DNA of 64,000 nucleotides from Sphingomonadales bacterium (GTDB lineage Bacteria; Pseudomonadota; Alphaproteobacteria; SMXS01): positions 62,001 through 126,000 of the forward strand of contig JALHLV010000007.1 in NCBI GenBank assembly GCA_022844405.1. The letters are read 5' to 3'. A program made the translations under genes and the position numbers. The first letter of the stretch is position 1, and each line of letters begins with the position of its first letter. The notes under the pieces are model-generated. The model worked only from the letters and a program-made list of their open reading frames with translations. It was not told the DNA's origin and ran no database searches. This document shows, piece after piece, positions 1 to 64,000 of this stretch.

Positions 1-732
1 GTGCTCGGCCTGTTCGGCTTCCAGGACTATCTGGTGTCGGACGGCACGGGCATGGTCAGTCGCATTCCGGACGGCGTGTCCGGCGAGGCGGCGCTCTACG
101 TGTTCGGCGGCACCGGCTTTACCGCCTATTACGGCATGGCCGAGGTCGGCAAGCCGACGCCGGGCTGCAACGTGCTCGTTTCGGGCGCGGCGGGCGCCGT
201 CGGCTCGCTGGCCGGGCAGATCGCCAGGATCATGGGCGCGGGCAGGGTGGTCGGCATCGCCGGCTCGGACGAGAAGTGCCGCTGGCTGACCGAGGAACTC
301 GGTTTCGACGCCGCCATCAACTACAAGACCGAGGACGTCGCCGCGCGGGTCAAGGAGCTGTTCCCGAAGGGCCTCGACATCTACTACGACAATGTGGGCG
401 GCGACATTCTCGACATCGCGCTGGCCAACCTGGCCATGAACGCCCGCGTCGTCATCTGCGGCGGCATCTCGCGCTACAACAAGGCCGGACCCATCGAAGG
501 GCCGAAGAACTATTTCAACCTGGTCTATTCGCGCGCGACCATGACCGGCTTCATCATCGTCGACCACGTCCACCGCTACAAGGAATGGACCCAGATCATG
601 GGCCAGTGGATCGCCGACGGGAAGCTGAAGTACCGCATCGACATGCTGGAGGGCTTCGAGAACCTGCCGAAAGGCCTGATCCGGCTGTTTACCGGCGACA
701 ATATCGGCAAGCAGCTTATCCGCATCGGATAG
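1..732 (+). CDS. NADP-dependent oxidoreductase, zinc-less MDR family (partial, 5' end outside window)
   Basis: Medium-chain dehydrogenase/reductase of the CurA/prostaglandin-reductase (2-alkenal or double-bond reductase) type. The visible 243 residues hold the Rossmann fold, with a glycine-rich AxxGxxG-type loop at about residues 60-70, a YDNVGG segment near 129-134 and the C-terminal substrate loop with FNLVYSRA. No zinc ligands are seen, as expected for this branch. Family members are about 330-345 residues, so roughly 90-100 N-terminal residues lie left of the window; the GTG at base 1 is probably an internal codon. The likely reaction is NADPH-dependent reduction of an activated C=C bond, which would suit the catabolic neighbourhood. 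Family assignment is firm, substrate unknown. Confidence 0.85.
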   Translation: MLGLFGFQDYLVSDGTGMVSRIPDGVSGEAALYVFGGTGFTAYYGMAEVGKPTPGCNVLVSGAAGAVGSLAGQIARIMGAGRVVGIAGSDEKCRWLTEELGFDAAINYKTEDVAARVKELFPKGLDIYYDNVGGDILDIALANLAMNARVVICGGISRYNKAGPIEGPKNYFNLVYSRATMTGFIIVDHVHRYKEWTQIMGQWIADGKLKYRIDMLEGFENLPKGLIRLFTGDNIGKQLIRIG

Positions 733-741
733 GCCGCCGGG

Positions 742-1134
742 TCACGCCAGCTTCAGCACGAAGCCGACCAGCGCGCCCAGCACCAGGATGTAGATCGGCG
801 GCATGGTCAGCAGCAGGCCTCCGACGCGCTTTTCCGGCGCGCTGTAGTAGCCGAGCGCGTACCACAGGCGCCCGATGGGCCAGATGGCGCCGATCCCGGC
901 GGCCCACAGCGGATCGACCGCCCAGGCGAACAGCCAGATGCCGGGCAGGAACAGCACCAGATGCTCCAGCGTGTTCTGGTGCGCCCGCACATAGCACTCA
1001 TATTCGGGCGGTCCGCTGTGCGACGGCGCCTTGATCTTGAACTTCGACCGCGCGCTGCCGGCCTTGAACAGGGTGAAGTAATAGACGAGCAAACCCACGC
1101 AGCTCACGATTCCTACATAGATATAGTTTTCCAT
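742..1134 (-). CDS. MAPEG family membrane protein
   Basis: 130-residue integral membrane protein with about four hydrophobic segments, matching the MAPEG family (membrane-associated proteins in eicosanoid and glutathione metabolism). Family-typical features are a Glu-Tyr-rich loop after the first helix (EYECYVRAHQNTLEH) and an R-x-x-Y-x-x-G-Y stretch (RLWYALGYY) near residue 90. Bacterial members are often microsomal-GST-like but their activity is usually untested. It converges on the preceding reductase with a 9-nt gap. Start is the ATG at 1134. Family call good, function inferred only. Confidence 0.85.
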   Translation of the reverse strand: MENYIYVGIVSCVGLLVYYFTLFKAGSARSKFKIKAPSHSGPPEYECYVRAHQNTLEHLVLFLPGIWLFAWAVDPLWAAGIGAIWPIGRLWYALGYYSAPEKRVGGLLLTMPPIYILVLGALVGFVLKLA

Positions 1135-1216
1135 GCCTCATGACTCCCGGGCGGCAGGAACCGTCCGGAGCGCGGCGCGCTCCGGTCCGGCGGGGACGAC
1201 TCGATCGGTGTGCCTG

Positions 1217-1561
1217 TCAGGCGGTGAAGAAATCCGCGCGCGGCTTGCCCTGCGGATCGTAGACGGGCTCGGACAGATCGACCCTGTACTTCTTCACGGC
1301 GGCCGACTTCAGGCCCGACTGTCCCAGATGGGCGGCCATGTCGGTGTACCAGTGGTCGGCCAGGTGCACCGCCAGATCCTCCTGGGTGTCCCATTCCTCG
1401 AACACGTAGACGCGGCCCGGATTGAGCGGGTCCAGCGTCCAGGCATAATGGACGCAGCCCTTTTCGGTATAGGCACCCTCGATATGCTTGCGGGCACTGA
1501 GAATCGACTGTTCCGCGGTGGCAGGGTCGAACTCCAGAATTCCGGCGACGATAACGGTCAT
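1217..1561 (-). CDS. Antibiotic biosynthesis monooxygenase (ABM) domain protein
   Basis: 114-residue single-domain ABM/dimeric alpha-beta barrel protein. The N-terminal strand MTVIVAGILEFDP, the middle H-Y-A-W segment and the V-F-E-E-W strand (YVFEEWDTQEDLAVH) are typical of the YgiN-like cofactor-free monooxygenase family. The start was put at the ATG at 1561 because a GGGGAAG Shine-Dalgarno sits just upstream; a longer in-frame extension to 1723 lacks homology and runs toward the divergent P450 promoter. Such proteins can be quinol monooxygenases or small stress proteins; the substrate cannot be read here. Confidence 0.85.
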   Translation of the reverse strand: MTVIVAGILEFDPATAEQSILSARKHIEGAYTEKGCVHYAWTLDPLNPGRVYVFEEWDTQEDLAVHLADHWYTDMAAHLGQSGLKSAAVKKYRVDLSEPVYDPQGKPRADFFTA

Positions 1562-1737
1562 GGTCTTCCCCATTACAGATGCGACTGGCACTTCCTGCAC
1601 GATCATGCGCCCTCGGCGCAAGCGGCATATCGGCACGAACCTTCCGCGGCCGCGCACGGCGCTTTTTGCGGTCGGCAACATGCGGTGGTGTGATAAAAGC
1701 ACCGTCGGTGAACTTTTTGTCAAGGCAGGAGCGGCGT

Positions 1738-2973
1738 ATGAACAAGGCCCTCGAAGAATTCAACTTCTTCGACCCGGAGGTGATGAAGTGCCCGTTCGAC
1801 TTCTATGAAAAGGCGAGGGCCGAGGCGCCGGTTTACCGGATGCCGGGCGCCGACGTCTATTTCATCACCCAATACGCCGACGTGAAGCTGGTCGCCCGCA
1901 AGCCCAAGCAGTTCTCCAGCGAATTCGGCCGGCTGATGCAGTCCGCCGAGCCGGACCCCCGCGTCGCGGCGGAGTATGCCAAGGGCTATCCGGGCGTCGC
2001 GACGATGCTGACGCGCGATGCGCCGGCGCACAACCGCTACCGGGCGCTGGTCAATCCGGCGTTCTCCGAGAAGCGGGTGCGCGAACTCAAGCCGCATATG
2101 GAGCAGATCGTCCACGACTTGATGGCCAAGCTGCCGCGGAGCGGGCCGGTGGATTTCTTCGCCGCCGTCGCCGTGCCGCTGCCGGTCTGGGTGATCGCCG
2201 ATGCGCTCGGCGTGCCGCGCGACGACCTGCCGAAGTTCAAGCACTGGTCCGATTGCTCCGTTGCCCAGTTCTCGTTGGTCACCACGCCCGAGCAGGACGT
2301 CTACATCGCCCAGCAGATCGTCGAGTATCAGCATTACTTCGCCGGGCAAATCGAAGAGCGCCGCGTCAATCCGTCCGACGACGTGGTGTCGTCCCTCGTG
2401 CACGCCCGCATCGAGGGCGAGCGGCCGCTCGACGTTCCCGAGATGCTGTCGATCATCCAGCAGATCCTGGTGGCCGGCAACGAGACGACCACGGCGACCC
2501 TTGCCGCCGGCATGGTCCATTTGATCCAGCGTCCCGATGTGCTGGAGCGGATCCGCGCCGACCGGTCGCTGGTCGGACAGTTCGTCGAGGAAATTCTGCG
2601 TCTGGAGTCGCCGTCTGCCGGCATGTGGCGGATCGCCCTGGAGGACACCGAGGTGCATGGTGTGATGATTCCCGCCGGCGCCAAGGTGATGATCCGCTGG
2701 GATTCGGCGAACCGGGACGAGCAGGTGTTTGCCTGCCCCAACGATGTCGATCTCGAGCGCAAGAACAGCCAGGAGCACCTGGCGTTCGGCTACGGCATCC
2801 ACATGTGCCTGGGACACGTGCTGGCCAGGCAGGAACTCAACGTCGCCTTCAACATCATTCTGGACGAATTGAAGAGCTGGAAGATGGCGAAGGGCCACGA
2901 GGAGCTGGTCTACCTGCCCAACGTGCTGCTGCACGGCCTGGGCGAACTGCACCTGGAAATCGAGAAGTTCTGA
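1738..2973 (+). CDS. Cytochrome P450 (first copy)
   Basis: 411-residue soluble bacterial P450, a heme-thiolate monooxygenase. Visible motifs: I-helix oxygen-activating AGNETT at 246-251, ExxR at E285-R288, and heme-binding FGYGIHMCLG at 350-359 with Cys357 as axial ligand. The start is the ATG at 1738 after CAGGAG; an upstream in-frame ATG at 1579 would add a non-homologous leader overlapping the divergent ABM gene. The enzyme needs two electrons from a ferredoxin/reductase pair, none of which lies beside it. It is followed after 109 nt by an acyl-CoA ligase, suggesting hydroxylation of a hydrophobic acid or alcohol. A second, related P450 is at 19991. Confidence 0.95.
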   Translation: MNKALEEFNFFDPEVMKCPFDFYEKARAEAPVYRMPGADVYFITQYADVKLVARKPKQFSSEFGRLMQSAEPDPRVAAEYAKGYPGVATMLTRDAPAHNRYRALVNPAFSEKRVRELKPHMEQIVHDLMAKLPRSGPVDFFAAVAVPLPVWVIADALGVPRDDLPKFKHWSDCSVAQFSLVTTPEQDVYIAQQIVEYQHYFAGQIEERRVNPSDDVVSSLVHARIEGERPLDVPEMLSIIQQILVAGNETTTATLAAGMVHLIQRPDVLERIRADRSLVGQFVEEILRLESPSAGMWRIALEDTEVHGVMIPAGAKVMIRWDSANRDEQVFACPNDVDLERKNSQEHLAFGYGIHMCLGHVLARQELNVAFNIILDELKSWKMAKGHEELVYLPNVLLHGLGELHLEIEKF

Positions 2974-3082
2974 GGGCCGGACGCCGGAAACCGGCCGTCC
3001 CCATTCGCGACGGTGCGTATTGCCGTGACAACGGCGACTTCGTACAGTCGCGGGAGGGGAGACCATCCTATGAGGACCGACC

Positions 3083-4651
3083 ATGCCGATCGCTGAGCTT
3101 CAGGTGCTCGCCGACATTCCGCGCCATTGGGCGGCGCAACGGCCTGCAAAGATCGCGACCGTGTTCGAGGACAGGGCCGTGTCCTGGAAGGACTTCGACC
3201 GTTATGCCACGCAGGTCGCCAATGGCATCATCGGGGCGGGCGTAAAGCCGCAGACCCGGGTCGCCTACCTGGGCAAGAACTCGGACCTGTACTTCCAGCT
3301 GCTGTTCGGCGCGGCCAAGTCGAACACGGTGATGGTCGGCATCAACTGGCGCCTGGCGCCGCCCGAGGTCGAGTACATCGTCAACGACGCGCGGATCGAG
3401 GTGCTGTTCGTCGAGGAGGAGTTCTTCGGCCTGATCGGCGAGATCGGCGACCGGCTGGCGACGGTGAAGCTCTACGTGGCCATGTCGGGTCGCGGCCATG
3501 GCTGGGAAGACTACCTCTCCTGGCGCGACGGCCAGTCCGAGGCCGATCCCATGCTGCCCATCGACGGCGAGGACATCTGCGTCCAGCTCTACACCTCCGG
3601 CACCACCGGAAGGCCCAAGGGCGTGCAGCTTCCCAACCGCGGCTTCATCGTCCAGCGCTACGGCGACGAGATCGCCGGCGAGTGGAGCAAGTGGCACGAC
3701 GACGACGTGATCATGATCCCCATGCCGGTGTTCCACGTCGGCGGCACGGGCTGGGGCTTCCAGGGCTTCTACAATGGCGCGACCCAGGTGATCCTGGGCC
3801 AGGCCGACCCGGGGCTGATCATCGAGACCATCCAGAAATACCGGGTCACCAAGGTGTTCGTGGTGCCCGCCGTGTTGCAGTTCATGCTGCAGCACGAGGC
3901 GTCGAAGACCGCCGATTTCTCCCATGTCCGCGTGGTGCTCTACGGTGCGTCGCCGATCCCGGAGGATGTGCTGGTCCGGGCGCTCGCCACCTTCAAGTGT
4001 CCGTTCGTCCAGCTATACGGCATGACCGAGACCAGCGGCTCGGTCACCTTCCTGCCGCCCGAGGCGCATGTGCCCGGCTCCAGCAAGCTGCGCAGCTGCG
4101 GCATCCCGTTCCATGGCATCGAGATCATCATCGGCGACGCCGCCGGCATCGCCCAGCCGCCGGGCCAGGTGGGCGAGATCATGATCCGCGCGCCGGGCAT
4201 CATGACGGGTTACTGGAACATGCCCGAGGCGACCGCCGAAGCGGTGAAAGGCGGCTGGTACCATTCCGGCGACGCCGGCTACATGGACGACGAGGGCTAC
4301 ATCTATGTCTACGACCGGGTGAAGGACATGATCGTCTCGGGCGGCGAGAACATCTATCCGGCCGAGGTCGAGAGCGCCCTGTCCAAGCATCCCGCCGTCG
4401 CCGACATCGCGGTGATCGGCGTGCCCAGCGAGCGCTGGGGCGAGGAGGTGAAGGCGGTGGTGGTCAAGGAGAAGGGCGCGCACGTGACCGAGGACGAGCT
4501 GATCGCCTTCGCCCGCACCCAGATCGCCGGCTTCAAGACGCCCAAGTCGGTCGATTTCGTCGACAGCCTGCCGCGCAACCCGTCCGGCAAGCTGCTGAAG
4601 AAGGAACTCCGCGAGCCCTATTGGGCCGGGCGGACGAGGCGGGTGGGCTAA
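3083..4651 (+). CDS. AMP-binding acyl-CoA ligase (first copy)
   Basis: 522-residue ANL-superfamily adenylate-forming ligase, likely activating a carboxylic acid to its CoA thioester with ATP. Core motifs: P-loop YTSGTTGRPKG at 170-180, YGMTET at 312-317, the YHSGD...DRVKDMIVSGGENIYP hinge region from about 393, and the C-terminal catalytic lysine in NPSGKLLKKELR near 500. The start at 3083 follows an AGGACC Shine-Dalgarno. It is closely similar along its whole length to the ligase at 6584, with the same N-terminal VLADIPRHWA segment, so the two are recent paralogs. Substrate range (fatty, aromatic or terpenoid acid) is not decidable by eye. Confidence 0.93.
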   Translation: MPIAELQVLADIPRHWAAQRPAKIATVFEDRAVSWKDFDRYATQVANGIIGAGVKPQTRVAYLGKNSDLYFQLLFGAAKSNTVMVGINWRLAPPEVEYIVNDARIEVLFVEEEFFGLIGEIGDRLATVKLYVAMSGRGHGWEDYLSWRDGQSEADPMLPIDGEDICVQLYTSGTTGRPKGVQLPNRGFIVQRYGDEIAGEWSKWHDDDVIMIPMPVFHVGGTGWGFQGFYNGATQVILGQADPGLIIETIQKYRVTKVFVVPAVLQFMLQHEASKTADFSHVRVVLYGASPIPEDVLVRALATFKCPFVQLYGMTETSGSVTFLPPEAHVPGSSKLRSCGIPFHGIEIIIGDAAGIAQPPGQVGEIMIRAPGIMTGYWNMPEATAEAVKGGWYHSGDAGYMDDEGYIYVYDRVKDMIVSGGENIYPAEVESALSKHPAVADIAVIGVPSERWGEEVKAVVVKEKGAHVTEDELIAFARTQIAGFKTPKSVDFVDSLPRNPSGKLLKKELREPYWAGRTRRVG

Positions 4652-4660
4652 ATTCCCCGT

Positions 4661-6421
4661 CTAGACGGCGTTCCGGACCACCCTGCCGGGACGCGCGCCG
4701 GTGTCCTTGTCGTTCATGCGTGTGCGGACGCCGTTGACGAATGTGCCCACATAGCCTTCCACCGGCTGCATGATGCGCCGGCCGCCGGCCGGCAGGTCGT
4801 GATGCGCGACGGGAAGGTCCACGTTGAGGCGGTCGAGATCGATGATGTTGATGTCGGCCCGCAAGCCCGGCAACAGCCGCCCGCGGTCCGCCAGCCCATA
4901 CATGTCGGCATTGGTGGCGGTTTGCTTGGCGATGATGAACTCGAGCGGCAGTTTCTCGCCGCGGCTGCGGTCCCGCACCCAATGGGTGAGCTGATAGGTG
5001 GGCATGGTGCCGTCGACGATCAGGCTGACATGAGCGCCGGCGTCGCTCAGCCCGGTGACCGTGTGATCATGGGTCAGCATTTCGCGGATCACGTCGAAAT
5101 TGCCGTACAGGTAATTGCCGCCGAGCAGAATGGCGAAGGCCCTGCCGTCGTGTTCCAGCAGGAAGTCGTACATCACGTCCGCCGTGTCGCGCCCCTGGGC
5201 GGCGGCCGTGGCGGCGAATGACGTGCCGGGTTCCGGCTCGTAGTTCACCGGGCTGCCCATGGGGAACATGTGCGACATGGCCTGCCGGAAAAGCCCGTAG
5301 ATATTCTTCATCGAGCCCGCTTGCGGGTGGGGAATGTCCCGGTCCGCGAGGATCGCGGCCTTCACCTCGGGCTTGCGGAGTTCGGCGACCAGCCGGTCGA
5401 GCGGCAGGTCGGCCAGCTTCAGGAATGTCTCCCGGCGCATGAACATGTGATAGCCGTTGAGACCGCTGATCATCCCGATGGGCCGCGCGCAAACCTGCGG
5501 GCGAAGCTGCGCGCCGGCCGCGTTGTGCTCCGTCACCCTGGCCAGCACGTCGCGCCACAATTCCGGATTGTCGGCCACCTGAACCAGGGTGAAGGTGACC
5601 GGGCGTCCGCAGGCCTTGGACAGCACCGCCATCCGGTCGACTTCCTCCATGCTGGAATGGCGCTCGCCGCCCAGTTGCGCGAGCTGGCCAACCGTCCCGG
5701 CCGGGATGATCTCGAACACGCCTCGGCCCGCCTGTCTGATGGCGTCGGCGAAGGCCATGAGTTCCTCGTCGGCTGCGAAGGTGCCGGGTACGGCGCCGCC
5801 ATTGATCGACATGTGGCCGATGGTCCGCGAACTCGACACGCCGACGGCGCCGGCGTCCAGCGCCTCCTTGACGATCCGGCCCATGGCCGCGACGTCTTCG
5901 ACGGTGGCGTCCTCATTGGCCCGGCCGCGCGCGCCCATCACATAGTTGCGAATGGCCCCGTGGGCGATCTGCGCGGCGATGTCGAGCGCGTAGGTGCGCC
6001 CGTCCAGATAGTCCAGGTATTGAGGAAAAGTCTCCCAAGCGCCCCAGGGCATGCCCTCGTACAGCGCGGTGCCGGGAATGTCCTCGACGCCTTCCATGAG
6101 CTCGATGAGATCTTTCTCGCCGCCGGGCGGAACCGGGGCGAAGCCGACACCGCAATTGCCCATGACCACGGTGGTGACCCCGTTGCTGGCGGACGGATCG
6201 ATCTCGTCGTCCCAGGCCACCTGGCCGTCATAGTGGGTGTGCACGTCCACCCAACCCGGCGAGACGATGCAGCCGCCGGCATCGACGACTTCCCGGGCCG
6301 ATTCCGTGATCGACGCGCCTACCGCGGCGATTCGGCCGTCCTTGATGGCCACGTCGCCGACGAAGGCGGCCTTTCCCGTGCCGTCGACAACGGTGCCGCC
6401 CTTGAGAAGGTAGTCGTACAT
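4661..6421 (-). CDS. Amidohydrolase, N-acyl-D-amino-acid deacylase family
   Basis: 586-residue metal-dependent amidohydrolase of the D-aminoacylase group. Seen: N-terminal composite beta domain ([13 protein letters not shown]), metal-binding HTH at 61-63 within [13 protein letters not shown], the [10 protein letters not shown] segment with Cys90 typical of D-aminoacylases, and a late SDAGAHVS segment carrying the catalytic Asp. Family enzymes cleave N-acyl groups from amino acids, though many uncharacterised members sit in catabolic clusters and may hydrolyse other amides or lactams. It lies antisense between the two acyl-CoA ligases, only 9 nt from the end of the first, so it belongs to a different transcript. 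Confidence 0.88.
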
Positions 6422-6583
6422 CTCGATCTCCCGGTTTCGCGCTCACAACCCATCTCCAGCATGACGTAGCGGATATCTTCCTGCTCATCAATATTGGCGG
6501 CGCCCCTTGATGCCGCCTATTGCCCGGCATCGCGGCTGTCCGTAGATAGGGGCAACGAACAAACATCCCGCAGGAACCGAACG

Positions 6584-8149
6584 ATGCTCATCGACGGCAT
6601 CAACGTGCTCGCCGACATTCCCCGCCATTGGGCGCGCCTCCGGCCGGAGCGGGCGTGCACCATCTTCGAGGAGCGGATCACGTCCTGGTCCGGCTTCGAC
6701 CTCCAGTGCACCCGCGTCGCCAACGGGCTGATCGCTGACGGCGTCGGGCCGCGGGGACGAATCGGCTATCTGGGCAAGAATTCGGACCTGTATTTCCAGC
6801 TGCTGTTCGGCTCGGCCAAGGCGAATGTGGTGATGGTCGCCATCAATTCCCGGCTGGCGGCGCCCGAGATCGAATACATCATCGGCGACGCCCAGGCGGA
6901 AATCCTGTTCGTGGAGCCGGAATTCCTAGGCCTGGTGCACCGGATCGCGTCGCCGGGCGTGCGCAAGGTCGTCGTCATGGGCGAGCCGCGGGACGGCCTC
7001 GAGGACTATGACGGGTGGCGCGACCGGCAACTGGACGCCGATCCCAGGGTGCCGTCCGTGCCCGAGGACGTCTGCGTCCAGCTCTATACCTCCGGCACCA
7101 CCGGCCTCCCCAAGGGCGTCCAGATCATGCATCTGGGCCTGATCGTCCAGCGGCTGGGCTATCTGGCCACCGGCGAGGCCTGGGCGCAGTGGCAGGACGG
7201 CGAGGTGGCCATGATCCCCATGCCGGTGTTCCATGTGGGCGGGACGGGCTGGGGCTTCCAGGGCTTCTATCACGGCGCCACGCAGGTGATCCTCGCCCAG
7301 GCGGAAGCCGGAAAAATCATCGAGGCGATCCAGAAGCACAAGGTGACCAACGTGTTCGTGGTGCCGGCCGTCCTGCGCACCATGCTGCAGCACGAAGCGG
7401 CGGCCACCGCCGATTTCTCTCACGTCCGCGTGGTGCATTACGGCGCCTCGCCGATCCCCGAGGACGTGCTGGTGCGCGCCATGGCCACCTTCAACTGCCC
7501 CTTCGTGCAGCGTTACGGCATGACCGAGGCGAGCGGCACGATCACCTACCTGCCGCCGGAGCAGCACGTCGCCGGTTCGCCGCGGCTGCGCAGCTGCGGC
7601 ATCCCGTTTCCGGGCTCGCAGGTGATCATCGGCGATGAGAACGATGCCGAGCTGCCGCGCGGGCAGGTGGGCGAGATCCTGATCAAGGCGCCGTGGCTGA
7701 TGAAGGGCTACTGGAACATGCCCGAGGCGACGGCGCAGGCCATGCGCAATGGCTGGTACCATTCCGGCGACGCCGGCTACATGGACGGCGAGGGCTTCAT
7801 CTACATCCACGACCGGGTGAAGGACATGATCGTCTCGGGCGGCGAGAACATCTATCCGGCCGAGGTGGAGAGCGCCCTGTCGCACCATCCGGCGATCTCC
7901 GACGTGGCGGTGATCGGCGTGCCCAGCGAGCGCTGGGGCGAGGAGGTGAAGGCCGTCGTGGTGCTGGAGCCGGGCGCGTCGCTGACCGAGCAGGAACTCA
8001 TCGCCTTCGCCCGCACCCGCATCGGCGGCTACAAGGTCCCCAAATCGGTCGACTTCATCGACGTGCTGCCGCGCAACCCCTCCGGCAAGCTGCTGAAGAA
8101 GGAGCTGCGGGAACCGTATTGGGCGGGGCATGTGCGGCGGGTGGGTTAA
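6584..8149 (+). CDS. AMP-binding acyl-CoA ligase (second copy)
   Basis: 521-residue paralog of the ligase at 3083, with the same layout: YTSGTTGLPKG P-loop near residue 170, YGMTEA, YHSGDAGYMDGEG hinge and the NPSGKLLKKELREPYW C-terminal lysine motif. Start is the ATG at 6584, preceded by CAGGAAC; the longer frame from 6494 adds a non-homologous leader. The two copies differ around the acyl-pocket segment before YGMTE (LYGAS against HYGAS, and nearby positions), hinting at related but not identical acids. It converges on the RidA-like gene with a 4-nt gap. Confidence 0.93.
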   Translation: MLIDGINVLADIPRHWARLRPERACTIFEERITSWSGFDLQCTRVANGLIADGVGPRGRIGYLGKNSDLYFQLLFGSAKANVVMVAINSRLAAPEIEYIIGDAQAEILFVEPEFLGLVHRIASPGVRKVVVMGEPRDGLEDYDGWRDRQLDADPRVPSVPEDVCVQLYTSGTTGLPKGVQIMHLGLIVQRLGYLATGEAWAQWQDGEVAMIPMPVFHVGGTGWGFQGFYHGATQVILAQAEAGKIIEAIQKHKVTNVFVVPAVLRTMLQHEAAATADFSHVRVVHYGASPIPEDVLVRAMATFNCPFVQRYGMTEASGTITYLPPEQHVAGSPRLRSCGIPFPGSQVIIGDENDAELPRGQVGEILIKAPWLMKGYWNMPEATAQAMRNGWYHSGDAGYMDGEGFIYIHDRVKDMIVSGGENIYPAEVESALSHHPAISDVAVIGVPSERWGEEVKAVVVLEPGASLTEQELIAFARTRIGGYKVPKSVDFIDVLPRNPSGKLLKKELREPYWAGHVRRVG

Positions 8150-8153
8150 CTCC

Positions 8154-8543
8154 CTAGTTGTAAGCCGCCGTCGCCTTGATCTCGACCGCGATTCCTGGCA
8201 GCGCCAGCTCGACCACGCCGATGGCGGTCCACGACGGGAACGGCTCGGTGATGTATCTGGCCTTCACCTTCATGAATGTCCCCAGGTGCGACTGCAGGCC
8301 CACATGGAAGGTGTGCAGGTCGACGATGTTGTCGAACGACAGGCCGGCCTCGTGCAGGATCTGGCCGATCAGGTCGAAGGCGCGGGCGAACTGCGCCTCC
8401 AGGTCGGGGATGGCGTTGCCGTCCGGGCCGACGCCGATCTGGCCCGACAGGATCAGCAGGTCGCCGACGCGGGTCGCCGGCGCGAACTGGAACGCCTCGT
8501 AGCTTCCCCGCATGCTGTCGGGAATGATGGGTTTGCCGGCCAT
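8154..8543 (-). CDS. RidA/YjgF family protein lacking the usual catalytic arginine
   Basis: 129-residue YjgF/YER057c/UK114 (RidA) fold protein, normally a homotrimer. Conserved segments are DLLILSGQIG near 28-37, the I-x-D-L-x-x-F-H-V strand at 73-81 and the C-terminal LPGIAVEIKATA strand. True RidA imine deaminases have an Arg shortly after the P-x-R-S-type turn; here that stretch reads PFPSWTAIGV, with Trp where Arg is expected. It therefore probably belongs to a subgroup without 2-aminoacrylate deaminase activity. Start at 8543 rather than far upstream because MAGKPIIPD begins right after a purine-rich AGGGGAG. It diverges from the aldehyde dehydrogenase. Confidence 0.88.
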   Translation of the reverse strand: MAGKPIIPDSMRGSYEAFQFAPATRVGDLLILSGQIGVGPDGNAIPDLEAQFARAFDLIGQILHEAGLSFDNIVDLHTFHVGLQSHLGTFMKVKARYITEPFPSWTAIGVVELALPGIAVEIKATAAYN

Positions 8544-8775
8544 TGAACAATCTCCCCTGAAATTTCCATTCACGCTTGATTTTTCGTCGCCATGGCCTAG
8601 TTTGCCATGGAAACCGGCGGCCACCATAGCAAGCCGGCGAGGCGATAAATATGGAATTTGGCCTGACCGGGCCTTAGACTGCCGCGCGAGGCGGGGTGGG
8701 GAGGGAAGACCCACGCCGGCTTTTCCAGACATTGGCAGCGGGAAGCGAAGCCTTCCCCGGAACGTGGAGAAGACG

Positions 8776-10278
8776 ATGGCGGATGCAGCGCTCGAGCAGG
8801 CGGCGACCAACCCGAAGGTTGGCGCGTTTCTCGCCCAGAACCGCAAGAACCTGATCAACAACGAGTGGGTCGATGCCCGCAGCGGTGAGACCTTCGACGT
8901 CATCAACCCGGCGACCGGCGGCGTCATCGCCCGCTGCGCCGCGTCCGACAAGGCCGATGTGGACGAGGCGGTGAAGGCCGCGCGCCGCGCCTTCGAGACG
9001 CCGGACTGGGCCGCCATGCCGCCGTCCAAGCGCGCCCGACTGATCTGGAAGCTGGCCGACCTGATCGAGGCCAATCTGGAAGAGCTGGCCGAGCTGGAGA
9101 CGCTCGACAACGGCAAGCCGTTCTCGCTGTCCAAGATGGTCGACGTCATGTCGTCGGCCGAGGCGTTCCGCTACTACGCCGGCTACTGCACCAAGATCGA
9201 GGGCAAGACGGTGACGCCGTCGAACCCGTTCCAGCAGTTCCACGCCTATGTGCGCCGCGAGCCGATCGGCGTCTGCGGCCAGATCGTGCCGTGGAACTTC
9301 CCGCTGCTGATGGCGTCGTGGAAGCTGGCGCCGGCGTTGGCGACGGGCTGCACCGTGGTGCTGAAGCCCGCCGAGCAGACGCCGCTGACCGCCATCAAGC
9401 TGGGCGAGCTGATCGTCGAGGCCGGCTTCCCGGCCGGCGTCGTCAACATCGTCACCGGCTTCGGCCACACCGCCGGCGCGGCGATCTCGTCGCATCCGGA
9501 CGTGGACAAGGTCGCCTTCACCGGCTCGACCGAGGTCGGCCGGATCATCGCCGCCTCGGCCGCGCAGAGCAACCTGAAGAAGGTCACGCTGGAGCTGGGC
9601 GGCAAGTCGCCGACCATCGTCTTCGCCGACGCCGACATGAAGCGCACCGTGCCCGGCCTCGCCAACGCCGCGTTCTTCAACAGCGGCCAGGTCTGCATCG
9701 CCGCGACGCGCCTCTATGTGGAGAAGTCGGCGTTCGACAGCGTCGTCGAGGGCCTGTCGGCCGCGGCGCAGAGCTTCAAGGTCGGCCCCGGCATGGCGGC
9801 CGATACCCGCATGGGCCCGCTGGTGTCGCAGGAGCAGCACGACAAGGTGTCGTCGATGATCCAGGCCGGCCTGGACGAGGGCGCCGAGATCGCCAGCGGC
9901 GGCAAGCGGGTCGGCAATTCAGGCTACTTCATCGAGCCGACCATCCTGGTCAACACCACCCAGAACATGCGGGTGAACCGCGAGGAGATCTTCGGCCCGG
10001 TGATCACGGTGCAGCCGGTGGCCGACCTGGACGAGGTCGCGCGGCTCGCCAACGACACCCGGTACGGCCTGGCGGCCAGCATCTGGACCCGCGACATCAG
10101 CCGGGCGCACCGGCTGGCGGCGCAGATCCGCGCGGGCAGCGTCTGGATCAACTGCCACGGCGCGTCCGACATGTCGCTGCCGTTCGGCGGCTACAAGGAA
10201 TCCGGCTGGGGCCGGGAGATGGGCTTCGACGGCATCGAGGCCTATACTGAGGTGAAATCGGTGGCCGTCGCCCTCTGA
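8776..10278 (+). CDS. NAD(P)-dependent aldehyde dehydrogenase
   Basis: 500-residue class I/II-type aldehyde dehydrogenase oxidising an aldehyde to its acid. The N-terminal INNEWVDARSGETFDVINP entry strand, PWNFPLLMASWKLAPAL coenzyme-binding segment, FTGSTEVGR loop, general-base Glu273 in LELGGKSP and nucleophile Cys307 in FNSGQVCIAATR are all present. Start is the ATG at 8776, behind GTGGAGAAGACG; upstream in-frame codons lie in the divergent promoter region. It begins a co-directional run with the enoyl-CoA hydratase (38-nt gap) and the Rieske oxygenases, so it probably oxidises an aldehyde made in that pathway. Confidence 0.95.
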   Translation: MADAALEQAATNPKVGAFLAQNRKNLINNEWVDARSGETFDVINPATGGVIARCAASDKADVDEAVKAARRAFETPDWAAMPPSKRARLIWKLADLIEANLEELAELETLDNGKPFSLSKMVDVMSSAEAFRYYAGYCTKIEGKTVTPSNPFQQFHAYVRREPIGVCGQIVPWNFPLLMASWKLAPALATGCTVVLKPAEQTPLTAIKLGELIVEAGFPAGVVNIVTGFGHTAGAAISSHPDVDKVAFTGSTEVGRIIAASAAQSNLKKVTLELGGKSPTIVFADADMKRTVPGLANAAFFNSGQVCIAATRLYVEKSAFDSVVEGLSAAAQSFKVGPGMAADTRMGPLVSQEQHDKVSSMIQAGLDEGAEIASGGKRVGNSGYFIEPTILVNTTQNMRVNREEIFGPVITVQPVADLDEVARLANDTRYGLAASIWTRDISRAHRLAAQIRAGSVWINCHGASDMSLPFGGYKESGWGREMGFDGIEAYTEVKSVAVAL

Positions 10279-10316
10279 CGGGATTTGCGGGCGTTGCACC
10301 TTTAGGGAGTTCGGGA

Positions 10317-11162
10317 ATGAAGACGGAATTCGAGACTGCGACCTATGAAGTCGTGGCGCCGCACATCGCCAAGATCATGCAGAACCGGCCGGCGCAGCGC
10401 AACGCGCAGAACAACCGGCTGACCTACGACATGAACGCCTGCTTCGATCTCGCCGCGCGGGACGAGGACATCAAGGTGGTGCTGTTCGGCGGCGAGGGGC
10501 CGCACTTTTCCTCCGGTCACGACCTGCGCGGCTTCGGCGCGCGCGAGGACACGCCGGTCGGCACCTGGGTGCCCTCGACCGAAGGCGGCGTCCACAGCCG
10601 CTACAGCTTCGAGCAGGAAGTGTTCCTGGGCATGTGCCGCCGCTGGCGGGACTTCCCCAAACCGACCATCGCCATGGTGCAGGGCAAGTGCATCGCCGGC
10701 GGCCTGATGCTCGCCTGGGTCTGCGACATCATCGTCGCCAGCGACGACGCCAGCTTCATGGACCCGGTGGTGGCCATGGGCGTCTGCGGCGTCGAATATT
10801 TCAACCATCCCTATGAGCTGGGCATCCGCAAGGCCAAGGAACTGCTGTTCACGTCCGACTGGTGGAGCGCGCAGGAAGCCCACCGCCTCGGCATGGTCAA
10901 TCAGGTGGTGCCGCGCGCCGAGCTGGAGGAATTCAGCCTTGCCATGGCGAAAAGAATTGCGGAAAAACCGGCGTTCGCGCTTAAGTTGACCAAACAGGCG
11001 GTAAACACCGCGCAGAACAACATGGGCCAGCAGGCGACCATGGATACGGTCATCGCCCTGCACCATATGTGTCATGCGCACAACTACGAGATGGAAACGC
11101 GCGCGGTCCGCCGCGAAGGCGTGCCGGAAAAGTTCAGAGACGAGATCAAGGCTGCCGAGTAA
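10317..11162 (+). CDS. Enoyl-CoA hydratase/isomerase family protein
   Basis: 281-residue crotonase-fold protein. The first oxyanion-hole segment is FGGEGPHFSSGHDLRGFG, and the second is GKCIAGGLMLAWVCDIIVASDDASFMDP. A Glu lies in GVCGVEYF near the position of a catalytic acid, but the second catalytic glutamate is not obvious, so hydratase against isomerase or hydrolase cannot be decided. The start follows an AGGGAG Shine-Dalgarno at 10304-10309. It sits between the aldehyde dehydrogenase and the first Rieske oxygenase with gaps of 38 and 45 nt, consistent with one transcript. A C-terminal RRxGVPEKFRDE tail is typical of longer crotonases. Confidence 0.9.
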   Translation: MKTEFETATYEVVAPHIAKIMQNRPAQRNAQNNRLTYDMNACFDLAARDEDIKVVLFGGEGPHFSSGHDLRGFGAREDTPVGTWVPSTEGGVHSRYSFEQEVFLGMCRRWRDFPKPTIAMVQGKCIAGGLMLAWVCDIIVASDDASFMDPVVAMGVCGVEYFNHPYELGIRKAKELLFTSDWWSAQEAHRLGMVNQVVPRAELEEFSLAMAKRIAEKPAFALKLTKQAVNTAQNNMGQQATMDTVIALHHMCHAHNYEMETRAVRREGVPEKFRDEIKAAE

Positions 11163-11207
11163 GCAGCTGCCCCCAAAAGGGGAAATGAGGTTCAGAAGGA
11201 GCTAGAG

Positions 11208-12542
11208 ATGGTTGCGATTACGCGGGTCAAGGAAAGCATCTACACGCCGGCGGAAAAGGCGCCCGAGCCCAACCTGGGGTCGGAGATCATTCCGAAGGAG
11301 CGCTATATCTCCAAGGAATTCATGCAGCTCGAATGGGACCGCATGTGGAGCAAGGTCTGGCTGATCGGCTGCCGCGAGCAGGAGATCCCCGAAACCGGTG
11401 ACTACATCACCACCGACATCGGTCCGGAGTCGCTGCTGATCGTGCGCGGCGAGGACGGCAAGGCGCGGACCTTCTACAATGTCTGCAACCATCGCGGCAA
11501 CCAGGTGAAGTTCGACGAGTGCGGCAATTCCCGCACCCTGCAGTGCGCCTATCACTTCTGGGAATACGACCTGACCGGCCGCCTGATCAACGTGCCCGAC
11601 GAGCAGGATTTCACCCAGGGCTGCCCGAAGGACCAGCTCAGCCTGAAGGCGGTCAAGACCGAGACCTGGGGCGGCTTTGTCTGGTTCAACCTGAACCCGG
11701 ACGCCGAGCCGCTTGCCGAATACCTGGGCGTAATCCCGCAGCACCTCGATCCGTACCACTTCGAGAACATGTCGATGGTGATGAACGTCACCGTCGACTG
11801 GGACTGCAACTGGAAGACGTCGGTGGATGCGTTCAACGAGGTCTATCACGTCCAGTGCATCCATCCAGAGCTGTCCTACACGATCGACGACGTGGACATC
11901 CAGATCGACCTGTACGAGCGCCACAACCGCTACCTGGTGCCGTTCAAGACCTATAGCCCGCGCCTCAATGAGGACCTGCAGGAAGTGCCGGAAGCGCTCG
12001 CCGACGAGCTGCGCGCCATCGGCATGAACCCGGACGAGTTCGAGGGCCGGGTGCCGGAAATCCGCCGCGCCGTTCAGGAATACAAGCGCGAGAACGGCGA
12101 CAAGCTCGGCATCGACTATTCCCAGTTCAACGACGACCAGCTGTCGGACGACTACCACTACATGATCTTCCCGAACATCACGATGAACGTGATGGCCGAG
12201 TCCATGATGATGTTCCGGCAGCGCCCGCACGAGTCCGACCCGAACAAGATGTACTACGATGTCACCATGTATGTGACCGTGCCGAAGACCGGTGAAGCGA
12301 TTGCCGCCGGTTTCATGGGCGCCGCGGGGCCGCCGCTGCCGGACCACGAGCATGTCAAGCACGGCGAGCGGTCGCTGGGCCTGGTGCTCGACCAGGATTC
12401 GGTCAACCTGCCGCATGTGCAGAGGGGCATGAATTCGGTGGCCTACAAGGGCCTGTGGATTTCCGGCCAGGAGCGCCGCATCCGCCACATGCACAAGACG
12501 CTGATGGACTACATCAACGGCGAATACGCCAACGACGCGTAA
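11208..12542 (+). CDS. Rieske non-heme iron oxygenase, alpha subunit (copy 1 of 3)
   Basis: 444-residue oxygenase alpha subunit. Rieske [2Fe-2S] ligands are Cys93, His95, Cys113 and His116 (C-x-H...C-x2-H). The mononuclear iron site follows NWKTSVDAFNEVYH, with His214 and His219 as ligands and probably Asp395 in LDQDSVN as the third. The residue three before His214, which relays electrons between metal centres and is Asp in most family members, is Glu211 here. No beta subunit follows, so a homotrimer is likely. Strong AAGGAG Shine-Dalgarno before the ATG. It is the first of three tandem paralogs numbered identically through these motifs, and ends at a strong terminator. Confidence 0.93.
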   Translation: MVAITRVKESIYTPAEKAPEPNLGSEIIPKERYISKEFMQLEWDRMWSKVWLIGCREQEIPETGDYITTDIGPESLLIVRGEDGKARTFYNVCNHRGNQVKFDECGNSRTLQCAYHFWEYDLTGRLINVPDEQDFTQGCPKDQLSLKAVKTETWGGFVWFNLNPDAEPLAEYLGVIPQHLDPYHFENMSMVMNVTVDWDCNWKTSVDAFNEVYHVQCIHPELSYTIDDVDIQIDLYERHNRYLVPFKTYSPRLNEDLQEVPEALADELRAIGMNPDEFEGRVPEIRRAVQEYKRENGDKLGIDYSQFNDDQLSDDYHYMIFPNITMNVMAESMMMFRQRPHESDPNKMYYDVTMYVTVPKTGEAIAAGFMGAAGPPLPDHEHVKHGERSLGLVLDQDSVNLPHVQRGMNSVAYKGLWISGQERRIRHMHKTLMDYINGEYANDA

Positions 12543-12569
12543 TCGGCCGGCTCATCTTTAGCGCATTCG

Positions 12570-12604
12570 GGCGGTCGGCCATCTGGTCGGCCGCCTGTTT
12601 TTTT
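12570..12604 (+). terminator. Rho-independent terminator after Rieske copy 1
   Basis: An 11-bp stem (12570-12580 with 12585-12595, two G-T wobbles), ATCT loop, then TG and seven T residues. This is a textbook intrinsic terminator and implies that copies 2 and 3 are at least partly transcribed from their own promoter or by read-through. Confidence 0.85.
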
Positions 12605-12642
12605 GCGACAGTGGTCATGGAACGAAACCGGGGAGACGATCC

Positions 12643-13926
12643 ATGGTCGCGATCGCGCGCATCGAAAAGCTGGGCGGCACGCCCGTCGCCAAGGCGCCCG
12701 AGCCCGACATGGGCCATGCGATCATTCCGAAGGAGCGCTACGTCTCGCCCGGGTTCATGCGGCTCGAATGGGAGCGAATGTGGACCAAGGTGTGGCTGGT
12801 GGGCTGCCGCGAGGAGGAGATTCCCGAGACCGGCGACTACATCACCACCGACATCGGCCCCGAATCGCTGCTGATCGTGCGCGGCGAGGACGGCAAGGCG
12901 CGGACCTTCTACAACGTCTGCAACCATCGCGGCAACCAGGTCAAATTCGACAAGACCGGCAACTCCCGCACGCTCCAGTGTGCCTATCATTTCTGGGAAT
13001 ACGACCTCACCGGCCGGCTGGTGAACATCCCCGACGAGCAGGACTTCACCCAGGGCTGCCCCAGGGATCAGCTCAGCCTCAAGACCGTCCGAACCGACAC
13101 CTGGGGCGGCTTCGTCTGGTTTAACCTGAACCCGGACGGCGAATCCCTGCGGGACTATCTCGGCATCATCCCGGCGCATCTCGATGCCTACGGGTTCGAG
13201 GACATGCCCATGGTGATGAACGTCACCATCGAGTGGGACTGCAACTGGAAGACGTCGGTCGACGCCTTCAACGAGGTCTACCACACTTCCTGCATCCATC
13301 CGGAGCTGACCTATCTGCACGACGACATCAACCTGCAGATCGATCTCTACGAACGGCACAGCCGTTATCTGATCCCGTTCGAGGTGCCCAGCCCGCGCCT
13401 CGGCGAACTGACCGAGGTGCCCGAGATCATCGCCGCGGATATGCGGGCCATCGGCATGGACCCGGCGCGGTTCCGGGGCAGGGTCGCCGAGATTCGCCGC
13501 GCCTTCCAGCTCCAGAAACGGGCGACCGCCGATGAGACGGGATATGACTACGGCAGGCTCGGCGACGACCAGCTGTCCGACGACTATCACTATTTCATCT
13601 TCCCCAACGTCACGATGAACATCTTCGCCGACCGGTTGCTGATGTTCCGGCAACGGCCGCATGAGAGCGATCCGGGCCGGATGTATTACGACGTCAGCAT
13701 CATGATCCGGCAGCCGCGCGGCGCGGCGCGGCCGCCGGTCCCGGACCACGAGCACATGAAGCACGGCGAGCGCTCGCTGGGCCTGGTGCTGGACCAGGAT
13801 TCCGTCAACCTGCCCCATATCCAGAAGGGCATGCGCTCGTCATCCTACAAGGGGCTGTGGATCAGCAACCAGGAGCGCCGCATCCGCCATATGCATGAAA
13901 CTCTGATGAACTATATCTCGGTATAA
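12643..13926 (+). CDS. Rieske non-heme iron oxygenase, alpha subunit (copy 2 of 3)
   Basis: 427-residue paralog of the gene at 11208, colinear with it through residue 230: Cys93, His95, Cys113 and His116 for the Rieske cluster, and Glu211, His214 and His219 in NEVYHTSCIHPEL at the catalytic iron. It differs in that segment (TSCIH instead of VQCIH) and lacks about 15 residues in the variable loop before the PDHEH segment, which makes it the shortest copy. A GGGGAGACGATCC leader precedes the ATG. It lies between the terminator of copy 1 and copy 3, with an 85-nt gap to the latter. Substrate specificity probably differs from its neighbours. Confidence 0.93.
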   Translation: MVAIARIEKLGGTPVAKAPEPDMGHAIIPKERYVSPGFMRLEWERMWTKVWLVGCREEEIPETGDYITTDIGPESLLIVRGEDGKARTFYNVCNHRGNQVKFDKTGNSRTLQCAYHFWEYDLTGRLVNIPDEQDFTQGCPRDQLSLKTVRTDTWGGFVWFNLNPDGESLRDYLGIIPAHLDAYGFEDMPMVMNVTIEWDCNWKTSVDAFNEVYHTSCIHPELTYLHDDINLQIDLYERHSRYLIPFEVPSPRLGELTEVPEIIAADMRAIGMDPARFRGRVAEIRRAFQLQKRATADETGYDYGRLGDDQLSDDYHYFIFPNVTMNIFADRLLMFRQRPHESDPGRMYYDVSIMIRQPRGAARPPVPDHEHMKHGERSLGLVLDQDSVNLPHIQKGMRSSSYKGLWISNQERRIRHMHETLMNYISV

Positions 13927-14011
13927 AAAAGGTCGTGTATGAATGGTGTTGCCTCATGTCGTCCTTGACGGCAAAAAGGGGCGCACGCCAGCAAGCATTT
14001 GGAGCTTTTGA

Positions 14012-15316
14012 ATGGTCGCGGTCATCAGGGTGAAGGAAAGCACGGGAACGCCGGCGGAAAAGGCGCCCGAGCCCAACCTCGGCAACGAGATCATTCCGAA
14101 GGAACGCTATGTCTCCCGGGAGTTCATGCAGCTCGAGTGGGAGCGCATGTGGACCAAGACCTGGCTGATCGGCTGCCGCGAGGAGGAAATCCCCGACGTC
14201 GGCGACTACATCACCACCGAGATCGGCCCGGAATCGCTGCTGATCGTGCGCGGCGAGGACGGCGTGCCGCGGACGTTCTACAACGTCTGCAACCACCGCG
14301 GCAACCAGGTCAAGTTCGACAAGATGGGCAACTCGCGCACGCTCCAGTGCGCCTACCACTTCTGGGAATACGACCTGACCGGCCGGCTGATCAACGTCCC
14401 CGACGAACAGGACTTCACCCAGGGCTGCCCCAAGGACCAGCTTAGCCTGAAAGCGATCAAGACCGGCACCTGGGGCGGCTTCGTCTGGTTCAACCTGAAC
14501 CCCGACGCCGAGCCGCTGCTCGATTATCTCAACATCATCCCCGAGCACCTCGACCCGTATCATTTCGAGAAGATGGCGATGGTGATGAACGTCACCATCA
14601 ACTGGGACTGCAACTGGAAGACCTCGGTCGACGCGTTCAACGAGGTCTATCACGTCCAGTGCATCCACCCGGAGCTGCTCTACGACAATGACGACGTCGA
14701 CGTGCAGATCGATCTCTACGAAAAGCACAACCGCTACCTGGTGCCGTTCCACACCTACAGCCCGCGCCTCGGCGAGGAGCTGGACGAGGTGCCGGAGATC
14801 ATCGCCAGCAGGATGACCGCTCTGGGCATGAACCCCGAGGAGTTCCGCGGCCGGGTTCCCGAGGCGCGCCGCGCCATCCAGGTGTTCAAGCGCGAGAACC
14901 AGGACAAGCTGGGCGTCGACTATTCCGAGCTGAACGACGACCAGCTCACCGACGACTACCACTACAACATCTTCCCGAACCTGACGCTGAACACCTTCGC
15001 CGACCGGATGATGATGTTCCGCCAGCGGCCGCACGAGACCGACCCGAACAAGATGTATTACGACGTCTGGATGTTCGCGCGGATCAAGCAGGGCCAGAAG
15101 CGCCCGCCGCTGCCTGACCATGAGCACGTCAACCACGGCGAGCGCTCGCTGGGCCTGGTGCTCGACCAGGACTCGGTCAACCTGCCGCATGTGCAGCGGG
15201 GCAACAACTCGTCGGCTTTCAGGGGCCTGTGGATTTCCCATCAGGAGCGCCGCATCCGCCACATGCACAGGACGCTGATGGGCTATATAAACGGCGACAC
15301 CGCCAACGACGCATAA
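14012..15316 (+). CDS. Rieske non-heme iron oxygenase, alpha subunit (copy 3 of 3)
   Basis: 434-residue third paralog, closest by eye to copy 1 (same VQCIHPEL catalytic segment, same C-terminal INGD/EYANDA-type ending). Rieske ligands Cys93, His95, Cys113 and His116 and the Glu211, His214, His219 set are conserved. The stop is only 8 nt before the Rieske ferredoxin start, so this copy is the one physically coupled to an electron donor. The start follows GGAGCTTTTGA. All three paralogs keep a complete set of metal ligands, so none looks like a decaying copy. Confidence 0.93.
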   Translation: MVAVIRVKESTGTPAEKAPEPNLGNEIIPKERYVSREFMQLEWERMWTKTWLIGCREEEIPDVGDYITTEIGPESLLIVRGEDGVPRTFYNVCNHRGNQVKFDKMGNSRTLQCAYHFWEYDLTGRLINVPDEQDFTQGCPKDQLSLKAIKTGTWGGFVWFNLNPDAEPLLDYLNIIPEHLDPYHFEKMAMVMNVTINWDCNWKTSVDAFNEVYHVQCIHPELLYDNDDVDVQIDLYEKHNRYLVPFHTYSPRLGEELDEVPEIIASRMTALGMNPEEFRGRVPEARRAIQVFKRENQDKLGVDYSELNDDQLTDDYHYNIFPNLTLNTFADRMMMFRQRPHETDPNKMYYDVWMFARIKQGQKRPPLPDHEHVNHGERSLGLVLDQDSVNLPHVQRGNNSSAFRGLWISHQERRIRHMHRTLMGYINGDTANDA

Positions 15317-15324
15317 GGCAGACG

Positions 15325-15711
15325 ATGACCGCACCAGCCGCCGACATTCCGTTCCGGTTCGTGGCCAAGACCACGGACGTGGAGCCGGGCAGGACCAAAT
15401 GCGTTCCGCTGGAAGGCCGCAATGTGCTGGTCATCCACATGCCCAATGGCGGGTTCAAGGCCATCGAGAACCAGTGCTCGCACGAGAAGAAGTCCATGGA
15501 AGGCGGCCGCATCCGCGCCGGCAAGATCGTCTGCCCGCACCACGGCGCCAATTTCGACCTGGAAACCGGCAAGGCCGTGAGCGCGCCGGCGGTGCTGCCG
15601 ATCACCGTCTATCCGGTGAAGGTCGAGGGCGAGGACGTGCTGGTACAGTTGATCGAGCCGCCGAAGAAGCCGAAGAACCCCTTCGCCATTCCGGGCGTCC
15701 AGGGTTTCTGA
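15325..15711 (+). CDS. Rieske-type [2Fe-2S] ferredoxin
   Basis: 128-residue small Rieske ferredoxin, the likely electron donor to the preceding oxygenases. Cluster ligands are Cys51 and His53 in NQCSHEKKSMEGG and Cys70 and His73 in CPHHGANFDLETG. Start is the ATG at 15325, 8 nt after the oxygenase stop and preceded by AAGGCAGACG; the longer frame upstream overlaps the oxygenase and has no homology. No ferredoxin reductase lies in the window, so electrons must come from a reductase encoded elsewhere. A NirD-like assimilatory role is less likely given the context. Confidence 0.92.
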   Translation: MTAPAADIPFRFVAKTTDVEPGRTKCVPLEGRNVLVIHMPNGGFKAIENQCSHEKKSMEGGRIRAGKIVCPHHGANFDLETGKAVSAPAVLPITVYPVKVEGEDVLVQLIEPPKKPKNPFAIPGVQGF

Positions 15712-15755
15712 GTTCAAGCGAACGCCTCGAGGCGGTCGAAACGGGGAGACGGGGA

Positions 15756-16511
15756 ATGGCGAGCAAGCCGGTCAGATTCCATCTGGTGGCGTCGGGCAAG
15801 TACCACGACATCAATTTCGCGCGGCTGGAGTTGCTCAAGCTGCTGGCCGAGGACGAGCGCTATCTGGCGAGCGTCTCGGTGGATTACGCCGACACCGCGT
15901 CCATCGCCGCCTGCGACGTGCTGATCACCTACACCTGCGACGTCCAGCCCACCGCCGGCCAGACCGAGGCGCTGCACCAGTTCCTCTCAAAGGGCGGCAA
16001 GTGGTTCGCGCTGCACGGCACCAACTCGGTGCTGCGCTTCGTCGAGGGCGGCGTGGCGACGCCGCGCGAGGCGCCGCGCTTCATGGAGATGATCGGCAGC
16101 CAGTTCATCGCCCATCCGCCGCTGCAGGACTTCCAGGTCACGGTCACGCCGGGCGAGGAGAACCATCCGCTGGTGAAAGGCATCGACAGCTTCACCATCA
16201 ATGACGAGATCTACTGCGCCGAGTATTACGGCGACAACCGCGTGCTGCTGGAAACCCACTGGCACGGACGCTGCGACGGCTTCATCGAGGCCGACTGGAC
16301 CGGCGGCACCGGCCGCCACTACATGCTCTACACCAAGAACTACGGCGCCGGCGAGGTGGTGTACTGCGCCCTCGGCCACTGCCGCGGCAAGTTCGACATG
16401 ATCCCGATCATGGACGAATGGCCCACCGTCGACCGCTGCGCCTGGGACCAGCCGGTGTTCTACGAGATTTTGCGGCGCGGGATTCGGTATTGCGCGGGGG
16501 AGCTGGCGTAA
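15756..16511 (+). CDS. ThuA-like domain protein
   Basis: 251-residue protein with the class I glutamine-amidotransferase-like fold of the ThuA (trehalose utilisation) family. Visible are the ITYTCDVQPTAGQTEALHQFLSKGGKWFALHG core (nucleotides about 15925-16020) and a later HPLVKGIDSFTINDEIY segment typical of the family. ThuA-like proteins are mostly of unknown activity; some are involved in sugar oxidation. A GGGGAGACGGGGA leader precedes the ATG. It is the last gene of the Rieske run (44 nt after the ferredoxin), so here a role linked to the oxygenase pathway seems more likely than trehalose metabolism, but this is inference. Confidence 0.85.
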   Translation: MASKPVRFHLVASGKYHDINFARLELLKLLAEDERYLASVSVDYADTASIAACDVLITYTCDVQPTAGQTEALHQFLSKGGKWFALHGTNSVLRFVEGGVATPREAPRFMEMIGSQFIAHPPLQDFQVTVTPGEENHPLVKGIDSFTINDEIYCAEYYGDNRVLLETHWHGRCDGFIEADWTGGTGRHYMLYTKNYGAGEVVYCALGHCRGKFDMIPIMDEWPTVDRCAWDQPVFYEILRRGIRYCAGELA

Positions 16512-16529
16512 TCTCCTCGCCCCTCCATT

Positions 16530-16631
16530 GTCATCCCGGCGAAGGCCGGGACCCAGACTTGGCAATCCGGCGCGCTACGCGCCGGTCTTTTCGTAAGAAT
16601 GGCACTGGGTCCCGGCCTTCGCCGGGATGAC
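16530..16631. repeat. Dispersed palindromic intergenic repeat (copy 1, intact)
   Basis: A perfect 27-bp inverted repeat, 16530-16556 against 16605-16631, beginning GTCATCCCGGCGAAGGCCGG. An inner 8-bp hairpin sits at 16567-16585. The same arm sequence recurs at 49909. It lies between convergent genes and could form a large cruciform or a bidirectional transcript-ending hairpin. This arm type recurs in many alphaproteobacterial genomes; no coding capacity. Confidence 0.9.
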
Positions 16632-16645
16632 GGCTTGGGTATAGC

Positions 16646-17011
16646 TTACCCCGCCATCTGGCGCTGGAAATCCCCCAGGTCGAAGTAATCCTTCCACTCG
16701 TAGATCTCGCCGTTCCTGATCCGGAAGATGCCCATCAGCGGGATGGCGACTTTCTTTCCGCCCATGGTCATGCGGTCGACCCGTTCGGTCATCACCACCT
16801 CGCCGTTCTCGGCGATGGCGAGCAGTTCCCAGTTCACGTCGGTCAGCGGGCCCATCGCCTTCAGCATGGCGCGGGACGCCTCGCGGCCCTTGACCGGCGT
16901 CATCGGGATATTGTGGTAGAAGATGTCCTCGGCCATCATGTCGCACGCCTTGTCGATGTCGTTCTCGTTCCAGGCGGCGATGAAGTCCCTGACGATCTGC
17001 GTGTTGCTCAC
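16646..17011 (-). CDS. Limonene-1,2-epoxide hydrolase-like (NTF2-fold) protein
   Basis: 121-residue SnoaL/NTF2-fold protein resembling limonene-1,2-epoxide hydrolase. The residues that position water in that enzyme have likely counterparts here: Tyr32 and Asn34 in FYHNIP, Arg78 and Asp80 in ERVD, and Asp108 or Asp111 in KDYFD. The start was set at the GTG at 17011, which has GGGGAGGAC five bases upstream, instead of the ATG at 17032, which has no ribosome site. A role in opening an epoxide made by one of the local oxygenases is plausible. It might also be a generic NTF2-like hydrolase or isomerase. Confidence 0.82.
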   Translation of the reverse strand: MSNTQIVRDFIAAWNENDIDKACDMMAEDIFYHNIPMTPVKGREASRAMLKAMGPLTDVNWELLAIAENGEVVMTERVDRMTMGGKKVAIPLMGIFRIRNGEIYEWKDYFDLGDFQRQMAG

Positions 17012-17106
17012 GGCGTCCTCCCCGAATTGCATTGTGGCGTATTTTTAGCATATGTTCGTTGAGGCCAAGTTTGAAAATTTCGTTCAATCGTCAGGGGAAA
17101 CGGGAC

Positions 17107-17679
17107 ATGACCAATACGCTGATGAACCGGGTGCCGCGCGAGCAATTGTCGCCCGAGCAGCAGGCCGGCTGGGATCATTCCAAGGCGATCTGCGAGGACA
17201 CCACCATCCTCGAGGTGTTCGCCAACTCGCCCAAGGCGTCGAAGATGTTCGGGCAGCACTTCTACAAGGAGCTGTTCTTCGACGGCGACGTGCCGCGCCG
17301 CTACAAGGAGCTGGTGCGCTACCGCCTGTCGCTGATCCATGGCTGCCATTACTGCAACCTGAACAACCGCGCCTCGTCGAAGGAAGCCGGCCTGACCGAG
17401 GCCGAGCTGGACGCCATGGAGGATTTCGAGAACGGCCCGTTCTCGGGCGCCGACAAGGCCGCCATCGCGCTGGCCGAGCAACTCGCGCTCACCAACATGG
17501 GCGGCTCGCTGACCCCGGCGCTGTACGCGCGCCTGAAGCAGCACTTCACCGACGGCGACATCGTCGAGCTGGCCATGGTCGGCGCCATCCTCGGCGGCAT
17601 GAACAAGATGGCGTTCGTGCTCGACCTGGTCGCCAAGGAGGAATACTGCCCCTTCGTGCCCCAGCGCGCGGCCGAGTAA
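17107..17679 (+). CDS. Carboxymuconolactone decarboxylase/AhpD-like family protein
   Basis: 190-residue all-helical protein with the AhpD-type redox motif: Cys80-x-x-Cys83 in SLIHGCHYCNLNN, preceded by conserved KELVRYRLS. Such proteins are peroxidase-like disulfide reductases or, without the cysteines, true decarboxylases; the CxxC favours the redox type. Start at the ATG at 17107 behind AGGGGAAACGGGAC; upstream in-frame starts overlap the divergent promoter. It diverges from the epoxide-hydrolase-like gene with 95 nt between them, and may protect against peroxides formed by uncoupled oxygenases (inference). Confidence 0.87.
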   Translation: MTNTLMNRVPREQLSPEQQAGWDHSKAICEDTTILEVFANSPKASKMFGQHFYKELFFDGDVPRRYKELVRYRLSLIHGCHYCNLNNRASSKEAGLTEAELDAMEDFENGPFSGADKAAIALAEQLALTNMGGSLTPALYARLKQHFTDGDIVELAMVGAILGGMNKMAFVLDLVAKEEYCPFVPQRAAE

Positions 17680-17742
17680 GCCGCTTTTTTCGTCATTGCG
17701 AGCGGTCGCGCCAGTTTTGCTACGTGCAACGCTCAAAATTCA

Positions 17743-17816
17743 CCGTGCCCCTGAGCTTGTCGAAGGGCTTTGCATCAGCGTTCGTGCAAGGCCCTTCGAC
17801 AAGCTCAGGGACACGG
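17743..17816. repeat. Palindromic intergenic repeat of a second type
   Basis: A 26-bp inverted repeat, 17743-17768 against 17791-17816, with one mismatch; the core reads CCTGAGCTTGTCGAAGGGC. The loop is 22 nt. This CTTGTCGAAGGGC palindrome differs in sequence from the repeats at 16530 and 49909. It lies between the AhpD-like gene and the membrane protein gene, and overlaps the only upstream initiation codon available to the latter. Confidence 0.9.
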
Positions 17817-18774
17817 ATATATTGATGCCTGCATCAGTACCATCGCGCGGCTGCCCTCCCAGCAACCACGTTCATATGGTATAGAATCCGGTGTTGCCCG
17901 TGCTGCGGGCTCAACCGCCGCGGAGCAGGATATCCACGCCAGTCATGATCCCAGCCGTCTGCCCGTCCTGAAGCTGACGCTTCGGGTCTACCGGCGCGCA
18001 TGGCTGGCGCTGCCGGCGCTGGCGCGGTTCGCGGTGATGCCGTTCGTGCTGCTGCTGATCGTCGAGGGCGGCTTCCGGCACGCGGCGCATGTCGCCGAAA
18101 CCTGGGTCGACGTCGCCATCCTGGAAAGCCTCATGCTGGTGCTGGAGGCGGTGATTCTGGTGCCGCTTCTCGTCGCCGCCTACCGGCTGTTCATGTTCGG
18201 CCGCGAGCCGCTCAGGGCCGATGCGGTCGACGAGTTTCCGACCGGCACGCTGGCGGTGCTGGCGCTGTCCGTCGCCTTCACGGTCATGCTGCTGCCCCTT
18301 TCCGACATGCTGACGCTGATGGAGAACGAGGCGGCGCTGATGCCCGGTGTCGCGCTTGCCTATCACGCCTTCGCCGTCGCCGGCTGGATCGCCGGCCTCG
18401 TCATCATCGTGCGGGTCCAGTTTCTCAATATCCAGGCGATCCTGGGCCGCGACCTCAACCTTAGCCTCGCCTGGCGGCAGACGACGGGGAACGGCTGGCG
18501 TCTCGGGCTCATCCTGGCACTGCAGGTGCCCCTGATCGCGCTCGTCATGTTCGTCGATATCCTGACGCTCGAGCCGCTCGGCGGCGAGGTGGATTTCGGT
18601 TTGTGGTATGTCTGGCTCGGCTTGCTGGCGCAGGTGATCGTCAACCTTGTGTTGAGTGTCGTGCTTGTCGCCGCGTCCGTCCTCGCCTATGGCCACATCA
18701 CGGGCTTCCCGCTGCCCGGCGCGCAGGGCGACCGGCCGGTGCAGCCGTCGCTGCCGTTCGACGCGCCGCTTTAG
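17770..18774 (+). CDS. Hypothetical multi-pass membrane protein, start uncertain
   Basis: Strongly hydrophobic protein with about six membrane segments, for example FAVMPFVLLLIVEG, LMLVLEAVILVPLLVAAY, TLAVLALSVAFTVMLL and VIVNLVLSVVLVAASVLAY. No known family was recognised. The frame can be opened only by a TTG at 17770, which lies inside the palindromic repeat, or by GTG/ATG at 18034/18037 inside the first membrane segment; the roughly 60 residues in between look non-coding. The real start may be a non-standard codon near 17940, or may have been lost when the repeat inserted. The stop overlaps the convergent alcohol dehydrogenase stop by 4 nt. Confidence 0.6.
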   Translation: MHQRSCKALRQAQGHGYIDACISTIARLPSQQPRSYGIESGVARAAGSTAAEQDIHASHDPSRLPVLKLTLRVYRRAWLALPALARFAVMPFVLLLIVEGGFRHAAHVAETWVDVAILESLMLVLEAVILVPLLVAAYRLFMFGREPLRADAVDEFPTGTLAVLALSVAFTVMLLPLSDMLTLMENEAALMPGVALAYHAFAVAGWIAGLVIIVRVQFLNIQAILGRDLNLSLAWRQTTGNGWRLGLILALQVPLIALVMFVDILTLEPLGGEVDFGLWYVWLGLLAQVIVNLVLSVVLVAASVLAYGHITGFPLPGAQGDRPVQPSLPFDAPL

Positions 18775-19865
18775 CGGGGCATCCTGAGGATCGGCTTGAT
18801 GGTCCGGCCCTCCAGGCTGTCGGCGACGGCCTCGTTGATCTGGTCCAGCTCGTAGAACGTCACCAGCCGGTCGATCGGCAGCAGTCCGTCCTGGAACAGC
18901 TCGACCAGGTGCGGGATGAACGCGTCGATCTGGCTTTCGCCCTCGATCAGACCGCGAATCCGGATGCCCTTGCCGAGCAGGTTGCCGAGATCGATGGCGG
19001 CCGTGCTGCGTGGCGGCGGCGCGCCGATCAAGCCACAGGTGCCGCGCGGGGCGAGGCAGGCGACTGCCTGTTCGAACACCTTGGGAATGCCGGTGCACTC
19101 GAGCGCGTGCAGTGCGCCCTTGCCGGTCAACCGCTTGATCTCGGCGACCGGATCCGTCGCCGTGGGGTCGATGCCGTGGTGAGCGCCCAGGCTCAGCGCC
19201 AGGTCCCGGCGCGCCGCGACCGGGTCGACGGCGATGATCGGCTCGCAGCCGATCAGATTGGCGGCCATGATCGCCGACAGGCCTACCGTGCCGGCGCCGA
19301 AGACGACCAGCGCCTCGCCGGGCAGCGGCTCCAGCCCGTTCATCACCGAGCCGGCGCCGGTCTGCACGCCGCAGCCCAGCGGCCCCAGCAGCTCCAGCGG
19401 CGCATCCTTGCGGACCTTGACCACATTGGTCTGGTTGGCGAGCGCGTGGCTGGCGAAGGACGACTGGCTGAAGAAGTTGCCGAACAGCGGCGTGCCGTCC
19501 CGCGTCAGCGTCGGCGTGCCGTCGGGCCGTGCGCCGCTGGCGTTGTGGACGCCGAAGTCATGGCAGTAATAGGGCGCGCCGGCATCGCAGCTCGGGCAGG
19601 TGCCGCACGAACCGTATGACAGCACCACATGATCGCCTGGCTGCACCTTCTTCACCGCCGATCCGACCGCCTCCACCACCCCGGCGCCCTCGTGTCCCAG
19701 CACGGCGGGCTGCGGCATCAGGTCGCGGAAGAAGATGTCGGTGTGGCAGACGCCGGTCGCGACCAGGCGCACCAGCACCTCGTCGGGCCGCGGATCGTCG
19801 ATGTCGATTTGCTCGATGGCGAAGGGGTGGTCCGGTCCTTGCGCGATGGCGGCGGTGATCTTCAT
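18771..19865 (-). CDS. Zinc-dependent alcohol dehydrogenase (aryl/allyl-alcohol type)
   Basis: 364-residue medium-chain alcohol dehydrogenase. Catalytic zinc ligands are Cys40 in GVCHTD, His59 in GHE, and a later Cys in GPLGCGVQTGAG; the structural zinc cysteines are at 87, 90, 93 and 101. The Rossmann segment VVFGAGTVGLSAIMAA ends in an acidic IIAVDP, favouring NAD. The GPLGCG-QTGAG context is typical of benzyl/aryl-alcohol dehydrogenases of the XylB type. Start is the ATG at 19865; the extension to 19916 is non-homologous. It diverges from the second P450, so it may oxidise an alcohol made by P450 hydroxylation. Confidence 0.93.
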   Translation of the reverse strand: MKITAAIAQGPDHPFAIEQIDIDDPRPDEVLVRLVATGVCHTDIFFRDLMPQPAVLGHEGAGVVEAVGSAVKKVQPGDHVVLSYGSCGTCPSCDAGAPYYCHDFGVHNASGARPDGTPTLTRDGTPLFGNFFSQSSFASHALANQTNVVKVRKDAPLELLGPLGCGVQTGAGSVMNGLEPLPGEALVVFGAGTVGLSAIMAANLIGCEPIIAVDPVAARRDLALSLGAHHGIDPTATDPVAEIKRLTGKGALHALECTGIPKVFEQAVACLAPRGTCGLIGAPPPRSTAAIDLGNLLGKGIRIRGLIEGESQIDAFIPHLVELFQDGLLPIDRLVTFYELDQINEAVADSLEGRTIKPILRMPR

Positions 19866-19990
19866 GCAGCGATTGTCCCGTCTCTCGGTGGTCGTTAATG
19901 GATACCACGCGGCCATGCGGCTTGACTGGTTTTTTGCGCGGCCATAGCGTGAACCGTGCGGCTACGGGACGCCGAAACGGGGAGAAGACG

Positions 19991-21241
19991 ATGGATGCCA
20001 TAGCGGGCGCGCCGGGCGACCGGTCCCTTGCCAGCGTCGAGGTTCAGGAGAACCCATACGAGTATTACGACGTGCTGCGCGAACAGGCGCCGGTCTATTA
20101 CGACCCGGTCCTGAAGATCTACATCGTCAGCCGTTACGACCTGCTGATGGAGGCGATCCGCAACACGGACGTGTTCTCCAACATCGGCAGCCAGGCGCCC
20201 GCCGAGATGCGCGCGCCGCCGCCGGAGGTGAAGGAGATCGAGAAGCGCGGCTGGCCCAGGGTCAACACCATGGTGACCAACGATCCGCCCAGCCACACCC
20301 GCTACCGCAAGATGGTGGACTACGCCTTCACGCCCAGGCGCGTCCGGGCCATGAAGCCCTACATGGACGAGATTGCGGGCATGCTGATCGACAAGTTCAT
20401 CGATCGCGGGCAGGTGGAACTGATCCACGAATTCGCCGTGCCGGTGCCGCTGTTCGTCATCGCCGACCAACTCGGCGTGCCGCGCTCGGACGCGCCCAGG
20501 TTCAAGATCTGGTCCGATGCCTCGGTGGCGCCGCTGGGCCTGATGCTGACCGACGACGAATGGATCGACAGCGCCACCAAGCTGCTGGAATTCCAGCAAT
20601 ACTTCGTCGATGCCCTGGACGAGCGCCGGGAGGCGCCGCGCGACGACCTGCTGTCGGCGCTGCTCGAGGTCCGCGACGACGACGGCAAGCCGCTCGATAA
20701 TGGCGAGCTGCTGTCGATCATCTCGCAGGTGCTGGTGGCCGGCAACGAGACCACCACCAACTCCATCGCCGCCGGCATGACCCTGCTGATCGACAACCCG
20801 GACCAGCAGCGGATGCTGCGCGAGGACCCATTGCGCATCCCGACCTTCGTCGAGGAGACGCTGCGGCTCGAATCCGCGGTGCAGGGCCTGTTCAGGGTGG
20901 TGAAGCAGGACACCGAGCTGGGCGGCTACGCCATCCCGAAAGGCGCGCGGGTGATGCTGCGCTACGCGGCGGCCAACCGGGACGCGGCCAAGTTCGCCTG
21001 CCCGCATCAGCTCGACGTCGAGCGCGGCAACGCCGGCGCGCATCTGGCGTTCGGCGCCGGCATCCATCATTGCCTGGGCGCCCAGCTTGCCCGCTATGAA
21101 ATGATCGCCTCGTTCGAGGCCATCCTGGCACGGCTGGACAATCTGGCCTACGCGCCGGCCGGCAACAGTTTCCAGCACCATCCACACCTCTGCCTGCGTG
21201 GGCTCAAAGAGCTGTGGATCACGTTCGACAGGAAGGACTAG
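19991..21241 (+). CDS. Cytochrome P450 (second copy)
   Basis: 416-residue bacterial P450. I-helix AGNETT at 250-255, ExxR at E289-R292, heme loop FGAGIHHCLG at 354-363 with Cys361. It shares the same overall layout as the P450 at 1738 but is clearly diverged, so it is probably a different substrate branch of one subfamily. Start is the ATG at 19991 behind GGGGAGAAGACG. The following alcohol dehydrogenase begins 3 nt after the stop and the aldolase overlaps that by one base, making a three-gene operon: hydroxylation, dehydrogenation, aldol cleavage. Confidence 0.95.
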   Translation: MDAIAGAPGDRSLASVEVQENPYEYYDVLREQAPVYYDPVLKIYIVSRYDLLMEAIRNTDVFSNIGSQAPAEMRAPPPEVKEIEKRGWPRVNTMVTNDPPSHTRYRKMVDYAFTPRRVRAMKPYMDEIAGMLIDKFIDRGQVELIHEFAVPVPLFVIADQLGVPRSDAPRFKIWSDASVAPLGLMLTDDEWIDSATKLLEFQQYFVDALDERREAPRDDLLSALLEVRDDDGKPLDNGELLSIISQVLVAGNETTTNSIAAGMTLLIDNPDQQRMLREDPLRIPTFVEETLRLESAVQGLFRVVKQDTELGGYAIPKGARVMLRYAAANRDAAKFACPHQLDVERGNAGAHLAFGAGIHHCLGAQLARYEMIASFEAILARLDNLAYAPAGNSFQHHPHLCLRGLKELWITFDRKD

Positions 21242-21244
21242 AGA

Positions 21245-22273
21245 GTGAAAGCCGCCGTTTTCCAGGAGCCGGGCAAGCCGCTCGTCATCGAGACCATTCC
21301 CGATCCGTCACCCGACATCGGCGAGGCGGTGATCCGGGTGAAGCATTGCGGCATCTGCGGCACCGACCTGCACGCCACCGAGCGGCATGGCGCGCGCCTG
21401 CCGGAGGGCACCGTTCTCGGCCATGAGTTCGCCGGCGAGATCGTCGCCATTGGCCGGGATGCGCCGGAGGGCTGGAAGGAAGGCGACCGCCTGTGCGCGC
21501 TGCCCTTCATCGGTTGCGGCAAATGCCTTGCCTGCTTCCAGGGCAAGCCCTGGCAGTGCCAGGCGAAACGGATCATCGGACTGGGGGAGGTCCCTGGCGG
21601 ATTGGCCGAGTATACGCGCGTCCACCTCAACGAGGCGATCAGGCTGCCTGCGCCGGTGACCTGGCGCGAAGGCGCGCTGGTCGAGCCGCTCGCGGTGGCG
21701 CTGCACGCCGTTCGCGGGGTCAGGAACGGCCTGGCCGGCAAGAACGTGCTGATCATCGGTGCCGGGCCGATCGGCCTGACCACCGCTCTCTGGTGCAGCT
21801 TCTTCGGCGCCCGGCACGTCATCGTCAGCGAACTGGACCAGGGGCGGGCGCAGCTGTCGCTGAAGTATGGCGCGACCGGTCTGGTCGATGCCGGCGGCGA
21901 CGTGATCAGCGAGTTCCGTGAGCTGACCGGCGGCGCGCCGGAGCTGATCTTCGAATGCGTCGGCGTCCCCGGCATGATCGCAAAATGCATCGGGTTCGCG
22001 CCCTATGGCGGCGAGATCATCGTCGTCGGTTTCTGCACCAAGCCCGATACCTTCATGCCGGCGCTTGCCATGGCCAATGAGCTGTCGATCCGGTTCGTTC
22101 TTGCCCAGGACAAGTCCGACTTCCAGTTCGTCGTCGACATGCTCGCCGCGAACCGCATCGACGTGGAGGGCATGGTGACGGACGTCGTCTCGTTCGGCGA
22201 ACTGCCGTCGGCGTTCGAGGCGCTGCGCACGCCGACCAGCCAGTGCAAGGTGCTGCTGGATCCGGTGCTTTGA
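21245..22273 (+). CDS. Zinc-binding dehydrogenase (threonine/sorbitol dehydrogenase-like)
   Basis: 342-residue MDR protein. Catalytic-zinc region HCGICGTDLHA with Cys38, GHE at 59-61, and structural-zinc cysteines 91, 94, 97 and 105 (GCGKCLACFQGKPWQC). Cofactor-binding segment VLIIGAGPIGLTTALW followed by IVSELDQ, an acidic residue favouring NAD. The start is GTG at 21245, 3 nt after the P450 stop. The closest families oxidise polyols or 2,3-diols; in this operon it probably oxidises a secondary alcohol produced by the P450. Substrate is inferred only. Confidence 0.9.
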   Translation: MKAAVFQEPGKPLVIETIPDPSPDIGEAVIRVKHCGICGTDLHATERHGARLPEGTVLGHEFAGEIVAIGRDAPEGWKEGDRLCALPFIGCGKCLACFQGKPWQCQAKRIIGLGEVPGGLAEYTRVHLNEAIRLPAPVTWREGALVEPLAVALHAVRGVRNGLAGKNVLIIGAGPIGLTTALWCSFFGARHVIVSELDQGRAQLSLKYGATGLVDAGGDVISEFRELTGGAPELIFECVGVPGMIAKCIGFAPYGGEIIVVGFCTKPDTFMPALAMANELSIRFVLAQDKSDFQFVVDMLAANRIDVEGMVTDVVSFGELPSAFEALRTPTSQCKVLLDPVL

Positions 22274-23028
22274 TGCGCGAGAACGCCCTCAAAACCCTCT
22301 GGGCGCAGGGCAAGGCGGCCACCAATTGCTGGATCGCGTCCGACAGCGCCTATGTGGCCGAGTCCATGGCCAGCCAAGGCTGGGACACGCTGACCATCGA
22401 CATGCAGCACGGCCTGATCGGCGTCACCGAGATGCACGCCATGCTGACGGCGGTTTCCGGCTATCCGGTCACGCCGCTGGTCCGCGTGCCGTGGAACGAG
22501 CCGGGCGTGATCATGAAGGCGCTCGACGCCGGCGCCTACGGCGTGATCTGCCCGATGATCAGTAGCCGCGAGGAATGCGAGCGCTTCGTCGGCGCCTGCC
22601 GCTATGTGCCGGACGGCTACCGCAGCGTCGGCCCCAACCGGGCGATCCTCTATGGCGGCCCGGACTACATGAAGCAGGCCAACGAGACCCTGCTGACCTT
22701 CGCCATGATCGAGACGAAGGAAGCGCTCGAAAACCTCGAAGAAATCTGCGGCACGCCGGGCCTCGACGCGCTGCTGATCGGCCCGTCCGACCTGGGCCTG
22801 TCGCTGGGCGGCGAGCCCCGCCTCAACCAGACCAACCCGGTCGTCGTCGAGGCCATCGACACCATCCTGGCGACCGCCAAGAAGCACGGCCTGCGTACCG
22901 CCATCGTTAACAGCACGGTCGAGTATTCGAAGCAGATGATCGCCAAGGGGTTCGACCTGGTGACGGTGACATCCGACATGGGGCTGATCCGCGCCGGCGC
23001 CGAGATCGTTCGGGAGATGAAGGGCTAA
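22273..23028 (+). CDS. HpcH/HpaI aldolase family protein
   Basis: 251-residue class II (metal-dependent) aldolase of the HpcH/HpaI type, which cleaves 4-hydroxy-2-keto acids to pyruvate and an aldehyde. Active-site features: DMQHGL with the conserved His, RVPWNEPGVIMKALDAGAYGVICPM with the substrate-binding Arg, and later LIGPSDLGLSLG. The ATG overlaps the stop of the dehydrogenase (TGATG), a sign of translational coupling. The last step of this P450 operon would thus split a hydroxyketo acid. The 3' end overlaps the convergent binding-protein gene by 4 nt. Confidence 0.92.
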   Translation: MRENALKTLWAQGKAATNCWIASDSAYVAESMASQGWDTLTIDMQHGLIGVTEMHAMLTAVSGYPVTPLVRVPWNEPGVIMKALDAGAYGVICPMISSREECERFVGACRYVPDGYRSVGPNRAILYGGPDYMKQANETLLTFAMIETKEALENLEEICGTPGLDALLIGPSDLGLSLGGEPRLNQTNPVVVEAIDTILATAKKHGLRTAIVNSTVEYSKQMIAKGFDLVTVTSDMGLIRAGAEIVREMKG

Positions 23029-24050
23029 CCCTCGGGCAACGCGGGCAATTCCCGCAGCGGGCTGCCATCGACGACGTCGTTGAGGAACTGCACGCCCGGC
23101 AGCAGCCTGGCGGTCACCATTTCCTGCTGCACCCGCTCCATCCACACCGGATCCATTTGCCCGAACGGCACGTCGCCGCCGGGGCCCGACACCAGCGGTT
23201 CCATGGCCTCGAGTTGTTCCATCTGATGGGCGGGATCCAGCTCGGGGTAGCGCGCCACCAGCAGCTTCACTGTGGCCGCCTTGTCGGCGAAGGCCGCCCG
23301 CCAGCCGTCGCGGGCGCCGTCGAGGAAGCGCACCAGCGCCTTGCGCCGCGTGGCCAGCACCTTGTCGGTCGTGAACAGGCAGTCGGACGGCATGGCGACG
23401 CCGTAGTCCGACGGGCTGAGGATCTGCAGTTCGGCCTCCGGATAGCCTTCCTTGCGCAGCAGGATCAGCTCGTTGATGGTCGTCACCTGGCTCAGCAGAT
23501 AGCGGTCCTGCAGGAAGCCGGTCAGCGTATTGTCCTGTTTGATCACCTTGAAGTCGCTCAGGGTCATGCCCTGCTTCATGGCCATGGCGGCGAACTCGGC
23601 CTCGTCGCCGCCGAGCCACAGGCCGATGGGCTTGCCGGCGAGCTGGCGCAACGAGACGACCCTGTTTTCGGCCTTCAGCACGAAGCGGAAGATGCTGTCC
23701 TGCAGCGGCAGGGCGATGATCTTCACCGGCACCGACTTGGCGCGGGCGACGAACATCAGGCTCGACGGGCCGATGCCGATATCGGCCGCGCCGGTCGCCA
23801 CCTTGGCCAGCGCCGGATGGTCCGGGCCACCCGGGACGATGGCCACGTCGAGGCCGCGCCGGCTGAACAGCCCCATTTCCTTGGCGACGATATAGCCGGC
23901 GAACTCGGCCTGCGGCAGCCATTCCAGGTGCAGTACCAGTTTTTCGGACACGGCCGGCGGCAAGGCTTTGGCGATGCTCCATGAGAGCGACGCGCCGGCC
24001 ATGGCCGCCAGGCCACCGCTCAGAATCTTCCGGCGGCTGGGCCGGCTCAT
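23025..24050 (-). CDS. ABC transporter substrate-binding protein, NMT1/THI5-like
   Basis: 341-residue periplasmic binding protein. The N-terminus MSRPSRRKILSGGLAAMAGASL carries a twin-arginine-like SRRKIL signal. The mature part has the NMT1/SsuA-type layout (KLVLHLEWLPQAEFAGYIVAKEMGLF, GPDHPALAKVATGAADIGIG). Homologs bind thiamine precursors, sulfonates, nitrate or aromatic acids. No permease or ATPase lies nearby, so it is an orphan in this window. Its ATG overlaps the stop of the upstream spermidine-synthase-like gene (ATGA), so both are made from one message. Confidence 0.85.
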   Translation of the reverse strand: MSRPSRRKILSGGLAAMAGASLSWSIAKALPPAVSEKLVLHLEWLPQAEFAGYIVAKEMGLFSRRGLDVAIVPGGPDHPALAKVATGAADIGIGPSSLMFVARAKSVPVKIIALPLQDSIFRFVLKAENRVVSLRQLAGKPIGLWLGGDEAEFAAMAMKQGMTLSDFKVIKQDNTLTGFLQDRYLLSQVTTINELILLRKEGYPEAELQILSPSDYGVAMPSDCLFTTDKVLATRRKALVRFLDGARDGWRAAFADKAATVKLLVARYPELDPAHQMEQLEAMEPLVSGPGGDVPFGQMDPVWMERVQQEMVTARLLPGVQFLNDVVDGSPLRELPALPEG

Positions 24051-26257
24051 TTGATGATCCCCGGATGGACGTTGAGGAGCTGGAACAGGCCCGACTTGTC
24101 GTCGGTCCAGACCAGGTCGCGGTCGGGCGCGAGAAGCTGCCAGCCGGGGCGCGCCAGCACCGGCGCCAGCGTTGCCGGATCGCGCGCCATCACCACCCAG
24201 CGGCTGGCATGGATGACCCGGTCGGTGACCTCGTCGAAGCGGCCGAGCGCGGTGAAGCCGCGATGCTCGGCGAGCGCCGCCAGCACCGGGTTCAGGTTCA
24301 CGAACTTGTTGGAGATGTTGATCACCACCATGCCGTCCGGCTTCAGCTTGGCGAAATAGATGTCGAACGCCTCCAGCGTCAGCAGGTGTAGGGGAATGGC
24401 GTCGGAGCTGAAGGCGTCGAGAACGATCAGGTCGAAGCGTTGGTTCTCCCGCGCCAGCAGCAGGCGGCCGTCGCCGGTCAGCAGCCGCGCGTCCGGCCGG
24501 CAGTCGGCGAGGAACGAGAAGAAGCGCGGGTTGCGGGCCATCTCGACCACGACCGGATTGATCTCGAAGAACGTCCAGCGCGCCTCCGGCGGGCCGGAGC
24601 ACGCGACCGTGCCGGTGCCGAGGCCAATGGCGGCGATGTCGTGCGCGCGTCCCTGAGCGGTGCGCACGGCGATGACGTCGCCATAGGGGCCGCGCGCGCT
24701 GTAATAGCTCGTCAGCTCGCGGCGCTTGTCCGGCGCACGGAGCTGGCCGCCATGCGAGGTCGAGCCGTTCACCATCAGGGTCATGTCATGGGGTGCGTCG
24801 TACAGCACCTTGACCACGCCGAAGAAGTTGCGCTGCTGGTCGAGCGGCGGCTGGGCCAGGCGCGGCGCCATGCTGATCAGGAAGGCGGCGGCGAGGCCGG
24901 TGGCAAGCCGGACCGGGTTGCCCGCCAGGGCAACGAGACCCACCGCGAACACCAGACCGATGATGCCGGTCACCATCCTGACGTGGTCGTCCGGCGTGAG
25001 CAGCAGCACGGCCACCGCGGCGGCGCCGGCGGCGACGGGGACCGCTACGTCGCGGCTCCAGCTGATGCGGCCCGGCGTCTGGCTGGGGCGCAGCAGGACG
25101 GCCAGCACCAGCGCCAGCGGGTACTCGGTGACGTCGATGAACACGCTGGGCGCGACCAGCGCGTTGAACGTGCCGCCGAGCAGGCCGCCCAGCGCGATCA
25201 TCAGGTAGAACTCGCTGGAGCGCTCCGGGCCGGGGCGGCTGTCGGCGAGGCGGGCGTGGCAGATATAGGCCGACAGGAACAGCAGCACGACCGTCGCCGC
25301 CACCATGTCCCAGGCGCGGATGAGCTGCTCGCCGCCGAACATGACGATGATCAGCGGCGCCAGCGCCACCGGCTGCAGCAGCAGCACGAGGCGCATCGGC
25401 AGGATGCGCCAGCGGGCGAATGCCAGCACGAAGGTCAGCAGGTAGAGCGCCAGCGGCACCACCCAGAACAGTGGCCCGGCGGCGATGTCGGTGGTGATCC
25501 TTGTCGTGGTGCCCGACAGCAGGCTGGACGGCACCGCCGCGAGCAGCAGCCACATCCAGCGGCTGCCGGGCTCGCGGCCAGGACCGCCGGCGTCGGCCGA
25601 CGGCGCCGGCACGGCCGCCACGGGACGGCCGGCGAGGATGCAGGCGAGGATGATCGCGGCGAACACGCCGTAGCCGATGGTCCACAGCCGGGACTGGTCC
25701 ATCAGCCCGATATGGGGCTCGATCAGCACTGGATAGGCGAGCAGCGCGCCCAGGCCGCCCACATTGCTGGCGGCGTAGAGGAAATAGGGGTCGCGGGCGC
25801 TGCGGTGGCCGGTGCGCGAGAACCAGTGCTGCGCCAGCGGCGCGGTGGCCGACAGCGCGAACAGCGGCAGGCCGGCGCCCACGGCCAGCATGAACAGCAC
25901 CTGCAGCACCGGCAGCTGCGCCAGTCCGGCCGGCGCGGCGGGCAGGGCAGGGGGCAGTGCGACCACCGCCAGCGCGAGCAGCGCCGCATGCACACCGACC
26001 TGGACGCGGAACGGCGCCCAGCGGGTCAGCACGAAGCAGTAGGTGTAACCGAGCAGCAGGACGGCCTGATAGAACATCAGCGCCGTCACCCACGTAGCCG
26101 GCGTGCCCCCCATCAGCGGCAGGATGGCCTTGGGGAACATGGGCTCGAGCCAGAAGAACAGCACGGCGCTGAGGAAGATGGCCGCCGTATAGACCACGGA
26201 GACCAGCAGGCCCGGCATGCGGTCGGTCTTCAAGGCGCCCCCAATTTCCGACGGCAC
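24047..26257 (-). CDS. Membrane-fused spermidine-synthase-like protein
   Basis: 736 residues. The N-terminal two thirds are a membrane domain of about 12-14 hydrophobic segments; the C-terminal third is a class I methyltransferase-like spermidine-synthase fold with AIGLGTGTVACSG, FFEINPVVVEMA, LLTGDGRLLL and DLIVLDAFSSDAIPLHLLT. The last motif replaces the substrate-binding acidic residues of true SpeE, so aminopropyl transfer is uncertain. Such fused proteins are common and largely uncharacterised. The frame opens with GTG at 26257, 3 nt after the acyl-CoA dehydrogenase stop; an ATG at 26218, just before the first membrane segment, is an equally good start. Confidence 0.85.
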   Translation of the reverse strand: MPSEIGGALKTDRMPGLLVSVVYTAAIFLSAVLFFWLEPMFPKAILPLMGGTPATWVTALMFYQAVLLLGYTYCFVLTRWAPFRVQVGVHAALLALAVVALPPALPAAPAGLAQLPVLQVLFMLAVGAGLPLFALSATAPLAQHWFSRTGHRSARDPYFLYAASNVGGLGALLAYPVLIEPHIGLMDQSRLWTIGYGVFAAIILACILAGRPVAAVPAPSADAGGPGREPGSRWMWLLLAAVPSSLLSGTTTRITTDIAAGPLFWVVPLALYLLTFVLAFARWRILPMRLVLLLQPVALAPLIIVMFGGEQLIRAWDMVAATVVLLFLSAYICHARLADSRPGPERSSEFYLMIALGGLLGGTFNALVAPSVFIDVTEYPLALVLAVLLRPSQTPGRISWSRDVAVPVAAGAAAVAVLLLTPDDHVRMVTGIIGLVFAVGLVALAGNPVRLATGLAAAFLISMAPRLAQPPLDQQRNFFGVVKVLYDAPHDMTLMVNGSTSHGGQLRAPDKRRELTSYYSARGPYGDVIAVRTAQGRAHDIAAIGLGTGTVACSGPPEARWTFFEINPVVVEMARNPRFFSFLADCRPDARLLTGDGRLLLARENQRFDLIVLDAFSSDAIPLHLLTLEAFDIYFAKLKPDGMVVINISNKFVNLNPVLAALAEHRGFTALGRFDEVTDRVIHASRWVVMARDPATLAPVLARPGWQLLAPDRDLVWTDDKSGLFQLLNVHPGIIK

Positions 26258-26260
26258 CCG

Positions 26261-27457
26261 TCAGATGCTCAGCAGCACCTTGGCGATGACGTCGCGCTGG
26301 ATCTCGTTGGAGCCGCCATAGATCGTCGCGGCGCGCCCGTAGAGGAAGTCGAACATGGCACCGCCCGCCTCGGCCGGCCCGACCGGCGGCTCGTTGGAGC
26401 CCTTCTTGTCGCGGAAGCCGTCATACGGAAAGCTGTAGTAGCCGGCGATCTCGATGAACAGTTCGGACATGCTCTGCTGCAGCTGGGTCGCGGCCACCTT
26501 CATCATGTTGGCCTCGGTGCCCGGCGCGTGGTCGGTCTTCTGGCCCGACAGGAAGCGCAACTCGGAATACTCCAGCGCCATCAGCGCCACCTCGGTCTCG
26601 GCCAGCCGTTGCCGGTAGCCGGGCTCGTCGGCGAGGCGGCCGCCGTGCATGTCGGTGGCCGACGCCAGCTTGCGGATGCGGCGCAGCGTGTGCTTCTTGT
26701 GGCCGACCTGGGCGATGCCGTTGCGTTCGTTGACCAGCAGGAACTTGGCGTAGGTCCAGCCCTCGTTCTCCTTGCCGATCAGGTTCTTCTTCGGCGCGCG
26801 CACGTCGGTGAAGAACACCTGGTTCACCGTGTGGTCGCCGTTGATGACGATGATCGGACTGACCTCGATGCCCGGTGTCTTCATGTCGATAAGGAGGAAG
26901 CTGATGCCGTCCTGCTTCTTGCCGGTGTCGTCGGTGCGCACCAGGCAGAAGATCCAGTCAGAGTCGTGGGCGCCGGTGGTCCAGATCTTCGAGCCGTTAA
27001 CGATGTAGTCGTCGCCGTCGCTGACTGCTTTCGTCTTGAGCGACGCGAGGTCCGAGCCCGAGCCCGGCTCCGAATAGCCTTGGCACCACCAGTCCTCGCC
27101 GCCCAGGATGCGCGGCAGGAAGCGGCGCTTCTGCTCCTCGTTGCCATAGGTGTAGATCACCGGGCCGACCATCTTCAGCCCGAAGGCGGGCAGGTCGGGC
27201 GCGCCGGCCAGCGCCATCTCGTTGGCGTAGATGTAGCGCTGGGTCGGCGTCCAGCCGGGGCCGCCATGCTCGACGGGCCACGCCGGCGCGATCCAGCCCT
27301 TGGCGGCGAGGATCTTCTGCCAGCGCAGCAGGTCGGCCTTGTACAGCTTTTCGCCGGTCTCGACCTTGGCGCGCAGGTCGGCGGGGAAGTTGGCCGCCAT
27401 CCAGGCCCGCACCTCGTTCTGGAAGGCAATCTCCTCGGGCGTGAACGACAGATCCAT
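26261..27457 (-). CDS. Acyl-CoA dehydrogenase (catalytic-looking partner)
   Basis: 398-residue FAD-dependent acyl-CoA dehydrogenase. N-terminal helical domain MDLSFTPEEIAFQNEVRAWMAANFP, FAD/substrate segment WCQGYSEPGSGSDLASLKTKA, middle strand KIWTTGAHDSDWIFCLVRTD, and the C-terminal ATIYGGSNEIQRDVIAK motif with the Glu typical of active subunits. Start ATG at 27457 behind GGGGAAGACC. It is the second gene of a pair with the dehydrogenase at 27497 (39-nt gap). Paired FadE-type genes like these commonly encode heterotetramers acting on bulky CoA esters such as steroid or terpenoid side chains. Confidence 0.93.
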   Translation of the reverse strand: MDLSFTPEEIAFQNEVRAWMAANFPADLRAKVETGEKLYKADLLRWQKILAAKGWIAPAWPVEHGGPGWTPTQRYIYANEMALAGAPDLPAFGLKMVGPVIYTYGNEEQKRRFLPRILGGEDWWCQGYSEPGSGSDLASLKTKAVSDGDDYIVNGSKIWTTGAHDSDWIFCLVRTDDTGKKQDGISFLLIDMKTPGIEVSPIIVINGDHTVNQVFFTDVRAPKKNLIGKENEGWTYAKFLLVNERNGIAQVGHKKHTLRRIRKLASATDMHGGRLADEPGYRQRLAETEVALMALEYSELRFLSGQKTDHAPGTEANMMKVAATQLQQSMSELFIEIAGYYSFPYDGFRDKKGSNEPPVGPAEAGGAMFDFLYGRAATIYGGSNEIQRDVIAKVLLSI

Positions 27458-27496
27458 GGTCTTCCCCGTTTTTTTTCCTCTTGGCCCGGTTTTGAC

Positions 27497-28621
27497 TTAG
27501 GCCGCGGCGCTGAACTGCTTCAGGTGATGATCCACGTTCCCGAACAGGATGTCGATCATGGTCAGGCGCTTGAAGTAATGGCCTACCGACAACTCGTCGG
27601 TCATGCCCATGCCGCCATGGAGCTGCACCGCCTGCTGGCCGACGAAGCGGCCGCTCTTGCCGATCTGCACCTTGGCACCAGAGACCGCCTTGCGACGCTC
27701 GACCGGGTCGGCGCTGTCGACCTTGAGGGCGGCGACCAGCGCCATGGACTTGGCCTGCTCGTACTCCATCATCATGTCGGCCATGCGGTGGCGCAGCACC
27801 TGGAACTTGGCGATGGGCTGGCCGAACTGCTCGCGGGTCTTGGTGTATTCGACGGTGGTGTCGAGCAGCACCTTCATGGCGCCGACCGCCTCGGCGCAAA
27901 GCGCCGTGATGGCGTCGTCAGACACTTTCTCCAGGATCGCGAGGCCTTGGCCTTCGCCGCCCTGCAGCGCGTCGGCGCCGACCTTGACGCTGTTGAAGAA
28001 CAGCTCGGCGGCGCGCGAGCCGTCGACGGTCGGATAGGCGCGGCGCTCCAGCCCGGCGGCGCCGCGGTCGATGATGAACAGGCTGATGCCGTCCTTGCCG
28101 CGCCGGTCGCCGGAGGTGCGCGCCGAGACGATGATCTTGTCGGCGCTGTCGCCGTGCAGCACCACGGCCTTGTGGCCGTCGATGACCCAGCCGCTGCCGT
28201 CCTTGCGGGCGGTGGTGGCCACGTCGAACAGGTCGAAGCGGGCCTGCGGCTCGGCATAGGCGACCGCCAGCAGCAGGTCGCCCTCGATGATCTTGCCGAT
28301 CAGGTCGTCACGGCCGCCGGCGGCCTTCAGCGCGCCGCCACCCATCACCACGGTGGTGAGATAGGGCTCGAGCAGCAGACCGCGGCCGAACGCCTCCATC
28401 AGCACGTTGGTGTCGACCGCCGTGCCCCCCAGGCCGCCCTGGTCCTCGGTGAACGGCAGCGCCAGCCAGCCGAGTTCGGCCATCTGCTTCCAGTAGGCGC
28501 GGCTGAAGCCCTCTTCGGAGGCGCGCATCTTGCGGAGGTTGTCGGCGCCGCAATTGGCGGCGACGAAGCGCTCGGCGCTGTCGCGCAGCATGACTTGTTC
28601 ATCGGAATAGGACAGGTCCAT
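27497..28621 (-). CDS. Acyl-CoA dehydrogenase (partner lacking the EIQR motif)
   Basis: 374-residue acyl-CoA dehydrogenase homolog. N-terminus MDLSYSDEQVMLRDSAERFV matches the family; LLLAVAYAEPQARFD, AVVLHGDSADKIIVSART and a long C-terminal helical domain (VEYTKTREQFGQPIAKFQVLRHRMADM) are present. The C-terminus reads IDILFGNVDHHLKQF where active subunits have GG-x-x-EIQR, so the usual active-site region is altered. This suggests it is the non-catalytic or FAD-sharing half of an alpha-beta enzyme with the gene at 26261. Start is ATG at 28621; the frame extension to 28735 is non-homologous. Confidence 0.92.
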   Translation of the reverse strand: MDLSYSDEQVMLRDSAERFVAANCGADNLRKMRASEEGFSRAYWKQMAELGWLALPFTEDQGGLGGTAVDTNVLMEAFGRGLLLEPYLTTVVMGGGALKAAGGRDDLIGKIIEGDLLLAVAYAEPQARFDLFDVATTARKDGSGWVIDGHKAVVLHGDSADKIIVSARTSGDRRGKDGISLFIIDRGAAGLERRAYPTVDGSRAAELFFNSVKVGADALQGGEGQGLAILEKVSDDAITALCAEAVGAMKVLLDTTVEYTKTREQFGQPIAKFQVLRHRMADMMMEYEQAKSMALVAALKVDSADPVERRKAVSGAKVQIGKSGRFVGQQAVQLHGGMGMTDELSVGHYFKRLTMIDILFGNVDHHLKQFSAAA

Positions 28622-28803
28622 CCTTCGGGAATCCTCTTGATTTGCATCCGGCGGGTCGGTTCGGCTGTCGTTTTTGCGCCATTTCCCGCCTTCAGGCAAG
28701 GGCTTGTCATGAGACTGCGGTTGCGCGGACGGCAAAAATTGTGGTTGTTCTGATTCCGCGCGCTAAGGCGGCGTGGGGAGCCGCTTTCGGGCGGATTGAA
28801 CCG

Positions 28804-30102
28804 ATGGTCGATGGAGTCGTGAAACAGGGATCGACAGGGTGGTTGAAGGCCGCGCCGGCGTTGCCGGCGGCGGTGCTGGTCGGGCTCGTCGCCACCAACG
28901 TCCTGCATGTGGCCCACGCCGTGATCATCGCCATCGCCTGCGCGCCCGCCGCCTATGTCTACTGGCAGGCCATGGCGCGCCGCGACACCGCCTCGCTCAA
29001 GGCCGCGCCCGCCGCCGAGGTATCGGCCTCCGGCATGTCCTATGCCCAGTCGGTGATCGACGTGATCCCGGACGCGCTGGTGCTGCTCGACGGCAACCGG
29101 CGGGTCGTCGAGGCGAATTCCGCCGCGCGGGAACTGTTCGGCGTGCGGCTGGTGGGCCGCGACTTTTCCCAGGTGCTGCGCCATCCGTCCGCCGTCGAGG
29201 CCATGGACCAGGTGCTGGCCAGCGGCACCGTCTCGCGCGAGGAGATCACCCTGCTCAGTCCCGGCGAGCGCCACTTCATGCTGGCGGCGCTGCCGATCGC
29301 GGGCAAGGCCGCGAGCGGCGAGGGGGCGCCGGCCATGGCCATCGCGCTGCACGAGATCACCGCGCTGAAGCGCTCCGAGCAACTCCGCGCGGATTTCGTC
29401 GCCAATGCCAGCCACGAGCTGCGCACGCCGCTTGCCAGCGTCATCGGCTTCATCGAGACGCTGCAGGGGCCCGCCAAGGGCGATCCGGCCGCCCAGGAGC
29501 GGTTCCTCGAGATCATGGCGCTGGAGTCGGCGCGCATGGCGCGGCTGATCGACGATCTGCTGTCGCTGTCGCGAATCGAGCTGGACGAGCACGTCGTGCC
29601 CTCCGACAGCGTCGATCTGTCGCATGTGATCGACGGCGTGGTCGAGGCGCTGTCGCTCGCCGCCCGCGACCGGGAGATGTCCCTCGCGGTGGACCTCGAC
29701 GCCGGTATGCCGGCGGTGGTTGGCGACGCCGACCAGCTCACCCAGGTGTTCCAGAACCTGATCGACAACGCCATCAAGTACGGCCGCGCCGGCAGCACCA
29801 TCCGGATCGGCGGCAAGGTGGTCGAGCGGCTGCCGGAGACCGGCGGCCCGGGGGTCGCCGTCAAGGTGATCAACGAAGGCGAGGGAATCGCCCGCGAGCA
29901 TCTGCCGCGGCTGACCGACCGGTTCTACCGGGTGGATCCGGCGCGCTCGCGGCAGAAGGGCGGCACCGGCCTCGGCCTCGCCATCGTCAAGCACATCGTC
30001 AACCGCCACCGCGGCCGCATGCTGTTCGAGAGCGAGCTTGGAGTCGGCACCACGGTCACCGTCTACCTGCCGGCGCGCGCCGAGGAACCGGCCGGGAAAT
30101 AG
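28804..30102 (+). CDS. phoR: Phosphate-regulon sensor histidine kinase PhoR
   Basis: 432-residue membrane sensor kinase. Two hydrophobic segments fill residues about 13-60, followed by a PAS-like domain (SVIDVIPDALVLLDGNRRVVEANSAAREL), a HisKA domain with His204 in NASHELRTPLASVIGF, and the ATPase domain with NLIDNAIKYG and GTGLGLAIVKHIV. It autophosphorylates and transfers phosphate to PhoB, encoded at the far end of the same cluster. The ATG at 28804 was preferred to the longer frame from 28642 because the first membrane segment follows it directly. A weak Pho-like heptamer array lies upstream at 28693-28721. Confidence 0.92.
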   Translation: MVDGVVKQGSTGWLKAAPALPAAVLVGLVATNVLHVAHAVIIAIACAPAAYVYWQAMARRDTASLKAAPAAEVSASGMSYAQSVIDVIPDALVLLDGNRRVVEANSAARELFGVRLVGRDFSQVLRHPSAVEAMDQVLASGTVSREEITLLSPGERHFMLAALPIAGKAASGEGAPAMAIALHEITALKRSEQLRADFVANASHELRTPLASVIGFIETLQGPAKGDPAAQERFLEIMALESARMARLIDDLLSLSRIELDEHVVPSDSVDLSHVIDGVVEALSLAARDREMSLAVDLDAGMPAVVGDADQLTQVFQNLIDNAIKYGRAGSTIRIGGKVVERLPETGGPGVAVKVINEGEGIAREHLPRLTDRFYRVDPARSRQKGGTGLGLAIVKHIVNRHRGRMLFESELGVGTTVTVYLPARAEEPAGK

Positions 30103-30125
30103 CGGTTTTCCAGCCACTTGGCGCG

Positions 30126-30154
30126 TCGTAACAAAACTGTAATGCAACTGACTT
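30126..30154 (+). promoter_or_regulatory. Pho box upstream of pstS
   Basis: Three heptamers spaced exactly 11 bp apart: TCGTAAC at 30126, CTGTAAT at 30137 and CTGACTT at 30148, the last two matching the PhoB half-site CTGTCAT at 6 and 5 of 7 positions. The A-rich spacer AAAA between the first two is also typical. It lies 100-128 nt before the pstS start and should bind phosphorylated PhoB under phosphate starvation. Confidence 0.75.
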
Positions 30155-30253
30155 ATTGCTTTCACCGCTGCTCCGTAGGTTCCGGGCACGGGCAGCGGCC
30201 AGCCGCGCCCCGAAGACGTGGCTCACCCCTCAACTGATGATCGGAGAAACATC

Positions 30254-31303
30254 GTGTTGAAAAAGACCCTTATCGGACTGGCGGCCGTCGCGGTTGTAAG
30301 CGCCGCGACGACCGGCGCGGCCTATGCCCGCGACCAGATTCGCGTTGTCGGCTCGTCGACGGTGTTTCCGTTCTCGACCGTGGTCGCCGAGGAATTCGGC
30401 AAGACCAGCAAGTTCAAGACCCCGATCGTTGAAAGCACGGGGACCGGCGGCGGCATGAAGCTGTTCTGCGCCGGCGCCGGTGTCCAGCATCCGGATATCA
30501 CCAACGCCTCGCGCCGCATCAAGAAGTCCGAGCTCGAGGGCTGCAACGCCAACGGCGTGGCGCCGATCGAGGTGAAGATCGGCTTCGACGGCATCGTCGT
30601 CGCCAACACCAAGCAGGCCAAGCCGATGAACCTGACGCTGAAGCAGCTGTTCCTGGCGCTCGGCAAGCAGGTGCCGGACAAGAGCGGCAAGCTGGTTCCC
30701 AATCCCTACAAGCTGTGGAGCGACGTGGACCCGAGCCTGCCGAAGACCAAGATCGAGGTCATGGGTCCGCCGCCGACCTCCGGCACCCGCGACGCGTTCA
30801 ACGAGCTGGCGATGGAAGGCGGCTGCAAGACCTTCCCGAAGCTGGCCGAGATGAAGAAAGCCGACGAGAAGAAGTACGAGGCGATTTGTCGCGGCGTTCG
30901 CGAGGACGGCGCCTATATCGAGGGCGGCGAGAACGACAACCTGATCGTCCAGAAGCTGGTCGCCAATCCGAACCTGATCGGCGTCTTCGGCTACAGCTTC
31001 CTCGAGGAGAACGCCGACAAGATCCAGGGCGGCACCATCGACGGCGTCGCGCCGGACTATGACGACATTTCCTCGGGCAAGTATCCGGTGTCGCGGTCGC
31101 TGTACTTCTACGTCAAGAAGCAGCATGTCGGCGCCGTGCCGGGCATCAAGGAATACGTGGCCGAGTTCGTCAGCGACAAGGCCGTCGGGCCGAACGGCTA
31201 CGCCGCCGACAAGGGTCTGATCGCTCTGCCGGACGCCGATCGCAAGGCGGTCCGCGACAAGGTGCTGACCTGGACGCCGATGACGGGCGACGAGGTCAAA
31301 TAG
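30254..31303 (+). CDS. pstS: Periplasmic phosphate-binding protein PstS
   Basis: 349-residue phosphate-binding component of the Pst ABC transporter. Signal peptide about residues 1-25 (LKKTLIGLAAVAVVSAAT...AYA). Phosphate-coordinating segments VGSSTVFPFSTVVAEEF and ESTGTGGGMKLFCAG are visible, as is the later GPPPTSGTRDAFNELA loop. The start is GTG at 30254, with GGAGAAA six bases upstream; the next codon is TTG, so TTG is possible. First gene of the pst operon and directly behind the Pho box. A strong hairpin follows it, probably lowering expression of downstream genes relative to pstS. Confidence 0.96.
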   Translation: MLKKTLIGLAAVAVVSAATTGAAYARDQIRVVGSSTVFPFSTVVAEEFGKTSKFKTPIVESTGTGGGMKLFCAGAGVQHPDITNASRRIKKSELEGCNANGVAPIEVKIGFDGIVVANTKQAKPMNLTLKQLFLALGKQVPDKSGKLVPNPYKLWSDVDPSLPKTKIEVMGPPPTSGTRDAFNELAMEGGCKTFPKLAEMKKADEKKYEAICRGVREDGAYIEGGENDNLIVQKLVANPNLIGVFGYSFLEENADKIQGGTIDGVAPDYDDISSGKYPVSRSLYFYVKKQHVGAVPGIKEYVAEFVSDKAVGPNGYAADKGLIALPDADRKAVRDKVLTWTPMTGDEVK

Positions 31304-31335
31304 TCCTTTGGGCTTGCCAGGACAGAAAGACCGGA

Positions 31336-31372
31336 GCCGGACCGAACGACGCGACGCCGCGTTCGGTCCGGC
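31336..31372 (+). other. Intercistronic hairpin between pstS and pstC
   Basis: Perfect 13-bp stem, GCCGGACCGAACG at 31336-31348 against its complement at 31360-31372, with an 11-nt loop and no following T run. This resembles the stabilising or partial-termination hairpins found after binding-protein genes in transporter operons. Confidence 0.75.
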
Positions 31373-31399
31373 GCTCACCGCCCGGAGGAAACCGCTCGC

Positions 31400-32785
31400 A
31401 TGAGCCCGCTTAGCCTGGCCCTCATCCTCATCCTGATGAGCACGGCCGTCGCCTTTGTCGCCAGCCGCACCAAGGCGCTCAGTCTGGTCGGCGGGCGCGT
31501 CCACGAACTTCACTCGCTGCCCGGTCACTATGGGTTGTATGCGCTGGTCTGGTGCCTGCTTCCCGCCCTGCTGGTCCTCGCGATCTGGATCGCCATCGGG
31601 CCGGCCATCGTCGACGGCATCATCGTCGACCGGCTGCACGAGGCCGATCCGACGATCGGCGCGGACCGCCTCGGGCTCATTCTCAACGACGTTCGCAACT
31701 ACGTTTCCGGCAACTTGGTCTCGGAGGACATCGACCCCGCTCTCGCCAAGACCGGCGAAGCATACCGGTCGCTGCTGCTGACCGGGCTGTGGGGAACCTT
31801 CGTCGCCTCGGTGGCCGTCGCCCTCGCCGGCGCGTTCTTCGCGTTCTCCCGGATCAGGCCGGACATGCGGGCCCGCAACAAGGTCGAACGCGTCGTCTGG
31901 CTGATCATGGTGGCCTGCTCGCTCGTCGCCGTGCTGGTGACGGTCGGCATCGTGCTCTCCCTCGTCTTCGAAGCCGGGCGCTTCTTCGCCAAGGTGTCGC
32001 CGCTGGAGTTCCTGTTCGGTCTCCATTGGAGCCCGCAGATGGCGATGCGCGCCGATCAGGTCGCCAGCGAAGGATCGTTCGGCGCCGTCCCCCTGTTCGC
32101 GGGCACGCTGTTGATCACGTTCATCGCCATGCTGGTCGCGGTACCCGTCGGGCTGCTTTCGGCGGTCTATATGACCCAGTATGCCGACCACCGGGTGCGC
32201 TCGCTGGCCAAGCCCATGCTGGAGATTCTCGCCGGCGTCCCCACGGTGGTCTACGGCTTCTTCGCGGCGCTCGTCGTGGCGCCCTGGATCCGCGACACCG
32301 GCGGCCTTCTGGGCCTCAGCGTCGCCTCGGAAAGCGCGCTTGCGGCGGGCCTCGTGATGGGTGTGATGATCATTCCCTTCATGTCGTCGCTGTCCGACGA
32401 CGCCCTGACGGCCGTTCCCCAGTCGATGCGGGACGGGTCCTATGCGCTTGGCGCGACACGGGCAGAGACGATCCGCTCGGTGCTCATCCCCGCCGCGCTC
32501 CCCGGCATCGTCGGCGCGTTTCTGCTGTCGGTTTCCCGCGCCATCGGCGAGACCATGATCGTCGTGATGGCCGCGGGCCTGGCGGCGAACCTGACCGCCA
32601 ATCCGCTGGAGGCGGTCACCACGGTCACGGTCCAGATCGCCACGCTGCTCGTCGGCGATCAGGAGTTCGACAGCGCCAAGACGCTGGCCGCCTTCGCCCT
32701 GGGCCTGGTGCTGTTCATCGTCACCCTTTCGCTCAACGTGATCGCCCTGCGGGTGGTCCGAAAGTACAGAGAACAATATGACTGA
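31400..32785 (+). CDS. pstC: Phosphate ABC transporter permease PstC
   Basis: 461-residue inner-membrane permease. The N-terminal 200 residues hold additional membrane segments and a periplasmic stretch (the PstC N-terminal extension common in Alphaproteobacteria; E. coli PstC is about 319). The permease core starts near residue 220 and holds LEILAGVPTVVYGFFAALVVAP and the cytoplasmic coupling loop ALGATRAETIRSVLIPAALPGIVGA. GGAGG lies 11 nt before the ATG. The 3' end overlaps pstA by 8 nt. Works with PstA and two PstB subunits. Confidence 0.94.
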   Translation: MSPLSLALILILMSTAVAFVASRTKALSLVGGRVHELHSLPGHYGLYALVWCLLPALLVLAIWIAIGPAIVDGIIVDRLHEADPTIGADRLGLILNDVRNYVSGNLVSEDIDPALAKTGEAYRSLLLTGLWGTFVASVAVALAGAFFAFSRIRPDMRARNKVERVVWLIMVACSLVAVLVTVGIVLSLVFEAGRFFAKVSPLEFLFGLHWSPQMAMRADQVASEGSFGAVPLFAGTLLITFIAMLVAVPVGLLSAVYMTQYADHRVRSLAKPMLEILAGVPTVVYGFFAALVVAPWIRDTGGLLGLSVASESALAAGLVMGVMIIPFMSSLSDDALTAVPQSMRDGSYALGATRAETIRSVLIPAALPGIVGAFLLSVSRAIGETMIVVMAAGLAANLTANPLEAVTTVTVQIATLLVGDQEFDSAKTLAAFALGLVLFIVTLSLNVIALRVVRKYREQYD

Positions 32786-34091
32786 CACGGGGCAGCGTAA
32801 CGACTGGGCATCGGATGAGATGCAGCGTCGCATCGCGCGCCGCTATGCCGCCGACAGCCGCTTCAAGTGGTACGGCATCGGCGCGATCCTGCTCGCCATG
32901 GGCGTGCTGGTGCTGCTGCTGGGCAGCATCATCGTCACCGGCATTCCCGGTTTCACGCAGACTCAGGTCCGGCTGCAGGTCAGCTTCGATCCCGAGCAGT
33001 TCGGCGGCTCCTTGAAGGGCAAGACGCCCGAAGAAGTGGATGCCGCCATCGCCGCCGCCGATTTCTCGGGGATGATCCGGACCGGTCTGCAATCCATCTT
33101 CCCGGACGTCACCCAGCGCCGGGATGTGCGTGATCTGACGGATCTCGTCAGTTCGGGCGCGCGTCAGAAGCTGGCGCAGATCGTGCGCGAAGATCCCGGC
33201 ATCGTCGGCAGCACCGTCGAGGTCTGGCTGCCCACATCGGACGATGTGCACACCATCGTGAACGGCTCCATGGAGCGCGATGTCGCCGAGTCGGACCGGC
33301 GGCTGAACGACAAGCAGATCGCCTGGCTCGAGACCTTGGAAAAAACGGACTCGATCCGCGGCACCCTGAGCTCGGACTTCTTCACCGGCGGCGACTCGCG
33401 CGAGCCGGAGATGGCCGGTGTCTGGGGATCGGTCGTCGGATCGTTCTGGACGCTGCTGGTGACCCTGGCGGTCGCCTTTCCCCTGGGCGTGCTCGCCGCC
33501 GTCTATCTCGAGGAGTTCGCGCCGAAGAACCGCTGGAGCGACCTGATCGAGGTCAATATCAACAACCTGGCCGCCGTGCCGTCGATCGTCTTCGGCCTGC
33601 TGGGCCTGGCCGTCTATCTCAACGTCATGCACCTGCCGCGCTCGGCGCCCATCGTCGGCGGCCTGACGCTGGCGCTGATGACGATGCCGGTGATCATCAT
33701 CGCGGCCCGCGCGGCGCTGAAGGCCGTCCCGCCGTCGATCCGCGCCGGCGCCATGGGGCTGGGCGCCTCGAAGGTCCAGGTGACGTTCCATCATGTATTG
33801 CCGCTGGCGATGCCTGGCATCCTCACCGGCGTCATCATCGGCATGGCGCACGCGCTGGGCGAGACGGCGCCGCTGCTGATGATCGGCATGGTGGCGTTCA
33901 TCGTCGACATCCCGGGTGGCATCAGCGACGCGGCCACGGTGCTGCCGGTGCAAATCTATCTCTGGGCCGACAGCCCCGAACGCGCCTTTGTCGAGAAGAC
34001 CTCGGCGGCGATCATGGTGCTGCTGACCTTCCTCATCCTGATGAACGCGGTGGCGGTGTTGCTGCGGAAACGTTTCGAACGCAAGTGGTGA
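32778..34091 (+). CDS. pstA: Phosphate ABC transporter permease PstA
   Basis: 437-residue permease partner of PstC, also longer than the E. coli form (about 296). One membrane segment near residues 33-56 is followed by a roughly 150-residue periplasmic DUF3333-type insert with SFDPEQFGGSLKG, then the permease core from about residue 215, with NNLAAVPSIVFGLLGLAVY and the coupling loop GLGASKVQVTFHHVLPLAMPGILTG. ATG overlaps the pstC stop by 8 nt, a sign of coupled translation. The extension is typical of the alphaproteobacterial lineage and not an oddity of this gene. Confidence 0.94.
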   Translation: MTDTGQRNDWASDEMQRRIARRYAADSRFKWYGIGAILLAMGVLVLLLGSIIVTGIPGFTQTQVRLQVSFDPEQFGGSLKGKTPEEVDAAIAAADFSGMIRTGLQSIFPDVTQRRDVRDLTDLVSSGARQKLAQIVREDPGIVGSTVEVWLPTSDDVHTIVNGSMERDVAESDRRLNDKQIAWLETLEKTDSIRGTLSSDFFTGGDSREPEMAGVWGSVVGSFWTLLVTLAVAFPLGVLAAVYLEEFAPKNRWSDLIEVNINNLAAVPSIVFGLLGLAVYLNVMHLPRSAPIVGGLTLALMTMPVIIIAARAALKAVPPSIRAGAMGLGASKVQVTFHHVLPLAMPGILTGVIIGMAHALGETAPLLMIGMVAFIVDIPGGISDAATVLPVQIYLWADSPERAFVEKTSAAIMVLLTFLILMNAVAVLLRKRFERKW

Positions 34092-34097
34092 TCGGAT

Positions 34098-34910
34098 ATG
34101 AAAATGGCTGAAGCAGACGTTGAAGCGAGGATCCGAGTGAGCACCGAGGACGCGAAGCTGAAATTCCAGACCCGCGGCGTGCATGTCTTCTACGGCGACA
34201 AGGAAGCCATCAAGGGCGTCGACCTGGACATCTACAACAACGAGGTCACGGCGCTGATCGGTCCGTCCGGCTGCGGCAAGTCGACCTATCTGCGGTGCCT
34301 GAACCGTATGAACGACACCGTGGACGGCGCCAAGGTCACCGGCTCCATCCTGCTCGACGGCACCGACATCTATGACCGCAAGGTCGATGTCGTGCAGCTC
34401 CGCGCCCGGGTCGGCATGGTGTTCCAGAAACCCAACCCGTTCCCCAAGTCGATTTTCGAGAACATCGCCTATGGGCCGCGCATCCACGGACTTGCATCCA
34501 AGAAGAGCGAATACGACGCCATCGTTGAAACTAGCCTGAAGAAGGCCGGCCTGTGGAACGAGGTCAGCGACCGCCTGGACGAGCCGGGAACCTCGCTGTC
34601 GGGCGGCCAGCAGCAGCGCCTGTGCATCGCCCGCGCCATCGCCGTCAGCCCGGAGGTGATCCTGATGGACGAGCCGTGCTCGGCGCTCGATCCCATCGCC
34701 ACCGCCCGGGTCGAGGAGCTGATCGACGAGCTGCGCGAGAACTACGCCATCGTCATCGTCACCCATTCCATGCAGCAGGCGGCGCGCGTGTCGCAGAAGA
34801 CCGCCTTTTTCCACCTTGGCGAGATCGTCGAACGCGGCCACACGGAACAGATCTTCACCAATCCGCGCGAGGAGCGAACCCGGGACTACATCACCGGACG
34901 CTTCGGCTAG
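34098..34910 (+). CDS. pstB: Phosphate ABC transporter ATP-binding protein PstB
   Basis: 270-residue ATPase. Walker A GPSGCGKS at 55-62, Q-loop in [15 protein letters not shown], signature [14 protein letters not shown], Walker [14 protein letters not shown] and switch His in [11 protein letters not shown] are all intact. E. coli PstB is 257 residues; an internal GTG at 34137 or ATG at 34104 could also start it. It lies 6 nt after pstA and 30 nt before phoU. It energises uptake and is thought to pass the phosphate signal to PhoR through PhoU. Confidence 0.96.
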
Positions 34911-34940
34911 CGCTTCCCACCTATCGAGGGCCGCACCCAG

Positions 34941-35657
34941 ATGCCTAACGACCACATCGTCTCTTCCTACGACAAGGAACTGGAGAACCTGCGCTCCAGT
35001 ATCGCCCGCATGGGCGGTCTGGCCGAGACGCAGATCGCCGGCGCCGTCGATGCCCTGTTCAAGCGCAGCGCCGAGCGGGCCGAGCAGGTGGTCGAGGCCG
35101 ACAAGGCGCTCGACGATCTGGAAATCGCCATCGAAAAGGATGCCATTTCGATCCTGGCGCGGCGCCAGCCCATGGCGTCGGACCTGCGCGAGATCGTCTC
35201 GGCGCTGAAGATGTCGAGCATCCTCGAGCGCATCGGCGACTATTCGAAGAACATCGCCAAGCGGGTCACCGCCATCAACGAGTCGGACAATTTCCGCATC
35301 GTCCGCACCGTCGGCGACATGGCCCATCTGGTGCAGAAGATGCTCAAGGACGTGCTCGACGCCTATATCGACCAGGACGCCGTCAAGGCCATGGACGTAT
35401 GGGAGCGCGACGCGCCGGTGGACGAGCTCTACAACAGTTTGTTCCGCGAGCTGCTGACCTACATGATGGAGGATGCGCGCGCCATCACGCCCTGCACCCA
35501 TCTGCTGTTCGCCGCCAAGAACGTCGAGCGCATGGGCGACCACGTGACCAACCTGGCCGAGATCGTGTTCTATCTGGTGAACGGCGAGATCCTCGAGGAC
35601 ACCCGTCCCAAGGGCGACCGCACCAGCTTCACGGTGCTGCGACCGCACGAAGATTGA
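34941..35657 (+). CDS. phoU: Phosphate signalling regulator PhoU
   Basis: 238-residue helical protein with two PhoU repeats. Each carries the metal-binding E/D-x-x-x-D signature: in repeat one ADKALDDLEIAIEKDAISIL with RRQPMASDLREIVSALK, and in repeat two AMDVWERDAPVDELYNSLF with the later NVERMGDHVTNLAEI. PhoU damps PhoR kinase activity and phosphate uptake when phosphate is plentiful. Located between pstB and phoB, the usual order in the group. Confidence 0.95.
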   Translation: MPNDHIVSSYDKELENLRSSIARMGGLAETQIAGAVDALFKRSAERAEQVVEADKALDDLEIAIEKDAISILARRQPMASDLREIVSALKMSSILERIGDYSKNIAKRVTAINESDNFRIVRTVGDMAHLVQKMLKDVLDAYIDQDAVKAMDVWERDAPVDELYNSLFRELLTYMMEDARAITPCTHLLFAAKNVERMGDHVTNLAEIVFYLVNGEILEDTRPKGDRTSFTVLRPHED

Positions 35658-35679
35658 TCGAGTGACAGGAAGATCCGAC

Positions 35680-36372
35680 ATGAAGCCGAATGTTCTGCTC
35701 ATCGAAGACGATCTGAGCCTTGTCGAGCTGGTGAAGTACAATCTCGACAAGGAAGGGTTCGACGTGCTCCACGCCACCGACGGCGAGGAAGGCCTGGCGA
35801 TGGCCAGGGAACGCACGCCCGACCTGATCCTGCTGGACTGGATGCTGCCGTTCGTGCCGGGCATCGAGGTCTGCCGCCGGCTGCGCAAGTCGCCGGACAC
35901 GGCGGGCATCCCGATCATCATGCTGACCGCGCGCACCGAGGAGGGCGACCGCATCCGCGGCCTCGACACCGGTGCCGACGATTACATCACCAAGCCCTAT
36001 TCGCCGCGCGAGCTGCTCGCCCGCATCAACGCCGTGCTGCGCCGGGTCCGTCCGGCCTATTCGGGCCAGGTGCTGACCTATGCCGACATCGCCCTCGACG
36101 CCAGCGCCCACAAGGTGACCCGCGGCGGCAAGCCGGTGCGGCTCGGCCCGACCGAGTTCCGCCTGCTGCGCCACTTCCTGGAAAACCCGGACCGGGTGTT
36201 CTCGCGCGAGCAGCTGCTCGATTCGGTCTGGGGCCACGACGTCTATGTGGAGCCGCGCACGGTCGACGTGCACATCAGGCGGCTGCGCAAGGTGCTGAAC
36301 GAGGGCGGCGCGGCGGACGTGATCCGCACCGTCCGTTCGGCCGGCTACGCGCTCGACCTGGAAGCGGCCTGA
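35680..36372 (+). CDS. phoB: Phosphate response regulator PhoB
   Basis: 230-residue OmpR-family regulator. Receiver: acidic pair Asp10-Asp11, phosphoacceptor Asp53 in LLDWMLP, switch Thr83, Lys105 in DYITKPYSPREL. DNA-binding winged helix: GPTEFRLLRHFLENPDRVFSREQLLDSVWG with the recognition helix PRTVDVHIRRLRKVL. Start is the ATG at 35680 behind ACAGGAAG; the GTG at 35662 is a poorer choice. It binds the Pho box. The 3' end overlaps the convergent GGDEF gene by 28 nt. Confidence 0.96.
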   Translation: MKPNVLLIEDDLSLVELVKYNLDKEGFDVLHATDGEEGLAMARERTPDLILLDWMLPFVPGIEVCRRLRKSPDTAGIPIIMLTARTEEGDRIRGLDTGADDYITKPYSPRELLARINAVLRRVRPAYSGQVLTYADIALDASAHKVTRGGKPVRLGPTEFRLLRHFLENPDRVFSREQLLDSVWGHDVYVEPRTVDVHIRRLRKVLNEGGAADVIRTVRSAGYALDLEAA

Positions 36373-37523
36373 CCCGCGGCCTGCTCTGCATCGGTTTCGA
36401 CCCGGTTGCGGCCCTCACTCTTGGCGCGGTAGAGCGCCATGTCGGCCTGGGCCAGCGATAGGTCCAGGTTTTCGGGCACCAGCTGCGCGATGCCGATGCT
36501 GACGGTGACCTTGAGGACAAGGTCGCCGAAGCGCACATCCATGCGCTCCAGGGCTTCACGGATGCGTTCGGCGATCACCACCGCCTGCGCCACGTCGGCG
36601 ATGGGCAGCAGCACCGAGAACTCGTCGCCGCCGAAGCGCGCGAACACGTCCTCGCGGCGGAGCTGCGAACTGACGTGGTCGGCGAAGGCGCGCAGCACCG
36701 CGTCGCCGGCCGCGTGCCCGTGCTCGTCGTTGAGCCGCTTGAAGCGGTCGATGTCGAGCAGCATGACGCAGCCGGTCGCGCCGGACGGCGCCTCGCGCAG
36801 CCGGCGGTTGAACGCCCGGCGGTTCAGCAGCCCGGTGAGGTCGTCCATCCTCGCCAGTTCGTCCAGCTGCAGCTGCATGCGCTGGCCGGGCATCAGCAGG
36901 AAGTCCAGCGAACTCAGGAACGTCACCGCCAGCAGGCCCAGCAGCCACGCCGTCGCCAGCGGCGAATTGCTGAACAGGCTCATGTCCGGGCTGTCCTGGC
37001 GCAGGATCGCATCGGCGATGCGTGCCAGGCCCAGCAGGATCATGCCGATGAACAGCACACCCAGGACGCGGCGCAGCAACTGGTGCTCCCGGATGCCGGG
37101 CCGCAGCAGTACCGCAGCCATCATGGCCATGATGAGCGCGATCGCCGCGGTCGATACGACGATGCGGACCCGGATATCGGGCGTCACATAGGTGAAGTAC
37201 GCGATCAGAACCGTGGCGGTGGCGGTCAGGGCGATGCCGAGACCGAGGCGCTTGGGCAGCCGGTCGAACGCGGCGATGCCCGAATACAGCAGGAAACCGC
37301 CGGCGATCGTCGCCGTGTTGCCCACGACGATGGTCAGGAAGTCGGGAAGGACGGGCCGGAAGAACAGCAGCGTGTCCGAAAGGGCGATGATCAGGCAACC
37401 CGCCGCCCAGTAACGGATCGCCTTCTCGTCGCGGTGCAGGTACGACAGGTAGGCGCCCATGAACGCCATCAGCAGGAAGCCCACCGCCATCGCCGCCAAC
37501 AATGTCCGAACGTCGAGCACCAT
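36345..37523 (-). CDS. Membrane-bound diguanylate cyclase (GGDEF)
   Basis: 392 residues: about seven membrane segments in residues 1-210, followed by a GGDEF domain. The active site GGDEF is at 298-302 in ARFGGDEFSVLLP, with the metal-binding Asp in LLDIDRFKRLND. The inhibitory I-site RxxD is present at 289-292, five residues upstream, so product feedback is expected. It synthesises cyclic di-GMP. GGAAGACC precedes the ATG. The last 28 nt overlap phoB on the opposite strand, and the C-terminal tail beyond the domain is short and disordered. Confidence 0.93.
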   Translation of the reverse strand: MVLDVRTLLAAMAVGFLLMAFMGAYLSYLHRDEKAIRYWAAGCLIIALSDTLLFFRPVLPDFLTIVVGNTATIAGGFLLYSGIAAFDRLPKRLGLGIALTATATVLIAYFTYVTPDIRVRIVVSTAAIALIMAMMAAVLLRPGIREHQLLRRVLGVLFIGMILLGLARIADAILRQDSPDMSLFSNSPLATAWLLGLLAVTFLSSLDFLLMPGQRMQLQLDELARMDDLTGLLNRRAFNRRLREAPSGATGCVMLLDIDRFKRLNDEHGHAAGDAVLRAFADHVSSQLRREDVFARFGGDEFSVLLPIADVAQAVVIAERIREALERMDVRFGDLVLKVTVSIGIAQLVPENLDLSLAQADMALYRAKSEGRNRVETDAEQAAGQAASRSSA

Positions 37524-37532
37524 GGTCTTCCG

Positions 37533-37994
37533 CTATTCCCCCTGCGCGCCAACGACCGGTGGAACGCCCCTCAGTCCCACCGGTTCGGTCGGCGCACGGC
37601 TTGGCCGCGTCAGGATGAACACGATGATCGCCACCTGGACGACGCCGACGATCAGTGGCAGCCAGAACGACCTGGCGATGTACAGCGTGAGAAACAGCCA
37701 GCCCACCGCCATGGTGCCGACCGCCAGCGCCTTGGCGCGCGGCGGAATCACGCCGTACTTGTCCCAGGCGACCAGATACGGTCCGTAGGTCTTGTTGCCA
37801 TAGAGCCATTTGTGCAGGCGCTTGGAGCTCTTCGACCACGCCCAGGCGGTGACCAGCAGGAACGGCACCGTGGGTATGACCGGCAGGAACGCGCCCACCG
37901 CACCCAGCGCCAGGAAAAACCAGCCGACGCCGAGCAGCACATAGCGCGCGGTGGGCGAGAGGGTGATCTCGGCGGGATCGTCCTGCAGGTTCAT
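37533..37994 (-). CDS. DUF454 (YbaN-like) small membrane protein
   Basis: About 153 residues with three or four membrane segments. The TARYVLLGVGWFFLALGAVGAFLPVIPTVPFLLV stretch, followed by a S-x-R-x-x-x-W-L motif (SKRLHKWLYGNKTYGPYLVAWD), is diagnostic of DUF454. Function unknown. Two starts are possible, ATG at 37994 or ATG at 38048, which would overlap the upstream gene by 14 nt; neither has a clear ribosome site and the shorter fits family length. Likely cotranscribed with the two upstream membrane proteins, and 9 nt from the GGDEF gene start. Confidence 0.85.
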   Translation of the reverse strand: MNLQDDPAEITLSPTARYVLLGVGWFFLALGAVGAFLPVIPTVPFLLVTAWAWSKSSKRLHKWLYGNKTYGPYLVAWDKYGVIPPRAKALAVGTMAVGWLFLTLYIARSFWLPLIVGVVQVAIIVFILTRPSRAPTEPVGLRGVPPVVGAQGE

Positions 37995-38034
37995 GACAAG
38001 ATCATGGGGTCGTTTTTGCAAGGTACAAGCCGTT

Positions 38035-38928
38035 TCAATGTTGCTCATACGCCGGCGCGGCGGCGGCCGGTGTCCTGCGAGGCGATAGCATCACGGGAAG
38101 CGCCACGGCGCAGGCAAAGAAGGAAGCGGCGGCCTGTATCACGAAATGAGGATTGTGGCCGAGGGGAACGCCGTTCAGGTAGTCTAGGATGCTGAGGGCA
38201 TCCATCAGGCTCAGGCTAGCCAAGACTGCCAGGGCGCGTATGGGCACATCCCGGCCCCATCGCCCGCGGAATGCCAACGCCGTGATGTAGATCGTTGCGG
38301 CTGCGCCACCGATGACGGCGTGCGAGATCAGCCAGGAATCGGTGCCGTAGTCCAGTGCATGTGGAACGCCGCGCAGGTGTTGGATCATCCAGTACGCCTC
38401 GTGGCTCCGCGCGACCATGATGGCGCACCATATGTAGCTGATAGCCGCGAGGGCACCGAGAATCACGCCCGGGAGCTGATGCGCTCTCCAGCCGACCATC
38501 GATCGAGGCGGGATGGAACGCTTTGCCGCTCCGATTTCGGCGGTGACGATCGCGGCAATGAGGACCAGGAACTCGGCATGGCCCGTCCAGTGGCTGTCGG
38601 CGACGATGTTCCAGCCGAACTCAATATAAAATGCCAGTATGGCGTACAGGTTTCCCGTGATGAGCGCCCAGGCAGACGCGGCCGCGAGCGAGTAGCGCTG
38701 CGTCAGCAGCGCCAGTCCCGCCACGACGCACACCAACGCCCAAAGCGGTTGCTCGCCATATGCCTGGAACCCCATAGGCGATGGCCCGTCCAGCATAAGG
38801 TCCGACCGCACAAAGTCCCACATGATCCAGATGGCGCGGATAGCCCGGGCGAAGAGCCAGGCTCCGAACCCGATCAGGAGGCCGCCGAGAAGCAGGCGGA
38901 ATACCATCCCGGCCCTATGCCTCGTCAT
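38035..38928 (-). CDS. Uncharacterised multi-pass membrane protein (tandem pair, second)
   Basis: 297 residues with about seven hydrophobic segments; no family recognised. Notable is a short SPMGFQAYGEQPLWAL stretch after the first segment, which has a counterpart (PPPPGFQAYGGQLIGEM) at the same place in the upstream gene at 38915. The two also share a late SH-rich loop and an Arg-rich C-terminus, indicating an old tandem duplication. A very strong GGAGGAGG ribosome site lies four bases before ATG 38928, inside the end of the upstream gene. Ends in an AAAAP-rich tail. Confidence 0.75.
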   Translation of the reverse strand: MTRHRAGMVFRLLLGGLLIGFGAWLFARAIRAIWIMWDFVRSDLMLDGPSPMGFQAYGEQPLWALVCVVAGLALLTQRYSLAAASAWALITGNLYAILAFYIEFGWNIVADSHWTGHAEFLVLIAAIVTAEIGAAKRSIPPRSMVGWRAHQLPGVILGALAAISYIWCAIMVARSHEAYWMIQHLRGVPHALDYGTDSWLISHAVIGGAAATIYITALAFRGRWGRDVPIRALAVLASLSLMDALSILDYLNGVPLGHNPHFVIQAAASFFACAVALPVMLSPRRTPAAAAPAYEQH

Positions 38929-39751
38929 TACGCCTCCTCCGCCAGGGAATCAGGACGGCCAGGGCCGCGGCGCAGAGCAGAAAGGTGAGGCCTTCCTGGA
39001 AGACGTAGCGGTCGAGATTCCGATACTCGGCATGTCCGCTGCCAAGCATGACATCGAGGAATTGCAGAAGACCGCCTGTGAGGACGCAGGCGGCGGTCAC
39101 CAGCGCAACCGGCAACACAGTCCGGCGGTGGCGCCAGACCGTAACGGCGCCGACGAGCAGGAAGGCAAGCAGCGGGCTGACGAGGCTGGTGACGACGGTG
39201 GCGTAATCACTGCTGGGATACTCGGTGGCGCCGCCGAGATAGTCGACCGTATCGGCGAAGTCGGGCGTGGTCACAAACCACGCCGCTCGGCCGATCAGTC
39301 CAATGGCCGCCGCCAATGTGAATGCGGTTGCGATCCGCCGGTACCGCGCTGGTGAATCGTCCATCGGCGGAGCAAACGAACATGCAAGGATGATCGCGGC
39401 CAATGCCAGCATGAGGACATGGTCGATTGCTGGCCGAAGACCCATCCATCCGTCGAGGTACACCTGGTAGACGCGCCCAAGTATGAGATAGGCGAGGCAA
39501 TACCAGCAGATCAGGGACAGCGCCGGCCACCATTGCTTCACGATCGCCAGACCGGCGAAGGCGATGAGCATTTCACCTATAAGCTGGCCGCCATAGGCCT
39601 GGAAACCCGGCGGAGGCGGGCTGTCCAGCCCGTAAAGCGGTTCGCGACTAATCTGGCCAATGATGGAGGCGAGCTGGTCGCCGATGCGCCAGGCACCGGC
39701 TGCGACGATCAAAACCCCCAGAACGATGCGAAAAGCCGTAACGACTCTCAT
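38915..39751 (-). CDS. Uncharacterised multi-pass membrane protein (tandem pair, first)
   Basis: 278 residues from the ATG at 39751 (a TTG at 39763 would add four). About seven hydrophobic segments, and the PPPPGFQAYGGQ loop shared with the gene downstream, which it overlaps by 14 nt. No enzymatic motif, signal peptide or transporter signature was recognised. The region looks slightly less GC-rich than its neighbours. The nrdJ terminator hairpin lies immediately upstream, so transcription probably starts inside or just after it. Confidence 0.72.
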   Translation of the reverse strand: MRVVTAFRIVLGVLIVAAGAWRIGDQLASIIGQISREPLYGLDSPPPPGFQAYGGQLIGEMLIAFAGLAIVKQWWPALSLICWYCLAYLILGRVYQVYLDGWMGLRPAIDHVLMLALAAIILACSFAPPMDDSPARYRRIATAFTLAAAIGLIGRAAWFVTTPDFADTVDYLGGATEYPSSDYATVVTSLVSPLLAFLLVGAVTVWRHRRTVLPVALVTAACVLTGGLLQFLDVMLGSGHAEYRNLDRYVFQEGLTFLLCAAALAVLIPWRRRRNDEA

Positions 39752-39761
39752 AAAAGTGCTC

Positions 39762-39794
39762 AAACGAAAACGGCCCGGGCGGACGCCCGGGCCG
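39762..39794 (-). terminator. Rho-independent terminator of nrdJ
   Basis: Ten-bp GC stem, CGGCCCGGGC at 39771-39780 against 39785-39794, with a four-base loop, followed on the minus strand by TTTTCGTTT. It lies 24 nt after the nrdJ stop. Confidence 0.85.
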
Positions 39795-39818
39795 GATCAG
39801 GTTAGCTTAGCCGCTCTT

Positions 39819-42800
39819 TCACGAACAGCCGCTCGTTCCCCCACACGTATTGCATTTCAGGCAGGTGCCGTTGCGGACCAGGGTGAAGTTGCCGCACTCG
39901 CCGCAGGCGTCGCCCTCGTAGCCCTTCATGCGGGCTTCCTTGGCAAGTTCGACGGTGGCGGTCATCACCGCTTCGGCGCGGGTCAGCAGCAGGGCATCGC
40001 CGGTCTGGCCGACGGCGATGTCGCTGGCGCGCTCGATCACCACCGAGCGGGCGACGGTTTCCTTCTTCGCGGTCATGCCGCCTTCGACCACCGTCAGCTT
40101 GTTGCGGACATAGCCCGACGAGGCGACCTCGCGGATGGCCGCGATGGTCTGCTGCGTCGTGGTCGGCCGTTCGGCGGGGTCTTCGCCCTCGCTCTGGCCC
40201 TTGCCGATCGCGTCGAAGCGAGTTTCGTGCGGCTCCACATGCGCCAGGTCGTAGCGGCTCAAATACGACACCGCCAGTTCGCGGAACACGTAGTCGAGCA
40301 GCGAGGTGGCCATCTTGATGCTGTCGTTGCCCTCGACCAGGCCCGATGGCTCGAACCGGGTGAAGGTGAAGGCATCGACATATTCCTCCAGCGGCACGCC
40401 GTATTGCAGGCCGATGGAGATGGCGATGGCGAAGTTGTTCATCAGCGACCGGAAGGCGGCGCCTTCCTTGTGCATGTCGATGAAGATCTCGCCCAGCCGC
40501 CCATCGTCGTATTCGCCTGTGCGCAGATACACCTTGTGGCCGCCGACGACGGCCTTCTGGGTGTAGCCCTTGCGGCGGTGGGGCAGGCGGCCGCGCGCGG
40601 CCGGCGCGATCTTCTCGATGATGCGCTCGACGATGCGCTCGACCGTCGGCGCAGGGGCGGGCGCGGCGGCGGCGACGTCTTCCTCCAAATCCTCGTCGTC
40701 GAGCAGTGACGAACTCAGCGGCTGGCTCAGCTTGGAGCCGTCGCGGTAGAGCGCGTTGGCCTTCAGCGCCAGCCGCCAGGACAGCTCGTAGGCGCCGAGG
40801 CAATCCTTCACCGTGGCGTTGCTCGCCATGTTGATGGTTTTCGAGATGGCGCCGGAGATAAAGGGCTGTGCGGCGGCCATCATGCGGATGTGGCTGTCGA
40901 CCGACAGGAATCGCTTGCCGATGCGGCCGCAGGGATTGGCGCAGTCGAACACCGGCAAATGCTCGTCCTTCAACCGCGGCGCGCCTTCCAGCGTCATGGC
41001 GCCGCAGACATGCAGGTTGGCGGCGTCGACGTCGGCCTTGCTGAAGCCCAGCTCGGCCAGCATGTCGAAGCCGAAATCGTCGAGCTGCTCAGGCGTAAAC
41101 CCCAGGCCGTGGCGGCAGAACGTCTCGCCCAGGGTGAACTTGTTGAACGCGAACTTGATGTCGAAGGCGCTGGCCAGGTTCTCCTCGATCGCCTCGATCT
41201 CCTGCGGGCCGAAGCCCTTCGCCGCCAGCGTCTCGTGGTTGACGCCGGGTGCGTCCTTCAGCGTACCGTGGCCCACCGCGTAGTCGACGATCTCGACGAT
41301 CTCGAACTCCTGGTAGCCCAGCTTGCGCAGCGCCGCCGGCACCATCTGATTGATGATCTTGAAATAGCCGCCGCCGGCCAGCTTCTTGAACTTCACCAGC
41401 GCGAAGTCGGGCTCGATGCCGGTGGTGTCGCAGTCCATCACCAGGCCGATGGTGCCGGTCGGCGCGATCACCGTCGCCTGGGCGTTGCGGTAGCCGTGCG
41501 TCTCGCCCAGCTTGAGCGCCTCGTCCCACGCATCGGCCGCGGCCTCGGCCAGCGCCGGATCGGGGCAGTTGGCGATGTCCATCGGCACCGGCGGTGTGTT
41601 CAGGCCCTCATAGCCCTTGGCCTCGCCACGGGCGGCACGGCGATGGTTGCGGATCACCCGCAGCATGTGCTCGCGGTTGGGCTCGTAGCCGGGGAAGGCG
41701 CCCAGTTCGGCGGCCATCTCGGCCGAGGTGGCGTAGGACACGCCGGTCATCAGCGCGGTGATGGCGCCGCACAGGGCGCGGCCCTCGGTGCTGTCATAGG
41801 GCAGGCCCGAGGCCATCAGCAGGCCGCCGATATTGGCATAGCCCAGGCCCAGCGTGCGGTAGCGGTAGCTCAGCTCGGCGATCTCGCGCGACGGGAACTG
41901 GGCCATCAGCACCGAGATCTCCAGCACGACGGTCCACAGCCGCGTGGCGTGCTGGAAGCTTTCGACGTCGAAGCTGCCGTCGGCCTTCAGGAAGGTCATC
42001 AGGTTCAGCGACGCCAGGTTGCAGGCCGTGTCGTCGAGGAACATGTATTCCGAGCACGGATTGCTGGCGTTGATCTCGCCCGAGGCCTTGCAGGTGTGCC
42101 AGTCGTTGATGGTGGTGTGGAACTGCAGCCCCGGATCGGCGCAGGCCCAGGCGGCGTTGCCGATGCTGTCCCACAGCTGGCGGGCCGGGATCATCTCGGC
42201 GACCTTGCCGTCGGTGCGGCGGATCAGGTTCCAGTCCGCGTCGGCGGCGACCGCCTGCATGAATTCGTCGGTGACCCGCACCGAGTTGTTGGAGTTCTGC
42301 CCCGACACGGTCAGGTAGGCTTCCGAATCCCAGTCGGTGTCGTAGGTGCGGAAGTCGATGCTGGTATAGCCCTGGCGCGCGAACTCGATCACCCGCTGCA
42401 CGTAGTTCTCGGGGATCATGGCGTTCCGCGCGCCGATGATCGCCTTTTTCAGCTCCCGGTTCTGCTTCGGGTCGAACCGGCCGGCCTCGGTCAGGTCGTC
42501 ATGGGCGGCGCAGGCGGCGATGATCCGGTTGAGGTGCTTCTCGGCAAGCCGCGAGCCGGCGACCAGCGCCGCTACTTTCTGCTCCTCGACCACCTTCCAG
42601 TTGATGAACTTCTCGATGTCCGGATGGTCGACGTCGACCACCACCATCTTGGCCGCGCGCCGCGTGGTGCCACCCGACTTGATGGCGCCGGCCGCCCGGT
42701 CGCCGATCTTCAGGAAGCTCATCAGGCCCGACGACGTGCCGCCGCCCGACAGGTTCTCGCCTTCGCCGCGGATGCGCGAGAAGTTGGTGCCGGTGCCCGA

Positions 42801-43460
42801 GCCGTATTTGAACAGGCGCGCCTCGCGCACCCACAGATCCATGATGCCGCCCTCGTTCACCAGGTCGTCGGCGATGCCCTGGATGAAGCAGGCGTGCGGC
42901 TGCGGCCGTTCATAGGCGCTCTCGGAGCGCACCGCCTCGCCTGTGGCCGGGTCCACATAGAAGTGGCCCTGCGCCGGGCCGTCGATGCCATAGGCCCAAT
43001 GCAGGCCGGTGTTGAACCATTGCGGCGAGTTGGGCGCGCACATCTGGCCCGCCAGCATGAAGCACAACTCGTCGAAGAATGCCTGCGCGTCGGCGGCGCT
43101 GTCGAAATAGCCGCCCTTCCAGCCCCAGTAGGTCCAGGCGCCCGCCAGCCGGTCGAACACCTGCTTGGCGCTGGTTTCGCCCGCATTGCCAGGGTCGCCC
43201 GCCGGCTCGCGCCGCCACAGGAATTCCGGCACGCCGTCCTCGGCGACCGCCGTGGCGGCCAGCGGCACGCCCTTCTTGCGGAAATATTTCTGAGCGATGA
43301 TGTCGGTGGCGACCTGACTCCACGCCTCGGGCACCTCGACGTCGTCCAGCCGGAAGACGACCGAGCCGTTGGGATTGCGGATTTCGCTGACCGCCTTGCG
43401 GAAGGCGATCCCGGCGTAGGGCGACTGGCCTTCGGTCGTATAACGGCGTTCGACTCGCAT
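39819..43460 (-). CDS. nrdJ: Adenosylcobalamin-dependent (class II) ribonucleotide reductase
   Basis: 1213-residue class II reductase converting ribonucleotides to deoxyribonucleotides with a B12-derived thiyl radical, hence oxygen-independent. Visible: NSPQWFN at 144-150, substrate-site Cys191 in [45 protein letters not shown], the PTGTIG phosphate-binding loop, and a C-terminal CGECG...CLKCNTCGG cysteine cluster. Length and the C-terminal Cys-rich tail suit the large NrdJ form. Start ATG at 43460 behind AGGGGGAAGTAC. Tandem NrdR boxes lie 58-105 nt upstream. No cobalamin riboswitch is evident in the leader. Confidence 0.97.
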
Positions 43461-43517
43461 GTACTTCCCCCTGAACCCTTTCTTTGGCCCTGAAATCGGA
43501 GAAGCCCGCCATTGCTG

Positions 43518-43565
43518 GCCATAGATGTAGTGTCGTAGGCGGGCTGGAAGCACAAAGGGTAGTGT
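43518..43565 (-). promoter_or_regulatory. Tandem NrdR boxes upstream of nrdJ
   Basis: Two 16-bp NrdR-box-like palindromes, 43518-43533 (GCCATAGATGTAGTGT) and 43550-43565 (GCACAAAGGGTAGTGT). Each matches 11 of 16 positions of the consensus ACACWATATMTWGTGT, and they are separated by exactly 16 bp, three helical turns between centres. That spacing is characteristic of NrdR repressor operators of ribonucleotide reductase genes. Confidence 0.75.
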
Positions 43566-43904
43566 CATGATTCTGACCGTATCAAGCGCCATTTTGCTAC
43601 ATTTTGGAAAAAATATTCTTGCAAACACCAAATGTTGTGGATTGCAACGATTTAGCCCCACGCTTTCACGCGAAACCGCGCGGAAAACGGCCTACCCGCC
43701 AAATCATCGGATGAAATTCCTGAAGAATCGCAATGTCGTGACGCCGATTTTTTACAGATCGCTGCAACGCTGGTCCATGTCCCGGATGCGGAACGGAGCC
43801 GCCGTCTCGGCGAAAACGCGGGACGGCCGCCCCCAGCATCGGGGCTGGACGCGCCGGAACGCGGGTGCCATATTCCGCCCGGCGCGCAACAGCACGGAAT
43901 TGCC
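43566..43904. other. Intergenic region between nrdJ and the NDUFA12 gene
   Basis: Divergent 339-base gap. The nrdJ-proximal part is AT-rich (around 43590-43650) and probably holds the nrdJ promoter; an imperfect inverted repeat ACACCAAATGTTGTGG lies near 43624. The rest is GC-rich and carries no convincing small gene or RNA; the open frames there are by-products of base composition. Confidence 0.5.
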
Positions 43905-44285
43905 ATGGGACTGTGGAGTTCGGTATTCACCTGGTGGAACGGCCAGACGGTCGGCACCTGGCTGCACACGGCGCTGCGCGGACGGCCGGTCGGCGACGAC
44001 GACCAGGGCAACAGATACTACCAGGACAAGGCAGGCAAACGGCGCTGGGTGATCTACAACGGAACCGTCGAAGCCTCGCGCGTGCCGCCCGAATGGCACC
44101 GCTGGCTGCATCACACCGCCGTGCTGCCGCCGACGAAACAGCCGCCGCTGGTGAAACCATGGGAGAAGGAACACGTTCCCAACCTCACGGGCACGGCGGG
44201 CGCCTACTATCCGCCGGGCAGCCTGAACGCCGGCGGCGAGCGGGTGGCGGTAACCGGCGATTACGAGGCTTGGCGCCCCGAATAG
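43905..44285 (+). CDS. NADH:ubiquinone oxidoreductase accessory subunit, NDUFA12 family
   Basis: 126-residue homolog of the mitochondrial complex I subunit NDUFA12 (B17.2), found in Alphaproteobacteria as a separate gene. Diagnostic segments are G-N-R-Y-Y-Q near 36-42 with KRRWVIYNG, the [13 protein letters not shown] block and the [13 protein letters not shown] block. It probably helps assemble or stabilise complex I. Placement just before mlaD and the DUF2155 gene is the usual order in the group. Confidence 0.93.
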
Positions 44286-44315
44286 GCGCCCACAACCAAG
44301 GCGGCTCGATAGCAT

Positions 44316-44816
44316 ATGCGCGGCACTCTCGTTGAGACACTGATCGGCGCCGTCGTGCTGCTCGTCGCCGCGTGGTTCCTGTATTTCGCCTATTCGCGCA
44401 CCGAGATGGGTCCGGCCGGCGGCTACCGGGTCACCGCGAAATTCGACAAGGTTGGCGACCTGGCGAACGGCGCCGACGTCAAGATCAGCGGCATCAAGAT
44501 CGGCACGGTGACGGCGCAGACGCTGGACCCGAAAACCTACGAGGCCGTCATCGAACTGGGCATCCAGTCCGACGTGGAACTGCCCGACGACACCACCGCC
44601 AAGATCGCCGCCGCCGGCCTGCTGGGCGGCAGCTACATCAGCCTGGAGCCCGGCGGCTCCGAGGACCTGCTCAAGGACGGCGACCGGATCGGCTATACTC
44701 AGGGCGCCGTCGATCTGATGGGACTGCTCGGCCGCTTCATCTACGGCTCCACCGACAGCGGCAATGACGCGGCCAAGCCCGACGCGGCCGCGCCGGCGGC
44801 GGATCCGGAAAAGTGA
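44316..44816 (+). CDS. mlaD: Outer-membrane lipid asymmetry protein MlaD
   Basis: 166-residue MCE-domain protein. An N-terminal membrane anchor (TLIGAVVLLVAAWFLYFAYS) precedes one MCE/MlaD domain with GYRVTAKFDKVGDLANGADVKISGIKIGTV and a following LPDDTTAKIAAAGLLGGSYISLEPGG core. It forms the periplasmic hexameric ring of the Mla phospholipid transporter. The other Mla parts (MlaE, MlaF) are not in the window. Its last bases overlap the next gene (GTGA). Confidence 0.94.
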   Translation: MRGTLVETLIGAVVLLVAAWFLYFAYSRTEMGPAGGYRVTAKFDKVGDLANGADVKISGIKIGTVTAQTLDPKTYEAVIELGIQSDVELPDDTTAKIAAAGLLGGSYISLEPGGSEDLLKDGDRIGYTQGAVDLMGLLGRFIYGSTDSGNDAAKPDAAAPAADPEK

Positions 44817-45250
44817 CGACGGTGCTGGCGAGGGGGCTGATCGGCGCCGCCGTCTTCGGCCTGCTGGCCGGGCCGGCGCTGGCCGAGGACCCGGACGAGG
44901 CCATGGCCGGGCTTGCGCGCCGCGAGGCGGCGGTGCCCAGGGACCAGATCGTCACCCTGCGCGGCGTCGACAAGATCACCGCGCGGGTTACCGACATCCG
45001 GGCGCCGATGAACAAGCCGCTGCGCTTCGGCTCGCTGGAGATCACGCCGCGCACTTGCTCGAAGCGGCCGCCGGAAGAGACACCGGAAGTGACCGCGTTC
45101 CTCGAAATCTCCGACGTCAAGCCGGACGGCACGAAGAAGAAGCTGTTCAGCGGCTGGATGTTTGCCTCGAGCCCGGCGCTGTCGGCGCTGGAGCATCCGG
45201 TCTATGACGTCTGGGTGATCGACTGCAACGCCATCGCGCCGGGGATGTGA
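44813..45250 (+). CDS. DUF2155 exported protein
   Basis: 145 residues with an N-terminal signal peptide (about 1-22, [20 protein letters not shown]) and a DUF2155 domain. Typical segments are [45 protein letters not shown] and [26 protein letters not shown] with a likely disulfide pair. Function unknown; always near aat/accBC in Alphaproteobacteria. The start is GTG overlapping the mlaD stop. Its 3' end overlaps aat on the opposite strand by 49 nt. Confidence 0.88.
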
Positions 45251-45852
45251 ACCGGCAGCGTCAGGAAGTTCCCCTGGATCGACAGCGCCTGTCCCAGCAG
45301 CCGGTGATAGACTGTGCGCGGCACCTCGATGGCGCCGAAGCCTGACAGGTGGGCGGTGACGAACTGGGTGTCGAGCAGGGTGTAGCCGCCGGCGGACATC
45401 CGTGCCACCAGGTGCACGAGCGCGACCTTGCTGGCGTCCCGTTCGCGCGAGAACATGCTTTCGCCGAAGAACGCGCCGCCCAGCGATACGCCGTAGAGGC
45501 CGCCGACCAGCCTGTCGCCCCGCCAGCATTCCACCGAATGCGCCGCGCCACGCTCGTACAGGTCGACGAAAAGCCGGAATATCTCCTCGTTGATCCAGGT
45601 CGAGGGCCGTTCCGGGGTCGGCTCGGCGCAGCCGCGCACCACCTCGTGGAACGCCCGGTTGACCCAGACGTCGAAATGGTCCGACCGCACCGTGCGCGCG
45701 AGCCTTTTGGGAATGTGGAAGCCGCGCAGCGGCAGGATGCCGCGCCGCTCCGGATCGACCCAGAACAGGGTAGGGGTATCGGCGCTCTCGGCCATGGGGA
45801 AGACCCCCGACGCATAGGCCGACAGGACGATTTCCGGAGTGAGCTGCTTCAT
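45202..45852 (-). CDS. aat: Leucyl/phenylalanyl-tRNA-protein transferase
   Basis: 216-residue Aat, which adds Leu or Phe from aminoacyl-tRNA to N-terminal Arg or Lys of proteins, marking them for ClpS/ClpAP degradation. Signature segments: [10 protein letters not shown] near the start, [25 protein letters not shown]-x-x-x-x-L-V-G-G-L-Y-G and the FFGESMFS block, then LLDTQF. Start ATG at 45852 behind GGAAGAC. It is oriented with accC and accB and overlaps the DUF2155 gene tail-to-tail by 49 nt. Confidence 0.95.
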
Positions 45853-45884
45853 GTCTTCCGCGCGGCTATAGGCCGGAGAAGAGT

Positions 45885-47228
<1,344 letters not shown>

Positions 47229-47232
47229 GGCG

Positions 47233-47682
47233 CTATTCGATGATCAGCAGCGGCTCGCCATATTCGACGGGCTGCTCGTTGCTGATCAGGATGCGCGTGA
47301 CGGTGCCGGCCTTGGGCGCGGTGACCGGGTTCATGGTCTTCATCGCCTCGATGATCAGCAGGGTCTGTCCCGCCGTCACCTTGTCGCCGACGCGCACGAA
47401 GGGCGGTATGCCCGGCTCGGCCGAGGTGTAGACGGTGCCGACCATGGGCGAGGTCACCAGTCCGGGATGGCCGTGGACGCCGTCGCCGGCGGGCGCGGCA
47501 GCCGCCGGCGCAGCGGTCGATGCGGCCGAAGCAGCGGGCGCCGCGGCTTGGACGACGGAACCGCCCCGCGCTACGCGGATGCGGACGTCGTCGTCCGCAA
47601 TCTCGATTTCGGTCAGCCCGGTTTCGTCGAGCAGCGCCGCCAGTTCGCGGATGAGTGCCTTGTCGACCGTAAGTTTGCCCAT
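47233..47682 (-). CDS. accB: Biotin carboxyl carrier protein of acetyl-CoA carboxylase
   Basis: 149-residue AccB. The biotinylated Lys115 lies in [10 protein letters not shown] (the last residue of the usual AMKM is preceded by Thr, AMKTM). A Pro/Ala-rich linker spans residues 46-68 and the biotinyl domain follows. The start was set at the ATG at 47682, matching the family N-terminus; a GTG at 47703, overlapping the aroQ stop (GTGA), would add seven residues and suggests coupling to aroQ. Partner of AccC downstream. Confidence 0.95.
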
Positions 47683-47699
47683 CGGCCCTTTGCCTTGTT

Positions 47700-48155
47700 T
47701 CACGAGCGCGCGACTTTATCCGCAACGGCGTCGAGCGCCAAGAGATACCCGTGCGCGCCCAGCCCGCAGATGACGCCGGTCGCCACGCCGCTGATGTAGG
47801 AATGCTGCCGGAACGCCTCGCGCCGGAAGATGTTCGACAGGTGCACCTCGACGATCGGCCCCTTGAACGCCTGCAATGCGTCGAGGATCGCCACCGACGT
47901 ATGCGTATAGGCGCCCGCGTTGATGATGATGGCGGATGCCGTCAGCCGGGCGTCCTGGATCCAGGTCACCAGCTCGCCTTCGGTATTGGACTGGCGGAAG
48001 TCGACGACCAGGCCCAGCGCCTTCGCCCGGTCCTTCACCATCGCCTCGATGTCGGCCAGCGTCTGGGTGCCGTAGATCTCCGGCTCGCGCGTCCCCAGCA
48101 TGTTGAGGTTCGGGCCGTTGAGCACCAGGACGGTCGGGGCTGCTGCGCTTGCCAT
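47700..48155 (-). CDS. aroQ: Type II 3-dehydroquinate dehydratase
   Basis: 151-residue type II dehydroquinase of the shikimate pathway (3-dehydroquinate to 3-dehydroshikimate). Active-site parts: [19 protein letters not shown] with Arg23 and the catalytic Tyr28 in the flexible loop, [22 protein letters not shown], and [13 protein letters not shown] carrying the catalytic His. Homododecamer in relatives. It heads the aroQ-accB-accC-aat run, a common order in Alphaproteobacteria. Confidence 0.96.
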
Positions 48156-48233
48156 GGTCTGATCCCGCCTATATTAGAGGGAGACCTTGTAAATCCCTCG
48201 GACCGCCAAGTCAAAAGCGCACGGAAGGAGCCT

Positions 48234-49214
48234 GTGATTCACGTCACCATCAATGGCGAGGACCGCCAGCTCGACGCCCCCGTCCGCCTCGACATCCTGC
48301 TCTCGGACCTGGGCATCGACCCACGCAAGGTGGCGCTCGAGCGCAACCTCGAGATCGTGCCGCGCTCGCTCTATGGCGACGTGCTGATCGGCGACGGCGA
48401 CCGGCTCGAGATCGTGCATTTCATCGGCGGCGGCAAGGACGAAGCCGATGAGGGATTTGTGGTCGCCGGCCAGCGTTTCACCTCGCGGCTGATCGTCGGC
48501 ACCGGCAAGTACAAGGATTTCGAGGAAACCCGCGACGCCATCGCCGCCTCGGGCGCCGAGATCGTCACCGTCGCCGTGCGCCGGGTGAACATCTCCGACC
48601 CGAAGCAGCCCATGCTGATCGATTACGTCGACCCGAAGAAATACACCTACCTGCCGAACACCGCCGGTTGCTACACCGGCGAGGACGCGGTGCGCACCCT
48701 GCGCCTGGCGCGCGAGGCCGGCGGCTGGAACCTGGTGAAGCTGGAAGTGCTCGGCGACCAGAAGACGCTCTATCCCAACATGGTCGAGACGCTGCGCGCC
48801 GCCGAGATGCTGATCAGGGAAGGCTTCCAGGTGATGGTCTACTGCTCGGACGATCCGATCATGGCCATGGAGCTGGAGAAGATCGGCTGCTGCGCCATCA
48901 TGCCGCTGGCCGCGCCGATCGGCTCGGGCCTGGGCGTGCAGAACCCGGTGACGCTGCGGATCATCATCGAGAACGCGAACGTGCCGGTGCTGGTCGACGC
49001 GGGCGTCGGCACCGCGTCGGACGCAGCGGTCGCCATGGAACTGGGCTGCGACGGCGTGCTGATGAACACCGCCATCGCCCAGGCCAAGGACCCGATCAAA
49101 ATGGCCAGGGCCATGAAACTGGCGGTGGAGGCGGGCAGGCTGTCCTACCTGGCCGGCCGCATGCCGAAAAAGCTCTACGCCGACCCGTCATCGCCGCTGG
49201 GCGGGTTGATTTAG
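48234..49214 (+). CDS. thiG: Fused sulfur-carrier/thiazole synthase (ThiS-ThiG)
   Basis: 326-residue fusion. Residues 1-67 are a ThiS beta-grasp domain ([12 protein letters not shown]...[11 protein letters not shown]), and residues about 74-326 are a ThiG TIM barrel with the Schiff-base Lys169 in [10 protein letters not shown] and [10 protein letters not shown] phosphate loop. ThiS normally ends in Gly-Gly, which is adenylated and thiocarboxylated; here GGG at 65-67 is internal. Enzymes of this kind are known and annotated as bifunctional. GTG start follows AAGGAG by three bases. No TPP riboswitch was found in the leader. Makes the thiazole moiety of thiamine. Confidence 0.93.
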
Positions 49215-49227
49215 GGGAGCGGACTAC

Positions 49228-49797
49228 ATGGCTGCCCGGACGCGTCAGTGGATGGGCAATGGGATAGTACTCCTGGTCATGATGCTTGCCCACGGCAGCA
49301 CTGGTTACGGAGCAGCGCGCTCTGAAGCGGGCGACGGGCTTCCGGGCTACATCGCCGCCGAGGACGCACCGATGATCCGCCAATGGCTACTGGCCAATGC
49401 GGGGTATCGTGTCGTTGCCACCGAGGATTGCGACTGTCAGGACGAACTGAAAGAGATTTGGGCAGGAAGTGGCGCGGTCTGGCCGCCAAATCCCGGCTAT
49501 CTGCCCTACTACTCACGGGGCGACTTCGACGGTGACGGACATGCCGATGCTGCCATTGCCGTCCGTAACGGCTCTGATACGCTGCGCTTCGTGCTCTTCA
49601 ATGGCGCATGGCCCCGGGAGAAAGCCGAACGGCGCGCGTTTGTCACTGCTGCAATGCCAGCCACCTACGCCATGTCCTACGGTGCGCCGCGCCCGACGCC
49701 GTATCGCCTTGTCATCGGGCCGTTTTCCTCTCATGGCTGCGTGCTCGAATCTGAGAGCGACTGGCAGTTCAGGCTCGATTGCGAGACCGAGTACTGA
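49228..49797 (+). CDS. Exported hypothetical protein with an Asp-rich calcium-type loop
   Basis: 189 residues. A signal peptide of about 30 residues (hydrophobic core IVLLVMMLAHG) is followed by a domain with GDFDGDGHADAAIAV, an FG-GAP/dockerin-like DxDxDG metal loop near residues 98-108, plus cysteines in EDCDCQ and HGCVLESESDWQFRLDC that may form disulfides. No named family recognised. The GC content and codon use look slightly lower than in the neighbouring thiamine genes. Starts 13 nt after thiSG with GGGGAGC, so it may be read through from that gene. Confidence 0.7.
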   Translation: MAARTRQWMGNGIVLLVMMLAHGSTGYGAARSEAGDGLPGYIAAEDAPMIRQWLLANAGYRVVATEDCDCQDELKEIWAGSGAVWPPNPGYLPYYSRGDFDGDGHADAAIAVRNGSDTLRFVLFNGAWPREKAERRAFVTAAMPATYAMSYGAPRPTPYRLVIGPFSSHGCVLESESDWQFRLDCETEY

Positions 49798-49908
49798 GCC
49801 GCGCTGATCCGGCTTGGGTGGTCTTGCTACGTCGACAGTGCACTTAAGTCCGGAGTGGTGGCGCTGGTGCGATATGCATAGGGGAGTAGTTATATCAATA
49901 CTTTAGCC

Positions 49909-50010
49909 GTCATCCCGGCGAAGGCCGGGACCCAGTCTTGGCGAGTGCGCGCTCGCGCGCCGGTTTGTCGCAAGCGAGGTCTGGATCCCGCTCTTCAGCG
50001 GGATGTCGGC
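49909..50010. repeat. Dispersed palindromic intergenic repeat (copy 2, degenerate)
   Basis: Left arm 49909-49935 is identical over 27 bp to the arm of the repeat at 16530. The right arm (about 49981-50010) keeps the CTGGATCCCGCT...AGCGGGATG framework but has diverged. The interior holds an alternating GC stretch near 49945-49960. Together with the rest of 49798-50111, this gap of over 300 bases holds no gene. Confidence 0.85.
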
Positions 50011-50111
50011 TGAGGGGGAACGTCGGCATCTTGCCTGAACACAAGGTTGCGGTGCGGGAGGCACTGTTGGGCGAGCCCTCGATGCCCAGCCTGTCGGCGC
50101 GGGCGGCTTCT

Positions 50112-50495
50112 TCAGCCGATGATCTGGCCGATGGCCAAGCGCAAGGTGTCCTGGTCTTCGGCCGCGAGGGTGCCGAGCCGGCGGATGATCAGACGCTGCT
50201 CCAGGGTCGCGAAGACCGGCTTCACGGCCGAAGGCTTGATGAGGCCGGCAGACTGCCAGTGGCGCAGCCAGACCTCGCCGAGCGCCGGCGTAGGCCGTAG
50301 CTGGCTGGTGACGGCCATCATGATCAGATCGGGGCGCTCGACGTTGTAGGCGCGGCTGGAAATGATGACGGCCGGTCGCTGCTTCGAGGCGGCTTGGCTG
50401 GTGAACGGGAACGGCACCAGAACGATGGCGCCGAAACTCAGAGCTTGGGGATTGGCGACCGCCTCGGAGCTGCCCGCGCCGGCTTCAGAGGGCAT
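50112..50495 (-). CDS. PemK/MazF-family toxin (endoribonuclease)
   Basis: 127-residue toxin of a type II module. The SH3-like barrel core is visible: ALSFGAIVLVPFPFTS, KQRPAVIISS with the conserved R-P-A-V-I, then MMAVTSQLRP and the C-terminal KPVFATLEQRLI strand. MazF-like toxins cleave mRNA to stop growth. The start at 50495 overlaps the antitoxin end by 11 nt, the usual arrangement of such pairs. A longer frame to 50588 would lie inside the antitoxin and is rejected. Confidence 0.87.
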   Translation of the reverse strand: MPSEAGAGSSEAVANPQALSFGAIVLVPFPFTSQAASKQRPAVIISSRAYNVERPDLIMMAVTSQLRPTPALGEVWLRHWQSAGLIKPSAVKPVFATLEQRLIIRRLGTLAAEDQDTLRLAIGQIIG

Positions 50496-50682
50496 CGTAG
50501 GCGTCGTCTTCCGGATTGTCCCAGACAGCGGCGAAGGCCGGTGCGCTGGCGGTGCCGGCGGCGCGGACCAAGGCGCGATCCAAGTCACGCTGGCGGATAA
50601 AATCCACGAAGTCTTCCACCTCGGCGAGTCGGTCCTTGGGCAGGGTGTTCAGCTTCTCGATCAAGGCCGGGTTGGCGGGCAT
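50485..50682 (-). CDS. Antitoxin of the MazF-type pair (DUF2281-like)
   Basis: 65-residue protein with the helical L-P-x-x-R-L-A-E-V-E-D-F-V-D-F-I (LPKDRLAEVEDFVDFIRQR) signature of small DUF2281/VapB-like antitoxins, and an acidic C-terminal tail (DNPEDDAYDAL) that would bind the toxin. AGGAGACTCCC precedes the ATG at 50682. It comes first in the operon, as usual for a co-regulated antitoxin. Confidence 0.82.
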   Translation of the reverse strand: MPANPALIEKLNTLPKDRLAEVEDFVDFIRQRDLDRALVRAAGTASAPAFAAVWDNPEDDAYDAL

Positions 50683-50897
50683 GGGAGTCTCCTAAGGCCG
50701 TTCTGGGCCAGCACCTTGTCGAGCATCTCGACCACCAAATAATAGCGCGCGGCCCTCTACAAACAACCCCGCCTCTTCAGGCTCTGGAATCAGTTACCGT
50801 GACAGTGCATTCAATTACTCTGTCTCATTCAAGGGGTGCATTCCAAAAGCGTTGTCACCGCAATGCTGACCATAACTGCAGGATGCAAGACGAAGCG

Positions 50898-51398
50898 TCA
50901 TGGCTTTGGATATGCACTCAGGTGCTCATGGATCATCTGCAACCGTCCGTTCTCAAGAACAAGCACCCGGGTTCCCCGACCTTGAATCCGGAAAGCATGC
51001 CCGTTCATCGAGCCTTCCCAGTTGTAGGTGTACGTAGCGCTGGCGCTCCTGCCGTCCACGTTGAGTACCTCGATGTCGGTCAGGTAGAAACGCTCGTCTG
51101 ATACGCCAGCACTGCCCTTCCAGGTTTTCTCGAATGCACCTCGCACGGCCTGTTTGCCGACGAAGTCGCCGTCGTTGAAGCGAAAGAACGCGTCGTCATG
51201 GACCATGTCTTCAAGCAGATCGAAGTTCTTTTCCCTGCCGATAGCTTCAAAGTGGTGCAGGAACTGAACCACGGATTCCCGGGTCAGCGCGCCTTCGACC
51301 GCGTGAGCTCGACCCATATCACCCGCCACGTTGAGACAACACAACAGCACTATTGTGATCAATAACCGAAGGCTCGATGACTTGTTCACGATGTTCAC
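50898..51398 (-). CDS. Exported NTF2/SnoaL-like protein
   Basis: 166 residues. The N-terminus (SSLRLLITIVLLCCLNVAG...AHA) is a signal peptide, possibly with a lipobox-like LLCC. The mature part is a SnoaL/DUF4440-like NTF2 fold: VVQFLHHFEAIGREKNFDLLEDMVHDDAFFRFNDG. The start is GTG at 51398 behind GAGGGG. Function unknown. The surrounding sequence is visibly less GC-rich (about 55%) than the rest, fitting recent arrival along with the nearby toxin-antitoxin genes. Confidence 0.75.
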   Translation of the reverse strand: MNIVNKSSSLRLLITIVLLCCLNVAGDMGRAHAVEGALTRESVVQFLHHFEAIGREKNFDLLEDMVHDDAFFRFNDGDFVGKQAVRGAFEKTWKGSAGVSDERFYLTDIEVLNVDGRSASATYTYNWEGSMNGHAFRIQGRGTRVLVLENGRLQMIHEHLSAYPKP

Positions 51399-51507
51399 CG
51401 ATACACCCCTCTACAGATTACGGTGAAAGTCTGCTAAATCGCTAGTCGAGTGCAACCAGTATTCAACGCTGGCGCCGCCGTAAATCAATCTCACCCACCG
51501 GGCTGGG

Positions 51508-51804
51508 CTAAATGCACCCCCGCCCCTTCAGGCTCTGCTGAACCTCGACCGTCGTCTGGGTCTGCTGCAAATACCGGGCGAGGGCGATGCATTGCTGCTG
51601 GTTGAGCCGGTTGCCGACGCCGCGGCTCAGATCCTCTTCCTGGTAGTCGTCGCCGGTCATGCCGTCGGCGCTGTTGAGCGGTCCGCCGCCCACGTCGGTG
51701 GTTGGCTCGTCGGCCGGCGCGTTGCGCACCTCCTCGGGTGGGTCGTCGGCCCAGGCGGCGGGCGCCGCCAGGCAGAGCGCGATCGTCAATGCAGCCAGCC
51801 GCAT
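51508..51804 (-). CDS. Small exported hypothetical protein
   Basis: 98 residues with a signal peptide (MRLAALTIALCLAAPAAWA). The mature region is acidic and low in complexity up to residue 60, then helical with two cysteines (Cys72 in QQQCIALARYL and the C-terminal GRGCI). It starts one base after the DsbA-like gene, so the two are translated together and it may be a partner or substrate of that enzyme (inference). No family recognised. Confidence 0.7.
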   Translation of the reverse strand: MRLAALTIALCLAAPAAWADDPPEEVRNAPADEPTTDVGGGPLNSADGMTGDDYQEEDLSRGVGNRLNQQQCIALARYLQQTQTTVEVQQSLKGRGCI

Positions 51805-51805
51805 G

Positions 51806-52570
51806 TCAGCCCTCCACCGGCTTGAACGGTTTGGCCTTGCGGGCCTTCTCGATGGTTTCCGTCAATGTTTCATAGGGCACCATGCCCTGCAACAGTTGCG
51901 TGCCGACGATGAAGTTGGGCGTGCCGTCGATGCCCAGCTTGTCGGCGAGCGCGTGGTTCCCGGCGATCACGTCGTCGATCGCCTCGTCCTTCATGTCGAC
52001 CTTGAGCCTGGCCACGTCGAGGCCGACCTCGCCAGCGACGCGGTAGAGCACCTCGTCGTTCAGCGGCTCCTCCAGGCCCATCAGCGCCATGTGGAACGCC
52101 ACATACTTGCCCTGCCGGGCCGAGGCGATGGCGGCGCGCGCGGCGGTGACCGATTGCGGGCCCAGCACGGGATATTCCTTGAACACCACGCGCACGTTGG
52201 GGTCTTCCTTCAGCAGCCGGGCCATGCTGGGCTGGGCCAGCCGGCAATAGCCGCAGCGGTAGTCGAAGAACTCCACCACGGTGACGTCGCCGTTGGGATT
52301 GCCCGCCACCATGGCGGTGTCGGCGCCCAGCACGTCGACCTTGTTGGCGATGATCTTCTTCTCGGCCTCGATCGCGGCCTCGCGGGCATTCAGCGCCTGC
52401 AGCCGGTCGATCATCTCCTGCAGCACTCTGGGATTGTTCTTCAGATAGTCGCGGATGATCTGCTCGACCTGTGCCTTGTCGCGCTCGGACAGCGCCCATG
52501 CCGGCGGCGCGGCCTGGAGGCCGCACAGGATGACCAGCGCCACGCAGAGCGCCTTCGAGAATTGGTTCAT
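51806..52570 (-). CDS. DsbA-family thiol-disulfide oxidoreductase
   Basis: 254-residue exported thioredoxin-fold protein. Signal peptide residues 1-27, a helical N-terminal extension (about 30-80, DKAQVEQIIRDYLKNNPRVLQEMI) and the active-site Cys106-Gly-Tyr-Cys109 in FFDYRCGYCR; the cis-Pro loop is GIDGTPNFIVG. The N-terminal extension is typical of the Com1/ScsC-like subgroup. ATG 52570 has GGAGG six bases upstream and is preferred to ATG 52576. Probably cotranscribed with the M48 protease, whose stop overlaps the leader. Confidence 0.92.
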   Translation of the reverse strand: MNQFSKALCVALVILCGLQAAPPAWALSERDKAQVEQIIRDYLKNNPRVLQEMIDRLQALNAREAAIEAEKKIIANKVDVLGADTAMVAGNPNGDVTVVEFFDYRCGYCRLAQPSMARLLKEDPNVRVVFKEYPVLGPQSVTAARAAIASARQGKYVAFHMALMGLEEPLNDEVLYRVAGEVGLDVARLKVDMKDEAIDDVIAGNHALADKLGIDGTPNFIVGTQLLQGMVPYETLTETIEKARKAKPFKPVEG

Positions 52571-52572
52571 GG

Positions 52573-54003
52573 TCATCCTCCGGCCTTCTCGTTCCTGCCG
52601 CCGTCGTCGGGCGACTCTTCGGGGTCTTCTTCCTGCGGCGGCTCCTTGCCGCGCCGGCGGTAGGTGTCCTCGACCGCCGACCGCGCGATCATGTAGAGGT
52701 CCTGGGCGCGGAACCATTCGGGCGATTGCGGCGTCAGCTTGTCGACGGCGATCTTGGCCTGGCGCGCCGCGCTCGGCGCCTCGCCCGAGACCGTATAGCG
52801 CTCGGCGGCCGCCAGCGCGGCCATGGCGACGTCGTCCTTGATGGTGTAGGCGAGGGCGAGCTGGTGCCAGGCGAAGCCGTTGTCGTTTTCCATCCGGGTC
52901 GCCAGGGCCAGGTTCTCGATGGCCTCGTCGGCGCGCGCCTTGTCCTCCTTCGACAGCAGCGATTGGGCGAGCGACACCCGCAGCAGCGGTTCGTAGGGCG
53001 CGGCGGCGACGGCGGCGCGGTAGGGCTCGATCGACTCTTCGATGCGGCCGCTCTCGAACAGGATCTGCGCCTTCAGCTCCAGATAGTAGGGATCGTGCGG
53101 CTTCTCGGCCAGCAGCGAGTCCATCTCCGCCATGGCCTGGGTCTCCAGCGCCTGCCGGTGATAGGCGATGGCGCGGGCATAACGGGCATAGGTGCTGGTG
53201 TCGCCGAGCGGATAGGTCTGGAAGACGACGGTCGGGTGCTCCAGGAAACCAATCAGCTTGGCCTTGATCCGCTTCAGCCGTTCGATGTCCTCGGGCCGGG
53301 CCGGCGTGTCCCAGTACGGGCTTTTCTCGGCGTCGCCGCGCAGCCGGTCGATGCGGTCCTGGGTCATCGGGTGCGAGCGCACATACGGGTCCTTGTTCTC
53401 CGTCATCAGCGACTCCTGGTCGCCGAGATAGTCGAAGAAGCTGATCAGGCCGCTGCCGGACTGGCCCGATGCGGTCAGGAAGCCGAGCGCCGCCTGGTCG
53501 GCGGCGGATTCCTGGGTGCGGGTATAGATCAGGAACGAGCGCGTGGCGAACTCGCCGCCGCTGCCCAGGATCGCCGCGCCGGCCGCCGGCGCGCCCGCCG
53601 CCATGGCCGCGGCGCCCAGCACCAGGCTGAGGATCGAGATGGTCGAGGCGCCCTTCAGGCCGTCCTGGAAGCGGGCGAGGTGGCCGCCGGTGATGTGCCC
53701 GGTCTCATGCGCCAGCACGCCGATCACCTGCAGCGGGTCCTCGGCCACCGTGAGCATGCCGGTGAACACGAAGATGCGCTGACCGGCGGCGACGAAGGCG
53801 TTGATCGAGTCGTCGTTGACCAGGTGGACGCGGACCACGTCGGGATCGAGACCCGCCGCGCGCCAGATCGGCGTCGCGTAGATCTTGATGTTCCGTTCGA
53901 TCTCGGCATCGCGGATGATCGAAATCTGCTGGGCATGCGCCGGGGCGATGGCCGAGACGACGATCAGCAGGGCGCAGAGCGCGGTTTGGAAGGCGTGCCG
54001 CAT
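52573..54003 (-). CDS. Exported M48 metalloprotease with TPR domain (BepA-like)
   Basis: 476-residue exported protein. Signal peptide about residues 1-24 (ALCALLIVVSAIAPAHA), M48 catalytic domain with zinc motif His99-Glu100-x-x-His103 in LAHETGHITGGH, and a C-terminal half of TPR-like helices. This layout is that of BepA/YfgC, a periplasmic outer-membrane assembly protease and chaperone. The ATG at 54003 has GAGG upstream; the extension to 54444 falls inside rne and is rejected. The upstream gap holds a good sigma70-like promoter. Confidence 0.92.
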   Translation of the reverse strand: MRHAFQTALCALLIVVSAIAPAHAQQISIIRDAEIERNIKIYATPIWRAAGLDPDVVRVHLVNDDSINAFVAAGQRIFVFTGMLTVAEDPLQVIGVLAHETGHITGGHLARFQDGLKGASTISILSLVLGAAAMAAGAPAAGAAILGSGGEFATRSFLIYTRTQESAADQAALGFLTASGQSGSGLISFFDYLGDQESLMTENKDPYVRSHPMTQDRIDRLRGDAEKSPYWDTPARPEDIERLKRIKAKLIGFLEHPTVVFQTYPLGDTSTYARYARAIAYHRQALETQAMAEMDSLLAEKPHDPYYLELKAQILFESGRIEESIEPYRAAVAAAPYEPLLRVSLAQSLLSKEDKARADEAIENLALATRMENDNGFAWHQLALAYTIKDDVAMAALAAAERYTVSGEAPSAARQAKIAVDKLTPQSPEWFRAQDLYMIARSAVEDTYRRRGKEPPQEEDPEESPDDGGRNEKAGG

Positions 54004-54028
54004 CGTGCCTCGTAAAAGCATTGAGACA

Positions 54029-54057
54029 AAGGTAGGTGCCCGTTGACCAAGGGTCAA
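54029..54057 (-). promoter_or_regulatory. Putative sigma70-type promoter of the M48 protease gene
   Basis: On the minus strand TTGACC (54052-54057) and TACCTT (54029-54034) are separated by 17 bp and end 26 nt before the start codon. The -35 box lies in a small palindrome, TTGACC...GGTCAA, with its other half at 54041-54048. Confidence 0.5.
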
Positions 54058-54086
54058 CGCGCGCGGCCCGCGAACCAGCTTTTGTC

Positions 54087-56567
54087 TCAGCCCCGGTTCC
54101 ACCAGCCCTGGCGTCGCGGCCGCTTCGGCTCGTCCGCCAGTCCGGCGTCCGCGGTCGCGGGTTCCGGCTCGGGGGCGGGCGCCGCTTCCGTCACCACCTC
54201 GGCGACATGGGGCTCGGGCGCGGGTGCGTCCGCCATGGCGTCGGCCACGAAGGGTTCCGGCTGGTACTCGGCGGGCTGATCCACGCTTGGCGCCAGCGCA
54301 GGCGCCTCGTAAGGCTCGGTCCATTCGGCCTGAGCGGGCGGCGACAGCGCCTCGGCGTAGGCCGGGTAGTCCGGCTGCGGCGCGTCGGGCGCATAGGGTT
54401 CGGCCGCCGCGAATTCCGACTTGCCATCGTCGTCGGCTTCCCACTCGCCATCGACCTCGCCGGTCTCGCCGTCGGTGCCGGCCGCGTTCTGCGCGGTATT
54501 GTCGTCGCCGCGCTGCTTGCGCCGGCGGCGACCGCCCCGGCGGCCCCGGCGACGCTTGGCGCGCTGTTCCTCGCTGCCCTCGCCACCCTCGCCGCCCTGG
54601 GCGCTCCCTGAGGCCTCGGCGGGCTGGTCCGCCGCATCGCCGGCATCGGCGGAATCGTCCTCCGGCTCGGCGGCCTGGACCGGTGGCGGCGTCTCGCCCT
54701 TCTGGCGGTCGCGATCACGGTCGCGGCCACGGCCGCGGCGGCGGCCCCGGCCGTCGCGGCGCGTATCGTCGTCGCGGCTTTCGGTCTCGCCGGCTTCGGC
54801 TTCGCCGGCCTCCGCCTCGTCCTCGGCGTAATCCGCCTCGGCCACGTCGGGCTCGTCGTCCTCGGCGACCATGAAGTTGTCCTGGGTGATCACCCGCGGC
54901 TCGTTCTCCACCTCCTGCTGGCCCTCGCGGCGCAGGACGTAGTGCGGCCGGTGCATGGCGCTATCGCCCGAGATCTGCACGGAGATGTGGAAGCGTTCCT
55001 CGATCGCGTTCAGGTCGTGGCGCTTGTTGTTGAGGATGTACAGCGCCACGTCGAGCGGCACGGTCAGGTGCACGGTCAGGGCGCGGCCCTTGATGCCCTC
55101 TTCCTCGATCACGCGCATGATCTGCAGCGCGCTCGACTCCACCGAACGGACCGAACCGGCGCCGGCGCAGACCGGGCACACCACCGTGCTGGATTCCAGC
55201 AGGCCCGGACGCAGCCGCTGGCGCGACATCTCCAGCAGGCCGAAGGTGCTGATCCGGCCCACCTGGAGGCGGGCGCGGTCGGTCTTGAGCGCGTCCTTCA
55301 TCCGGCGTTCGACGGCGCGGTTGTTGCGGCTCTCCTCCATGTCGATGAAGTCGATGACCACCAGGCCGGCCAGGTCGCGCAGCCGGAGCTGGCGGGCCAC
55401 TTCGTCGGCGGCTTCCATGTTGGTGCGGAAGGCGGTGCGCTCGATGTTGCGCTCGCGCGTCGACTTGCCGGAGTTGACGTCGATCGAAACCAGCGCCTCG
55501 GTCGGGTTGATCACCAGGTAGCCGCCGGATTTCAGCGGCACGGTGGCGTGGTACATGGTCTCGAGCTGGCTCTCTACCTGGAAGCGGTGGAAGAGGGGGA
55601 TCGGATCCTTGTACTGCTTCACCTTCTTGGCGTGGCTGGGCATCAGGAGCTTCATGAACTCCTTGGCGTCCTTGTATCCCTCCGCGCCCTCGACCAGCAC
55701 CTCGTCGATGTCGCCGGTATACATGTCGCGGATGGCGCGCTTGACCAGGCTGCCCTCCTCGTAGATCAGCGCCGGCGCGATCGACTTCAGCGTCAGGTCG
55801 CGGATATTGCCCCACAGCCGCAGCAGGTAGGAATAGTCGCGCTTGATCTCGGCCTTGGTGCGGCTGGCGCCCGCGGTGCGGATGATGGTGCCCATGCCTT
55901 CCGGCACCTCGAGCTCGCCCAGGATCGACTTCAGCCGCTTGCGGTCGGTGGAGCTGGGGATCTTGCGGCTGATGCCGCCGCCCCGCGCCGTGTTGGGCAT
56001 CAGCACGCAGTAGCGGCCGGCCAGCGACAGGTAGGTGGTCAGCGCCGCGCCCTTGGTGCCGCGCTCTTCCTTGACCACCTGCACCAACAGGATCTGCCGG
56101 CGCTTGATGACTTCCTGGATCTTGTAGCGCCGCTGCATGGGCGAGCGGCGCACCTCGGCGGCATCGTCGAAGCCGTCGTCGGCGCCGACCTGCTCCACGT
56201 CGTCGCCGTCCTCGCCCTCGCTGGCGTCGCCGCCGCGGTTGCGCGGCTCGTCGCTGAACTCGTCGCGGCGGCTGGCGTCATGCGCTGCCTGCTCGGCAAG
56301 CAGGGCGCGCCGGTCCTCGACCGGGATCTGGTAGTAGTCGGGGTGGATTTCGGTGAAGGCGAGGAAGCCGTGGCGATTGCCGCCGTACTCGATGAAGGCC
56401 GCCTGAAGCGAGGGTTCGACCCGCGTCACGCGCGCCAGGTAGATGTTTCCTCTCAGCGAAGCCTTGCTGGCGGCTTCGAAGTCGAATTCCTCAATGCGGT
56501 TGCCGTGGACGACAGCCACCCGGGTTTCCTCCGGGTGGGCCGAATCTAGAAGCATGCGTGTGGACAT
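54087..56567 (-). CDS. rne: Ribonuclease E
   Basis: 826-residue RNase E/G. The start STRMLLDSAHPEETRVAVVHGNRIEEFDFE is the alphaproteobacterial form; an S1 RNA-binding domain follows, with a long acidic insert near residues 110-145. The catalytic core has SIDVNSGKST and the VVIDFIDMEESRNNRAVERRMKDAL block with the second catalytic Asp, and the zinc link is CPVCAGAGSV. The C-terminal 300 residues are low-complexity, Arg/Glu/Pro/Gly-rich scaffold sequence that in relatives binds degradosome partners. ATG at 56567; the frame to 56588 adds only seven residues. Confidence 0.95.
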   Translation of the reverse strand: MSTRMLLDSAHPEETRVAVVHGNRIEEFDFEAASKASLRGNIYLARVTRVEPSLQAAFIEYGGNRHGFLAFTEIHPDYYQIPVEDRRALLAEQAAHDASRRDEFSDEPRNRGGDASEGEDGDDVEQVGADDGFDDAAEVRRSPMQRRYKIQEVIKRRQILLVQVVKEERGTKGAALTTYLSLAGRYCVLMPNTARGGGISRKIPSSTDRKRLKSILGELEVPEGMGTIIRTAGASRTKAEIKRDYSYLLRLWGNIRDLTLKSIAPALIYEEGSLVKRAIRDMYTGDIDEVLVEGAEGYKDAKEFMKLLMPSHAKKVKQYKDPIPLFHRFQVESQLETMYHATVPLKSGGYLVINPTEALVSIDVNSGKSTRERNIERTAFRTNMEAADEVARQLRLRDLAGLVVIDFIDMEESRNNRAVERRMKDALKTDRARLQVGRISTFGLLEMSRQRLRPGLLESSTVVCPVCAGAGSVRSVESSALQIMRVIEEEGIKGRALTVHLTVPLDVALYILNNKRHDLNAIEERFHISVQISGDSAMHRPHYVLRREGQQEVENEPRVITQDNFMVAEDDEPDVAEADYAEDEAEAGEAEAGETESRDDDTRRDGRGRRRGRGRDRDRDRQKGETPPPVQAAEPEDDSADAGDAADQPAEASGSAQGGEGGEGSEEQRAKRRRGRRGGRRRRKQRGDDNTAQNAAGTDGETGEVDGEWEADDDGKSEFAAAEPYAPDAPQPDYPAYAEALSPPAQAEWTEPYEAPALAPSVDQPAEYQPEPFVADAMADAPAPEPHVAEVVTEAAPAPEPEPATADAGLADEPKRPRRQGWWNRG

Positions 56568-56998
56568 TAAAACGGGCTCCAAGCCCATGGGCGTCGCGTC
56601 TTGAGGGCGCGTCCTGCCGGGGCGTGTTGTGGGGGAATACGGCCCGGAAGGACGCTTCGCTCTGAAGCGCCACGCCTTGATTCAACGTGAAATCCAGGTC
56701 AGCAACGGGCCGCGGGTTCATCAGTATCCTTACGATCTGTCTTCATTCCGCGGTTAGCGATCAACCGGCGTTTCATCGGCGCTGACAGGAATGGCGCCGT
56801 CCTGGGACGGCCTCCGCTGCTGCATCCGGAAAACCCGCTTCGGTTTGCCGCGAAAGACGAGAGCAGGCGAACAATAGCGTGACAAGCCTCTGAATTGCAA
56901 TGAAAACCGGCGACCGCCACCATTCCTGCCATCTCGCTCTGGCCAAGCCGCATCATGATGATTACCTTTCCCGGATGGGGCTGTCCGAAGACGGATCG
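56568..56998. other. Divergent leader region between rne and the amidase gene
   Basis: About 430 bases. The rne side (56568-56750) is its probable untranslated leader, which in relatives serves RNase E autoregulation. The amidase side holds in-frame ATGs at 56900 and 56975. No convincing small gene or named RNA element was seen; open frames here are composition by-products. Confidence 0.5.
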
Positions 56999-58228
56999 AT
57001 GGGAACGTTCGGGGCCGGGCGCGGTGGCCGCGCCTGCATGATTCTGCTCGTCTTTGTCGTGTTTTTCGCCGGTCTGGGCAGCGCGTCGGGGCAGCCGTCG
57101 GTGACCGGTGTCCGGATCGGCACTCATCCGGATTCTACCCGCTTCGTGCTCGACCTGTCCGAGAACATCCAGGTCAACGTCTTCACCCTGGCCGATCCGT
57201 ACCGTGTGGTGATCGACATGCCGGCGCTCGACTGGAAGGCGCCCGATGGCGGCCAGGGCCAGGCCGGCGAGACCGAGGGCCTGGTCGAGCGCTACCGCTT
57301 CGGCCTGTTCCAGCAGGGCAACGCGCGTCTGGTGCTCGACCTGCGCAAGCCCGCGTCGGTGCGCCAGGCGTTCGTGCTGCCGCCGCAGGGCGCCTATGGC
57401 TACCGCTTCGTCCTCGACCTGGAGGCGACCGACCGGGCCAGCTTCATGAAGACCGTGCAGGTGCCGCCCGCGGCGCCGTCGCCGCGGCCACCCGCGGCGG
57501 TCCAGTCGGCGCCGCACAAGCGCGACGACAGCCGCCGCACCGTGGCCGTCGACGCCGGTCATGGCGGCGTCGATCCGGGAACGATCAGCGGCGACGGAAC
57601 ATACGAGAAGCAGGTGACGTTGAGCGTCGCGCTGGAGCTGAAGCGCCAGCTTGAACGGACAGGCCGCTACAACGTGATCGTGACCCGCCAGAGCGACATC
57701 TTCATCCCGCTGGGCGAACGGGTCGAGATCGGCCGCCGCGCCAAGGCCGACCTGTTCGTCTCGCTGCATGCCGACGCCATCGCCGACAGGAATATCCGCG
57801 GCGGCACGGTCTACACCCTGTCCGAGACCGCCTCGGACAAGGAAGCCGCCGCGCTCGCCAGCAAGGAAAACAAGGCCGACATCATCGCCGGCGTCGACCT
57901 GGGCAAGCAGTCGCCCGAGGTGACCGACATCCTGATCGACCTGATGCAGCGCGAGACCATGAACTATTCCATCGAGTTCGCGACGCTGCTCATTCCCAAT
58001 CTCGAGCGGTCGGTGCTGATGCGCACCAATTCGCACCGCTTCGCCGGCTTCCGGGTGCTGAAGGCGCCCGACGTGCCGTCGGTGCTGGTCGAGATGGGCT
58101 ATCTGTCAAATGCCGAAGACACCAGATACCTGAAGTCGGAGAAGGGCCGGCGCGAGATCGCCGCGGCGGTTGCGGGCGCGATCGACGACTATTTCCAGCG
58201 CCATGACTCGCGGCTTTCGTCGCCGTGA
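56999..58228 (+). CDS. amiC: Exported N-acetylmuramoyl-L-alanine amidase
   Basis: About 409 residues. Signal peptide (CMILLVFVVFFAGLG), then an AMIN domain (GVRIGTHPDSTRFVLDLSENIQVNVFTLADPYRVVIDMP) that targets peptidoglycan and the division site, a Pro-rich linker and an Amidase_3 domain with zinc ligands in VAVDAGHGGVDPG, the later Glu in YEKQVTL, His in VSLHADA and catalytic Glu in SVLVEMGYLSN. It cleaves peptide side chains from glycan to split daughter cells. The start at 56999 gives a normal-length signal; ATGs at 56900 and 56975 would make an unusual long leader. Confidence 0.92.
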   Translation: MGTFGAGRGGRACMILLVFVVFFAGLGSASGQPSVTGVRIGTHPDSTRFVLDLSENIQVNVFTLADPYRVVIDMPALDWKAPDGGQGQAGETEGLVERYRFGLFQQGNARLVLDLRKPASVRQAFVLPPQGAYGYRFVLDLEATDRASFMKTVQVPPAAPSPRPPAAVQSAPHKRDDSRRTVAVDAGHGGVDPGTISGDGTYEKQVTLSVALELKRQLERTGRYNVIVTRQSDIFIPLGERVEIGRRAKADLFVSLHADAIADRNIRGGTVYTLSETASDKEAAALASKENKADIIAGVDLGKQSPEVTDILIDLMQRETMNYSIEFATLLIPNLERSVLMRTNSHRFAGFRVLKAPDVPSVLVEMGYLSNAEDTRYLKSEKGRREIAAAVAGAIDDYFQRHDSRLSSP

Positions 58229-58337
58229 CGCGGCCTTGCCCGGACGCGGCCGATGGCGGCTTGTCGCGGGCCGCGGGGTGCCATATTTTCCGGTTGTCTC
58301 CCGGCCCGAATCCCGTTGGACGAGAGCATAAGGGCCG

Positions 58338-60797
58338 ATGGCTACAAGCAACGTAAATCGTTATGTGAAGATCGCGGCGGGCACCGTCGGCGCCATTGTC
58401 CTGGCGGTGGTGATCGTGGTGTTCGTGATGCTGTACCGCTTCGGCGCGGCGCTGCCGGACGTCGATCAGCTGCGCAACTACGAACCGCCGGTGACCACCC
58501 GCATCCATGCCGCAGACGGCCGCCTGGTCGCCGAGTATGCGCGTGAGCGGCGGCTGTTCGTGCCGCTCGAGGCGATCCCCCAGCGGGTGATCGAGGCGTT
58601 CATGGCCGCCGAGGACAAGAACTTCTACGATCATGGCGGCATCGACTACATCGGCGTGATCCGCGCCGTGTTCGAGAACTTCTACAACAAGGCCACCGGC
58701 CAGCGGCTGGTGGGTGCCTCGACCATCACCCAGCAGGTGGCGAAGAACTTCCTGCTTACCAACGAGGTATCCTATTCGCGCAAGATCAAGGAGGCGATCC
58801 TCGCCTACCGCATCGAGCGTGCGTTCGACAAGGACCAGATCCTCGAGCTCTATCTGAACGAGATCTATCTGGGCCAGGGCATGCATCCGCAGGGCTCCTA
58901 CGGCGTCGCCGCGGCCGCCCAGTCCTATTTCGACAAGGCGCTGTCCGAGCTGGACCTGGCCGAGGCGGCCTATCTGGCGGCCCTGCCCAAGGCGCCCAGC
59001 AACTATCACCCGGTCAAGCACCCGCAGGCCGCCAAGGGCCGGCGCGACTGGGTGCTGCGGCGCATGGCCAGCGACGGCTTCATCACCCGCAAGGAGCGCG
59101 ACGCGGCCATCGCCGAGCCGCTGAAGATGCGCGCGCCGCAGGGCGAGCGGGTGTTCACCGCCGACTATTTCAACGAGGAGATCCGCCGCGAGATCGCCGC
59201 GCTCTACGGCTACGACGCGCTTTATGATGGCGGCCTGTCGGTGCGCTCGACGCTCGATTCCCGGCTGCAGGCCATCGCCGAGACGGCGCTGCGCAATGGC
59301 CTGGTGACCTATGACCGCCGCCACGGCTGGCGCGGTCCCATGGCCCGCATCACGCTCGACGACTGGAAGAAGAAGCTGGCCGGCCTGAAGATATCGACCG
59401 GTCCGCGCGAATGGCGGCTGGCCGCCGTCCTGTCGGTAGGCGTCGACGGCGCCGCCATCGGCACCATCGACGGCGACCGCGGCACCATCCCGTTCTCGCG
59501 CATGTCCTGGGCGCGGCCCGCGTTGAGGGAGCAGGACGTGGGCGCGGCGCCGTCGAAACCCTCCGACGTGGTCAAGCCCGGCGATGTGATCGTGGTCGAG
59601 AAGGCGACGGGCGAGGGCGCGGGCGCCGACGAGTACAGCCTGCGGCAGATACCCAAGGCGGAAGCCGCCATCGTCGCCATGGACCCGCATACCGGCCGCA
59701 TCCTGGCGCTGGTGGGCGGCTTCGACTACAACGCCAGCCAGTTCGACCGGGCGATGCAGGCGGTCCGCCAGCCCGGTTCGGCGTTCAAACCGTTCGTCTA
59801 CGCCGCCGCGCTCGACAGCGGGTTCACGCCGTCGGACCTGGTGCTCGACGCGCCGTTCGTCATGGACCAGGGCCCGGGCCTGCCGAAATGGCGGCCGCAG
59901 AACTATTCCAACGAGTTCTATGGCCCCAGCACGCTGCGCATGGGCATCGAGAAGTCGCGCAACGTCATGACCGTGCGGCTCGCACAGCAGGTCGGCATGA
60001 CCAAGATATCGGCCTATGCGCACAATTTCGGCATCACCGACAAGATGCCCAAGGTGCTCGCCATGTCGCTCGGCGCGGGCGAAACCACGGTGATGAAGCT
60101 GACCAACGCCTACGCCATGTTCGTCAATGGCGGCAAGCGCATCACCCCGAGTCTGATCGACCGCATCCAGGACCGCTGGGGCCGCACCGTCTACCGGCAT
60201 GACAAGCGCCCGTGCCCGGGCTGCTCGGCGCCGGGCTGGGCCAATCAGCCGGCTCCGGTGATCCCCGACAACCGCGAGCAGGTGGTCGACCCGGCCACGG
60301 CGTATCAGATGGTGTCGATGCTGGAAGGCGTGGTCCAGCGCGGCACCGGCGCCCGGGTCAACGCCATCGGCAAGCCGCTCGCCGGCAAGACCGGCACCAC
60401 CAACGACAATTTCGACAACTGGTTCGTCGGTTTCTCGCCCGACCTGGCGGTCGGCACCTATGTGGGATTCGACACGCCGGGCACCCTGGGCAGCAAGGAG
60501 ACCGGCGCCAGTTCGGCCGCGCCGATCTTCCAGGAGTTCATGGAGAAGGCGCTGAAGGGCCAGCCCGCCATTCCGTTCCGCATTCCGCCGGGCATCAGGC
60601 TGGTGCGCGTCAACAGCAAGACCGGCCAGCCCACGTCGCCCGACGACCACAACGTGATCCTCGAGGCGTTCAAGCCCGGCACCGAACCGAACGGCCAGCG
60701 CAACGTCCTCGACGGATCAGGGGTTGACGGATCGGACGGCGGCGTGCCATTGCCGGGGGAGAGATCCGCCCCGGTCGGCACCGGCGGCCTTTACTAG
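58338..60797 (+). CDS. mrcA: Penicillin-binding protein 1A
   Basis: 819-residue bifunctional peptidoglycan synthase. One N-terminal membrane segment (about residues 15-38), a glycosyltransferase domain with catalytic Glu in AAEDKNFYDHGG (about 92) and GASTITQQVAKNF, and a transpeptidase domain with active-site Ser481 in GSAFKPF, SRN in EKSRNVMT and Lys684 in GKTGTTNDN. Between them lies an OB-like insert. It begins 109 nt after the amidase, which suggests a shared cell-wall operon. The Gly/Pro-rich C-terminal tail is typical. Confidence 0.96.
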   Translation: MATSNVNRYVKIAAGTVGAIVLAVVIVVFVMLYRFGAALPDVDQLRNYEPPVTTRIHAADGRLVAEYARERRLFVPLEAIPQRVIEAFMAAEDKNFYDHGGIDYIGVIRAVFENFYNKATGQRLVGASTITQQVAKNFLLTNEVSYSRKIKEAILAYRIERAFDKDQILELYLNEIYLGQGMHPQGSYGVAAAAQSYFDKALSELDLAEAAYLAALPKAPSNYHPVKHPQAAKGRRDWVLRRMASDGFITRKERDAAIAEPLKMRAPQGERVFTADYFNEEIRREIAALYGYDALYDGGLSVRSTLDSRLQAIAETALRNGLVTYDRRHGWRGPMARITLDDWKKKLAGLKISTGPREWRLAAVLSVGVDGAAIGTIDGDRGTIPFSRMSWARPALREQDVGAAPSKPSDVVKPGDVIVVEKATGEGAGADEYSLRQIPKAEAAIVAMDPHTGRILALVGGFDYNASQFDRAMQAVRQPGSAFKPFVYAAALDSGFTPSDLVLDAPFVMDQGPGLPKWRPQNYSNEFYGPSTLRMGIEKSRNVMTVRLAQQVGMTKISAYAHNFGITDKMPKVLAMSLGAGETTVMKLTNAYAMFVNGGKRITPSLIDRIQDRWGRTVYRHDKRPCPGCSAPGWANQPAPVIPDNREQVVDPATAYQMVSMLEGVVQRGTGARVNAIGKPLAGKTGTTNDNFDNWFVGFSPDLAVGTYVGFDTPGTLGSKETGASSAAPIFQEFMEKALKGQPAIPFRIPPGIRLVRVNSKTGQPTSPDDHNVILEAFKPGTEPNGQRNVLDGSGVDGSDGGVPLPGERSAPVGTGGLY

Positions 60798-60824
60798 AAC
60801 TGAAAATCGAAGGTTATCAAGACG

Positions 60825-61956
60825 ATGCGAGCCGAAATTCAGGCACAAGTTGACTCAATCGAGCAGTCGTTGGAACTGCTGAGGAGGTCTCTTTGACTGG
60901 GATCGGGCGGTCAGGCGTCTCGACGAGCTGAACCAGCTTTCCGAAGACCCCAATCTCTGGAACGATCCGGGCAGGGCGCAGAAGCTGATGCGCGAGCGCA
61001 CCCGGCTGGACCAGGCGGTCGCTGCCACCAGGCGGATCGAATCCGGCCTTTCCGAGAACCTGGAACTGGCCGAAATGGCCGAGGCCGAGGGCGACACGGC
61101 CATGGTCGACGACGCCCAGCAGGCCCTCAAGGAGCTCGCGGCCCTGGCCCATGCCAAGCGCATCGACGCGCTGCTGTCGGGCGAGGCGGACGGCAACGAT
61201 ACCTATCTGGAAATCCACGCGGGCGCCGGCGGCACCGAGAGCCAGGACTGGGCCTCCATGCTGCTGCGCATGTACACCCGCTGGGCCGAGTCCAAGGGCT
61301 ACAAGACCGAGCTGATGGAAAACAGCGACGGCGAGGAGGCCGGCATCAAGTCCGCCACCATCCAGATCAAGGGCGAGAACGCTTTCGGCTGGCTGAAGAC
61401 CGAGGCCGGCGTGCACCGGCTGGTGCGCATCTCGCCCTATGATTCCAACGCCAGGCGGCACACCAGCTTCGCCAGCGTCGGCGTCTATCCGGTGGTCGAC
61501 GACACCATCGAGATCGAGATCAACGACAAGGACCTGCGCATCGACACCTACCGGTCCTCGGGCGCGGGCGGCCAGCACGTCAACACCACCGACAGCGCCA
61601 TTCGCATCACCCACATCCCGACCAACATCGTCGTGCAGTGCCAGAACGAGCGGTCGCAGCACAAGAACCGCGCCACCGCCATGAAGATGCTGCAGAGCCG
61701 GCTCTACGAGGCCGAGCTGCGCGCCCGCGAGGAAAAGGCCCAGGCCGCGGCGGCGTCCAAGACCGACATCGCCTGGGGTCACCAGATCCGCTCCTACGTG
61801 CTGCAGCCCTACCAGATGGTGAAGGACCTGCGCACCGGCGTGGAATCTTCCCAGCCCGACCTGGTGCTCAACGGCGGCATCGACGACTTCGTCGCCGCAG
61901 CGCTGGCCCAGAAAGTCGACGGCAAGGCGGGCGAGGCGATCGAGGATCTGAGCTAA
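60825..61956 (+). CDS. prfB: Peptide chain release factor 2, with programmed +1 frameshift
   Basis: Full-length RF2 of about 376 residues needs a +1 shift. Codons 1-23 (ATG 60825 to CTT 60891-60893) are followed by an in-frame TGA at 60894-60896; skipping the T at 60894 continues in GAC TGG to the stop at 61956. Catalytic GGQ is at 248-250 and the stop-recognition tripeptide at 203-205 reads SPY, the form often seen in Alphaproteobacteria instead of SPF. RF2 releases peptides at UGA and UAA and controls its own level by this frameshift. Read as one frame, the gene would look truncated to a start near 60988. Confidence 0.95.
60882..60897 (+). promoter_or_regulatory. RF2 autoregulatory frameshift site
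   Basis: The site reads AGGAGGTCTCTTTGAC: an anti-SD-pairing AGGAGG three bases before the CTT slippery codon, then the UGA and a C, the poor-termination context. This matches the known bacterial prfB recoding site, AGGGGG-x-x-x-CTTTGAC. Confidence 0.93.
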
Positions 61957-61968
61957 CTCTCGGCTTCC

Positions 61969-61988
61969 ATACCGCCAAAGGGCGGTAT
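61969..61988 (+). terminator. Hairpin after prfB
   Basis: Eight-bp perfect stem, ATACCGCC at 61969-61976 with GGCGGTAT at 61981-61988, loop AAAG. No T run follows, so intrinsic termination is only possible; it may be a stabiliser. Confidence 0.4.
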
Positions 61989-62077
61989 CCGGGCTTGACG
62001 AGTTGTCTTGCCGGGTGGAGGAAAAACTCCATGGCCATGGGTTAGGTATGGCGAGGTACGGCCACACGAGGTGCTTG

Positions 62078-62332
62078 ATGGATACGGTGAGTCAAAAAAG
62101 TGCCAAGCAGGCGTGCAACCAGTTCTCAAAGCTGCTCGATGCCGCCGAGAATGGTCAGTCTACGACTATCACGCGCCATGGTTGCCCGGTTGCGATCCTC
62201 GTTCCCATTGAGCTCCCGAGTAATTCGCCTCGCCAACTTTCGCTGCTCTCGATGGCGGGGACCGGTTGCGGCCTATGGGGTAACGATAGCAGCGGTGAAA
62301 TTCACCGGCTCCGAGACGAATGGGATCGCTGA
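62078..62332 (+). CDS. Solitary Phd/YefM-type antitoxin
   Basis: 84 residues with the Phd-antitoxin layout: an N-terminal SAKQACNQFSKLLDAAENGQSTTITRHGCPVAILVPI DNA-binding fold and a C-terminal GTGCGLWGND...RLRDEWDR tail that in relatives covers a PIN toxin. GAGG precedes the ATG; the longer frame to 62003 has no homology. No toxin follows within the next gene-free bases, and the next gene is convergent, so the antitoxin is orphaned or its partner was lost. Confidence 0.78.
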   Translation: MDTVSQKSAKQACNQFSKLLDAAENGQSTTITRHGCPVAILVPIELPSNSPRQLSLLSMAGTGCGLWGNDSSGEIHRLRDEWDR

Positions 62333-62388
62333 GTTTGCCGATCTGCCTCGTCTGAGGATTGCGTCAGGAGCGACGAGCAATAACGATA

Positions 62389-62412
62389 AAGGGCAGCCTC
62401 TCGGCCGCCCTT
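62389..62412 (-). terminator. Terminator of the bactofilin gene
   Basis: Ten-bp stem with one wobble (AAGGGCGGCC with GGCTGCCCTT on the minus strand), GAGA loop, followed by TATCGTTATT, 33 nt after the bactofilin stop. Confidence 0.6.
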
Positions 62413-62444
62413 CGCTTAACTGAACAGGTCGAACTGGCTTTTCT

Positions 62445-62969
62445 TCAGTTCGCCGGCGTCGTAGGGCGGACCGGGGCGCCGCCGTTGGTCGGCGTCTCCG
62501 TCGTCGGGGACGCGGCGGGCTGACCGGCCGGCTTGGCGGCCGGGCGGCCGGTGCCGCTCTCGAGCGGGTTGTCGACATGGACGAACTGGCCCTCGATGTG
62601 GGCGCCCGCCTCGATGGAGATGATCTCGTGCCACACGTCGCCCTGGACCTTGGCGGTGCGCTCCAGGCGCACGCGGCGGGCGCGGATGGTGCCCTTCAGC
62701 TTGCCGTGGATGATCACGGTCTCGGCGACCACGCTGCCGGTCACTTCGGCGCTCTCGCCGATGGTCAGCGAGCCGCAATGCAGGTCGCCCTCCATGCGGC
62801 CGTCGAACTGCACTTCGCCGGTGGTGATCAGATTGCCCTTGAGCTGGACGTCGCCGCCGATGATCGACGGCGTGTTCGCGGCGGAGCGGTTCGGATTGGT
62901 GGACACTAGGTTGCCTTCCCTTTCTTTGATGGGCTGCTTGCCGTCGCGGGGGTCAGATTGCCTGAACAT
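62445..62969 (-). CDS. Bactofilin (polymer-forming cytoskeletal protein)
   Basis: 174 residues. The central bactofilin beta-helix spans about residues 35-135 with hydrophobic repeats (SIIGGDVQLKGNLITTGEVQFDGRMEGDLHC, LTIGESAEVTGSVVAETVIIHGKLKGTIRA); the N- and C-termini are short and Pro/Thr-rich. Bactofilins polymerise without nucleotide and localise cell-wall enzymes. It overlaps the M23 peptidase gene by 17 nt, and that pairing is conserved in many bacteria where the peptidase acts in cell-shape control. Confidence 0.92.
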   Translation of the reverse strand: MFRQSDPRDGKQPIKEREGNLVSTNPNRSAANTPSIIGGDVQLKGNLITTGEVQFDGRMEGDLHCGSLTIGESAEVTGSVVAETVIIHGKLKGTIRARRVRLERTAKVQGDVWHEIISIEAGAHIEGQFVHVDNPLESGTGRPAAKPAGQPAASPTTETPTNGGAPVRPTTPAN

Positions 62970-64000
62970 GCTGTGCTGCCTTGAAGACCTTCACCGGATT
63001 GATGGGCGTGCCGTTGAAGCGGACTTCATAGTGCAGGTGGGTGCCGGTACTGCGGCCCGAACTTCCCATGACACCGACTTTCTCGCGCAAGGCGACACGT
63101 TGGCCCTGTCTTACCATGATCTTGCTGAGGTGCCCATAGCGGGTCACGAAGCCGTTGCCGTGATCCAGTTCGACCATCAGGCCATAGGCGCCGTCCCGGC
63201 CGGCGAACGAGACCTTGCCGGGGGCGGTGGAAAAGATCGGCGAATTGTCCACATGGCTGCCGAGATCGACGCCGGCATGGAACGCCGGGGCGCCGTTGAA
63301 CGGATCGGGCCGGCCGCCGAAGGTGCTGGAGATGTAGAACTCCTCGACCGGCAGCGACAGCGGCGCGCGCTCGAGCGTCTTGTAGATCAGGCTGAGGCGA
63401 TCGACGTTCTGCATCAGCGAGATCAACGCCCTGGTCTGGCTCTCGTCGTCGAAGGCGGTCCAGCGCATCGGCAGATAGGGACCGCCCATGCCGGCGGCGA
63501 TGCGGCGCGGGCCGGCGGCCAGGACCTTCTCGGCGCTCAGGCCGGCGATCTTCAGCGCCTGCTCGTACCGGTTGATGGTGTCGCGGACCTGGTTGTCCAT
63601 GCGGATAATCAGCACGCTCTGCATGCCCTCGAGTTCGTCGAGCTTGCTGCCGAGCGGATCGCTGGCGTCCGAGGTGCGCTCGCCGCGCAGCACGATCGGC
63701 ACCCGCTGGGTGCGCTTGCGCTGGTCGGGCGCCACGCCCACGCGCGGCACCAGGCTGGGCGGCGTTTCCGTGGTCTCGGGGCCGCCGACGGGCAGCTTGT
63801 CGTTGACGCCCGGCTTGTCGATGATGGCCGGATAGCGGCCGGCCATCTCGCGGCTGGGCAGGTTGCCCAGCATGGCGTCCTTCGAACGGGCGAGCAGACC
63901 ATCGATCATGTCCTGCCGCGCCTGGACGGTCTGGGCACGGTCCAGGATGTCGTCCTGCAGGGTCAGGAGCTGCTTGTGCAGGTCGCCGCGAATCTCCCGC
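62953..64000 (-). CDS. M23-family metallopeptidase (partial, 5' end outside window)
   Basis: At least 349 residues, open to the right edge. The N-terminal visible part (bases 63910-64000) is coiled-coil-like (REIRGDLHKQLLTLQDDILD), followed by a linker and a C-terminal LytM domain. Zinc ligands: His and Asp in AFHAGVDLGSHVD, and the H-x-H in GTHLHYEVRFNG; catalytic fold GKVSFAGRDGAYGLMVELDHGNGFVTRYGHL. It is a predicted peptidoglycan endopeptidase working with bactofilin. The first in-frame ATG at 63909 is internal and not the start. Confidence 0.92.
   Translation of the reverse strand, partial: REIRGDLHKQLLTLQDDILDRAQTVQARQDMIDGLLARSKDAMLGNLPSREMAGRYPAIIDKPGVNDKLPVGGPETTETPPSLVPRVGVAPDQRKRTQRVPIVLRGERTSDASDPLGSKLDELEGMQSVLIIRMDNQVRDTINRYEQALKIAGLSAEKVLAAGPRRIAAGMGGPYLPMRWTAFDDESQTRALISLMQNVDRLSLIYKTLERAPLSLPVEEFYISSTFGGRPDPFNGAPAFHAGVDLGSHVDNSPIFSTAPGKVSFAGRDGAYGLMVELDHGNGFVTRYGHLSKIMVRQGQRVALREKVGVMGSSGRSTGTHLHYEVRFNGTPINPVKVFKAAQHVQAI

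Follow-up and report, generated by a model that had tools for sequence, protein, structure and literature searches.

The 64,000-nucleotide window described here, which is the whole stretch of DNA analysed, belongs to an uncultured bacterium and includes three adjacent Rieske oxygenase genes among the approximately 45 of its genome. The alpha-subunit genes RO1, RO2 and RO3 are arranged in tandem, followed by a single Rieske ferredoxin gene and then by a ThuA-like gene. The features of the locus are:

6584..8149, + strand: AMP-binding (acyl-CoA ligase-like) protein (PF00501), syntenic in G001, G002, G003 and G005
8157..8561, - strand: RidA-like protein (PF01042)
8776..10278, + strand: aldehyde dehydrogenase, 500 aa (PF00171)
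10317..11162, + strand: enoyl-CoA hydratase family protein (PF00378; NF006140 above its cut-off)
11208..12542, + strand: RO1, Rieske oxygenase alpha subunit, 444 aa (PF00355 and PF00848), in an ortholog clade of five g1 genomes
11352..11711, + strand: RO1 codons 49-168, the Rieske domain, putatively homogenised along with the matching codons of RO2 and RO3, from domain-wise comparisons
12643..13926, + strand: RO2, Rieske oxygenase alpha subunit, 427 aa (PF00355 and PF00848), in its own ortholog clade; evolves faster than RO1 and RO3 (dN/dS about 0.20)
14012..15316, + strand: RO3, Rieske oxygenase alpha subunit, 434 aa (PF00355 and PF00848), in its own ortholog clade
15325..15711, + strand: Rieske-type ferredoxin, 128 aa, ATG at 15325 (PF00355)
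15756..16511, + strand: ThuA-like protein, 251 aa, ATG at 15756 (PF06283)
16646..17032, - strand: LEH/SnoaL-like small protein (PF07858)
17107..17679, + strand: carboxymuconolactone decarboxylase-like protein (PF02627)

A Pfam scan of 21 window proteins finds neither a beta subunit nor an oxygenase reductase, which bears out the preliminary description of three alpha genes and one ferredoxin lacking both; the aldehyde dehydrogenase, enoyl-CoA hydratase and ThuA-like neighbours it named are also recognised by their profiles. The SnoaL/LEH-like protein has no PF00866 match. The best solved relatives of the ferredoxin are those of biphenyl, naphthalene and carbazole dioxygenases. The ThuA-like protein matches no solved structure by sequence (up to E 0.1), and its gene is kept in nine f1 loci (this one included) that hold the array or a single copy in synteny. 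The locus gives no clear pointer to a quaternary-ammonium substrate, and no substrate is named for RO1-3.

Oxygenase class and electron donors

RO1, RO2 and RO3 are open frames with both domains above cut-off, RO1 being 74% identical to RO2 and 81% identical to RO3. As the preliminary description held, the copies are colinear through the metal ligands Cys93, His95, Cys113, His116, His214 and His219, all invariant, and none is decayed. Asp397, absent from that ligand list, is also invariant and is the likely third iron ligand, judging from sequence; these seven residues are kept by alignment in all 44 alpha proteins of the genome. RO1-3 have the CXH...CXXH motif, 2-His-1-carboxylate site, PF00355 and PF00848 of Rieske non-heme iron oxygenase alpha subunits. 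The dN/dS of RO2 (about 0.20, versus 0.09-0.17 for RO1 and RO3) indicates that it evolves faster yet is still constrained; decay of this copy was considered and rejected, as it is intact with all ligands present.

Glu211 of RO1-3 aligns with the bridging Glu of CntA (numbered 205 in PMC7948474) and is invariant in 53 sequences; the position is Glu in 41 of the 44 alpha proteins by alignment, and RO1-3 thereby share the bridging Glu of group V. The CntA Tyr203 position is Phe209 in RO1-3, which is not diagnostic of group V because 39 of the 44 oxygenases have Phe there. For a single-chain AF2 model, CntA is the top structural match (Z 32.2, rmsd 2.9, 330 residues). Against the GbcA equivalog NF058607, RO1-3 score 147.6, 134.0 and 142.8 bits, below the 670-bit cut-off. 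Because alpha3 oxygenases such as CntA ordinarily have no beta subunit (PMC7948474), its absence beside RO1-3 is ordinary. In this genome none of the four PF00866 matches reaches its cut-off or lies on contig C7, so the beta gene accompanying the alpha gene in alpha-beta dioxygenases was not found; among ten f1 genomes PF00866 exceeds cut-off in one (G005), when summed over its frame. RO1-3 are best read as alpha-only Rieske oxygenases of a CntA-like kind. They would probably assemble head to tail as alpha3 trimers, with electrons passing from each subunit's Rieske cluster to the catalytic iron of the next subunit via the bridging Glu211. We infer this homotrimer, as we do the donor and substrates of RO1-3 and selection as a cause.

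The genome encodes 44 Rieske oxygenase alpha proteins and one VanA-like protein. A profile search of the genome gives no match to the FNR-type reductase domains PF00175 and PF00970, the latter occurring in one of eight genomes, not this one. There is a single Reductase_C match (a GR-type ferredoxin reductase), on contig C39 and unlinked to RO1-3; each of the four genomes tested has one such protein, and a [2Fe-2S] ferredoxin follows its gene in both genomes whose loci were read. The Terrarubrum oxygenase locus itself holds homologs of the reductase, a VOC protein and the [2Fe-2S] ferredoxin. The profile search missed the ferredoxin beside the C39 reductase, which a direct scan found, so its zero counts are not proof of absence. 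Other donors are possible, given 30 PF07992 matches and, among the matches listed, nine Fer2. With only one adjacent ferredoxin, the shared donor proposed in the preliminary description is plausible: electrons would probably reach RO1-3 from this Rieske ferredoxin and/or the small [2Fe-2S] ferredoxin, charged by the C39 reductase, which would also supply most other Rieske oxygenases of the genome.

Paralog lines and their two domains

In the full-length tree RO1, RO2 and RO3 fall in separate ortholog clades, each common to several species of the genus, and represent three of seven genus-wide paralog lines, the other four being dispersed. The syntenic locus holds one copy in genus g3, two in g2 and three in four of seven g1 genomes, where the tight tandem order with one ferredoxin is retained; the G002 locus has no RO2. 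Simple local triplication is rejected: several species carry orthologs of each individual window copy, and the same radiation includes four further clades of dispersed copies. Of the triplication and substrate divergence first proposed, the sequences support three intact, colinear copies with diverged catalytic domains; a simple local triplication does not fit the seven clades and a syntenic copy number that ranges from one to three among three genera. Where contigs allow judgement, the RO1 and RO3 orthologs of the genus (and those of RO2, in genomes that have it) are linked, not scattered. We infer the direction of change: at a single conserved catabolic locus the array was probably extended step by step, its copies belonging to a larger, partly dispersed family. 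No tree includes two short fragments from G004 (169 and 198 aa). Dating of the duplications by dS was abandoned, since dS among RO1-3 of this genome (0.45-0.66) is hardly above that of orthologs (0.29-0.61), through saturation, codon bias or conversion.

The seven clades comprise 40 sequences, of which 37 entered the silent-site, nearest-neighbour, diagnostic-residue and dN/dS analyses (two partial P_C18 sequences, G001 C68 and G003 C32, and one P_C14 sequence, G004 C59, were left out), with the main counts repeated on all 40; the run-length test, clade trees and AU tests used 36, G006 RO2 (cut at a contig edge) also being left out. The catalytic-domain DNA tree recovers all seven ortholog clades, whereas the Rieske-domain DNA tree recovers one, P_C14. 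In both catalytic stretches, all 37 sequences have an ortholog as their nearest DNA neighbour; in the Rieske domain this neighbour is an ortholog for 20, a same-genome paralog for 13 and another sequence for four (with all 40, orthologs account for 40 catalytic versus 20 Rieske neighbours, and 14 Rieske neighbours are from the same genome). At silent sites, the difference between same-genome paralogs minus that between orthologs is -0.003 in the Rieske domain (CI -0.015 to 0.008) and +0.046 in the catalytic domain (CI 0.033 to 0.059). With permuted genome labels, the difference-in-differences gives p 0.004 (silent) and 0/2000 (all sites) for 37 sequences, and 0.0055 and 0/2000 for 40. Same-genome paralogs are therefore at least as similar as orthologs at silent sites over a bounded region, the pattern of concerted evolution. 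Clade-diagnostic residues of RO1-3 are absent from the Rieske domain (0/20) and concentrated in the catalytic domain (19/20); across seven clades none of 17 lies in the Rieske domain. AU tests on Rieske DNA reject three of six clade constraints (P_C18, 0.0027; P_C7, 0.022; RO3, 0.025) and do not reject RO1 (0.23), RO2 (0.234) or P_C2 (0.245).

A second oxygenase family of these genomes (28 matches, of which four clades took in 21 and three clades 15; among these 15, G005 C8 is cut and lacks data across most of the Rieske domain) agrees with homogenisation limited to the Rieske domain. Same-genome paralogs differ by 0.102 versus 0.130 for orthologs in the Rieske domain (silent sites, 0.177 versus 0.232) and by 0.216 versus 0.116 in the catalytic domain, with difference-in-differences p 0.009 (silent) and 0.0005; Rieske nearest neighbours are same-genome paralogs for four of 15 and orthologs for four of 15. 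In both families the excess is greatest where 40-codon windows begin at codons 93-133, and from the window at 153 onwards it is close to background. Chloroflexota relatives agree more weakly, their window profile being flat with no peak; this comparison used 31 of 33 sequences (L096 and L090 dropped) in one-per-genome groups, which replaced single-linkage groups that had mixed several copies per genome.

Explanations and their consequences

Gene content, synteny, ligands, the bridging residue by alignment and domain-wise phylogenetic conflict form the basis for the reading that we prefer, at a probability of roughly 0.6: RO1-3 are alpha-only oxygenases of the CntA-like kind that draw on a common donor, and gene conversion homogenises their Rieske domain while their pockets diversify. 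The sequences suggest that the electron-receiving halves have been repeatedly copied over one another as the substrate-binding halves drifted apart. Within each genome, recombination would repeatedly homogenise the Rieske-domain DNA of paralogs and the catalytic domains would retain lineage-specific sequences, leaving one standard electron port and many substrate pockets. The new result is concerted evolution limited to the Rieske domain of Rieske oxygenase paralogs.

A more doubtful proposal, compatible with this one, is that RO1-3 are successive enzymes of one pathway, each acting on another position of one substrate in the manner of NdmA and NdmB on caffeine. The conserved tandem order with one ferredoxin and the catalytic-domain diagnostic residues fit this proposal, and several oxygenases sharing one reductase have a precedent in caffeine N-demethylation (PMC4408171); however, the two or one copies in g2 and g3 and the missing RO2 of G002 indicate that the locus is kept without all three copies.

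It is unlikely that there was no gene conversion, with stronger constraint erasing the ortholog signal from the Rieske domain and same-genome similarity reflecting genome-specific codon usage. The Rieske domain is indeed more conserved in amino acids between the window copies (0.86-0.91 versus 0.70-0.76), and the catalytic domain also shows a smaller but significant same-genome excess, with a secondary excess near codons 341-400; the nearest non-ortholog at silent sites is from the same genome for 16 of 37 sequences in the catalytic and 17 of 37 in the Rieske domain (14 and 18 of 40). A GENECONV-like silent-run test on the 25 top-scoring of 553 non-orthologous pairs is weak, giving no clear global hit; its best p, 0.0005, is the floor of 2000 permutations and belongs to a run in the catalytic domain. 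Yet silent sites retain the contrast when the catalytic domain serves as internal control (p 0.004 and 0.009; 0.0055 with 40 sequences), and the excess is bounded in both families, falling to near background from the window at codon 153. Constraint alone does not make same-genome paralogs of the second family more alike than orthologs in the Rieske domain. In addition, 43 of 55 oxygenase pairs above 50% identity in this genome (pairs that are not independent) show smaller silent-site differences in their Rieske part, a pattern not seen in orthologs. Protein-level adaptive co-evolution of each Rieske domain with its own ferredoxin, with no DNA exchange, would yield a same-genome excess in the electron-entry domain and accords with the finding of a single Reductase_C protein per genome in four genomes, but it is highly improbable because silent sites carry the same signal and no Rieske-domain amino-acid position is diagnostic of a copy.

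Some bacteria hold dozens of Rieske oxygenases, and how these remain compatible with few donors alongside new substrates is a puzzle for which gene conversion confined to one domain provides a concrete solution that can be tested. If it is correct, full-length trees of such families blend two histories, and an engineering rule suggests itself: retain the Rieske domain and exchange the catalytic domain. A speculative and distinctly improbable extension is that homogenised Rieske domains make paralogs interchangeable. Within a head-to-tail trimer, electrons could then pass from the Rieske domain of one paralog to the catalytic iron of a different one, and the array may give rise to mixed trimers with several specificities per enzyme, conversion being maintained because selection favours a universal electron port. 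More generally, a shared module plus many private modules would then describe how expanded alpha-only Rieske families evolve, perhaps in two phyla.

Comparison with known systems

Among the titles and abstract openings of the open-access papers listed, no report of gene conversion in Rieske oxygenases was found. SAR202 group VII resembles this genome in its many alpha-subunit paralogs, with 1 to 62 ring-hydroxylating dioxygenase paralogs per genome (PMC6946804), and the available part of that paper does not mention domain-wise homogenisation. The closest relatives outside f1 include other Chloroflexota (54-59% identity of the best segment, among the matches listed); RO1-3 differ in that their family is alphaproteobacterial and its syntenic array runs from one to three copies. 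The caffeine N-demethylases NdmA and NdmB likewise combine several oxygenases with one reductase, NdmD, which differs in being an FMN-containing reductase with two [2Fe-2S] clusters (PMC4408171); NdmA and NdmB match the RO1-3 family weakly by profile. Sphingomonad multi-oxygenase systems, as described in PMC4048848, share the many oxygenases, scattered genes, Rieske ferredoxin and a distant GR-type reductase, one ferredoxin and one such reductase serving several oxygenases; theirs are alpha-beta pairs, six or seven per genome, whereas this genome encodes some 45 oxygenases, and no beta-subunit match in it passes the cut-off. With CntA and the group V quaternary-ammonium oxygenases (CntA, GbcA and stachydrine demethylase; PMC7948474), RO1-3 share an alpha-only composition and the bridging Glu; the aromatic residue at the CntA Tyr203 position is found in RO1-3 too but is not diagnostic, and CntA is their best fold match. 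They differ from this group in that sequence likeness is confined to the Rieske half and bridge region, in scoring far under the GbcA equivalog cut-off (147.6 versus 670 bits) and in a genome with no detected FNR-type reductase domain.

The oxygenase array and its relatives

The three tandem Rieske oxygenase alpha genes (RO1, RO2, and RO3) are best explained as CntA-like, alpha-only oxygenases that share a common donor and whose Rieske domain has been homogenized by gene conversion (probability roughly 0.6). Sequence and profile checks confirmed the positions of these genes, of the single Rieske ferredoxin gene, and of their neighbors as first described. The three proteins are intact: every ligand named in the preliminary description (Cys93, His95, Cys113, His116, His214, and His219) is kept, as is Asp397. 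Three gene starts were refined:

8776-10278, aldehyde dehydrogenase, ATG at 8776
15325, ATG of the ferredoxin gene
15756, ATG of the ThuA-like gene

Some profile, synteny, and structure-match queries began slightly off these codons (8773, 15319, and 15777, respectively). At the protein level the aldehyde dehydrogenase matches its syntenic copies in four other genomes of its genus at 98-100% identity (92-97% in nucleotides), and its neighbors mostly show 81-97% protein identity in the same comparison; this conservation may reflect either unusually strong constraint or recent exchange.

The family sample comprises ten genomes from three genera, including the source genome (G000). The three-copy array is found in G000, G001, G003, and G005 of the first genus, and two copies (RO1 and RO3, without RO2) are found in G002. 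The G006 locus begins within RO2 at a contig edge, with RO3 present, and that of G004 is too fragmented for a copy-number call. G007, of the second genus, has two copies, and G008 and G009, of the third, have one each. The ferredoxin and ThuA-like genes lie downstream in all nine loci (every family genome but G004). Among the best 80 of 130 relatives, those outside the family belong to Proteobacteria and Chloroflexota and are 51-59% identical over the best segment. Two public records, CAMDTB01 and CALQFM02 (L061, L063), are seemingly genomes of this family misnamed as Rhizobium sp. Q54 and Candidatus Kuenenia stuttgartiensis.

In a protein tree of 71 rows, RO1, RO2, and RO3 form separate supported ortholog clades, alongside four clades of dispersed copies (P_C7, P_C14, P_C2, and P_C18); branching order among clades is mostly unresolved, perhaps because of Rieske-domain recombination. 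Another cluster of adjacent Rieske oxygenases (L163 on G001 C49, L184 on G004 C59) contains one P_C14-type copy and three more distant copies, 37-39% identical to RO1.

Across 78 related loci, whose classes were assigned from titles and contigs and whose flanks vary, a ThuA-like gene is present at 22 of the 29 proteobacterial loci outside the family, at 5 of 16 family loci, and at none of 33 Chloroflexota loci. Common proteobacterial neighbors (SDR, ThuA, 2-oxoacid dehydrogenase E1 alpha, acyl-CoA dehydrogenase, and MaoC) point to CoA-linked catabolism. That RO1-3 are successive enzymes of one pathway is less likely than not; this reading was weighted down because it is compatible with domain homogenization, and both can hold.

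Divergence of the Rieske and catalytic domains

Pairwise identity among RO1-3 is 86-91% for the Rieske part (codons 49-168) and 70-76% for the catalytic part; for orthologs of G000 and G005 the values are 89-94% and 75-95%. Rieske parts of paralogs are thus about as little apart as those of orthologs (e.g., RO1 and the P_C7 copy, Rieske 92.5%, catalytic 81.6%; RO3 and P_C18 of G005, which lie on separate contigs, Rieske 91.9%, catalytic 77.3%). In the main set (37 sequences, seven clades, six genomes), the nearest DNA neighbor is an ortholog for 37/37 in both catalytic stretches and for 32/36 in codons 1-48; for the Rieske domain it is an ortholog in 20/37, a same-genome paralog in 13, and another sequence in 4. 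An enlarged set of 40 gives 40/40 catalytic versus 20/40 Rieske (the rest 14 same-genome, 6 other). Catalytic DNA recovers 7/7 ortholog clades and Rieske DNA 1/7 (36 sequences). Clade-constraint tests on Rieske DNA rejected monophyly for P_C18, P_C7, and RO3, and did not reject it for RO1, RO2, and P_C2.

The nearest non-ortholog is from the same genome for 22/37 Rieske domains (mean 6.1 when genome labels were shuffled inside clades) and 14/37 catalytic domains, all sites considered. At silent sites these counts are alike (17 and 16 of 37 sequences), as would be expected from stronger constraint on the Rieske domain without gene conversion; homogenization was weighted down, and constraint up, for this reason. 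Mean silent differences (same-genome paralogs minus orthologs) nonetheless set the domains apart, at -0.003 for Rieske and +0.046 for catalytic, and constraint alone seems improbable. The run-length test was weak. Between G003 RO3 and G003 P_C7, 40 consecutive silent codons are identical in the catalytic domain (codons 286-415); this run may be a conversion tract that lies beyond the Rieske domain.

Homogenization was also sought in other oxygenases. For a second family in these genomes, represented by 15 sequences of three clades, the Rieske/catalytic contrast is stronger than for the RO1-3 family. It peaks where the 40-codon window begins at codons 93-133 and is about zero once the window begins at codon 153; a same-genome paralog is nearest in the Rieske part for only 4/15. 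Among own-genome oxygenase pairs above 50% identity, which are not independent, 43/55 have lower silent-site divergence in the Rieske part. In Chloroflexota relatives (31 sequences, five groups), same-genome paralogs and orthologs differ on average by 0.090 and 0.093, respectively, over the Rieske part; the corresponding catalytic values are 0.201 and 0.104 (contrast p 0.005). These means agree suggestively with homogenization, so graded because the window profile is flat.

Oxygenases and redox partners in the genome

The 3.78-Mb source genome, in which the window spans positions 62001-126000 of contig C7, has 50 Rieske-domain matches: 44 distinct open frames with an alpha-subunit profile match, one VanA-like protein, the window ferredoxin, three further matches, and one bc1-type protein. 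Among 289 genomes sampled from its class, it has 45 PF00848 (alpha catalytic) candidates; the five largest counts listed are 62, 59, 52, 45, and 41, four from its own genus, all being first-look candidates (about 10 scored per genome) rather than confirmed genes. Its 41 P450-domain matches, some being pieces of one gene, coexist with about 45 Rieske oxygenases and one detected Reductase_C-type ferredoxin reductase.

That reductase, which lies on contig C39 and has putidaredoxin reductase among its best solved relatives, is followed by a [2Fe-2S] ferredoxin; each of the four genomes searched for Reductase_C has a single match. The genome-wide search of the source genome gave no match to PF00175 or PF00970 (FNR-type reductase) and none above cut-off to PF00866 (beta subunit), zeros that are somewhat doubtful because the PF00111 search did not list the ferredoxin beside the reductase. 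G005 has the one PF00970 match in eight genomes and, when summed over its frame, the one above-cut-off PF00866 match in ten. On a Terrarubrum plasmid (L191 3157-5282), homologs of the C39 reductase, a VOC protein, and the [2Fe-2S] ferredoxin lie together within an oxygenase-ThuA locus, which ties this trio to the RO1-3 family.

Comparison with known oxygenases

In Rieske oxygenases the electron donor docks on the Rieske domain, so uniform Rieske domains would suit one common donor. Literature searches covering titles and abstract starts of open-access papers gave no domain-wise homogenization of Rieske oxygenases. Passages of published accounts already describe large oxygenase expansions (PMC6946804), one reductase shared by several oxygenases (PMC4048848), and trimers built from alpha subunits only (PMC7948474). 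The nearest known family, by profile search and fold comparison of an AF2 model (mean pLDDT 85.2), is CntA, described as a head-to-tail alpha3 trimer whose activity needs the bridging Glu205 (PMC7948474); Glu211 of the RO1-3 family aligns with this residue.
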